DNA of 36,336 nt. Origin: an uncultured Spartobacteria bacterium. GTDB taxonomy: Bacteria; Verrucomicrobiota; Verrucomicrobiia; Chthoniobacterales; Chthoniobacteraceae. The number at the start of each line of letters is the position of its first letter. Within the stretch, counting starts at the first letter, position 1. The notes below the pieces were generated by a model that was not told where the DNA came from, ran no database searches, and worked only from the letters and a program-made list of their open reading frames with translations. This document shows positions 1 through 36,336 of this stretch, one piece after another. The position numbers and the translations under genes were made by a program. Location of the stretch: positions 1 through 36,336 of the forward strand of contig CAIZLD010000059.1 in NCBI GenBank assembly GCA_903933715.1. Direction: 5' to 3'.

Positions 1-19
1 CCATCGCCTCGTTTTCTGC

Positions 20-138
20 CACCCCTTTGGGGTGAGGCGCGGTTTTGCATTGACCGGTGGTGTCGCTAACGCTCAACCACCGGCTATGGGCTTCAAACCC
101 TTCGGGTTTGGCTCGATCTGAATGTCGATTCACCTAGT
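20..138. repeat. Structured dispersed repeat, left copy
   Basis: Three short hairpins follow one another: 20-34 (CACCC/GGGTG arms), 54-83 (CCGGTGGT paired with ACCACCGG) and 95-109 (AAACCC-TTC-GGGTTT). The segment 104-138 recurs in reverse orientation at 36299-36334 with a single one-base indel. No coding potential is evident. I infer a genome-wide repeat family. Confidence 0.6.
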
Positions 139-183
139 GGGCTGTCACGCGTTAAGCGATGAGTAAAGACACAAGCCCGGCCT

Positions 184-233
184 CGTTCCCAATCTCCGAT
201 TGGGAACGCAAGTGTCCGCGAAACTCTGTTTCG
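184..233 (+). repeat. Two-hairpin unit, copy 1
   Basis: The first hairpin is 184-208 (CGTTCCCAAT paired with ATTGGGAACG). The second is 219-233 (CGAAAC-TCT-GTTTCG). The spacer after the first hairpin starts GCA and leads into CCGCGAA, as in the copies at 16598 and 31362. Confidence 0.7.
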
Positions 234-301
234 ACAATCTTGGATTGCGTAAAAAAATCGAAGATGATCCAGAAGGCTTGATCTGTAAACTCGCGGTTTT
301 C

Positions 302-352
302 GAATCGGAGATTCACAGACAGGGGCGTTCCCCAATCAGGAGATTGGGAGCG
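302..352 (-). repeat. Two-hairpin unit, copy 2 (inverted)
   Basis: Read on the minus strand this has the same order as copy 1: the CGYTCCCAA-type hairpin (326-352) and then a small hairpin (302-314, GAATC-GGA-GATTC). It faces copy 1. Confidence 0.6.
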
Positions 353-402
353 AGAGCAAATCTTCGCTCTACCATCTATGTCCCGCGTGACAATCCACTA
401 GT

Positions 403-2616
403 CTAAAGGAGCTGATACGGATCGACGTCCACGGTCACCGTCACATCCTCGGGGAAGGTCAGTTTTTCGAGTACTTCGTTGAGAACGCGGGTCAGTTTCT
501 GGACGGTCCGGGTTTTCAAAATAAGGTGAAAACGGTAATTGCCGTGGCTCTTTTCCAGCGGCGCGGGAGCCGGTTCGCCGAGGGTGGTGTTGGCAGGCAG
601 GTGCTCTTTCAAGCGGCGATGGAGCGTTTCGAGCGAAAACTTGCCCCGCTCCTGGTGGGCGCAACGGACCGTAACCAGCACCATTTTGCTAAACGGCGGG
701 TATTCCCATTGCTTGCGCCATTCGATTTCCTGTTCGGCGAACCCGTCGTAATCGTGGTGCCGGGCAAACTGGATCGCCGGGTGGTGTGGCGTGAAACTTT
801 GCACAAAAACCTCTCCTTCCACATCGCCGCGTCCGGCCCGCCCGGCCACTTGGGTGAGAAGCTGGAAAGTGCGTTCCCCGGCCCGGAAATCGGGCATGTG
901 GAGCCCCATGTCGGCATTGACGATCCCCACCAGCGTGACGTTGGGAAAATGGAGCCCTTTGGCGATCATCTGGGTGCCGAGCAAAATATCGATTTTCCCG
1001 GTGCGGAAGGCGGTGAGCGTTTCCCGGTAGGCTTCCTTGCGGGTCATCGTGTCGGCGTCCATGCGCCGGATGACGGCTTTGGGAAAAAGCTTGCCGACGA
1101 TCTCCTCGACCCGCTCCGTGCCAAACCCGGCGAACTTGATCCCCGGCGCTTTGCACTCGGGGCATTTATTCGGGGCGACGGCGGTGTGACCGCAGAGATG
1201 GCAGATCAAGCGGTTTTCGGCCCGGTGAAAGGTGAGCGAGATGGAACAATTGGGGCACTCCGAGACGTAACCGCACGCCGGGCACGAGAGGGAAGTGGAA
1301 AAGCCGCGCCGGTTCAGGAAAAGGATCGACTGTTCCTTGCGCGCAAGCCGCACGTCGATGGCCGCCCGCAGTTTTTCGGAAATGATCGACGGGGCTTCGC
1401 CGCCGTGGGCTTCGAGCCGCATATCGATGATGCGGATGAACGGCATCTTGCGGTCATCCACCCGCAGGGCCATTCGCAGGAGCTTGTATTTGCCGATCGC
1501 GGCGTTGTGGAAGCTCTCCAGCGAAGGCGTGGCGCTGCCGAGCAGCACGGCGCATTTTTCCAATGAGCCGCGCAGCACGGCCAGGTCGCGGGCGTGGTAG
1601 CGCGGGGCTTCCTCTTGTTTGTAGGAGTTCTCGTGCTCTTCATCGACGACGATGAGCCCGAGGTTTTCGAGCGGGGCAAAGACGGCGCTGCGGGCTCCGA
1701 TGACGATCCGGGCCGCGCCGTTGTTGATCTTGTGCCATTCATCGTGCCGTTCCCCTTCGGAGAGGTGGCTGTGGAGCACTGCGACGCTTTGTTGCATCGC
1801 GGCAAACCGGCTCTTGAATCGCTCGACGGTTTGCGGGGTCAGCGCGATCTCCGGCACGAGCATGATGGCGCTCTGGCCCCGGTCGAGCACGCGCTGGATC
1901 GCCTGCAAATAGATCTCCGTTTTCCCGCTGCCGGTGACACCGTGCAGCAACAATGGCTTTTCGGGTTGATCGACGGCGGCGCAGACATGGCCGAAGACGT
2001 CCACTTGCTCGGGGTTGAGTTCGTGGGGGGCGGCGAGGACGAACGTTTCCCCTTCGTGCGGATCGCGGGTGACCGTCTCGTTTTCAGTGGCGACGAGCCC
2101 CTTGCGCACGAGCGATTGGAGGGCGGCCCGGTCGGCTCCGGCGTTTTTGAGCAGCGCGGCCACCGGCATCGTTTCCCCATCCCGCAGCGTATCGACCAGG
2201 GCGGCTTGTTTGGGGGCGCGGCGTTCGAGTTCGGCCAGGACGGCGGGGTCGATGGCCTGGACCAGCCGGGCGACGAGCCGTTGTTTGAACCCGACGTTCC
2301 CTTTGCGAATCACCTGCGGCAGGACGGCCCGCATCGCCGTCTCCACCGGGCAGCAGTAGTAATCGGCCATCCAGCGGGCCAGCCGGAGGAGGTTGGGGCT
2401 CAGGATCGGCCGTTCGCCGACGACTTTGAGGATCGGACGGATGCCGGGGACGTTGCTTTCGTCGAGCAACTCGATGACCGTGGCCAGCGCCTGCCGCTGC
2501 CGAACCGGGACCGATACGCGGGAGCCGGTCTGTACCCGGGCTTCCCATTCGGGCGGAATCGCGTAATCGAGAGCCACTCCTCCCGATTGATCGACGATGA
2601 CACGCGCAAATTTCAT
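403..2616 (-). CDS. priA: Primosomal protein N' (replication restart helicase PriA)
   Basis: PriA is the superfamily 2 DNA helicase that recognises stalled forks and reloads the replicative helicase. From the ATG at 2616 the protein has 737 residues, normal for the family. Visible are an N-terminal DNA-binding part (about 1-190), Walker A GVTGSGKT (226-233), the DEEH box (325-328), and eight cysteines in CxxC pairs (445/448, 454/457, 472/475, 485/488) that bind two zinc ions inside the helicase core. The frame also opens at a TTG at 2640, but the ATG gives the usual MKFARV-type start. It is divergent from the lytic transglycosylase, with 69 bp between the two starts. No other replication gene is nearby. 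Confidence 0.96.
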   Translation of the reverse strand: MKFARVIVDQSGGVALDYAIPPEWEARVQTGSRVSVPVRQRQALATVIELLDESNVPGIRPILKVVGERPILSPNLLRLARWMADYYCCPVETAMRAVLPQVIRKGNVGFKQRLVARLVQAIDPAVLAELERRAPKQAALVDTLRDGETMPVAALLKNAGADRAALQSLVRKGLVATENETVTRDPHEGETFVLAAPHELNPEQVDVFGHVCAAVDQPEKPLLLHGVTGSGKTEIYLQAIQRVLDRGQSAIMLVPEIALTPQTVERFKSRFAAMQQSVAVLHSHLSEGERHDEWHKINNGAARIVIGARSAVFAPLENLGLIVVDEEHENSYKQEEAPRYHARDLAVLRGSLEKCAVLLGSATPSLESFHNAAIGKYKLLRMALRVDDRKMPFIRIIDMRLEAHGGEAPSIISEKLRAAIDVRLARKEQSILFLNRRGFSTSLSCPACGYVSECPNCSISLTFHRAENRLICHLCGHTAVAPNKCPECKAPGIKFAGFGTERVEEIVGKLFPKAVIRRMDADTMTRKEAYRETLTAFRTGKIDILLGTQMIAKGLHFPNVTLVGIVNADMGLHMPDFRAGERTFQLLTQVAGRAGRGDVEGEVFVQSFTPHHPAIQFARHHDYDGFAEQEIEWRKQWEYPPFSKMVLVTVRCAHQERGKFSLETLHRRLKEHLPANTTLGEPAPAPLEKSHGNYRFHLILKTRTVQKLTRVLNEVLEKLTFPEDVTVTVDVDPYQLL

Positions 2617-2674
2617 CGCTACAAGGTGGCTTGAATCCAATTTAAGGTGAAGTTTTTTTAAAGCGTTCTAAACT

Positions 2675-2680
2675 GGAGAG
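2675..2680 (+). promoter_or_regulatory. Shine-Dalgarno of the lytic transglycosylase gene
   Basis: GGAGAG lies 5 bp upstream of the ATG at 2686 and supports that start. Confidence 0.55.
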
Positions 2681-2685
2681 GCTTT

Positions 2686-3297
2686 ATGTTGCGATTTGTC
2701 GGCAAACTCGGCTTCATTCTCCTGCTCGCCGCCTTCACGGCAGCGGCCGGGTTGCTCTATCAATCCGGCGATCCGCTTTACAAAGCGGCCGAATGGATGA
2801 GCCTGGGGCGCTATCATCGTTACGATGCGATGATCGAGGATGCGGCGCGCAAAAACGGGGTCGATCCGCAATTGCTTCGGGCGATAGTCTGGCGGGAGAG
2901 CGAGTTTCACCCGGACAAGACCGGCACGAGCGGTGAACGGGGGCTCATGCAGGTGGGGGAACCGGCGGCCAGCGATTGGGCGCGCGCCCGCCAGGTGGAG
3001 ACGTTCAAGCCGACCGATCTCTTTTCACCCCGGACTAATCTGGAGATCGGCTCTTGGTATTTGAAGCAAGCCCTGACGCACTGGGCCGCAAAGGATGACC
3101 CGGTCCCGTTTGCGCTGGCCGAATACAACGCGGGCCGCAAACGGGTGGAGCGTTGGATTGCGGCGTCAAAGACGGGAGCCGATGTAACGGCGGCGGACCT
3201 TCGTGCGCATATTGATTTCCCCAGCACGAGCGCCTATGTGGAGGCGATCCTCAAACGCCGGGGGTATTACGAGGAACAGGAAAAGAGCGGACGATAG
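2686..3297 (+). CDS. Lytic transglycosylase, SLT domain
   Basis: The protein is predicted to cleave peptidoglycan glycan strands in the periplasm, forming 1,6-anhydro-muramic ends. It has 203 residues. A hydrophobic N-terminal segment (about 7-26) can be a signal peptide or anchor. The SLT domain follows, with the catalytic glutamate in WRESEF (about residue 71), the GERGLMQV motif and the AEYNAG motif, all typical of the Slt70/MltE-like fold. It starts 69 bp from priA on the opposite strand and converges with the YcaC-like gene. It is single-domain and short, so I do not assign a specific mlt name. Confidence 0.9.
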   Translation: MLRFVGKLGFILLLAAFTAAAGLLYQSGDPLYKAAEWMSLGRYHRYDAMIEDAARKNGVDPQLLRAIVWRESEFHPDKTGTSGERGLMQVGEPAASDWARARQVETFKPTDLFSPRTNLEIGSWYLKQALTHWAAKDDPVPFALAEYNAGRKRVERWIAASKTGADVTAADLRAHIDFPSTSAYVEAILKRRGYYEEQEKSGR

Positions 3298-3351
3298 GCG
3301 CTGGAGTTGGCAACTGTCAGTCTGTGGAAAGGCAGTGGCAAAGCTCCCTGG

Positions 3352-3984
3352 CTATTCCTTGCCCTTCCGGGCCGCGTAGCTGGTCATCAAATTTCGGTAA
3401 TTGGGAACGTGCTCGGAGAGCAGATTCCCGAGCCCTTCGACGTCATTGCGCCAGTCCCGGTGCAGTTCGCTGGCCACGCTGAACCAGCTCATCAGTTGCG
3501 CTCCCGCTGCCGCCATCCGGGCCCAGGCCGCGTGCCGCATTACGTCATTAAACGTGCCGGAAGCATCCGTCACCACGAACACCTCGTAACCAGCCTCCAA
3601 TGCCGAGAGGGTGGGAAACGCCACGCACACATCCGTGACGACCCCGGCGATAACCAATTGCTTGCGGCCGGTCTTTTTGACTGCATCCACAAAATCGTCG
3701 TTATCCCATGCGTTGATCTGGCCGGGGCGGGCAATATGGGGAGCGTCCGGAAACTGGGCTTTGAGTTCGGGCACGAGCGGGCCGTTGGGCCCCGCCTCAA
3801 AGCTCGTCGTCAGAATCGTCGGGAGCTTGTAATATTTTGCGATGTCCCCGAGCGCGAGAACGTTGTTCTTAAATTCAGCGGGCGTGAAATCCTGGACCAA
3901 CGAGATCAGCCCCGATTGATGATCGATGAAAAGCACGGCGGCCTCTTCCTTGGAGATTCGGCGGTATTTGAATGCGGTATTCAC
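3352..3984 (-). CDS. Isochorismatase-family cysteine hydrolase (YcaC-like)
   Basis: This 210-residue protein has the Rossmann-like cysteine hydrolase fold of the YcaC/isochorismatase group. The conserved aspartate is D21 in FIDHQ and the nucleophile is C120 in GVVTDVC, preceded by the usual cis-peptide region. IARPGQINAWDN, the VTDASGTFN stretch and the C-terminal ELHRDWRNDVEGL resemble YcaC rather than true isochorismatases or nicotinamidases. The substrate of YcaC-type enzymes is not established, so none is named here. The start codon is GTG at 3984; no ATG lies near it. It is transcribed alone, converging with the transglycosylase gene. Confidence 0.88.
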   Translation of the reverse strand: MNTAFKYRRISKEEAAVLFIDHQSGLISLVQDFTPAEFKNNVLALGDIAKYYKLPTILTTSFEAGPNGPLVPELKAQFPDAPHIARPGQINAWDNDDFVDAVKKTGRKQLVIAGVVTDVCVAFPTLSALEAGYEVFVVTDASGTFNDVMRHAAWARMAAAGAQLMSWFSVASELHRDWRNDVEGLGNLLSEHVPNYRNLMTSYAARKGKE

Positions 3985-4076
3985 AAATACGAGATCGCCT
4001 CAGTTCGGTAAGACGAATGCCTCCAGCGAAATCTTTTCCCGGTGGGGGCCGGCTCGCGCACCTCGGTTCCATTGAC

Positions 4077-5066
4077 CTAATCCCCTTCCGGCTTCGGCTC
4101 GCGGGAGAGAATATCGGCGAGGACTTCCCGCGGCGATTTGCCCGCGTAAAGCAATCCGTGGACGGCGTCGATGATCGGCGTTTCGACCCCGTGATGCCGG
4201 GCGCTTTCGTAGGCGCTCAACGCCGTGGGCACCCCCTCGGCGACCATTTGCATCGAAGCTGTAATCGCTTCCGGCGATTCCCCGGCCCCGAGCCGTTCGC
4301 CCACAGAGCGGTTGCGGCTGTGGCGGGAAAAGCACGTCACCATTAGATCGCCAATGCCGCTCAACCCCCGGAAGGTAGCCCGCTGGCCGCCCAACGCCGT
4401 CCCGAGCCGGATCAGCTCGACCAGGGCGCGCGTGACCAGCGCCGCTTTGCTGTTGTCGCCAAAGCCGAGCCCGTCGCTGACCCCGGCCGCTATGGCAAAA
4501 ATATTTTTGAGCGCCCCGCCCAGTTCGATCCCGGCCACATCGGTGCTGGTGTAGACCCGGAATGTCTGCCCGTTCATGGCGAGCTGGATCTTCGCGGCAA
4601 TCGCTTCGTCGCTGCAACCCAGCACCACGGCAGTCGGCATTCCAATGGCCACTTCCTCGGCGTGGCTCGGCCCGGAAAGGACCGCCACGGGGTTGTGCGG
4701 CAAAAATTGAGTGATGATTTCGCTCATCCGCAACTCGCTCCCTTGCTCCAGCCCTTTGGTGCAGGAAACGAGCACCCCTTTGGGGTTCACGGCGGCGAGC
4801 ATTTGGGCCACGCCGCGCATCCCTTTGGACGGCGGCACCACGAGCAGCAGTTCCGCCCCAGCCACATCCGCCATCCGGGAGGTCGGCTCGACTTGGTCGT
4901 GCAGCCGGATGCCGGGCAGGAACGGCTCATTAACCCGCCGGGCGCGCAGTTCTTCAACGTGGTGCGGTTCATACCCCCAGAGGGTCACAGGCTCCCCTTT
5001 GGCGGCCATGAGGTTGGCGAGAGCGGTTCCCCACCCCCCGGCTCCGATAACGGCGATGCGGTTCAT
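4077..5066 (-). CDS. gpsA: NAD(P)H-dependent glycerol-3-phosphate dehydrogenase
   Basis: GpsA reduces dihydroxyacetone phosphate to sn-glycerol 3-phosphate for phospholipid synthesis in the cytoplasm. The 329 residues match the family length. The nucleotide-binding motif GAGGWGTALA is at 8-17, SGPSHAEEVA at 131-140, the catalytic lysine is K187 in LKNIFA, and GFGDNSKAALVTRAL follows at 201. The start codon overlaps the plsY stop by 4 bp (ATGA), so the two genes are translationally coupled. PlsY uses glycerol 3-phosphate made by GpsA, so the pair makes metabolic sense. Confidence 0.97.
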   Translation of the reverse strand: MNRIAVIGAGGWGTALANLMAAKGEPVTLWGYEPHHVEELRARRVNEPFLPGIRLHDQVEPTSRMADVAGAELLLVVPPSKGMRGVAQMLAAVNPKGVLVSCTKGLEQGSELRMSEIITQFLPHNPVAVLSGPSHAEEVAIGMPTAVVLGCSDEAIAAKIQLAMNGQTFRVYTSTDVAGIELGGALKNIFAIAAGVSDGLGFGDNSKAALVTRALVELIRLGTALGGQRATFRGLSGIGDLMVTCFSRHSRNRSVGERLGAGESPEAITASMQMVAEGVPTALSAYESARHHGVETPIIDAVHGLLYAGKSPREVLADILSREPKPEGD

Positions 5067-5683
5067 TTTTTCTTTTCGAATCGGCTTTCAGTGCCCGCCA
5101 GGAGGCGTTGGATGTTGGTACGATGCCGCCAGATCGCCAGGGCGGAGATGACGACGATAAACCAGAAAACGGCGCTCAATTGCCGCTGAAGGAACCAAAA
5201 AATCATCGGTAAACTGATCGCCGCGACGATCGAGGCCAGCGAAACATACCGGCTGGTGTAATAGACGATCCCCCAGATCGTCAGGCCGATTACCGCCGTC
5301 AGCGGGGTCAGCCCGATCAGAATGCCCGCCCCGGTGGCGACCCCTTTGCCGCCCTTGAACCCGAGCCATACCGGGAAGCAATGGCCCAGAAAACAGCCCA
5401 ACCCGGCGATAATGCCGAGCTGATCGGCGGGAAGGGAACAGGCCGGGCCTCCACAGGCGAGCCCTTTCATCGCCAACTGCACCGCGATGATCCCCTTGAG
5501 CACATCGAAGAAAAACACGAGGCTGCCCCAGGAGCGTCCCAGTGTGCGGACGACGTTGGTCGCGCCGATATTGCCGCTTCCATGTTGGCGAATGTCAATT
5601 CCCCGGCATTTGGCGACGAGAAATCCGGAAGGGATCGACCCGAGCAGGTAGCCAATCGCCACCGAAATAAAAGCACTTTGCAT
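5063..5683 (-). CDS. plsY: Acyl-phosphate:glycerol-3-phosphate acyltransferase
   Basis: PlsY transfers the acyl group from acyl-phosphate to glycerol 3-phosphate, giving lysophosphatidic acid at the inner membrane. From the ATG at 5683 the protein has 206 residues and several hydrophobic segments. Three family motifs are visible: GSIPSG (15-20), the GSGNIGATNV region (35-44) and GHCFPVWLGFKGGKGVAT (100-117). The open frame extends upstream to 5839, but that extension is Arg/Ser-rich and not family-like, so the internal ATG is chosen. It is first in the plsY-gpsA operon. Confidence 0.96.
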   Translation of the reverse strand: MQSAFISVAIGYLLGSIPSGFLVAKCRGIDIRQHGSGNIGATNVVRTLGRSWGSLVFFFDVLKGIIAVQLAMKGLACGGPACSLPADQLGIIAGLGCFLGHCFPVWLGFKGGKGVATGAGILIGLTPLTAVIGLTIWGIVYYTSRYVSLASIVAAISLPMIFWFLQRQLSAVFWFIVVISALAIWRHRTNIQRLLAGTESRFEKKK

Positions 5684-5879
5684 GGATTGGATTCTCTCTG
5701 GGCACGGCGACCCGGCAAGCAAATTTAAAGGGTCCGCCTGTTGCGAAAAATCAAGGTGTCGAAAGAAGCTCCGGTGGATCGGCCTCTCCGAGTACGATCG
5801 GAACGGCGCCCGGAAGCAAGAAAACGAGCATCGTCTCATCGCGCCCGGAGCGATTTACCAGGGACTTTTGGAACAGGCT
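5684..5879. other. plsY-hisD spacer with a short shared repeat
   Basis: This 196-bp spacer has no supportable gene. The 17-mer ATCGCGCCCGGAGCGAT at 5838-5854, with inverted ends ATCGC/GCGAT, recurs identically at 20790-20806. Both sites sit in spacers next to a minus-strand gene. No terminator-like hairpin with a T-run was found. Confidence 0.5.
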
Positions 5880-7166
5880 CTACTCCAAACGGATCGAGGC
5901 GGAACGCCCGTGGGCATCGAGCCCTTCAATGGAAGCGAACGTCTCGATGATCGGCAGCGACTGGCGCAGCGACGCTTCGTTAAAACGCACCAGGCTGGTC
6001 CGGCGCTGGAATTGATCGACCGTGAGGCCGGGAAACGATTTGCCCGCGCCGCCGGTGGGCAGTTCGTGTGAGGGGCCGGCCACGAAGTCGCCCCCGGTCA
6101 CGGGAGAATACCCCCCCAGGAAAATCGCCCCCGAGGTGCGAAGTTTTGCGGCGATCGCATCGTCGTTGGCGGTAACCACTGAAGCGTGTTCCGGCGCGAA
6201 CCCGTTGCAAAGGTCCACGGCATCGTCGATTTTCTCAACCAGCACGAGATAGGTGCTCGTATCCAGCACTTCCTGGATGTGCGCGGCGCGTTGAAGCCGG
6301 GCGGCCTGGGCGGCCACTTCCGTTTCCACGGCGGAAAGCAGCGGTTCGGAGTCGGTGGCCAATATGACCATGCTGTTGTGGCCGTGCTCGGCTTGGGCGA
6401 GCAGGTCGGCGGCAATCCACGCGGGACGGGCGGTCTCGTCGGCGATGACGAGGATTTCGCTCGGCCCGGGGAGCAGATCGACAGCGACGCGCCCGAATAC
6501 CTGCCGCTTGGCCTCCACGACATACGCGTTTCCAGGACCGTAAATTTTGGCGACAGGCCGGATCGACCCGGTCCCAAACGCCAGCGCGGCGATCGCCTGG
6601 GCTCCCCCGATTTTATAGATCTCGGTGGCTCCGGCATATTGCAGGGCATAAAGGAGCGAGTCGTTCACTGCCCCGTCGGGTCCGGCCGGGGTGGCGACCA
6701 CAATTTGCGGCACTCCGGCCACGGCGGCGAGCGTGCAGGTCATGACGGAAGTGGAAACCAGCGGTGCGGTGCCGCCGGGGACGTAAATGCCGACCCGCTC
6801 GAACGGGTCAAAGCGTTCGCCGACTTCCACCCCCTGCGCATTGAGCCCCGACCAATCGTGGCGGCGGCTTTTTTCGGCAAAGCTCTTTACATTGAGGTGG
6901 GCGGCGGCAACGGCGTCCCGGGTCGATTGGGGCACCCGTTGGATCGCCGCGGCAATCTCGGCCTCGCTCACGCGAACCGTGGCAGCGGTCAACTGCGGCC
7001 CGCCAAATTTCTGCGTCAGTTCAAAGACGGCGGCATCCCCTTCGGCCCGGACGCGGCGCACGATCTCGGCCACGGTGGCATGGACCTCCGCGCTCGGCTC
7101 CGCGTGGCGGTCGAGAAAAGCCAGGTTATGAGAAAAATCGGGATCGGAGTATCGCAGTGTGCGCAT
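5880..7166 (-). CDS. hisD: Histidinol dehydrogenase
   Basis: HisD carries out the last two oxidations of histidine biosynthesis, from L-histidinol to L-histidine, using NAD and zinc. From the ATG at 7166 it has 428 residues. Visible motifs are the GIYVPGGTAPLVST loop, the zinc-ligand region AQAEHGHNS, the catalytic FAPEHAS (Glu-His), and GGDFVAGPSHELPTGG towards the C-terminus. The frame could begin at a TTG at 7196, which I think less likely. No other his gene lies in the window, so the pathway genes are scattered or elsewhere. Confidence 0.95.
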   Translation of the reverse strand: MRTLRYSDPDFSHNLAFLDRHAEPSAEVHATVAEIVRRVRAEGDAAVFELTQKFGGPQLTAATVRVSEAEIAAAIQRVPQSTRDAVAAAHLNVKSFAEKSRRHDWSGLNAQGVEVGERFDPFERVGIYVPGGTAPLVSTSVMTCTLAAVAGVPQIVVATPAGPDGAVNDSLLYALQYAGATEIYKIGGAQAIAALAFGTGSIRPVAKIYGPGNAYVVEAKRQVFGRVAVDLLPGPSEILVIADETARPAWIAADLLAQAEHGHNSMVILATDSEPLLSAVETEVAAQAARLQRAAHIQEVLDTSTYLVLVEKIDDAVDLCNGFAPEHASVVTANDDAIAAKLRTSGAIFLGGYSPVTGGDFVAGPSHELPTGGAGKSFPGLTVDQFQRRTSLVRFNEASLRQSLPIIETFASIEGLDAHGRSASIRLE

Positions 7167-7232
7167 GGCGGCCGAAAACTTAGAGGTTGGCTGCAAGGAA
7201 CGTCAAGCTGTTGCTGGCGGACGCTTCATCCA

Positions 7233-7267
7233 AAAAAGCCGGCTTGCGAAAAACAAGCCGGCTTTTT
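7233..7267 (-). terminator. Strong intrinsic terminator hairpin
   Basis: AAAAAGCCGGCTTG (7233-7246) and CAAGCCGGCTTTTT (7254-7267) form a perfect 14-bp stem with a 7-base loop. The stem is flanked by A and T runs, so it can work in either direction. It lies 12 bp beyond the stop of the secreted-protein gene (minus strand) and isolates that gene from hisD. Confidence 0.88.
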
Positions 7268-7279
7268 GAAAATCTTTGG

Positions 7280-8212
7280 TTAGTAAGTAGGACTCTCGGG
7301 CGGCGAGACAGTCCCCGCCGGATCGTAGCCGACCGGGTCTTTAAGGATGTCCTGAATGATTTTATTGATGATCGGTGCCGAAGACGGAAAGCGCGCCAGG
7401 AAATGGAGCCGGAAATGGTTCAAAGCAATCCGGATATTCCTTGCATTGTTGCGACCACCCGGGACGCTTGCGGCCAGGGTTTTGGCGAAATAGGCAATAA
7501 AAACATTGATTACTTCAGGATCACCATTCCTGGCAAAGCCGCCCATGGCATAGACGATTTGGTCAAACGCCCTTCGATTGTCTTTCAAAATCCCTCCATG
7601 GCGATTCGGAGTCAAAAGGTTCGCGGCGAGAGTGGCAGCGGTGATGGCCATTTCTCTGCCCCGTTCCTTTTCGGTCCCGATAAAATTATTGTTAAGGGCG
7701 TTTAGAAGCGAGAAAGCGAGCAGCCAGGCTTTTTCCCTGGATAAACCGCTTTTAATGAAGCCAAAATTGAGCGTAGCGGCCAGTTGGGAGATCGCATCGG
7801 AGCTCAAATGGGGACTCAATAGAATGACGATTTTGGCCGCGTTCTTCCGGGTGAAGCCGTCGAGCCCAACGATTTGATTGATAATGGCCGCCTGCTGATT
7901 GGGATAGTTAAAGGAGACCCCGTTGATGATGGCGACCAGGAAGTTGATATCCTTTTTGGTGAGAAACCGTGCAATCAACTGCGCGTTGAAAGCCGCATCC
8001 TGCGCTCCGGTATTGGCGGTGATATCCCGCGCAATGGCATAGGCGGAATTATACTGGAAAGAGGCGGAAATTTGATCGGCGGCGGTTTTCGCCTGCGCCA
8101 GGGAAAGCACGTTAGCCGTTGCGGATTCCAGACCGAAACCAAGCGCCAGAACAAAGATGATGACCATCCTCGAAAAACAGCGCGGTTTCGAAGAAAGCGA
8201 TTCGGTAATCAT
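7280..8212 (-). CDS. Secreted protein of unknown function
   Basis: I do not recognise this 310-residue protein. It has a basic N-terminus, a hydrophobic segment (about 17-32) and a likely signal-peptidase site near SATANV. The mature part is Ala/Asn/Ile-rich and predicted mostly helical, with no visible catalytic motif and no cysteine. Stretches such as FLTKKDINFLVAIINGV and LSSDAISQLAATLNFGF suggest degenerate helical repeats, perhaps HEAT-like, but this is a guess. The C-terminus is Pro-rich (GTVSPPESPTY). The gene is visibly less GC-rich than its neighbours and ends in its own strong terminator, so it may be separately transcribed or acquired. Confidence 0.75.
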   Translation of the reverse strand: MITESLSSKPRCFSRMVIIFVLALGFGLESATANVLSLAQAKTAADQISASFQYNSAYAIARDITANTGAQDAAFNAQLIARFLTKKDINFLVAIINGVSFNYPNQQAAIINQIVGLDGFTRKNAAKIVILLSPHLSSDAISQLAATLNFGFIKSGLSREKAWLLAFSLLNALNNNFIGTEKERGREMAITAATLAANLLTPNRHGGILKDNRRAFDQIVYAMGGFARNGDPEVINVFIAYFAKTLAASVPGGRNNARNIRIALNHFRLHFLARFPSSAPIINKIIQDILKDPVGYDPAGTVSPPESPTY

Positions 8213-8300
8213 AAAACGTAAGTTGATTAAATCTTTTTCACTAAACGTGTGAATCTTAATCTGAGGCCTCTTTTTTTCAAAAGTTTTTTTAGGCTACCCC

Positions 8301-10190
8301 TCACTGTTTTGGGACTTCGGGCTCGTTTTCCAGGTCTGATAAAGAGAGAGTCCGGCGTTCCCCTATGTTTGGTTCAAGGAAAGCCCCCCCGCCAAGCGCC
8401 TGGGCGGCGGCTTCGCACTTTTTCGCGCTCTCTTCCTCGCCGATCAATCGCTGGTGCGCCGCGTAATAAGAGTAAAGGATTCCAAGATTCGGGTCTTGCG
8501 CCACGGCTTGCCGATACGCTTCATCCGCTTCTTCAAACCGGGTCAGCCCATCGAGCGATTGCCCCAGCCGGACCCACAAATTCTCGTCCTGAGGGAAATA
8601 TTCGAGCCCCTTGCGGTAGGCTGCGATCGCTTCTTCATAATGCGGTTCGCTCAAGGAGAAATTAGGCATTCTTTGGGCGATCAGCCGCGCCGCTTCCCCC
8701 CGGTAGAAGTAGGGCCGGGGGTTGCCGGGATCGGCCTGGATCGCTTTCTGCGCCAGTTCGGATACTTCGTCATACCGGTGGGCTCTGAGGGCCAGGCGCG
8801 ACTGGTTGGCCCAGCGTTCGTTGGGGTATTTGAGGGCAACGCTCACGAGCAACCCGAGCCCCAGCACGGCCAAAACTCCACGCAGGGAAGTTTGTAAGAG
8901 GGCGGGTTTTTCTCCCCAATCGTTCCCCGGCGATGCGAGAATCCCGAAAACAAACGCAAAAAGCAGCGCGTTGCCGGGGATATGCAGGTTGAAATCGACC
9001 ACCGAGTGCGCGCCGATGGCGGCCACGGCCCCCAGGCAAGCAAGCGTCAGGGCGAGGGTGTCGCTGCAAACGGTTTCCGGGCTGTGACAAAGACGTCCCC
9101 GCGCGACTTCACGCGCTGTCCGAAGCCCCGCGCCGAGGTGGATTCCCAGAAAAGCGAGCGCGAGCGCACTCCCGATAATCCCGTATTCGGCCAGCATTTC
9201 CAGATAATCGCTGTGGGCATGCTCCGGATCGGCCTGGATTTGCGGCCGCCGGAAAAGCCGTCCGTAGTAGAGATGAGTCCCCGAGCCGGTCCCGACGAGC
9301 GGGCTCAATTTGAATTGGTCGAGCGTTGCGAGCCAGTTGAAGCGGCGGACGTCCTCGGTGGAATGAGCCAAATCGTTCAGTCGTCCACGGATCAGGCCGC
9401 TCTGGACCAAAAGCAGACTTAAGATGCTGAAAACCGCGACCAGGACCGCGGCGGTTCCCAATGACACAACCCGGAGCCGTTGTCGGTTCACAATCCGCAC
9501 CACCCAGAGCGAGAGTCCCGCAAAGACGAGCAACGAAAAAGTGCTGCTCAAATAACCGCCCCGGCTCATGCTCATGATGACCCCCGCGTAGCAGGTCAGG
9601 ACGAGATAGGCGGCGAGCAGCTTGGCGACCATCCGGCATCGGCTCCAAAAGGTAATGCTCAGCGCAAAAAGAGCCATCGCTTCCAAGTACCCGGCCATGT
9701 GATTGGAACAAATCAGAAGCCCGCTGGCGCGGTAATTCAATTTTGGTTCAACGTAAAACCCGGTATAAGATAAATAGCCGTTTTGGCCGGTTTTGAAATG
9801 GAATGCGCCCACCGCCGCATGCACAACCGCCACCGCGAGCAACGCCCCGACGATCCAGAAGCGATAGCGCGATTGGGTGAGGTAAAGGGCGGTCATCAGA
9901 TAGACTGCCAGGCATGCGGCGGCGAGATAGGCATCAGAGCGGGCAAGGTAGGCGTTGGGGGAAAAACAGGCCCGCACGAGCACATAGCCTGCCAAGAGGA
10001 GGGCCGTCGCGATACAGCCGCTGGAGAGTCGATGAACCGGCGGCTCACGGCGAAGGGAGATCAGGGAACCCAAGGCGGTCAGACCGATCATCGCGTAGCC
10101 CGGGAAGCTGTAAGCCAATTGCGCCCCCCCAACCAGGAATTGCGTAAGCACCAGGGCGGCGGCCAAAAGGAGAGAGTAAAGGGGGATCAC
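8301..10190 (-). CDS. O-antigen ligase/polymerase-like membrane protein with C-terminal TPRs
   Basis: The 629-residue protein belongs to the Wzy_C/O-antigen ligase family, which joins or polymerises glycans on the periplasmic face of the inner membrane. About a dozen hydrophobic segments span residues 1-455. The Wzy_C region includes the conserved SRGGYLS (209-215) and a long periplasmic loop with PLVGTGSGTHLYYG (297-310) and HAHSDYLEMLAEYG (324-337). Residues 460-600 form three or so TPR helices, e.g. around EEAIAAYRKGLEYFPQDENLW and EEADEAYRQAVAQDPN. Such fusions also occur in exopolysaccharide and glycoprotein ligases, so the acceptor is unknown. The start is GTG at 10190. No glycosyltransferase cluster surrounds it. 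Confidence 0.85.
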   Translation of the reverse strand: MIPLYSLLLAAALVLTQFLVGGAQLAYSFPGYAMIGLTALGSLISLRREPPVHRLSSGCIATALLLAGYVLVRACFSPNAYLARSDAYLAAACLAVYLMTALYLTQSRYRFWIVGALLAVAVVHAAVGAFHFKTGQNGYLSYTGFYVEPKLNYRASGLLICSNHMAGYLEAMALFALSITFWSRCRMVAKLLAAYLVLTCYAGVIMSMSRGGYLSSTFSLLVFAGLSLWVVRIVNRQRLRVVSLGTAAVLVAVFSILSLLLVQSGLIRGRLNDLAHSTEDVRRFNWLATLDQFKLSPLVGTGSGTHLYYGRLFRRPQIQADPEHAHSDYLEMLAEYGIIGSALALAFLGIHLGAGLRTAREVARGRLCHSPETVCSDTLALTLACLGAVAAIGAHSVVDFNLHIPGNALLFAFVFGILASPGNDWGEKPALLQTSLRGVLAVLGLGLLVSVALKYPNERWANQSRLALRAHRYDEVSELAQKAIQADPGNPRPYFYRGEAARLIAQRMPNFSLSEPHYEEAIAAYRKGLEYFPQDENLWVRLGQSLDGLTRFEEADEAYRQAVAQDPNLGILYSYYAAHQRLIGEEESAKKCEAAAQALGGGAFLEPNIGERRTLSLSDLENEPEVPKQ

Positions 10191-10281
10191 AGCGGGACAC
10201 TGTTACAAAAAGAAATGCGACTCCGCAATCGCGGGTTCTTGCTCATTGCGGGATAAAAGGCGAGGATGCCTTTTTGCCCCG

Positions 10282-11514
10282 ATGAACGATGCGCTCTCTC
10301 CATTCCTTTCCCGCCTGCGCTCCAGCCTGGACGACGGCTCTTTGGTCCAATTGACGTTGGGCCACCCGTCGGCCCCGGCCAGCCCTTTGCGCAAGCTGCT
10401 CATCCGCCCGGTTACGATCCGGGGCGAAATGCGCCTCGGGGTGGTCAGCCGGTTCGTGACCCGCGATGAAACTAAAAATTACCCGTTCCCGGAAGCCGTC
10501 GCGCTGGTGCAAGCGCGCCTGGGGAGCGAGTTTTTGAGCGCCCACCTTTTTACGCAATCCGAAGAGGTGCAGCTTGAGCTGGGAAAAAAGCACCGGTTGC
10601 GGGTGACCCAGGCGGCACGGGCGGCGGCAACGCTGGAACACGACCGCAGGCGGGTCCGGTGGGTCGCCCCCCAATCCCGTTATCTCCAGGCGCTGGAAGT
10701 CACCGACTCGCGCGGCAAGGTGCGGGAGCGGATGGGGGACAAGTTCCGGCAGATCGAACGGTTCGTCGATTTGCTCGCCTCGGCTTTTCACGAAAGCACC
10801 CTCGCCGGGCTGGATCGTCCGTTGGTGATGGCCGACATGGGGTCCGGCAAAGGGTATCTTACGTTCGCCGCCTACGATTATTTTGAACGGGTGGAAAAGA
10901 TGGCCGCCCAGGTGACCGGCGTGGAATCCCGGGACGATTTGACCCGCCTCTGCAACCGGGTCGCCCAGGAATGCGGCTTTAGCGGGTTGCGCTTTGTTTG
11001 CAGCCCGATTGCCGATTATCCGCTCCCCGCGCTGGACATTTTGGTGGCGCTCCACGCCTGCAACACCGCCACCGACGACGCCCTCTATGCCGGGGTTCGC
11101 GCCAACGCCGCGATCATCCTCGCCGCTCCGTGCTGCCACAAGGAGGCGCGGCCGCAGGTCGATCACGCCAAAGCCGCCGAGCCGTTGCGCGATCTGCTGC
11201 GACACGGGCTTTTTGCCGAACGCCACGCCGAGATGGCAACCGACGCGCTCCGCGCTCTTTTATTGGAACGGGCCGGCTATCGCGTGCGGGTAAGCGAGTT
11301 TGTGGCGGCGGAACATACCGCGAAAAATGTGATGTTGATCGCGACCCGGCGGCGCACTCCGCTCCCGCCGGAGGCGATCGCCGACTTCGACCAGCGCATT
11401 GCGCAACTGAAAACTTTTTATGGAATCCAACACCACCGGCTCGAACAACTTCTTATGGACGGACGTCAACTGGAAGGCTCTGGAGCGTCTCCGGTGCCGC
11501 TTCCTGAGCTTTAG
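10282..11514 (+). CDS. SAM-dependent methyltransferase (Methyltransf_32-like)
   Basis: This 410-residue protein (from the ATG at 10282; the frame also opens at a TTG at 10246) has a class I Rossmann methyltransferase domain. The SAM-binding motif ADMGSGKGYLTF is at about 186-197. The later DILVALHACNTATDDAL and the APCCHKE motif (about 283-289) are typical of the Methyltransf_32/METTL25-like group. The N-terminal 170 residues are rich in basic and helical sequence and may bind RNA; this is inferred. The target is unknown. Its 3' end overlaps the next methyltransferase gene by 95 bp in a different frame, suggesting coupled expression. Confidence 0.82.
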   Translation: MNDALSPFLSRLRSSLDDGSLVQLTLGHPSAPASPLRKLLIRPVTIRGEMRLGVVSRFVTRDETKNYPFPEAVALVQARLGSEFLSAHLFTQSEEVQLELGKKHRLRVTQAARAAATLEHDRRRVRWVAPQSRYLQALEVTDSRGKVRERMGDKFRQIERFVDLLASAFHESTLAGLDRPLVMADMGSGKGYLTFAAYDYFERVEKMAAQVTGVESRDDLTRLCNRVAQECGFSGLRFVCSPIADYPLPALDILVALHACNTATDDALYAGVRANAAIILAAPCCHKEARPQVDHAKAAEPLRDLLRHGLFAERHAEMATDALRALLLERAGYRVRVSEFVAAEHTAKNVMLIATRRRTPLPPEAIADFDQRIAQLKTFYGIQHHRLEQLLMDGRQLEGSGASPVPLPEL

Positions 11515-12442
11515 CGAGCCCGCCGCCGCGCCGGATCGCAGCGACTACTGGGGCTCCCATAGCGAGCTGGCCAGCTACGATTTCACCTTTGGCGAACGGA
11601 TCGGCTGGAAATGGGATACCGTGATCGCTGAACTCAAGGTGCGCGGCTGGACCCCGCCCGAGGGGACCGCGCTTGACTGGGGGTGCGGCACCGGCGTGGC
11701 CGGTCTGCGCGTCGCCCAAGCCTGGCCGGAGGCGGTGCAATTTCTGCGAGTCAGCGACCGTTCCAACCCGGCCCAGCGTTTCGCCGCTAAGAAGGCGACC
11801 TCCACGGGCATCGCGGTGCAATCCGCCGCTACGGCAGGGGATGCCGCGCCCAATTTGCTGGTCATCAGCCATGTGCTCAACGAACTGACCCCGGATGCGC
11901 TGGAAAATCTCCTCGCGCTGGCCGAACGGGCCGAAGCGGTGCTTTGGGTGGAGCCGGGCACCTTCACGGTGAGCCGCCAGCTCGTCGCCGTCAGGGAACG
12001 GCTCAAGGAACGCTTCCGCGTGATTGCCCCCTGCACCCATCGGCAAGCGTGCGGTTTGGCGTCGCCCGGCAGCGAGCGCCACTGGTGCCATCATTTCGCT
12101 AAAATCCCCGGTTTTGTTCACACCGACCCGGGTTGGGGACGGTTCAGCCGGACCTTGAAGGTCGATTTAAGCACCCTCCCGATGAGCTTTCTGGTGCTCG
12201 ACCGCCGCCCGGCAGCGCTCGCCGCCCCGGAGCAAAGTAGTGAGGCGCGCATTCTGGGAGAGCCCCGTTATTACAAGGGGTTTTCGAAAATCCTGAGCTG
12301 CCAGGCCGACGGCGTCAGCGAGCTGATCTTGCAAAAACGGGACGTCTCCGAGTTGCTCAAAGCGATGAAAAAAGATCCCGGCTCGCTCTATCGCTGGGAG
12401 CGCGACGGTGAGAAGATCCGCTCCGGCGAGAGGATTTTCTAA
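11420..12442 (+). CDS. Rsm22/METTL17-like methyltransferase with four-cysteine site
   Basis: The 340-residue protein matches the Rsm22 family, linked to assembly of the ribosomal small subunit. The SAM motif LDWGCGTGVAG is at 85-95, followed by ISHVLNEL (149-156), VEPGT (177-181) and APCTHRQACG (203-212). C205, C211, C223 and C294 fit the ligand order reported for the iron-sulfur cluster of METTL17, with the diagnostic CxxxxxC spacing of the first pair. The start at 11420 lies inside the preceding methyltransferase gene (95-bp overlap). No other ATG precedes the conserved part of the frame. Whether it methylates RNA or acts only as an assembly factor cannot be told from sequence. Confidence 0.8.
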   Translation: MESNTTGSNNFLWTDVNWKALERLRCRFLSFSEPAAAPDRSDYWGSHSELASYDFTFGERIGWKWDTVIAELKVRGWTPPEGTALDWGCGTGVAGLRVAQAWPEAVQFLRVSDRSNPAQRFAAKKATSTGIAVQSAATAGDAAPNLLVISHVLNELTPDALENLLALAERAEAVLWVEPGTFTVSRQLVAVRERLKERFRVIAPCTHRQACGLASPGSERHWCHHFAKIPGFVHTDPGWGRFSRTLKVDLSTLPMSFLVLDRRPAALAAPEQSSEARILGEPRYYKGFSKILSCQADGVSELILQKRDVSELLKAMKKDPGSLYRWERDGEKIRSGERIF

Positions 12443-12457
12443 TAGCCATCCCGGGGT

Positions 12458-12655
12458 GCCGGGCTTCAGCCGGCATTCTCCTTTGCCACCAGCTTCAGCT
12501 GGTGGTCTAGATGCAACCCCGATGCCCCAGCCGGCTTCAGCCGGGCTTTTCCTTTTCACAGGAGAAGCCCGGCTGAAGCCGGCTCAAGAACTTGCCCGGC
12601 GGCGCACCACCGGCTGAAGCCGGTGGCAAAGCGGATTTGCCGGCTAAAGCCCGGC
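12458..12655. repeat. 198-bp symmetric palindrome built of six hairpins
   Basis: Hairpins lie at 12458-12474, 12486-12505 and 12529-12552 (cores GCTTCAGC) and, mirrored, at 12561-12584, 12607-12626 and 12639-12655 (cores GCTGAAGC or GCTAAAGC). Pair sums of coordinates are constant to within one base, so the array is symmetric about 12556. The two central arms are 24 bp long with one mismatch. The element fills most of the space between the Rsm22-like and DUF1844 genes. Confidence 0.85.
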
Positions 12656-12786
12656 ATGGGAACCCAACAGCACGGGGGGATTTACGGAAAACTTTTTCAT
12701 AGGCTTCCCCTCGTCCTTTCCTCCGCCGCGGTTTTCGAAAACTTGCCGCTTGAAGGGGGCTCGTCCCTCCGGTACAGATTAAAGCA
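12656..12786. other. Spacer upstream of the DUF1844 gene
   Basis: About 130 bp without a gene, containing a small inverted TTTTCGAAAA at about 12732-12741. It must hold the promoter of the downstream LPS/PTS gene run, if that run has one start. I could not identify convincing -35/-10 boxes. Confidence 0.3.
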
Positions 12787-13095
12787 ATGGCCGAAGTCCA
12801 AACCACCACCGTTTCCGGCGAAATGACGCTCCGTTTTATCGAATTCGTGCGAATGCACTCGCAAAACGCCTCGTTTTGCCTCGGGTTAATCCCCCTTCCT
12901 CAAACCGGCAAACCCCAGGTAAACCTTCCGGTCGCTCGCGTTTTGATCGAACAGCTTGAAGCCATTGCTGTCAAAACCCGCGGCAACCTTTCGCAGGAAG
13001 AACAAACAGTCCTCAACAACGCCATTTCCACCCTGCAAACGGCTTACCGGCAGGCTCAATCCAACACCACCTCCTCCGGTCAACCGGCGGTCTAA
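12787..13095 (+). CDS. DUF1844 family small protein
   Basis: This 102-residue cytosolic protein has the DUF1844 pattern. An N-terminal helix (TLRFIEFVRMHSQNASFCLG) is followed by a short loop with IPLPQTGKPQVNLPVARVLIEQL, then the KTRGNLSQEEQTVLNNAISTLQTAY helix pair. There are no catalytic residues and the family function is unknown. The last residues are Ser/Thr/Gln-rich and probably disordered. It sits 11 bp before kdsA and may share its transcript. DUF1844 genes often lie beside unrelated housekeeping genes, so the neighbourhood says little. Confidence 0.8.
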   Translation: MAEVQTTTVSGEMTLRFIEFVRMHSQNASFCLGLIPLPQTGKPQVNLPVARVLIEQLEAIAVKTRGNLSQEEQTVLNNAISTLQTAYRQAQSNTTSSGQPAV

Positions 13096-13106
13096 CTCTC
13101 TCTCCC

Positions 13107-13928
13107 ATGCCAGCCCAGTCGATCAAAATCGGGAAACTCACCCTTGGCGGAAAACGGCCTCTCTTCATCCTCGGCCCATGCGTGATGGAAAGCGAAAAGT
13201 TCACGCGCCGGATGGCCCGCAAACTCAAGGCCGTCTGCGATGCCGCAGGCGCTCAATTCATCTTCAAGGCTTCCTATGACAAGGCCAACCGGACCTCGGT
13301 CGATTCGTTCCGGGGGATGCCGGTCCGCGAAGGGTGTCAGTTGCTCGCTGACATCGGGGCGGAACTCGGTGTGCCGGTCACAACCGACATCCACTCCCCG
13401 CACGAAGCGGAAATCGCCGGGGAATGGATCGACGTACTCCAAATCCCCGCCTTCCTCTGCCGCCAGACCGATCTGATCCAGGCGGCGGCGGAAACCGGGC
13501 GCGTGGTGAACGTCAAAAAAGGGCAATTCCTCGCCCCTTGGGACATGAAAAACGTCGCCAAAAAGCTCGAACGCTACGGCTGCCCAAAAAAATTCTTTTT
13601 CACCGAACGCGGCGTCAGTTTTGGCTATAATAATCTTGTCGCCGACATGCGTTCGCTGTATTGGTTGCGTGAAGGCGGTTACTTGGTCATGTTTGACGCG
13701 ACTCACTCCGTTCAGCGCCCCGGCGGTGCGGGAGACAAGACGGCCGGCGACGGCATTCTCGCCCCGGTTCTTGCGCGAGCCGCGGTTGCCGCAGGCTGCG
13801 ATGGCGTTTTTATCGAAACCCACGAAAATCCGGCCAAAGCCCTCTCCGACGGCCCCAATCAAATTCCGCTGGCCCATTTGCCTGCGCTGCTTAAGAAGTT
13901 GTGTGCGATTCATGAATTGGCACGCTAA
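13107..13928 (+). CDS. kdsA: 3-deoxy-8-phosphooctulonate synthase (Kdo-8-P synthase)
   Basis: KdsA condenses phosphoenolpyruvate with arabinose 5-phosphate to Kdo 8-phosphate, the precursor of the LPS inner-core sugar. The protein has 273 residues. Visible motifs are LGPCVMES (22-29), FKASYDKANRTS, TDIHSPHEAE, VNVKKGQFLAPWDM and DATHSVQRPGG. The cysteine in LGPCVMES (C25) occupies the position that is Cys in metal-dependent enzymes and Asn in the E. coli type, which suggests the metallo class. It begins the block that continues with LPS export genes, 4 bp before the lptC-like start. Confidence 0.96.
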   Translation: MPAQSIKIGKLTLGGKRPLFILGPCVMESEKFTRRMARKLKAVCDAAGAQFIFKASYDKANRTSVDSFRGMPVREGCQLLADIGAELGVPVTTDIHSPHEAEIAGEWIDVLQIPAFLCRQTDLIQAAAETGRVVNVKKGQFLAPWDMKNVAKKLERYGCPKKFFFTERGVSFGYNNLVADMRSLYWLREGGYLVMFDATHSVQRPGGAGDKTAGDGILAPVLARAAVAAGCDGVFIETHENPAKALSDGPNQIPLAHLPALLKKLCAIHELAR

Positions 13929-13932
13929 CCCG

Positions 13933-14484
13933 ATGTCTGGTTTGACCTCCATACCCCGCGCCACCCTCGCGGCAGCCTTGGCCGGGAGTCTTCTGTTTTT
14001 CGGAGCCCCCGGCGCGGAGGCTAAAACCAAAAAATCGAAGAAAACAGCGGTTGCCAAGCCGACTCCCGAAAACGGCGAGAAATCGTTCGAGGTTCCAATC
14101 CCGATCAACCACTCTGCCAAGGGGGTCCGCATCCCGATCTATAACCCCGAGGGAGCCCTGCAAATGATTTTTGAGAGTGAAGTCGCCTTCCGGGTCGATG
14201 AGCAGCAGCTCAAGATGACCGATCTCAAAATCGCCACTTACACCGAGGGAAAACCGGAGATGTCCATTGAGATGCCCAACGGCTTTTTCAATCTAAAAAC
14301 CCGCATCCTTTCCAGCACCGAACCGGTCACCATCCGGCGTCCCGACCTGGAACTGACCGGCTCCCACATGACCTTCGACACGCAAACGCGGATGGGTAAA
14401 TTTACCGGCCCCGTTCGCATGCTTGTCTACAATATCAAAACTGAAAACGCGCCCAATCCGCCGCAAGAACCGCCTCGTGAATAG
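13933..14484 (+). CDS. LptC-like LPS export protein
   Basis: LptC passes LPS from the LptBFG extractor to LptA in the periplasm. This 183-residue protein starts at the ATG at 13933, 4 bp after kdsA. It has an N-terminal hydrophobic segment (about 9-30) ending in GAEAK, which looks like a cleavable signal peptide rather than the membrane anchor of classical LptC. The remainder has the beta-strand periodicity expected for the OstA/LptC jellyroll (YNPEGALQMIFESEVAFR, LTGSHMTFDTQTRMGKFTGPVRM). Position directly before lptA-like and lptB supports the call; sequence alone is weak. The open frame extends upstream to 13621, but that part is a shadow of kdsA. Confidence 0.7.
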   Translation: MSGLTSIPRATLAAALAGSLLFFGAPGAEAKTKKSKKTAVAKPTPENGEKSFEVPIPINHSAKGVRIPIYNPEGALQMIFESEVAFRVDEQQLKMTDLKIATYTEGKPEMSIEMPNGFFNLKTRILSSTEPVTIRRPDLELTGSHMTFDTQTRMGKFTGPVRMLVYNIKTENAPNPPQEPPRE

Positions 14485-15193
14485 AATCCAACTCCGCCAT
14501 TTTACCCTCGCCGCCGCCTTGGTTGCGCTATTTGCCGCCGCACCCGGGCTGAAAGCTCAGACCGGCTTTGTCGTCAACGCCCAAACCGGCCTGGAACTGG
14601 ACAACGCCACCGCAAAGCCAGCCGAGAAAAAAACCAAAACGGCGACTCCCAGGGACGAAAAGAAAGCGACCGAGATCACCTGTTCCGGGGAGACCCTCTT
14701 TGATGTCAAAGCGGGCCAGGCCGTTTTCGTCAAGGAGGTCAAAATCGCCGACCCCCAGTTTGCCCTTAGCGCCGATAAACTGACCGTTTTTCTCAAAAAA
14801 GCGATCAAGCCGGAGGCCAAAACGGAGTCTAAACCAGAGGTCACCCCCACCCGGAAGCCGGATGCCGGCCCCGGAAGCGGGCTCGACCGGGCCGTTGCCG
14901 AAGGAAACGTCGTGATCACCCAGGATAAAGTGGACGAAAAAACCGGCGAAATCACCCACTACATTGGCAAAGGGGCAAAAGCGGATTACAATGCTTTATC
15001 GGGCGAAATGACGCTCTCTGGATGGCCGCAAATCCAGCAAGGGCTTAACAATCAGGTCGCAACCGAAGAGGGAACGGTCATGATCATGAACAAAGACGGG
15101 CACCTCCGCACCGTGGGGCGCAGCAAAACCGTCATCCAGGCCGAAGCCAAACCGTCCAAATCCGAAAAACCGTCCCCCTCGCAAGTCCCGTGA
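14477..15193 (+). CDS. lptA: LptA/OstA-like periplasmic LPS transport protein
   Basis: LptA forms the periplasmic bridge for LPS. From the GTG at 14477, which overlaps the lptC-like stop by 8 bp, the protein has 238 residues. It begins with a clear signal peptide (RIQLRHFTLAAALVALF, likely cleaved after GLKA). An upstream TTG (14423) would place about 18 basic residues before it. The body has OstA-type strands: ITCSGETLFDVKAGQAVFV, VAEGNVVITQDK, GKGAKADYNALSGEMTLSG. A charged Lys/Glu-rich insert (about 40-55) and a Lys/Pro/Ser-rich tail look disordered. The gene ends in a GTGA overlap with lptB. Confidence 0.78.
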   Translation: MNRIQLRHFTLAAALVALFAAAPGLKAQTGFVVNAQTGLELDNATAKPAEKKTKTATPRDEKKATEITCSGETLFDVKAGQAVFVKEVKIADPQFALSADKLTVFLKKAIKPEAKTESKPEVTPTRKPDAGPGSGLDRAVAEGNVVITQDKVDEKTGEITHYIGKGAKADYNALSGEMTLSGWPQIQQGLNNQVATEEGTVMIMNKDGHLRTVGRSKTVIQAEAKPSKSEKPSPSQVP

Positions 15194-15972
15194 GCAACGC
15201 TTCCATCATTTCCGAACCGTCAGACGCCGCGGCCTCCAGCGCGGTCATCGAACCGATCCTTCGAACCGAGAAGCTCGTTAAAATCTACGGCGGCCGCGCC
15301 GTGGTCAACGGGGTCGATCTACAGATCCGGCCCGGTGAAGTGGTAGGGGTGCTCGGCCCCAATGGAGCCGGGAAAACCACCACTTTTTACATGGTCGTCG
15401 GCCTCGTGCGCCCCAACGGCGGGCGGGTGATCTTCCAGGGCCGGGACGTGACCGATTACCCGATGTACCGCCGGGCCCGGATGGGGATGGGATACCTGCC
15501 CCAGGAAGAGTCGATTTTCCGCAAACTCACCGTTGAGGAAAACATCATGGCGATCCTGGAAACCACCCGGCGCAGCAAACGCGAGCGGCGCAGTCGTTGC
15601 GACGAACTTTTGTCGCAATTTGGGATCGAGCATGTCGCCAAACAGCAAGCGCTCACGTTGAGCGGCGGCGAGAAACGCCGTCTGACCATCGCCCGTTCCC
15701 TGGTCAGCAACCCGAGCCTGCTCATGCTTGACGAACCGTTCAGCGGCGTTGATCCGATTGCCGTCGCCGACGTCCAGCAAATCATCGTCGATTTGCGCAA
15801 GACCGGCCTGGCCATCTTGATCACCGACCACAACGTCCGCGAAACCCTTTCCATCGTCGATCGCGCCTACCTCGTGTTTGAAGGCCGCGTTGAGAGCGAA
15901 GGAAGCAAAGATTTTCTCGTCAACGACCCGATCAGCCGACAGCTCTATCTCGGCGAGCGTTTTTCAATGTAG
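15190..15972 (+). CDS. lptB: LPS export ABC transporter ATP-binding protein
   Basis: LptB powers extraction of LPS from the inner membrane together with LptF/LptG, which are not in this window. The protein has 260 residues with a poorly conserved 25-residue N-terminal extension. Walker A is GPNGAGKTTT, the Q-loop region is GYLPQEESIFRKLTVEEN, the signature is LSGGEKRRL, Walker B is LLMLDEPFSGVDP, and the switch histidine is in ITDHNVRETL. The FRKLTVEEN and DHNVRETL stretches are characteristic of LptB rather than general importers. The start is GTG at 15190, overlapping the lptA-like stop. Confidence 0.95.
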   Translation: MSNASIISEPSDAAASSAVIEPILRTEKLVKIYGGRAVVNGVDLQIRPGEVVGVLGPNGAGKTTTFYMVVGLVRPNGGRVIFQGRDVTDYPMYRRARMGMGYLPQEESIFRKLTVEENIMAILETTRRSKRERRSRCDELLSQFGIEHVAKQQALTLSGGEKRRLTIARSLVSNPSLLMLDEPFSGVDPIAVADVQQIIVDLRKTGLAILITDHNVRETLSIVDRAYLVFEGRVESEGSKDFLVNDPISRQLYLGERFSM

Positions 15973-15986
15973 TTCAACCCCAAATC

Positions 15987-15992
15987 AGGAGG
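15987..15992 (+). promoter_or_regulatory. Consensus Shine-Dalgarno of hpf
   Basis: AGGAGG ends 10 bp before the hpf ATG at 16003. It is the clearest ribosome-binding site in the window; many neighbouring genes have none. This points to strong translation of hpf. Confidence 0.75.
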
Positions 15993-16002
15993 AAAATACA
16001 AA

Positions 16003-16578
16003 ATGCAAGTAGCCAACGTAAATCTGCCCATCAAAGTCACCGGTCGCCATGTGGACGTCACCGAACCGATCAAGGATTACGCAATCAAGAAGGTGGAAGG
16101 GTTGCATCTCGATTACCCGCGCATTATTGAAGCCCAGGTCATCCTGGACATCCAAAAATACCGCCACCTGGCCGAAGTGATCCTCCACTGCGCCAATCAC
16201 ATCACCATTGAAGCTTCCGCCGAATCGACCGACTTGTATGCCTCCATCGACGAGGTGATGAACAAAATCGCGCAACAAATGCGCAAGTACAAGACCAAGA
16301 TCATGCGGCAAAACCGCCCCCGCCACGGCGAAATCCGGGAGATCGATTCCAAGATCCTGAACATTGAAGGATTCGCCGAAGGGGCCGAAACCGAACCGAA
16401 CCTGGTTGAAACCCTCAAATACCCGGTCAAACCGATGTATGTGGACGAAGCGGTGCTCCAACTGGAAATGTCCAGCCGGCAGTTCCTCGTCTTCCTCAAC
16501 GTCAAAACCAACAAAGTGAACATCCTCTACCGGCGTAAAGGCGAAAGCTTTGGGCTGATGGAGCCGACCGTCGATTAA
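16003..16578 (+). CDS. hpf: Ribosome hibernation promoting factor, long form
   Basis: Long HPF binds the decoding region of the 30S subunit and dimerises 70S ribosomes to 100S in slow growth. The 191 residues cover both parts. The N-terminal S30AE domain (about 1-105) has VNLPIKVTGRHVDVTEPIKDY and the basic helix MNKIAQQMRKYKTKIMRQ. The C-terminal dimerisation domain (about 128-190) has KPMYVDEAVLQLEMSSRQFLVFLNVKTNKVNILYRRKGESFGLMEP. In E. coli hpf also follows lptB, with rpoN between. Here it follows lptB directly, by 30 bp. Confidence 0.95.
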   Translation: MQVANVNLPIKVTGRHVDVTEPIKDYAIKKVEGLHLDYPRIIEAQVILDIQKYRHLAEVILHCANHITIEASAESTDLYASIDEVMNKIAQQMRKYKTKIMRQNRPRHGEIREIDSKILNIEGFAEGAETEPNLVETLKYPVKPMYVDEAVLQLEMSSRQFLVFLNVKTNKVNILYRRKGESFGLMEPTVD

Positions 16579-16597
16579 ATGAAATAAGGCAGTTCCT

Positions 16598-16648
16598 CGT
16601 TCCCAAACTCTGTTTGGGAACGCACTTGTCCGCGAAACTCCGTTTCGC
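16598..16648 (+). repeat. Two-hairpin unit, copy 3
   Basis: The first hairpin is 16598-16622 (CGTTCCCAAAC paired with GTTTGGGAACG) and the second is 16632-16648 (GCGAAAC paired with GTTTCGC). Both cores read AAACTCYGTTT. The unit is 51 bp, the same length as the copies at 31362 and 31232. Confidence 0.75.
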
Positions 16649-16712
16649 AAAGCGTGGAGGATAACTGGCGCGCTGAGTTTAAAAACAGGCGTCGGCTCCA
16701 TTGCAAGCACGG

Positions 16713-16764
16713 GGAAACAGAGTTTCCAAGAGCAAGCGCGTTCCCAATCAGGAGATTGGGAACG
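16713..16764 (-). repeat. Two-hairpin unit, copy 4 (inverted)
   Basis: On the minus strand the CGTTCCCAAT/ATTGGGAACG hairpin (16739-16764) is followed by GGAAAC-TCT-GTTTCC (16713-16727). It faces copy 3 and, with it, fills most of the 232-bp hpf-hprK spacer, separating hprK from the upstream operon. Confidence 0.7.
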
Positions 16765-16810
16765 AGGACATCCACCTGAGGACACCCCTCTTCTCCCCCG
16801 CAAAAGCACT

Positions 16811-17758
16811 ATGAAAGCGAAGGGTAAATACCCCACGATTACTGTTGGCGATTTTTACACGCGCTATTCCGAAGTGCTTTCGCTCTCCCTGCTCGGCTCC
16901 GCCGTTGGGTTTGACCGGATTATTAAAGAGCCGACGATCAACCGGCCCGGGCTGGCGCTCTCCGGTTTTTTCGACTACTTCGCCGCCAAACGCATCCAGG
17001 TTCTCGGCAGCGCCGAGCTGGCCTATTTGCGCAAGCTGCCGCCCCAGGAAATCCGGCAGCGGCTGGCAGAGGTGTTGCGGCGGCGCATCCCTTGTCTTGT
17101 CGTGGCCCGGGGCAGCCGCCCCCCCAAACACCTCCTCGAAGTGGCCGAGCGGGCCGGAATCTCCGTATTCCGCACCACCATGGTGACGATGAATTTCATC
17201 AACGCCGCCACCTTCGCCATGGAGAACGAGTTTGCTCCCTCTGTGACCGAACACGGCAGCATGGTCGATATTCTCGGGGTCGGGACGATGGTCCGGGGTT
17301 CTGCCGGGATCGGGAAAAGCGAGTGCGTCCTGGGGCTCATGGAGCGGGGCTACCCGTTGGTGAGCGACGACGTCACCCGTCTGCGGCTCATCGATGGCCA
17401 GTATCTTCTCGGGACCGCGCCGGAGCTGACCCGCCACCACATGGAAGTGCGGGGAGTCGGGATTATTAACGTTTCCTCCATGTTTGGCATCAAGGCGGTG
17501 CGGGTCCAAAAGCGGCTGGACCTGATTGTGACACTAAAAGACTGGCAAGAGTTGGAAGAGGTGGATAGAATAGGGCTCAACCAACAATTCCTTGAGGTTT
17601 TGGGGATTCAAGTGCCACACGTCACCATTCCCGTGCGAATCGGCCGAGATCTGGCGCGACTTGTCGAAGTCGCCGCCCTCGATCAAAAGCTCAAAAGCAT
17701 GGGACAGAACAGTGCGGAGGAGTTCAACCAACGTCTCATGAAATCAATGCAGAAATAA
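16811..17758 (+). CDS. hprK: HPr kinase/phosphorylase
   Basis: HprK phosphorylates and dephosphorylates the regulatory serine of HPr according to metabolic state. The protein has 315 residues. The N-terminal domain covers about 1-135. The catalytic half has EHGSMVDILG (147-156, conserved His148), Walker A GSAGIGKS (163-170), SDDVTRL (185-191) and the family signature MEVRGVGIINVSSMFG (211-226). Downstream ptsH (5 bp away) encodes its substrate. With no PTS permease nearby, a regulatory use of the system is inferred. Confidence 0.96.
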   Translation: MKAKGKYPTITVGDFYTRYSEVLSLSLLGSAVGFDRIIKEPTINRPGLALSGFFDYFAAKRIQVLGSAELAYLRKLPPQEIRQRLAEVLRRRIPCLVVARGSRPPKHLLEVAERAGISVFRTTMVTMNFINAATFAMENEFAPSVTEHGSMVDILGVGTMVRGSAGIGKSECVLGLMERGYPLVSDDVTRLRLIDGQYLLGTAPELTRHHMEVRGVGIINVSSMFGIKAVRVQKRLDLIVTLKDWQELEEVDRIGLNQQFLEVLGIQVPHVTIPVRIGRDLARLVEVAALDQKLKSMGQNSAEEFNQRLMKSMQK

Positions 17759-17762
17759 CGGG

Positions 17763-18071
17763 ATGGGCCTTTTAAGCCGCAAAACTACTAATAATCAGGA
17801 TCAACCGATCGCCAAGGAGTTCACGATTTTGAACCGCCTGGGGCTGCACGCGCGCCCCTCGGCCATGTTCGTGAAAGCCGCCAACCGGTTCAAATCCGAG
17901 ATATGGGTCGAAAAAGACGGAGAACAAGTCAATGGCAAGAGCATCATGGGGCTCATGATGCTGGCTGCCGGGCAAGGCTCCAAACTCAACGTCTCGTGCG
18001 AAGGCCCGGATGCCGAAAAAGCATTGGCGGAAATCGAAGCCCTGGTTTTACGGCGATTTGACGAAGATTAA
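17763..18071 (+). CDS. ptsH: HPr family phosphocarrier protein
   Basis: HPr carries phosphate from Enzyme I on a histidine and is regulated on a serine. The protein has 102 residues, longer than the usual 85-90 because of a polar N-terminal extension of about 14 residues. The phosphorylatable histidine is H29 in LGLHARPS. The regulatory serine is S60 in NGKSIMGLMML, 31 residues away as in classical HPr (His15/Ser46). The presence of this serine agrees with hprK upstream. It could equally be called Npr-like; the window does not show which enzymes it feeds. Confidence 0.95.
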   Translation: MGLLSRKTTNNQDQPIAKEFTILNRLGLHARPSAMFVKAANRFKSEIWVEKDGEQVNGKSIMGLMMLAAGQGSKLNVSCEGPDAEKALAEIEALVLRRFDED

Positions 18072-18180
18072 AGCCGGTTCCGGGCGCCCCTTGTTTTTTT
18101 GGGCGCATAAACGCTTGCAGGAGCCCATTTTTGGCGCAAAATAAAACCTCAACCCAAGAATCCGGGGTCCAAAAGCCGTA

Positions 18181-19947
18181 ATGAGCGAAACCCAGCAGCC
18201 CATAGAACGTCGGTTCCAAGGTGTGGGCGTTTCGCCCGGCATCGCACGGGGAACTGTGTTCGTCATCCGCCCCGAGGATGAGGAATTGCCGACCCGGAAA
18301 ATCGACGAATCGGAAATCCCCGGGGAACTCGCCCGGTTCGAGGCCGCGCTGGTCAAAACCCGCGAGCAAATCCTCGAAATGCAGCAGCGGATCGCCGAAT
18401 CGATCGGCACCAAAGACGCCAGCATCTTCGACGCCCACCTGCTCGTGGTCGAAGACCGGACGTTGATCGACGAAGTATTGCGCACGCTCGACCGGGACCG
18501 CTGGAACATCGAACACGTTTTCCACCAAGTCGCCAGCCGCTACGCCAAGACCCTGAGCGAAATCGACGACCCGTACCTGCGCGAGCGCGCCCTGGACATC
18601 AACGACGTCTGCCGCCGCGTCTTGCGGAACCTGATGGGGCACGAAGCCAAAAGCCCCGCGCAGATCGACGTTCCGCACATCCTCGTCGCCCATAACCTGA
18701 CCCCCTCGGACACCGCGCAGCTCAACCGGAAGTTGGTGCTCGGGTTCGCCACCGACGTCGGCAGCCGCACCTCGCACACGGCCATCATGGCCCGGTCGCT
18801 GAACATCCCGGCCGTCGTCGCCCTGCGCAACGTCAGCGAAGGGCTCCTTACCGGCGACCACGTTCTCCTCGACGGCTACAGCGGCCTCGTCATCATCAAC
18901 CCGAGCGACCAGACCCTCTGGGAATACGGCGAGCTGGAAGTCAAAAAAAGCGCCGTCGATGTCAAGCTCGACGAACTGCGCGAAACCATTTCCACCACCC
19001 TCGACGGGCGGCACATTGCGCTTTCTGCCAACATCGAACTGCCCTCCGACGTCGAGCTGGTCAAGCAAAGCGGAGCCGAAGGGATCGGCCTCTACCGGAC
19101 CGAATTTTTTTACCTCAACAAAGAGGAGCTCCCCAACGAAGAGGAGCAATACGAGAACTACTGCATCGTCGCGCGGGAGATGGGCAACCAGTCGGTCATC
19201 ATCCGCACCCTCGACCTGGGCGGCGACAAATTCATGAGCGCCCTCCAGCTCCCGGCGGAGTTAAACCCGTTCCTGGGCTGGCGCGCCATCCGGTTCTGCC
19301 TGGAACGCGTGGATGTTTTTAAAACCCAGCTTCGCGCCATCCTGCGGGCGAGCGCCCTGGGCAACATCCGGATGATGTTTCCGATGATATCCGGGGTTGA
19401 CGAATTGCGCCGCGCCAACGCCGTGCTCGAAGAGTGCCGCCAGGAACTCCGCAACGAAGGCATCCCGTTCAACGAAGAAATGGAAGTCGGCGCGATGATC
19501 GAAGTCCCCAGCGCCGCGCTCGTCGCCGATTTGCTGGCCAAGGAGTGCGACTTCTTCTCGATCGGCACCAACGACCTGATCCAATACACGATCGCTGTTG
19601 ACCGGATCAACGAACGGATTGCCCATCTGTACGAACCGACCCACCCGGCCATCATCCGGTTGATCAAAATCATCGTCAACGCGGCCCATGCCCATAACCT
19701 GTGGGTGGGAGTGTGCGGCGAAATGGCCGGGGAAATCTCGCTCACACCGCTGCTCGTGGGTCTCGGAGTTGACGAACTGAGCACCGGCGCGGCGCTTGTG
19801 CCGCGCGTCAAGCGGGCCGTCCAGAGCCTGGATGTCGGCGTCTGCCTGCAACTCGTCGATGAGGTTAAAAACATGGAATCCGCCGAGGCGATCCTTGAAA
19901 AATGCGAAGCCGTTGCAAAGACCTATTACCCTGAGTTGATGGTGTAA
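18181..19947 (+). CDS. ptsI: Phosphoenolpyruvate-protein phosphotransferase (PTS Enzyme I)
   Basis: Enzyme I takes phosphate from PEP and passes it to HPr. The 588 residues are close to the usual 570-580. The HPr-binding and phosphohistidine domain is N-terminal, with H199 in GSRTSHTAIMARS. The PEP-binding TIM barrel follows, with GIGLYRTEFFYLN, RTLDLGGDKF, FPMISGVDELRRA, FFSIGTNDLIQY and a catalytic cysteine in VGVCGEMAGE. There is no GAF domain, so it is the sugar-type EI rather than the PtsP/EI-Ntr type. A 109-bp gap separates it from ptsH. A GCGCCC/GGGCGC stem occurs there, without a convincing terminator tail. Confidence 0.96.
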   Translation: MSETQQPIERRFQGVGVSPGIARGTVFVIRPEDEELPTRKIDESEIPGELARFEAALVKTREQILEMQQRIAESIGTKDASIFDAHLLVVEDRTLIDEVLRTLDRDRWNIEHVFHQVASRYAKTLSEIDDPYLRERALDINDVCRRVLRNLMGHEAKSPAQIDVPHILVAHNLTPSDTAQLNRKLVLGFATDVGSRTSHTAIMARSLNIPAVVALRNVSEGLLTGDHVLLDGYSGLVIINPSDQTLWEYGELEVKKSAVDVKLDELRETISTTLDGRHIALSANIELPSDVELVKQSGAEGIGLYRTEFFYLNKEELPNEEEQYENYCIVAREMGNQSVIIRTLDLGGDKFMSALQLPAELNPFLGWRAIRFCLERVDVFKTQLRAILRASALGNIRMMFPMISGVDELRRANAVLEECRQELRNEGIPFNEEMEVGAMIEVPSAALVADLLAKECDFFSIGTNDLIQYTIAVDRINERIAHLYEPTHPAIIRLIKIIVNAAHAHNLWVGVCGEMAGEISLTPLLVGLGVDELSTGAALVPRVKRAVQSLDVGVCLQLVDEVKNMESAEAILEKCEAVAKTYYPELMV

Positions 19948-19988
19948 TTCAGCTCGAGAGAGCTCTATCGCAGTAATCGAGCCCGATT

Positions 19989-20531
19989 TTACCGCCAATC
20001 GGTTTCCACCTGCCGTTTTTGCTGGAACCGGTCCAGGAAGAAAAGATGCTTTTTATCCCGCCCATATTCGTGGACGAGCCGGGTCACTTTGACGTCAAAG
20101 CAGCAATACTCGGCAATATCCAAGAGCTTCCCCTCGCGCCACCAGCGGATCGCGTCGAGCCCGTCGGCAGTTTTGCCGACACCAAGCGTAGCCGTAGCGA
20201 CGGCGTCGAGGCTTAACCGGTGGCCGAGCTTTTTTTCCAGTTCCACCAGCATATCGAGCGTGGGGACAAGCGACGGGAGGTCGTACGCCGTGTAGCCCAT
20301 GAGCACTTCGTAATCGAAGTTGATCACGTTGAAGCCGACCACCAGATCGGCCCGGAGCAGTTCGTTGACGAGGTCGTGGACCCGCTTTTCGGAGTAAATT
20401 TGATATTGGCCCGATGCGGTCGAGTAGGTGACGCCGACCGACATCCCCATGTCCCGCTTTTTATCCCAGCCCCCGGCGTCGTTGGCGGTGCGTTGGGTTT
20501 CCAGGTCGAAATAAACGATGTTGCAGATCAT
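19989..20531 (-). CDS. Ribonuclease H-like 3'-5' exonuclease domain protein (DEDDy type)
   Basis: This 180-residue protein has the three exonuclease motifs of the DEDD superfamily: YFDLETQ with D9 and E11, GFNVINFDYEVL with D73, and EYCCFDVKVTRLVHEYG with Y142 and D146 (YxxxD, the DEDDy subtype). It resembles the stand-alone YprB-like RNase H-like domain proteins often annotated as predicted nucleases or helicase-associated domains. Substrate and pathway are unknown. It lies alone between ptsI (convergent) and the TonB operon. Confidence 0.8.
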   Translation of the reverse strand: MICNIVYFDLETQRTANDAGGWDKKRDMGMSVGVTYSTASGQYQIYSEKRVHDLVNELLRADLVVGFNVINFDYEVLMGYTAYDLPSLVPTLDMLVELEKKLGHRLSLDAVATATLGVGKTADGLDAIRWWREGKLLDIAEYCCFDVKVTRLVHEYGRDKKHLFFLDRFQQKRQVETDWR

Positions 20532-20534
20532 GGC

Positions 20535-20822
20535 TCAATAAAACGGGGCAGGTCTTAATGTGTGGCCTGCGCGCCGATTGAGCGAGTCAGAAATAGCAAA
20601 AGCGCAAGAGGCGCAAGAGCCTGATGTCTTGCCATCAGCCGTGATGAAATTCTCCCTACGGACCAGGGCAAACGCATCAAAAAGTTCCACGCCGTTGCAC
20701 TCGAAGCGATGAATCTTTAAGGGGTGGACGGCCGCTCCGCGGACGATTCGGGGACGGGCGTGGATCGGAAAAATAGCGGGCGGTTCCCGATCGCGCCCGG
20801 AGCGATCCACCTATGGATCCAC
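20535..20822. repeat. Repeat-rich spacer with doubtful 91-codon ORF
   Basis: No secure gene is seen. A minus-strand ORF (20535-20810, GTG start) encodes 91 residues, including LKIHRFECNGVELFDAFALV. It contains the 17-mer shared with 5838-5854 (here 20790-20806), and a 12-bp direct duplication of GATCCACCTATG abuts and runs into the tonB stop codon (about 20804-20827). I think it is a dispersed repeat with accidental coding. A small orphan gene cannot be excluded. Confidence 0.45.
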
Positions 20823-21851
20823 CTATGGGCTTAGTTTGAACTCGATGTTCACCTCGTAACCGCTGCTGCTGCCGAGCCCTTTGGGCGGGGGATCAACTTG
20901 GCTGACTCGCTGGGCTGCCGCCATCACCGAATCGTCCACGATGGCGTTGCCGGACGATTTGGCCAGGCTGACGCCGGTGATGCGGCCGGTGCGGTCGATT
21001 TTGAGATTGATCAAGGTTGCAAATTCCTGGCCGCCTTGCAAAACCGAGAGCGGCTGGTCCCACCGGGCGTAAAACCGGTCGTGGAGCATGATGTGATACC
21101 AGCCAAATTGCGATTCGGTAGCCCCGCCTCCTTCATGCCCGTCGCCATGGCCGCCCCCTACCCCTTTGCCGGTGCCGCCCGGCTTGCCTTGGGCCGAGCC
21201 CGCCCCGTCGCCCGCGCCCCCTTCGGCTCCGTCGGCAATTTGACCCTCTTTTTTGCCGGTGGAACGTCCGGTCGATTTAAGAAATGCCTCCGCGCTGGGG
21301 TCGTTTTCTTTTTTGGCGGCCGGTTTTTTCCCCGGCTTGGCGTCGCTTTCGTCCGGTTTTTTGGAATGAGGCTTGGGCGACGCTTTGGGAGTCGCTTTCG
21401 GCGAAGGCTTGGGACTTGGCTTCGGGGTGGGTTTGGGGGTCGGCTTTGGAGTAGGCTTCGGGGTGGGTTTGGGCGTCGGTTTTGGGGTTGGCGTGGGAGT
21501 CGGTTCCGGCGTGGGAGTCGGTGTCGGAGTGGGCTTGGGGGTTGGTTCGGGCGTCGCCTCGGGGGTGGGCGTGGGGAGGACGATTTCGCTCGGCGGGGCT
21601 TCCTGGGCCGGGGGCGTTTCCTTTTCTTTGGGCTTGGGAGTCGGGGTCGATTCCGGGGTCGGCTCGGACGTCAACTCCGCTTCGATTTTTTGCGCCGCAG
21701 CCCCTGCCGGGGGGGAGCCGCCGTCGAGCCAACTGATCGAATCGGCCGGTTTCTTCGCTTCCCCGGCGATGAAATACAATGCCAAAAGCGCGATCACATG
21801 GAGCGCGGTGACGATCGCCACGTTGCGCCGGAATCTCTCCTCTCCGGTCAT
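20823..21851 (-). CDS. TonB-family energy transducer with long Pro-Lys linker
   Basis: This protein couples the ExbB-ExbD motor to outer-membrane receptors. It has 342 residues. A membrane anchor spans about 11-29, then an acidic/proline stretch and a long (Thr/Ser/Ala)-Pro-(Lys/Glu)-Pro array (about 93-161). A Gly-rich segment follows (202-244), then the TonB/TolA-type C-terminal domain (about 249-342, with [16 protein letters not shown] and [21 protein letters not shown]). The proline array would span the periplasm. Its DNA is a 12-bp-period tandem repeat (21369-21575) prone to length change. A TolA role is possible, but tolB and pal are absent here. Confidence 0.85.
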
Positions 21852-21855
21852 GGCC

Positions 21856-22272
21856 TTATTGCCCTCCCTCGCTGCTCACAACGCCGATTTTGGTGATCCC
21901 GACCCGCTTGAGCGCATCCATCACGTCCACCAGCTTTTGCACCGGCAACTCTTTGTGAGCCCGGATGACCACGGCGAGCCCCGGCTTGGAGTTTTTCAGA
22001 TCAGCGAGAGCCGATTCCAAGCCGTCGAGCGGAAGCGGGGCGGTGTTAAGAGTGAGGTTGGCGTCTTTGTCGATGGAGATCGACTCCACCTGCGACGGTT
22101 CCACCGCCCCTTCCGCCGCCTTGGTGGTCGGGACGACGAGGTTGCTCGATTTTTCCATCAGCGGCGTGGTGATCATGAAGATGATCAGGAGTACAAAGGC
22201 GAGGTCGAGCAGCGGCGTGACGTTTAGCTCGGAGAGAGTCGCAAGCTGATGGCGCTCGGAAAACCGTTTCAT
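21856..22272 (-). CDS. exbD: ExbD/TolR family biopolymer transport protein
   Basis: ExbD forms the proton-driven motor with ExbB. It has 138 residues, a short cytoplasmic N-terminus and one transmembrane helix (about 21-40, [16 protein letters not shown]). That helix carries the essential proton-path aspartate D23. The periplasmic domain ends in [17 protein letters not shown], typical of ExbD. It overlaps the exbB stop by 4 bp (ATGA) and precedes the TonB-family gene by 4 bp, so the three form one operon. ExbD and TolR are hard to separate by sequence; the TonB-like partner favours ExbD. Confidence 0.92.
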
Positions 22273-23030
22273 GCTTCCGGGTCGTGCCGGGCGTATTCGC
22301 CGTGATCGACGTATTTGTGTTCAAACTCGGAGGAAAGCTCCGCCGCAAAATTGTCCATCCGCACGATTAGCCCGCGAAGGCTGGTGACCAGAAAGTTGTA
22401 GCCAAACATGGCGGGAATCGCGACGAGCAGCCCCGTGACGGTGGTGATGAGCGCGGCGGAGACGCCCGGCGCCATGGCGGCGAGACTGGCAGAACCGGCT
22501 TCGGCGACACCGCCAAAGGTTTCCATGACCCCCCAAACCGTGCCGAGCAGTCCCAAAAACGGCGCGCCGCTGACGGCGGTGGCGAGCAGGATCATCTGCC
22601 CTTCGAGCTTGAGGGCGGTCTCGCCGACAGCCCGTTCCATGGAAGTCGTAACGACCCGCATCTGGGCGGGCGAGATTTTGGGGGCGTCGTCGAGCCGGGC
22701 ACGGAAGGTCTCGTCCACTTCCTGCGAGCCCAGCAGGTGGAAGGTCAATTCCCGGCACCCGGCCCGGTAGACCGAATAAAGCGGGGAGCCGTCAAAGCGG
22801 AGTTGGGATTCGTAAAGGTGAAGCGGGGCGCGGTGGTTGCGGAAAAGGTCGAGAAATTTGGCGGACTGCTTTTGGGCGACGCTGACCATCCGCAGCTTGG
22901 TGATCATGACCGACCAGGAAAAAATGGAGGCAATAAACAGGCAAAGCAGGACGGTTTTGCCCGGCATTGTGGAATGCTCAAAAGCAAAAAGGAGACCTCC
23001 TGAAGCTAAAACTGGCGCTAAAAGTGGCAT
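22269..23030 (-). CDS. exbB: ExbB/TolQ family proton channel protein
   Basis: This is the pentameric motor subunit, with 253 residues. A first membrane helix is at about 24-42, followed by a long cytoplasmic region, then the MotA/TolQ/ExbB domain with GAPFLGLLGTVWGVMETF and VSAALITTVTGLLVAIPAMFGYNFLV forming two more helices. It is first in exbB-exbD-tonB. Two starts are possible: the ATG at 23030, used here, and an ATG at 22967 (residue 22). A GGAGG-type sequence at about 22991-23000 is too far from the second ATG to decide. The 54-bp divergent spacer to the next gene must hold both promoters. Confidence 0.92.
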   Translation of the reverse strand: MPLLAPVLASGGLLFAFEHSTMPGKTVLLCLFIASIFSWSVMITKLRMVSVAQKQSAKFLDLFRNHRAPLHLYESQLRFDGSPLYSVYRAGCRELTFHLLGSQEVDETFRARLDDAPKISPAQMRVVTTSMERAVGETALKLEGQMILLATAVSGAPFLGLLGTVWGVMETFGGVAEAGSASLAAMAPGVSAALITTVTGLLVAIPAMFGYNFLVTSLRGLIVRMDNFAAELSSEFEHKYVDHGEYARHDPEA

Positions 23031-23084
23031 TTCTTTAAGTCCAGTAGTAAAGAACGTGATCCGCCCGAACGCAATCCTGCCTTA

Positions 23085-23867
23085 ATGAAAAAATTTGCCC
23101 TCCTTTTTGCCTTGGGAATCGCCCTGGTTTTTCCGCTCCGCGCCCAGCAACCGGCTCCGGCCAATCCGTATGACCTCCTGAGCCGTGCGCTGACGCCGAT
23201 TGCCACGATTTTCAGCCCGGAAGCGCAGCTCCATGCCCTGAACGCCACGCTTGTATTGGAGGAAATGACCGGGCTGCCGCCCGAAATGACCGGGATGCGC
23301 GTGGAACTGGCCTTGCAGCCGCCCGACCGGGTTTTGATCCGGTTCCCCTACCAGAATGAGCCGGTGACGTTCTGCCGGGACGGGCAGTCGGTCTGGATCA
23401 CCCCCAATCAGCCGCCGTTTGACGCGCTGGCCGCTCTGCCGGGGGAGTCCAAGAAAAAGAAGCCGCAGAAACTCGGGCCGATGGTTCTCCCGTTCCCGCC
23501 CCAGCAGTTGGTGCTCCTGCCAGTGCTTTTTCAGGTCAAGGAGGCCGGGGGGGAACAAGGAATGCGCAAAATCGAGGCCGCCCTCATGCCGGAACTGGCC
23601 CGCGGCCTGGGGGTGGAGGAATGGAGCGTGCAATTGACCCTCGACGCCAATGGGAAACCGGCGCGCATCCGGGTCGTCGGACCGGGATGGCACCTGGCGG
23701 TGCGGGTGGAAACGCTTGATTACGCCCGGCAACTCCCCGAGGCCACCTGGGAACCAACGGGCGAAGCGATCCGGCTTAACGCGCGGCAAATCCGCACCGG
23801 GCTCGATTCTCTCGGGAGCGTCTTGGAAAGCCAACGCCCCGCATCGCCCGAAGAACGCTCAAAATAA
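23085..23867 (+). CDS. Secreted protein, possibly LolA-like fold
   Basis: The protein has 260 residues and a clear signal peptide (MKKFALLFALGIALVFPLRA, cleaved before QQPAP). The mature part alternates short strands (LHALNATLVLEEM, RVELALQPPDRVLIRFPY, EPVTFCRDGQSVWIT) with a long helix. A later stretch, WSVQLTLDANGKPARIRVVGPGWHLAVRVETLDY, resembles the half-barrel of LolA/LolB-type lipoprotein carriers. This is a fold-level impression, not a secure match. A Lys-rich KKKKPQK insert sits near 124. It is divergent from exbB and starts 54 bp from it. Confidence 0.7.
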   Translation: MKKFALLFALGIALVFPLRAQQPAPANPYDLLSRALTPIATIFSPEAQLHALNATLVLEEMTGLPPEMTGMRVELALQPPDRVLIRFPYQNEPVTFCRDGQSVWITPNQPPFDALAALPGESKKKKPQKLGPMVLPFPPQQLVLLPVLFQVKEAGGEQGMRKIEAALMPELARGLGVEEWSVQLTLDANGKPARIRVVGPGWHLAVRVETLDYARQLPEATWEPTGEAIRLNARQIRTGLDSLGSVLESQRPASPEERSK

Positions 23868-23963
23868 GGAGGGAAACCGGGTTCTGCCGCCTTGACCCCG
23901 AGCCCAATTTGGAGTTTTCTACTCAATAACCCTCTCGGTAACCCCTACCTCCCCTTTCGCGCC

Positions 23964-24230
23964 ATGATCGAACTCGAAATCTACGCCGCCGGTGTCCGCG
24001 ACCTGAAAATGATTCTGGAACTCGATCACGCCCTGGGGAGCATTCCGGGCCTGCGCTACAAGATCGATCGCAATCACGACATCGTCTATTTCGAAGTCGA
24101 CCACCCCCAATTCAACATGCTGGAGGTGTTGAGCGCTTTTGAACGCCTCAATCTCAAGCCGCGCGTGGTCGGAACCGTGCCGCGCGACATGAATAAATCC
24201 AAAACCCAGCGTATCCATGACAACAGCTAA
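23964..24230 (+). CDS. Small unknown protein upstream of mlaE
   Basis: I do not recognise this 88-residue protein. The ATG at 23964 is preferred over a TTG at 23892, which would add a poorly conserved-looking leader. The pattern strand-helix-strand-strand-helix-strand (MIELEIYAAG, DLKMILELDHALG, LRYKIDRNHDIVYFEVD, MLEVLSAFERLN, PRVVGTVP) suggests a ferredoxin-like fold as in HMA or ACT domains. It lacks the metal-binding CxxC. It lies 42 bp before mlaE on the same strand and may be cotranscribed. Confidence 0.7.
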   Translation: MIELEIYAAGVRDLKMILELDHALGSIPGLRYKIDRNHDIVYFEVDHPQFNMLEVLSAFERLNLKPRVVGTVPRDMNKSKTQRIHDNS

Positions 24231-24272
24231 TGTTCGCGGAAAACGCCCCATCGGCGTATAGATAGTTCCGCC

Positions 24273-25061
24273 ATGCTGCTTCTCCGGTTCCTGGGGTCCA
24301 CCGCCCTTTCGCTTTTCGGCTATCTCGGACAATTGATGTTCCTGATGCTCGAAACCGTGCGCTCGCTGCTCACCACCCCGATCCGCTGGCGGCTCGCGCT
24401 GCACCAAATCCTGGAGGTCGGCTACCGCTCGCAATTGGTGGTGATCGTGACCGGGGGGTTTACCGGCGCGGTGTTTGCCGCCCAGACCTATTTCCAATTT
24501 CACCGCCTCTCCATGGACACCGCCGTGGGGGCCGTCGTGGCGGTCTCGATGTTCCGCGAACTCGGGCCGGTGCTGACCGGGCTGATGGTGGCGGGCCGCG
24601 TGGGGGCGGCGATGTCGGCCGAGATCGGCACCATGAAGGTGACCGAGCAGCTCGACGCCTTGCGCTCGCTGGGCGTCCACCCGGTCGATTACCTGGTAGC
24701 CCCGCGTGCGATTGCGATGATGATCTCCATGCCGCTGCTGGTTGCCGAGTGCGTCGGGATCGGCATCAAGGCCGGGCAGTTCGTGGCCGTCAAGCTGATG
24801 GGCGTGGCCGAGGTCTATTATGTGAACTATATGGAGAAGTTCACCGCCTTGCGCGACCTGGAGATGGCGCTCACCAAAGGGTTTGTCTTTGGCATTCTGA
24901 TCGTTTTTGTGGCGTGCAACGAAGGGTTGCGCTCCAAGGAGGGGGCGGTCGGCGTGGGCCGGGCTACGACCGAAGCGGTCGTGATCGGGTCACTTCTGAT
25001 CCTGGTCGTCAATTTCTTCCTTACGATGATCCTCAACATTTTCTTCCCGGGAGGACGCTAG
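24273..25061 (+). CDS. mlaE: MlaE-family ABC transporter permease
   Basis: MlaE is the membrane subunit of the MCE lipid transporter that maintains outer-membrane asymmetry. The protein has 262 residues and about five or six membrane helices. The family hallmark EIGTMKVTEQLDALRSLGVHPVDYLVAPR is seen around 116-144, preceded by FRELGPVLTGLMVAGRVGAAMSAE. The C-terminal half contains GVAEVYYVNYMEKF and a last helix ending in FFPGGR. It is followed by mlaF after 3 bp and mlaD, the usual E-F-D set. mlaC, mlaB and mlaA are not in the window. Confidence 0.94.
   Translation: MLLLRFLGSTALSLFGYLGQLMFLMLETVRSLLTTPIRWRLALHQILEVGYRSQLVVIVTGGFTGAVFAAQTYFQFHRLSMDTAVGAVVAVSMFRELGPVLTGLMVAGRVGAAMSAEIGTMKVTEQLDALRSLGVHPVDYLVAPRAIAMMISMPLLVAECVGIGIKAGQFVAVKLMGVAEVYYVNYMEKFTALRDLEMALTKGFVFGILIVFVACNEGLRSKEGAVGVGRATTEAVVIGSLLILVVNFFLTMILNIFFPGGR
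25049..25055 (+). promoter_or_regulatory. Shine-Dalgarno of mlaF
   Basis: GGGAGGA lies within the last codons of mlaE and ends 9 bp before the mlaF ATG at 25065, supporting coupled translation and that start. Confidence 0.65.
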
Positions 25062-25064
25062 CCG

Positions 25065-25841
25065 ATGGACGCTCAACCCATTTCCAGTCCCGCGCCCCGC
25101 ACGATGCTCTCGGTCAAGGGGCTCACCAAGCAAATCGGGGAGCAGCAGATTTTGCGCGGGATCGACCTGGAGGTCGATGCCGGGGAGACGCTCGTCATTA
25201 TTGGACGTTCCGGCAGCGGCAAAAGCGTGCTTTTAAAACATCTCATTGGCCTGATGACCCCGACTTCCGGGCAGGTTTACATCGAAGGAAAGCAGATTGT
25301 GGGATTGAAGGAACGCCAACTCCTGCCGTTGCGCAAAACCGTCGGGATGATGTTCCAGGGCTGCGCTCTCTTTGACGCAATGACCGTCCAGGAGAATATC
25401 GCCTTCCCTCTGCGCGAAGCCGGGGAGCGGGATCCGAAGATCATCCACGACAAAGTCGCCCAGGCGCTCGAGGTCGTTGACCTCACCGGGCATGAACAAA
25501 AAATGCCGGTGAACCTGAGCGGCGGCATGAAAAAGCGGGTGGCGCTGGCCCGCGTCGTGATTACCCGGCCCCATTGCGTACTCTATGACGAGCCGACGGC
25601 GGGGCTCGACCCGGTGGTCTCCGACTCGATCAACCACCTCATTCGGCGCTTGCAAAAGCGGTTCGGGGTGACATCCATTGTAGTCACCCACGATATGAAA
25701 TGTGCCGCTTACGTTGCCGATAAAGTTGCTTATCTCCACGAGGGTGCGATTTACTTTTACGGCGCGTTTGACGAATTGCTGGCTTCCGACGATCCCCTGA
25801 TCCAGGATTTCATTGAAGGGCGCTCCGGCGATAGTGATTAA
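25065..25841 (+). CDS. mlaF: MlaF-family ABC transporter ATP-binding protein
   Basis: This is the ATPase of the MCE lipid transporter, with 258 residues. Walker A is GRSGSGKSVLLKHLIG, the Q-loop region is GMMFQGCALFDAMTVQENIAFPL, the signature is LSGGMKKRVALARV, Walker B is VLYDEPTAGLDPV, and the switch histidine is in VVTHDMKCA. FQGCALFDAMTVQEN and DPVVSDSIN are typical of MlaF rather than of other ABC ATPases. The first 15 residues are a Pro/Ser-rich extension. It is cotranscribed with mlaE and mlaD; the mlaD start is 10 bp after its stop. Confidence 0.95.
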   Translation: MDAQPISSPAPRTMLSVKGLTKQIGEQQILRGIDLEVDAGETLVIIGRSGSGKSVLLKHLIGLMTPTSGQVYIEGKQIVGLKERQLLPLRKTVGMMFQGCALFDAMTVQENIAFPLREAGERDPKIIHDKVAQALEVVDLTGHEQKMPVNLSGGMKKRVALARVVITRPHCVLYDEPTAGLDPVVSDSINHLIRRLQKRFGVTSIVVTHDMKCAAYVADKVAYLHEGAIYFYGAFDELLASDDPLIQDFIEGRSGDSD

Positions 25842-25851
25842 AATTTACCCC

Positions 25852-26820
25852 ATGGCTAACGAACAAAAAGGTCTTGAGCTCAAAGTAGGCGTTTTCGTCT
25901 TCATCGGGCTGGCAATCATCGCGAGCATGGCGATTCAATTTGGCCGCGTCGGCCAGGGGTTGAGCAAGTTTTACTCCATTACGGTTGCGTTTTCCAACGC
26001 CAGCGGTCTGGTGAAAAACGCCGATGTCCAGCTCGGCGGCGCCCGCATCGGCGTGGTGGCTGAGGAACCGAAAGTCGTTCCCGGCCAGATTGGGCATATT
26101 CCAGTCAAACTCAACATCCGGGAAGAGATCGTTCTCCCGCGCGGCTGCTTTTTCTTTATCGGCAGCTCGGGGTTGCTGGGAGACAAATCGGTGGTGGTCG
26201 GTTTGCCGACCGGATTTGACGCATCGAAGTTCGACCCTTCAAACACCGCGCAGGTCATCCAGCCCGAAACAACGGTGGAAGGCACCCAGTTGGCCGATAT
26301 CAACGAGTTGACCAACAAGGGGGACAAGAACATGGAGAAGCTGACCGCCGCCCTCGACGAGCTCAAAGGGACGCTCCAGAAGATCAACGGCGGCGTGTTG
26401 AACGACGACAACATGAACAATTTGAAGAGTTCTTTTGAGAGCATCAAGACCTCCACCGACAACATCGCCAGAGCTTCAGGCAAGATCGACGGGATCATCA
26501 GCGGAGCCCAGAGCGCGGTCGATTCCGCCAAGGAGACGTTCGCCGAGGCCAAGCAGACGATGGGAGCGATCAATGCCGCCGCCACCGATGTGCGAGCCGT
26601 CGTGGCTGATGCGCGCGGAGTGGTCAAAACCGGCCAGAGCGTACTCAATACCGCCCAGACCGGCCAGGGGATGCTCCCGCTGCTTTTGGGGGATCGCGAA
26701 ACCGCGGATAACCTGAGCGCTTTGATCTACAACATCCGCCGGCATGGCCTGCTCTTTTACCGGGACAGCAGTCCGCAACCGTCTCCCGCCAAGCCGGCAA
26801 CTACCCGCAAAAAACCGTGA
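25852..26820 (+). CDS. mlaD: MCE-domain lipid transport protein (MlaD-like)
   Basis: This is the periplasmic substrate-binding ring subunit, anchored to the inner membrane. From the ATG at 25852 it has 322 residues. One membrane helix is at about 12-29, and the MCE domain is at about 38-120 (YSITVAFSNASGLVKNADVQLGGARIGVV, then FFFIGSSGLLGDKSVVVGLP). A long helical region (about 145-275), rich in Ala, Lys, Asp and Asn, probably forms a coiled coil. A Pro/Lys-rich tail ends it. It is longer than E. coli MlaD (about 180 residues), with an extended helical tail as in other MCE proteins. The upstream TTG at 25813 would only add a leader. Confidence 0.9.
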   Translation: MANEQKGLELKVGVFVFIGLAIIASMAIQFGRVGQGLSKFYSITVAFSNASGLVKNADVQLGGARIGVVAEEPKVVPGQIGHIPVKLNIREEIVLPRGCFFFIGSSGLLGDKSVVVGLPTGFDASKFDPSNTAQVIQPETTVEGTQLADINELTNKGDKNMEKLTAALDELKGTLQKINGGVLNDDNMNNLKSSFESIKTSTDNIARASGKIDGIISGAQSAVDSAKETFAEAKQTMGAINAAATDVRAVVADARGVVKTGQSVLNTAQTGQGMLPLLLGDRETADNLSALIYNIRRHGLLFYRDSSPQPSPAKPATTRKKP

Positions 26821-27833
26821 CCCCCGCCCGCACCATCAATCTTCTGAGATTTCTCTTCGTCACCTTTTCCCTTTTTGTGGGAATCTGGGTGGGGGATGTC
26901 ATTGTCGGCTCGCAAAGCCTCGGCGGGGCTTGGGGTCTTATCTTTGGCCTGCTTGTCTTGCTGGCTGACCGGTTGCTGCGCGGGTTTTCGCTGCGGGTTT
27001 TTTCTTCCGCCACCTTCGGGCTGCTGCTCGGGTTTTTGCTCAGCTCGCTCTTGCTCGGCTCGGACGTGTTGCGCTATACGAGCGATCAGACCCGCTGGAT
27101 CATCAGTTTGTGCGTCTATTCGGCGTTCGGATATCTCGGCAGCATGCTCGCGATCCGCAGCAACCGGGACGAGTTTTCATTGATTATCCCGTACATCCGG
27201 TTCCGGCACACGGCCGTTCAGGACGTGCCGATGGTGATCGATACGAGCATCCTCATCGATGGCCGCTTGATCGAGCTTTGCCAAACCGGTTTTTTGAGCA
27301 AGTCGCTGGTGGTCCCCCGTTTTGTCGTGGACGAACTCCAGCGGCTGGCCGATTCCGCCGAACCGGTCAAACGGGAACGGGGCCGCCGCGGGCTCGACCT
27401 GCTCAACGAGATCCGGGAACGCAAGGATATGTCGATGACGCTGCATGACAGCGGGGTGGACGAGGAAATCCCGGTCGACTCCCAGCTCATTCACGCCGCC
27501 CGGGTCTTGCAGGCGCGGCTGCTGACCAACGACTCCGGGCTCGCCCGCGTCGCCCGGCTCGAAGGGCTTTCGGTGCTCAACCTCAATGAGCTAAGCCGCG
27601 CGCTCCAGGCAACGATTCTCACCGGGGACGAGCTGGAGCTGACGCTCATCAAGCCGGGCCGGGATGCGCACCAGGCGATCGGGTATCTCCCGGACGGGAG
27701 CATGATCGTGGTCAACCATGCCCGCAATCGCGTCGGCGAAACCGTGTCGGTGATCGTGGGCGGCGTATTCCAGACGGTCTCCGGCCAGATGTATTTCGCC
27801 GAGTTAAAATCAGGCGCCGGGCACCGGGCGTAA
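26817..27833 (+). CDS. Membrane-anchored PIN-TRAM protein (YacL-like)
   Basis: The protein has 338 residues. Four hydrophobic segments (about 9-28, 37-54, 63-81, 93-112) precede a PIN nuclease domain (about 138-265) with acidic residues D142 in VIDTSILIDGR, E173 in VVDELQRL and D239 in LLTNDSGLARVA. A TRAM domain follows (about 270-330). This is the architecture of Bacillus YacL-type proteins, thought to be membrane-linked RNases; the target is unknown. The GTG start at 26817 overlaps the mlaD stop (GTGA), so it belongs to the mla operon although no functional link is known. Confidence 0.88.
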   Translation: MTPARTINLLRFLFVTFSLFVGIWVGDVIVGSQSLGGAWGLIFGLLVLLADRLLRGFSLRVFSSATFGLLLGFLLSSLLLGSDVLRYTSDQTRWIISLCVYSAFGYLGSMLAIRSNRDEFSLIIPYIRFRHTAVQDVPMVIDTSILIDGRLIELCQTGFLSKSLVVPRFVVDELQRLADSAEPVKRERGRRGLDLLNEIRERKDMSMTLHDSGVDEEIPVDSQLIHAARVLQARLLTNDSGLARVARLEGLSVLNLNELSRALQATILTGDELELTLIKPGRDAHQAIGYLPDGSMIVVNHARNRVGETVSVIVGGVFQTVSGQMYFAELKSGAGHRA

Positions 27834-27838
27834 TTTCG

Positions 27839-28402
27839 ATGAACCTGATTCTTGCTTCCGCATCGCCGCGCCGCCGACAGCTTCTCGCCGAATACGGCTA
27901 CACGTTTTCCGTGCAGCCCGCGAATGTGGAGGAGTTGATGCCGCCCGACCTGACGGTGGCAGAAATCACGCTTTATAACGCCCGGATCAAGGCGCAAGCA
28001 GTCTCGGAGATGAACCCCGGGGCGGTGGTTCTCGGGGTCGATACGCTGGTGGCACTCGACGGCGTTTGCCTTGGGAAACCGGCCGATCTGAACGAGGCGT
28101 TTGCGATGCTGAGCCGGTTGAGCGGACGCATCCACGAGGTTTATTCCGGGGTTTGGGCGACCCGTTTATCGGACCACACGCATCGCGGTTTTGTGGAGGT
28201 GAGCCGGGTCAAGTTCCGCGATTTTGATGAAGTGCAAATCCGGCGGTACATGGAACGCATCCATCCGCTCGACAAAGCGGGAGCTTACGCCGCGCAGGAC
28301 GACGCCCCGGACGGGATTGTTGAAAACATTGAGGGCTCGCGCACGAACGTCGTCGGGCTGCCAATGGATGCGCTGGCCAAGATGCTGGCCAAAATGGGGT
28401 AG
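27839..28402 (+). CDS. maf: Maf-family nucleoside triphosphate pyrophosphatase
   Basis: Maf proteins hydrolyse non-canonical or modified NTPs (dTTP/UTP or m7GTP subtypes) to monophosphates. The 187 residues are typical. LASASPRRRQLLAEYGY is at 5-21, GVDTLVALDGVCLGKP follows around 63, the IHEVYSGVWA motif comes after it, and DKAGAYAAQDD lies near 143. The subtype cannot be fixed from these residues. It starts 5 bp after the PIN-TRAM gene and ends the mla transcription unit, converging with queG at a distance of 14 bp. Confidence 0.93.
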   Translation: MNLILASASPRRRQLLAEYGYTFSVQPANVEELMPPDLTVAEITLYNARIKAQAVSEMNPGAVVLGVDTLVALDGVCLGKPADLNEAFAMLSRLSGRIHEVYSGVWATRLSDHTHRGFVEVSRVKFRDFDEVQIRRYMERIHPLDKAGAYAAQDDAPDGIVENIEGSRTNVVGLPMDALAKMLAKMG

Positions 28403-28416
28403 GGCGCGACCCAATC

Positions 28417-29415
28417 TCACCCAATCCGGGCAATTGCCCAAGCGGCGTGCTCCGCAATGAGCGGTTCAGGGTCGCGAACCGCAGTTTCCAAAGCCGGTAA
28501 ATCAACCCGCGTCCCGGTATTGCCCAGTGCCACGCAAACATTGCGCAAAAGCCCCCGGCGTTTGATGCGCATGATGGGGGAGCCGCGAAACACCGCCCGG
28601 AATTGATCCCCACTGAGCGCCAGTAGTTCGCGCGGAGTGAGTTTCACCCCGGCCCGTGCCTTAAATGCCGACTCCCGCGAGACTTGGGCAAACCGGTTCC
28701 AGGGACACGCCGCAGCGCATCCGTCGCATCCGTAAATCCGGCCTCCAATCAAGGGCCGGAGCGGCTCCGGGATGCTCCCCTTGTGCTCGATCGTGAGGTA
28801 GGCGATGCACCGCCGGGCATCGAGTTGATGCGGCTCGACGAGGGCTCCCGTGGGACAAGCTTCCAGGCAGCGGATGCACCGACCGCAGCGGTTGGGCAAC
28901 GACGCATCCGGCTCCAGTTCGAGGGTCGTCAGCACCTCGGCCAGGAAAAACCACGCGCCGAGCTGGGGATGGATGAGCATCGTGCTTTTGCCGTGCCAAC
29001 CGGCTCCCGCGAGCGCCCCGAAATCCCGCTCCAGCACGGGACCGGTATCGGCATAGCTGCGCTGGACCCCGCCGTGCCGTGCCAGGAACGCTTCGATCTG
29101 CCGCAGCCTGGGCGTGATCAAATCGTGGTAATCGCCGCCCCACGCATACCGGGCGATGCGGTCCATGGAGCCTTTGCCGGGCACGTTTCCCGGGTGATAG
29201 TTCATCGCCAGCACGATTATGCTTTTGGCTCCGGGGAGGACGAGCTGCGGATCGGTCCGCCGTTCGGCATTGCGCTCCATCCAGCCCATCTCTCCCGCAT
29301 GTCCCGCCGCGAGCCAGCGGTGAAACGCCTCCGCGTGGGGAGGGGGGAGCGCGCGTGCCACCCGGACAAGGGCAAACCCCAGCGATTGAGCAAACTCGAC
29401 GAGCGCGGTTTTCAA
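28417..29415 (-). CDS. queG: Epoxyqueuosine reductase
   Basis: QueG reduces epoxyqueuosine to queuosine in the tRNA wobble base, using cobalamin and two 4Fe-4S clusters. The protein has 332 residues. The cobalamin-binding domain is N-terminal. The ferredoxin-like part has two cluster motifs, CGRCIRCLEACPTGAL and CDGCAAACPWNRFA, at about 176-191 and 231-244. A C-terminal HEAT-like stretch (LRNVCVALGNTGTRVDLPALE) is present but short. It overlaps aroK by 4 bp (ATGA), so the two are coupled. Other queuosine genes are not in the window. Confidence 0.94.
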   Translation of the reverse strand: MKTALVEFAQSLGFALVRVARALPPPHAEAFHRWLAAGHAGEMGWMERNAERRTDPQLVLPGAKSIIVLAMNYHPGNVPGKGSMDRIARYAWGGDYHDLITPRLRQIEAFLARHGGVQRSYADTGPVLERDFGALAGAGWHGKSTMLIHPQLGAWFFLAEVLTTLELEPDASLPNRCGRCIRCLEACPTGALVEPHQLDARRCIAYLTIEHKGSIPEPLRPLIGGRIYGCDGCAAACPWNRFAQVSRESAFKARAGVKLTPRELLALSGDQFRAVFRGSPIMRIKRRGLLRNVCVALGNTGTRVDLPALETAVRDPEPLIAEHAAWAIARIG

Positions 29416-29981
29416 ACCGTCGGGCCCCGGCGGCAGGCCTCGGCGATGATCTCGTCCGCGAGCTGTGCGTGGGATTTGATGCTGGTATCGATCGTGAAAT
29501 CGGCGGCCGCATCATACAGCGGGGCTCGCAAGGCCAGCAGTTGGGAAACGGTTTCACGCGGATCGGGCGTGTGCAAGAGCGGCCTGCTTTTGTTTCGCGA
29601 TACCCGTTCAAACAAGACCTCCTCGCGGGCGGTCAAGCCGACCACCACGCCGAGCCGGTGAAGCAGCGGCAGGTTTTCGGGCCGGGTGACGATCCCGCCG
29701 CCGGTGGCAATGACCATTGAGCGGGCGTTCCGTTCCAACAGCCAGCCGAGCACCTGAGACTCGTAACGGCGGAACGTTTCTTCCCCGTGCTGGGCGAAAA
29801 TCTCGGTGATTTGCATCCCTGCGGCTTCAACCACCATCGCGTCGGTGTCGATGAGGTGAAACCCGAGCTTGAGCGCCAGGATGCGACCAATGGACGACTT
29901 TCCGCTGCCCATAAAGCCGACCAAAACGAGATTGGAGGCGAGGGCTGGAGCGGGCGGGGCGCTGTGGGGGTTTTCACTCAT
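29412..29981 (-). CDS. aroK: Shikimate kinase
   Basis: AroK phosphorylates shikimate in the aromatic amino acid pathway. The protein has 189 residues. A Pro/Ala-rich start is followed by Walker A GFMGSGKSSIGR (22-33), the shikimate-binding aspartate in LIDTDAMVV (about 46) and FRRYESQVL with the conserved Arg. TGGGIVTRPEN and the lid SRNKSRPLLHTPDP come next, then a C-terminal helix. All match the family. It is first in aroK-queG. aroB, its common partner, is not adjacent. Confidence 0.95.
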   Translation of the reverse strand: MSENPHSAPPAPALASNLVLVGFMGSGKSSIGRILALKLGFHLIDTDAMVVEAAGMQITEIFAQHGEETFRRYESQVLGWLLERNARSMVIATGGGIVTRPENLPLLHRLGVVVGLTAREEVLFERVSRNKSRPLLHTPDPRETVSQLLALRAPLYDAAADFTIDTSIKSHAQLADEIIAEACRRGPTV

Positions 29982-30154
29982 GAGACGCTTTTAGCGTAGG
30001 GGTTCGGTTCCCCGGCGTCAATTCCTCCGGGTAGTGTTCTCGAATTCAGAAAATAAAAAAATCTGCGTTCATCTGCGCAATCTGCGGATAACTCCTTTGA
30101 GCTCAATTCTCCACTTCAAAAAGCGCGCAAACCGCGTAATATCTGTTTTTCGAT
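29982..30154. other. Divergent aroK-tsaC spacer with a dispersed repeat
   Basis: No gene. 30061-30095 carries a repeat containing ATCTGCGCAATCTGCGGAT that returns twice near the window end (36185-36213 reversed, 36237-36261 direct). Promoters for aroK and tsaC must lie here. I could not assign boxes. Confidence 0.55.
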
Positions 30155-31135
30155 TTGAACACGCTTCTTCTTTCAACCCAAACGCCGGAGCTGCTGGCGC
30201 GCGCCGTTTCGGACGCTTCCCGGTTTCTCGGTGCCGGGGAACCGGTCGCGCTGCCGACCGAGACCGTTTACGGATTGGCAGCCGACGCGATGCACCCTTC
30301 GGCGGTGCTCAAAATCTTTGAGGCCAAAGAGCGCCCTTTTTTTGATCCGCTCATTGTGCATCTCCCGGGGATCGATTGGCTGGAACGGCTGACCCGGGTG
30401 CCCGCCGCCGATGCCGCGCTGGTACGGGGATTGACGGACTGCTTCTGGCCCGGCCCGTTGACGCTCGTTTTGCCCCGGCGCGACGTGATCCCGGACGTGG
30501 TGGCCAGCGGATTGCCCACGGTGGCGTTGCGCATGAGCGCCCACCCGGTGTTCCGAGCGGTCGTTTCCGCTTATGGCCGCCCCCTTGCCGCCCCCAGTGC
30601 GAACCGGTTTGGACGGATCAGCCCGACCGCCGCCGCGCACGTTATGAGCGAGCTGGAGGGGCGCATTCCGCTGGTGGTGGATGGCGGAGCGACCGCGCAT
30701 GGGGTGGAATCAACGATTGTTGCGGTCGCCGGGGGGCGGCTCGAAATTTTGCGCAACGGCCCGGTGACGCGGGAGGAGCTGGAGGCTTTTGGCGAAGTGA
30801 CCGCCCCGGGGGTGATTGCCCAGCCGGTTGCGCCGGGGCAGTTGAAAAGCCATTACGCGCCGCGAACGCCGTTGCGGCTGGAGAGCGCACCGTGCGCCGT
30901 GCCCGGCAAGCGTTGCGGGCTTTTGGCGTGGAAAAACGGCGTGGACGGATTTGAGAAAATCGAGGTACTTAGCCCCACCGGCGATTTGCGCGAAGCCGCC
31001 ACCCATCTTTTTGCCGCCATGCGCCGCCTGGACGAAGCGGGCCTGGAGCTTATCGTCGCCGAGCCGGTCCCGGAGGTGGGCCTTGGCGCGGCCATCATGG
31101 ACCGCCTGCGCAAAGCCGCGCATGATTTTCTATGA
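30155..31135 (+). CDS. L-threonylcarbamoyladenylate synthase (TsaC/Sua5 type)
   Basis: The enzyme makes threonylcarbamoyl-AMP from threonine, bicarbonate and ATP for the t6A modification of ANN-decoding tRNAs. The protein has 326 residues, so it is the long Sua5 form with a C-terminal domain rather than short TsaC. The YrdC domain shows LPTETVYGLAADAM (33-46), KERPFFDPLIVH (54-65) and SAPSANRFGRIS. The C-terminal Sua5 domain follows GQLKSHYAPRTPLRL. The start is TTG at 30155; the first in-frame ATG lies inside the conserved domain. tsaD, acting next in the pathway, is 2.2 kb downstream with murJ between. Confidence 0.93.
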   Translation: MNTLLLSTQTPELLARAVSDASRFLGAGEPVALPTETVYGLAADAMHPSAVLKIFEAKERPFFDPLIVHLPGIDWLERLTRVPAADAALVRGLTDCFWPGPLTLVLPRRDVIPDVVASGLPTVALRMSAHPVFRAVVSAYGRPLAAPSANRFGRISPTAAAHVMSELEGRIPLVVDGGATAHGVESTIVAVAGGRLEILRNGPVTREELEAFGEVTAPGVIAQPVAPGQLKSHYAPRTPLRLESAPCAVPGKRCGLLAWKNGVDGFEKIEVLSPTGDLREAATHLFAAMRRLDEAGLELIVAEPVPEVGLGAAIMDRLRKAAHDFL

Positions 31136-31231
31136 ATTTTTTTCACGCAAAGACGCAAAGACGCAAAGAGGGGGCTATTCCCGGAACTAAGTTCTTTTTG
31201 GAGGCGCGAGGCTTTGGGGTTGGCGAGGTCT

Positions 31232-31282
31232 GCGAAGTGCAACTTCGCAAGAGGGTGCGTTCCCAAGTGCAACTTGGGAACG
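31232..31282 (-). repeat. Two-hairpin unit, copy 5
   Basis: On the minus strand the CGTTCCCAAGT/ACTTGGGAACG hairpin (31258-31282) precedes GCGAAGT/ACTTCGC (31232-31248). Both hairpins have the same core, AAGTGCAACTT on the plus strand. Total length is 51 bp. Confidence 0.75.
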
Positions 31283-31361
31283 AGAGAGAAGAGCCTCTCG
31301 CAAAGACGCAAAGACGCAAAGGATTGAAAGCGGGCTGCTTTACTTTCCTCGTTACTTTCCT

Positions 31362-31412
31362 CGTTCCCAAGTTTTACTTGGGAACGCATTTTCCCGCGAA
31401 GTTGCACTTCGC
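31362..31412 (+). repeat. Two-hairpin unit, copy 6
   Basis: The first hairpin is 31362-31386 (CGTTCCCAAGT paired with ACTTGGGAACG) and the second is 31396-31412 (GCGAAGT paired with ACTTCGC). It points away from copy 5, the reverse of the facing pairs at 184/352 and 16598/16764. Confidence 0.75.
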
Positions 31413-31514
31413 AAGCCGCGTCAAAATTAAGCCCGCTTGGGATCTGAAGAGTCCCCGCTTTTGCCTCCTCTTTGCGTCTTTGCGTCTTTGCGAGAGACTC
31501 TTTTTAATTCCCCA

Positions 31515-33140
31515 ATGACCCAGCCATCCGATTCCTTGCCCGCTTCCAAATCGCAAAACCGGCTCAGCAAAAAAGCCGCCGGGGTGGTCGCGTTGGCCGT
31601 GGCGTGCAGCCGCTTGCTGGGGCTGGTGCGGGAGCTGGTGCTCGCCGCGCTCTTTGGCAAATTTGCCACCGACATCTTTTACATGGCGTTCCGAATCCCC
31701 AATTTGCTGCGGGATTTGTTCGCGGAAGGGGCGCTTTCCACCGCGTTTATCACCACCTTTTCCAAGAAGATCGCCACCGAAGGGGACCGGCCCGCCTGGG
31801 CTTTGGCCAATAAAATGGCGACGTTGACGACCGTTTTCATGAGCGTTATCACGCTGCTCGGCGTTTTCTTCTCGCCGCAGCTGGTGGGGCTGATCGCACC
31901 CGGGTTTGCTCCCGAAAAAGCGGCTCTGACGATCCAGCTCACGCAAATCATGTTCCCGTTCATCCTGCTCGTCTCGCTGGCGGCGCTGGTGATGGGGATG
32001 CTCAATGCCAAAAATGTCTTTGGGATGCCAGCGATGGCGTCGAGCTTTTTCAATTTGGGCTCGATCATCGCCGGGGTGGCGCTCGGGGGGTGGATGGACC
32101 CGCATTTCGGCTTGCGCTCGCTGATCGGGCTTTCGATCGGGACGCTGATTGGCGGGCTGATGCAATTGATGGTCCAGTTTCCCGCGTTGCACCGGGTCGG
32201 GTTCCGCTTCCGGCCCGATTTTGCGTGGCGCGACGACGGGGTGCGCCAGATCCTCGTTCTCATGGGCCCGGCGGTGATCGCCGCAAGTGCCGTGCAGGTC
32301 AACGTCATGGTCAACAGCGGCTTTGCCTCGACACTGGGGGATGGGCCGGTGAGCTGGCTGACATGGGCGTTTCGCCTGATGCAGTTGCCGCTGGGGATTT
32401 TCGGCGTGGCGGTCGGGACTGTGACGCTGCCGGTCGTATCCCGGTTTGCGGCGGTTCAGGATCTGGCCGGGGTCCGCTCCACCTTGAGCCACGGCATCCG
32501 GCTTGCGTTCCTGTTGACGATTCCGTGCGCCGCCGGGTTGATCTTTTTTGCCGAGCCGATCATCTCGCTCATTTTCCAGCGCGGCCGCTTTAATTACGAG
32601 GCGACCCTGCAAACCGCCGCCGCGCTCAAGTTCTATGCCGTGGGGCTGGTTGCCTATTCCAGCATCAAGGTCATCGCCCCGGCTTTTTACGCGCTCAACC
32701 GGCGCAACCTGCCGATGATGGTCAGCTTTTTTTCGATTGCCACGAACTACGCGCTCAACGAGTTTTTTACGTTCCAGCTTGGCTGGGGACATCGCGGGCT
32801 GGCCTTCTCGACGAGCCTCGTGGCGATCATCAATTTCGGGATTCTCTACTTTATGATGCTCCGGCAGGTGGGCGGACTCGAGACCGCATTGCTCTTGCGC
32901 AATCTGGGCAAACTGGGCCTCGCCTGTGTGCCGCTGGTTCTCGTCTGTCTGGCGGCGCAACACTGGCTGTTTGCCGGGTTGGAACAGATGGCGTTTGGAG
33001 CCAAGATTGTCGCGGTTTTGGGGTCAATTAGTGCCGCCGCGCTGGCTTTTGGCGCGACCGTGGCGATTTTGAAAATCGAGGAAGTGGAGGACGTGATTGC
33101 GATGGTTCGGCGCAAGCTGGGGCTGAAAACTGCGGCTTAA
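31515..33140 (+). CDS. murJ: Lipid II flippase MurJ
   Basis: MurJ moves lipid II, the peptidoglycan precursor, across the inner membrane. From the ATG at 31515 it has 541 residues, slightly longer than E. coli MurJ (about 510), with the usual 14 or so membrane helices. Family features include the N-terminal SRLLGLVRELVLAALFG and FRIPNLLRDLFAEGALSTAFI. The cavity arginine region RLMQLPLGIFGVAVGTVTLPVVSRF and the LIFQRGRFNYEAT segment follow. The open frame runs upstream to 31437 through the repeat, so those 26 codons are not believed. The start codon lies only about 20 bp after the palindromic repeat. Confidence 0.95.
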   Translation: MTQPSDSLPASKSQNRLSKKAAGVVALAVACSRLLGLVRELVLAALFGKFATDIFYMAFRIPNLLRDLFAEGALSTAFITTFSKKIATEGDRPAWALANKMATLTTVFMSVITLLGVFFSPQLVGLIAPGFAPEKAALTIQLTQIMFPFILLVSLAALVMGMLNAKNVFGMPAMASSFFNLGSIIAGVALGGWMDPHFGLRSLIGLSIGTLIGGLMQLMVQFPALHRVGFRFRPDFAWRDDGVRQILVLMGPAVIAASAVQVNVMVNSGFASTLGDGPVSWLTWAFRLMQLPLGIFGVAVGTVTLPVVSRFAAVQDLAGVRSTLSHGIRLAFLLTIPCAAGLIFFAEPIISLIFQRGRFNYEATLQTAAALKFYAVGLVAYSSIKVIAPAFYALNRRNLPMMVSFFSIATNYALNEFFTFQLGWGHRGLAFSTSLVAIINFGILYFMMLRQVGGLETALLLRNLGKLGLACVPLVLVCLAAQHWLFAGLEQMAFGAKIVAVLGSISAAALAFGATVAILKIEEVEDVIAMVRRKLGLKTAA

Positions 33141-33155
33141 GCACAACTTTTTTAA

Positions 33156-33239
33156 TCTTTCGCAAAACCGCAAAGACGCAAAGTAGAGGCGGCAGGCCGT
33201 CTTTGTTCTACCTTTTCGCCTTTGCGGTTTTGCGAGAGA
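33156..33239. repeat. Long inverted repeat between murJ and tsaD
   Basis: 33156-33178 pairs with 33217-33239 at 21 of 23 positions (arms containing CGCAAAACCGCAAAG and its complement). The left arm is a variant of the CGCAAAGACGCAAAG repeat found before murJ, so murJ is bracketed by members of one family. The hairpin could also stop transcription after murJ, but no T-run follows it. Confidence 0.7.
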
Positions 33240-33313
33240 AATTCATAACTTGGCGACCTCGTCCTCACCTCGAGTCTTGCGTAAAAGCCGCGTCTCTTGG
33301 ATGTTAGGGCGAG

Positions 33314-34312
33314 ATGATGGTATTAGCTCTCGAATCTTCGTGTGACGAAACAGCGGCGGCGGTGCTTTGCGCAAAAAGGGGATTGCTCGCCAGCGAAATC
33401 GCTTCCCAGATCGCCGTTCACCGGGCCTACGGCGGCGTGGTGCCGGAGGTCGCTTCGCGTCAACACCTCACGCATTTGCGCGAAGTGATCGACACGGCAT
33501 TAGGCCGCGCCGGGGTCAGACTGGAAGAAATCGATGCCGTGGCTGCCACCGCCGGGCCGGGTCTGGCCACTTCCCTGATGATCGGGCTTTCGGCGGCCAA
33601 AGGGCTGGCGCTGGGGCTGGGCAAGCCATTCCTCGCCATCAATCACATCGAAGGGCACATGCTCTCGCCATTTTTCAACGGCCACGCGATCGAACCCGCC
33701 GTGGGGCTCGTGGTGAGCGGAGGCCATACGCTGCTGGTGGAGATCGACGGGTTTGGCGAATACCGGCTTTTGGGGCAGACCCGGGACGATGCCGCCGGGG
33801 AAGCGTTCGATAAGGTTGGAAAACTGATGGGGCTGCCGTATCCGGCCGGGCCGGTTATTGACCAACTTTCCCGGCACGGCGACCCGTGCCGATTCGATTT
33901 TCCCCGTTCGATGCTCGGCTCGGGCGATTTTGCCTTCAGCTTCAGCGGGCTTAAGACGGCGGTCCGTTATTTGCTCCCGAAGCTTCCGGACCGATCCGAA
34001 GAAACGATTGCCGATCTCTGCGCCTCGTTCCAGGAAGCGGTGGTCGATGTGCTGGTGAGCAAGACGCTCGGGGCGGCGCGCGCCGCGGGTAAAAAGATCG
34101 TGGCGGTGAGCGGTGGCGTGAGCTGCAACAGCCGGTTGCGGGTCAAAATGGCGGCGGCCTGCCGTGAGGCCGGGCTGGAATTACGCATTGCCGATCCCGG
34201 TTTTTCCACCGATAATGCGGCAATGATCGGGTTTGTCGCACTGCATCGGCTGGAACGAAACCTGCTTTCCGTATTAACCGCGGACATTGAACCTAATCTC
34301 CGGTTGGTGTAG
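33314..34312 (+). CDS. tsaD: tRNA N6-threonylcarbamoyladenosine transferase
   Basis: TsaD, with TsaB and TsaE, transfers the threonylcarbamoyl group to A37 of tRNAs. The protein has 332 residues. VLALESSCDETAAAV is at the N-terminus, the metal-binding histidines are in NHIEGHMLSPF (about 111-121), VVSGGHTLLVEI follows, then DDAAGEAFDKVGKLMGLPYPAG and VAVSGGVSCNSRLR. All match the ASKHA-fold family. ATG codons at 33314 and 33317 are both usable; a weak purine-rich AGGGCGAG ends just before the first. tsaB and tsaE are not in the window. Confidence 0.96.
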   Translation: MMVLALESSCDETAAAVLCAKRGLLASEIASQIAVHRAYGGVVPEVASRQHLTHLREVIDTALGRAGVRLEEIDAVAATAGPGLATSLMIGLSAAKGLALGLGKPFLAINHIEGHMLSPFFNGHAIEPAVGLVVSGGHTLLVEIDGFGEYRLLGQTRDDAAGEAFDKVGKLMGLPYPAGPVIDQLSRHGDPCRFDFPRSMLGSGDFAFSFSGLKTAVRYLLPKLPDRSEETIADLCASFQEAVVDVLVSKTLGAARAAGKKIVAVSGGVSCNSRLRVKMAAACREAGLELRIADPGFSTDNAAMIGFVALHRLERNLLSVLTADIEPNLRLV

Positions 34313-34378
34313 GATGGCGCAAATGTCCTTTTTTTTAATGCAGCAAGGCCCGAGCGGTCAGGTGTCCTTTAAATCAGC

Positions 34379-36151
34379 ATGAATCCCAAAGACGCCGTCG
34401 ATATAGCTATTGCGTGTTTCGCCGCTTTTGGCGTGGTGGTGATGTTCTCGATCGCCTGGAACCAACGCCGCAAGCTGGATGAGGCTCGCAAACATACCCT
34501 GGCCCTGGAAGAGTCGATCACGGGGATTCACGCCGAGGCATTGAGGGTCAGCACCGCGGCGGAGAATGCCCAAAATGAGGCGTCACTCGCACTGCATCGC
34601 ACCGAGCAGGCCCAGCAATTTGCGGCGGTATTGATCGAATCGGCCGCCATGATCATCATGGCCGTGGACGAGGATGGCCATTTGCGGCTCTTCAACGAAC
34701 GTGCCGAGGATATTACCGGCTACAAGCGGGACGAGCTTTTCGATAAGGATTGGCTGTCGATCCTCTTCCCGGGAGAGGAGTTTGAACCGGCTCGTGAAGG
34801 GTTGCGGGCCGTAATGCGCGGGGAACTCGTGGGCATGGTGGAGACGTTGCTGGTGACCAAAACCGGCGGGGAGCGGACGATCTCCTGGCAATGCCGCAAG
34901 GTGATCTACCGCGACGAGGCGTTACGTTTGTTATTTGGCGTCGATCTGACCGACCGTTCCCTGGCGGAACGCGAGCGGCACGAGCTGGAGCGCAAATTGC
35001 TCGATATGCAAAAACTCGAAAGTCTCGGCGTGCTGGCCGGGGGGATCGCGCACGATTTCAATAATTTACTGACCGCCATCCTGGGCAATGCCCAGCTCGC
35101 CCGGCTCCAGCTTCAAGGCTCCTCTCCGTTGCAACAGAATTTGCTGGATATCGAGCGCACCTCCATCCAGGCCGCCGATCTTTGCAAGCAGATGCTCGCC
35201 TACTCCGGCCAGGGGCGGCTGGAAATCCGGCTGCTTGATCTCAACGAAACCATCCGCGACATGAGCCAGCTCTTGCGCGTTTCGGTCGCCAAGAAAGTGC
35301 AGCTCTCCTTCAACCTCGCCCACAATCTCCCGAGAGTTCGCGGGGACGAAAGCCAAATCCGGCAGGTGCTCATGAACTTGGTGATCAACGCGTCCGAAGC
35401 GATCACCGCCAGCGAGGGATCGATCTGGGTTTCCACCGGGGTTGTTCACCGGGCCCAGGAACTTTTCCATGGAATCTCGGAAACCGGCAAACCGGAGGAG
35501 CGGGACTATCTTTTCATCGAAATCACCGACACCGGCTGCGGCATGAGCGAGGAGACGCAATCGCGCATCTTCGATCCGTTCTTCACGACGAAATTCACGG
35601 GGCGCGGTCTGGGGCTCGCCGCGGTGCTTGGAATTGTGCGCAGCCATGGCGGCACGCTCGAATTAAAGAGCCAGGAAGGGGAAGGGACGACGTTTACGGT
35701 GCTCTTCCCGTGCGACGAAGCGAAGGAAGAGGAAAAGCCGTTCCGGGACGTGCAGTCGCAAGCGGTTCCAAAATGGAGCGGCGAAGGGCTCGTGCTCGTC
35801 GTGGACGACGAAGAGAGCGTGGTCTCCATGACGGCCCGGATGCTCGAAGCCTTTGAATTGAGCGTGATCACGGCCAGCGACGGGCGGGAGGGGGTCGAAA
35901 AGTTCACCGCCCATGCCGATGCGATTACCGCAATCCTGATGGATGTGACGATGCCGACGATGGGCGGCGTGGAAGCGTTCGACCGCATCCGCGTGATCCG
36001 GCCGGACGTGCCGGTCCTCTTTATGAGCGGCTACATGCGCGAAGGGGAGCTTCGCAACCTTGACCGGGCCACCGATTTTCTCCAAAAGCCGTTCAGGCTG
36101 GAAGATCTTCAAGAGAAACTGCGGTTGCTTTTAAGCGGCGCGAAGTCGTAG
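34379..36151 (+). CDS. Hybrid sensor histidine kinase (PAS-HisKA-HATPase-REC)
   Basis: The protein has 590 residues. A single membrane helix is at about 6-26, and a helical linker (30-80) leads to a PAS domain (about 84-195, LIESAAMIIMAVDEDGHLRLFNERAEDITGY). The HisKA H-box is GGIAHDFNNLLTAILGNAQL with phospho-acceptor H225. The ATPase boxes are N337 (NLVINASEA), DTGCG (384-388), FDPFFTTK and GRGLGLA (408-414). A receiver domain runs about 470-588, with D476/D477, phospho-acceptor D522 in ILMDVTMP and K570 in LQKPF. There is no output domain and no partner response regulator beside it, so phosphate likely passes to an unlinked protein. The signal is unknown. Confidence 0.93.
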   Translation: MNPKDAVDIAIACFAAFGVVVMFSIAWNQRRKLDEARKHTLALEESITGIHAEALRVSTAAENAQNEASLALHRTEQAQQFAAVLIESAAMIIMAVDEDGHLRLFNERAEDITGYKRDELFDKDWLSILFPGEEFEPAREGLRAVMRGELVGMVETLLVTKTGGERTISWQCRKVIYRDEALRLLFGVDLTDRSLAERERHELERKLLDMQKLESLGVLAGGIAHDFNNLLTAILGNAQLARLQLQGSSPLQQNLLDIERTSIQAADLCKQMLAYSGQGRLEIRLLDLNETIRDMSQLLRVSVAKKVQLSFNLAHNLPRVRGDESQIRQVLMNLVINASEAITASEGSIWVSTGVVHRAQELFHGISETGKPEERDYLFIEITDTGCGMSEETQSRIFDPFFTTKFTGRGLGLAAVLGIVRSHGGTLELKSQEGEGTTFTVLFPCDEAKEEEKPFRDVQSQAVPKWSGEGLVLVVDDEESVVSMTARMLEAFELSVITASDGREGVEKFTAHADAITAILMDVTMPTMGGVEAFDRIRVIRPDVPVLFMSGYMREGELRNLDRATDFLQKPFRLEDLQEKLRLLLSGAKS

Positions 36152-36184
36152 GTAGTGTATCTCGGCTTTTTTCGGAAGAAGAGA

Positions 36185-36261
36185 ATCCGCAGATTGCGCA
36201 GATGAACGCAGATTTATGCTGATATAATCGGCGAAAATCTGCGCAATCTGCGGATAACTCC
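36185..36261. repeat. Inverted copies of the ATCTGCG repeat
   Basis: 36185-36203 and 36237-36255 form perfect 19-bp arms (ATCTGCGCAATCTGCGGAT and its complement) around a 33-base loop. Both arms match parts of the repeat at 30061-30095. It follows the hybrid kinase and may act as a structural transcript end. Confidence 0.75.
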
Positions 36262-36298
36262 CCTGTCTTGCCTGCGAAAAGCTTCATGAGTATTACGT

Positions 36299-36334
36299 AC
36301 TAGGCTGAATCGACATTCAGATCGAGCCAAACCC
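36299..36334 (-). repeat. Structured dispersed repeat, right copy (inverted, cut by window end)
   Basis: This is the reverse complement of 104-138 with one extra base (35 of 36 positions). The match runs to two bases from the window end, so the repeat probably continues beyond it. Confidence 0.75.
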
Positions 36335-36336
36335 AA

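Follow-up and report, generated by a model that had tools for sequence, protein, structure and literature searches.

What is the large palindrome that lies between an Rsm22-like gene and a DUF1844 gene in this genome, and how did it come to be there? It begins 14 bases past the stop codon of the Rsm22-like gene, which ends at position 12442 of the window (the whole stretch of DNA that was analysed, 36,336 nt), and the DUF1844 gene starts at 12787 in the same direction. The original prediction placed the palindrome just before a run of LPS-export genes. Downstream gene calls broadly bear this out: DUF1844 was recognised by Pfam and KdsA by NCBIfam, an LptC-like protein falls slightly short of its model cut-off (35.8 of 38 bits), and an LptA/LptD_N-domain protein and an ABC ATPase are also present. 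The palindrome itself is real. Its six stem-loops, A, B, C, C', B' and A', are mirrored about position 12556, and their positions agree with the proposed anatomy of two inverted three-hairpin blocks (Table 1). The centres of mirrored hairpins add up to 25113, 25112 and 25113, so the coordinate sums are constant to one base, as had been claimed. Two lengths required correction. The predicted extent of 198 bp (12458-12655) grows by one base at each end to 200 bp, and the central arms carry the single mismatch that had been noted but measure 25 nt rather than 24 bp. In the left B hairpin the core reads CCAGC...GCTGG instead of CCGGC...GCCGG.

Table 1. Features of the palindromic element and related sequences, in window coordinates.
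Feature	Coordinates	Strand	Basis or remark
Whole palindromic element (family 1, putative transposase-less copy)	12457..12656	+	200 bp; symmetry, fold and dispersed copies
Hairpin A (left arm, outer)	12457..12475	+	Two-sided changes that maintain the local pairing
Hairpin B (left arm, middle)	12485..12506	+	Stem pairing and two-sided changes
Hairpin C (left arm, inner)	12529..12547	+	Stem pairing
Palindrome centre	12548..12565	.	Position of the transposase gene in the C24 copy
Hairpin C' (right arm, inner)	12566..12584	-	Stem pairing
Hairpin B' (right arm, middle)	12606..12627	-	Stem pairing and two-sided changes
Hairpin A' (right arm, outer)	12638..12656	-	Stem pairing and two-sided changes
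Possible outer terminal motif, TGTGAAAAAGTC-like	12687..12705	-	34 bases from A' here; suggestive only
Family 2 arm at contig start	14..108	-	81% match to the C67 transposase arm

The palindrome did not arise by chance, since both its folding energy and its self-complementarity lie far outside the background. The RNA fold of the element reached -160.9 kcal/mol, compared with -100.5 (sd 5.2) in 200 shuffles (z -11.7), and the DNA fold gave a z-score of -10.4. Ungapped self-complementarity was 0.58 in the element and at most 0.44 elsewhere, in a scan of 723 segments of 200 bp (step 50) from which those less than 200 bp from the element were excluded when taking the maximum. The sequence CCGGCTNNAGCCGG, at up to two mismatches, occurs 14 times in the whole window where 4.6 matches are expected, and six of the 14 lie within the palindrome. 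Rfam gave no match at or above the gathering score in the whole 36,336 nt. Another hairpin family, CGTTCCCAA...TTGGGAACG with GCGAAACTC..TTTCGC, is found at 181-244, 331-354, 16595-16766 and 31359-31422 of the window and is probably the "other family" with which the original prediction compared the palindrome.

We asked which of the possible base pairings is conserved by aligning 13 long copies of the element, which we call family 1, with the structure drawn from the window copy. Inside the hairpins, 10 pairs and 19 alignment cells were changed on both sides, compared with 4.1 and 4.8 in shuffled alignments; the covariation score was 0.143 versus 0.082, and none of 500 shuffles reached either the score or the cell count. 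Pairs that join one arm to the other showed no covariation among the 13 copies (score 0.079 versus 0.080 in shuffles), with seven pairs and eight two-sided cells against 7.4 and 10.4 in shuffles, 433 of 500 of which reached the cell count. Hairpins A, B, B' and A' supply the signal. Neither C nor C' has a two-sided change, 5 of 91 cells of C' are unpaired, and these two hairpins add little to the argument for local pairing. With all rows kept, 93.0% of local cells and 88.6% of arm-to-arm cells were paired. When truncated or unrelated ends were omitted (A of C46a, C62, C8 and C29; A' of C29, C17 and C5; B' of C5), the counts were 466 of 481 local and 717 of 768 arm-to-arm cells. The copies are few and share descent, and related sequences can exceed shuffles without any structure. 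Across the aligned copies, base changes appear to preserve the single hairpins and not an arm-to-arm cruciform. Y1 enzymes read single hairpins, and hairpin-wise conservation would fit such an enzyme better than it would fit selection for one large cruciform. The element may nonetheless form a cruciform.

Family 1 is dispersed. A DNA search of the assembly to which the window belongs (G000; 2.8 Mb in 77 contigs) returned at least 51 BLAST pieces, grouped into at least 25 places; 40 of 47 candidate places were scored, and the copy counts are therefore lower bounds. The copies include full palindromes, a tandem run on contig C4, half elements and fragments. Eight of the 25 places are halves that end at an insertion of an IS66-family element, seven of them at contig ends, and joining these halves at matching junctions would bring the number of elements to about 21. 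Where other G000 copies match the window copy over a long stretch, identity is 82-91%, which gives no sign of a recent jump. In the tandem run (L012, G000:C4:7000-8700), three family 1 elements follow one another about 30 bp apart and adjoin a palindrome of a second family, described below. Three of the 57 genomes searched contain family 1: G000 itself and two species of the same genus, G001 and G003, for which the best 14 of 26 and the best 14 of 31 candidate places were scored. There was no match in the genus members G002 and G004, which are two of the four other species, or in any of the 52 genomes outside the genus.

The outer ends of the element are not sharply drawn, and a comparison of 35 flanks gave no exact definition of them. 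The TGTGAAAAAGTC motif occurs outside the arms in 17 of the 35 flanks at up to four mismatches, compared with 10% of 2000 random segments of the window. Fewer than half of the arms have it beyond A, mostly at a distance of 6-9 bases. We treat the motif as suggestive and do not rely on it because it was chosen by eye from the same flanks.

Searching G000 with Y1_Tnp (PF01797) identified three transposase genes, one of which is placed between family 1 arms. At G000:C24:14841-15481, an intact gene for a 142-aa Y1/HUH transposase lies between two inverted three-hairpin arms: 12 bases separate the first arm from the ATG, and a few bases separate the stop codon after the 142 codons from the inverted arm. 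In the window copy, by comparison, only a few bases and no gene separate the inner ends of the two arms. The same arrangement recurs at G001:C47 and G003:C482, making three species in all. Loci L034 and L035 appear to be these G001 and G003 places, as their match identities and spacing are identical, and they were counted once. The C24 protein is 85% identical to those of the two sister species, with dN/dS values of 0.10 (against L034) and 0.12 (against L035), and by these comparisons the transposase is under purifying selection. Its motifs are an HUH motif (THVH), W96 and Q97, Tyr116, Gln120, and H123 and H124, the tyrosine region reading YVANQKEHH. It matches Pfam Y1_Tnp at 2e-17 and scores 60.7 bits (cut-off 55) against the NCBIfam model for IS200/IS605 transposases, and the NCBIfam model REP_Tyr_transpos gave no match to it at E 0.001. 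Among solved chains, eight sequences were matched by the transposase profile at E 0.01 or better, including the ISHp608 transposase. The closest named relatives of the protein come from metagenome-assembled genomes labelled Verrucomicrobia and Spartobacteria, and we accordingly take the host to belong to the Verrucomicrobiota.

Because elements of the C24 type hold a gene between the same arms in three species, we read the window copy as the form without a transposase. The palindrome is very probably a non-autonomous, MITE- or REPIN-like copy of a mobile element that carries a transposase gene between its arms. The full element would consist of a three-hairpin arm, the gene for a Y1 (IS200-like HUH) transposase and the same arm inverted, and the window copy would be two such arms almost head to head with the gene missing. 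By analogy with IS200/IS605 and REP transposases, the enzyme would recognise the hairpins where the DNA is single-stranded, as on the lagging-strand template, cut through a tyrosine-DNA link and then move or copy the segment. By the same analogy, it could act in trans on arm pairs that lack the gene.

We compared sites between species. Unrelated sequence in relatives had been named as grounds against the original prediction, and no family 1 element was found behind the orthologous Rsm22-like gene in any of the four genus relatives, compared on the Rsm22-like side. Such absence is also what a mobile element predicts. A second copy in G000 lies in a spacer beside a gene that we take to be ClpB-like; both flanking genes were found in three of the four relatives (the left neighbour was not found in G004), and family 1 was absent from the spacer in all three. 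In the G003 version of this spacer (L123), a further palindrome with CACCGGGCTTCAGCCCGGTG and AAGCCGTT..AACGGCTT hairpins was seen by eye where G000 has family 1. At a third site, a gene pair on C46, the left neighbour was matched only in G000. None of these three sites yielded a precise empty site or a target duplication, and the insertion point could not be placed at the Rsm22 and ClpB-like spacers because the spacers differ too much between species. We infer that the element moves from its dispersal, the differences between sites and the copies that bear a gene.

The location of the palindrome raises the alternative that the host keeps it, between the Rsm22-like gene and the DUF1844-KdsA-Lpt genes, as a bidirectional transcription terminator, an mRNA 3'-end stabiliser or a cruciform insulator. 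Its closeness to a stop codon, between two genes read in the same direction, would suit such a role, as would the finding that, in a rough gene model, any overlap with a gene is at most 15 bases for 21 of 22 family 1 copies; for the exception (L058) the element bounds had been set too wide. A terminator-like GC hairpin with a T-rich tail behind it lies at 12531-12544, but this single match compares with 1.1 expected by chance, and a terminator and promoter scan of 12301-12900 found nothing above chance. Another copy (L006) lies between divergent genes. Together with the absence of the element behind the Rsm22-like gene in all four relatives and the lack of arm-to-arm covariation, these observations make a host function unlikely as the explanation of the palindrome. 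Such a function would be compatible with a mobile origin. The element may affect transcription at this site, and if it is a mobile element that effect would be a side effect.

The two remaining Y1 transposases of G000 show that the arrangement is not confined to family 1. Each of them, L031 on C67 and L032 on C36, lies between its own inverted arms; the arms contain two and three perfect-stem hairpins, respectively, and their sequences are unrelated. The L031 arm defines family 2, with at least 79 pieces in G000 grouped into at least 39 places (40 of 112 candidate places were scored): 34 close inverted pairs, the gene itself and four single arms. The L032 arm defines family 3, with 13 pieces that are mostly 71-89% identical. 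In seven G000 contigs a family 2 match lies no more than 70 bases from the start; the contig of the window is one of them and starts inside such a palindrome. Family 2 palindromes therefore seem to break the assembly.

Hairpins of family 1 are themselves the sites of insertions. G000 contains an IS66-family element (DDE_Tnp_IS66) with 16-bp ends, GTTCCTGTTTAGCCCG, whose junctions (loci L018-L030, L051-L058, L064-L075 and L126-L140) are located on C5, C17, C36, C40, C54, C62, C72, C73 and other contigs. We found 23 end matches, one of them without a flank, and sorted the remaining 22 by eye: eight flanks are B-type hairpins of family 1, 11 are hairpins of the GTTCCCAA type, two are a CAACCC hairpin and one lies elsewhere. 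The eight junctions in B- or B'-type hairpins would correspond to four insertions. Three of the junction pairs fit 8-bp duplications of half a hairpin, and the fourth (C36-C72) does not. The IS66-family element thus seems to use hairpins as targets, and a gene inside a palindrome need not own that palindrome. By the same logic, the palindromes could be an older hairpin repeat into which a Y1 gene merely inserted. We find this hard to credit, as three species share the same inner boundary for the Y1 gene, three different transposases of G000 each lie between their own, unrelated arms, and 20 of 29 loci from across the phylum have inverted flanks of other sequences. The chance that the palindrome is a local inverted duplication, as originally proposed, or an assembly artefact is negligible: palindromes do disturb assembly, as the seven contigs that begin at most 70 bases from a family 2 match illustrate, but the presence of family 1 in at least 25 places with different flanks in G000 and in the assemblies of two other species speaks against both ideas and refutes them for the element as a kind.

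The loci from across the phylum were obtained with a profile of four such Y1 proteins, which matched in 77 of 387 genomes, G000 included, at E 1e-15 or better. From the 76 other genomes with a match we took the 29 best-scoring loci, one per genome, which is not a random sample; the protein pattern [QN]..HH was required and the search profile was built from these very proteins, so the motif does not count as independent evidence. We compared the upstream and downstream flanks of each gene as inverted repeats, using flanks of different loci as the control. Twenty of the 29 loci scored at or above the 95% control point and 12 at or above the 99% point. The other nine had no significant inverted flanks, and three of these (L085, L088 and L102) have a shortened flank. 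A strict count of perfect-stem hairpins found two or three in the arm of 10 of the 29 loci and three in 6 of the 29, and for these six the three-hairpin design can, on sequence grounds, be called firm. Several of the 20 passing loci have one or no perfect-stem hairpin or have arms more than 200 bases from the gene (L081 and L104), and L081, L086 and L104 pass the test but look different, having one hairpin, lying far from the gene or being very long. A relative from Chloroflexi (L036) has no arms and fails the flank test. Dispersal of the arms varies. The arm in G357 gave at least 53 pieces and, in addition to the gene, at least 16 inverted pairs with a spacing of 60-176 bases (40 of 54 candidate places were scored). 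The arm in G302 gave six pieces in all, with only three further near-full arms and one fragment.

We compared family 1 to known mobile elements. Like IS200/IS605 elements, it has a transposase of the Y1 HUH family and hairpins at its ends. The end hairpins of IS200/IS605 elements are not known to form a mirrored pair, whereas the ends of family 1 mirror each other and copies without the gene are abundant. Like MITEs, the window copy shares its ends with an element that bears a transposase and lacks the gene. As to the mobility expected of a MITE, presence of the element differs between species, with no exact empty site found at the three places tried. REPINs and the RAYT/TnpAREP systems were reportedly described by Bertels and Rainey in 2011. 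These systems (Quentin et al. 2018, PMC6006769) resemble family 1 in having dispersed, gene-less inverted hairpin pairs and a gene flanked by the same units. The class 2 transposases described there have Asn-Pro after the tyrosine, where the C24 protein has Tyr-x3-Gln. The REPIN foot GT[AG]G was found at 0 of 35 outer hairpins of family 1 (A-type hairpins, scanned over the 7 bases before the stem), and family 1 has three hairpins per arm. Although the element would work like a REPIN, it does not belong to the REPIN/RAYT group because it has neither the GTAG foot nor the Asn-Pro motif.

TIRtrons, whose transposase genes are called TIRYTs, are the nearest known kind. Di Nocera et al. 2013 (PMC3733652) describe Y1 genes between long inverted repeats, some of which are wholly or partly self-complementary and some of which also occur elsewhere in the genome, singly or as dimers. 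Family 1 is alike in that its Y1 gene lies between long inverted repeats and its arms are dispersed elsewhere. Several features set it apart. The arm of family 1 is a set of three hairpins. The sequence GGGGWSAS, common to some described terminal inverted repeats, is absent on both strands from all 13 family 1 copies and all six gene-flanking arms. Quentin et al. 2018 (PMC6006769) assign 20 of the 26 TIRYTs to subclass 2.1 and divide the remaining six between 2.2 and 2.5. These subclasses have Asn-Pro motifs, whereas the C24 protein, compared by motif only, has Y---Q--HH.

Class 3 Y1 transposases (Quentin et al. 2018, PMC6006769) have the motifs W[TA] and YV[VI][AENY]EQ, and next to their genes are atypical hairpins, which a genome may contain in very large numbers. 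The glutamine in the tyrosine motif, the odd hairpins beside the gene and their number in the genome are all features of family 1, but the C24 protein has WQ and YVANQ, and the CnGA foot of class 3 lies within 7 bases of the stem in 5 of 35 family 1 arms.

By motif, the C24 protein instead resembles subclass 1.2, for which the same paper (PMC6006769) gives WQ, Y---Q--HH, a length of about 150 aa and a low gene copy number. The C24 protein has WQ, Y---Q--HH and a short core, its gene is likewise low in copy number, and its HUH motif is THVH rather than the DH[IV]H given there. As described in that paper, subclass 1.2 occurs mostly in Cyanobacteria and Bacteroidetes and is generally without typical terminal secondary structures; the genes studied here have hairpin arms and occur in Verrucomicrobiota. 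We found no report of subclass 1.2 with such arms in open-access papers, which miss most subscription journals. We lean, by a little, towards the view that subclass 1.2 Y1 proteins are the enzymes of widespread mobile elements in Verrucomicrobiota, in which each transposase would have private inverted multi-hairpin arms (three hairpins being the clearest case), gene-less arm pairs would spread as satellites, and several independent families would share a genome. If so, a transposase subclass described as generally having no DNA partner would gain one, and the palindromic repeats that break the assembly of G000 and recur in related genomes would be accounted for. The three enzyme-palindrome pairs within one genome would also offer a natural comparison for how Y1 enzymes discriminate between hairpins. 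Relative to the known systems, the pairing of the subclass 1.2 motif with hairpin arms, as read from these sequences, appears to be the new part.
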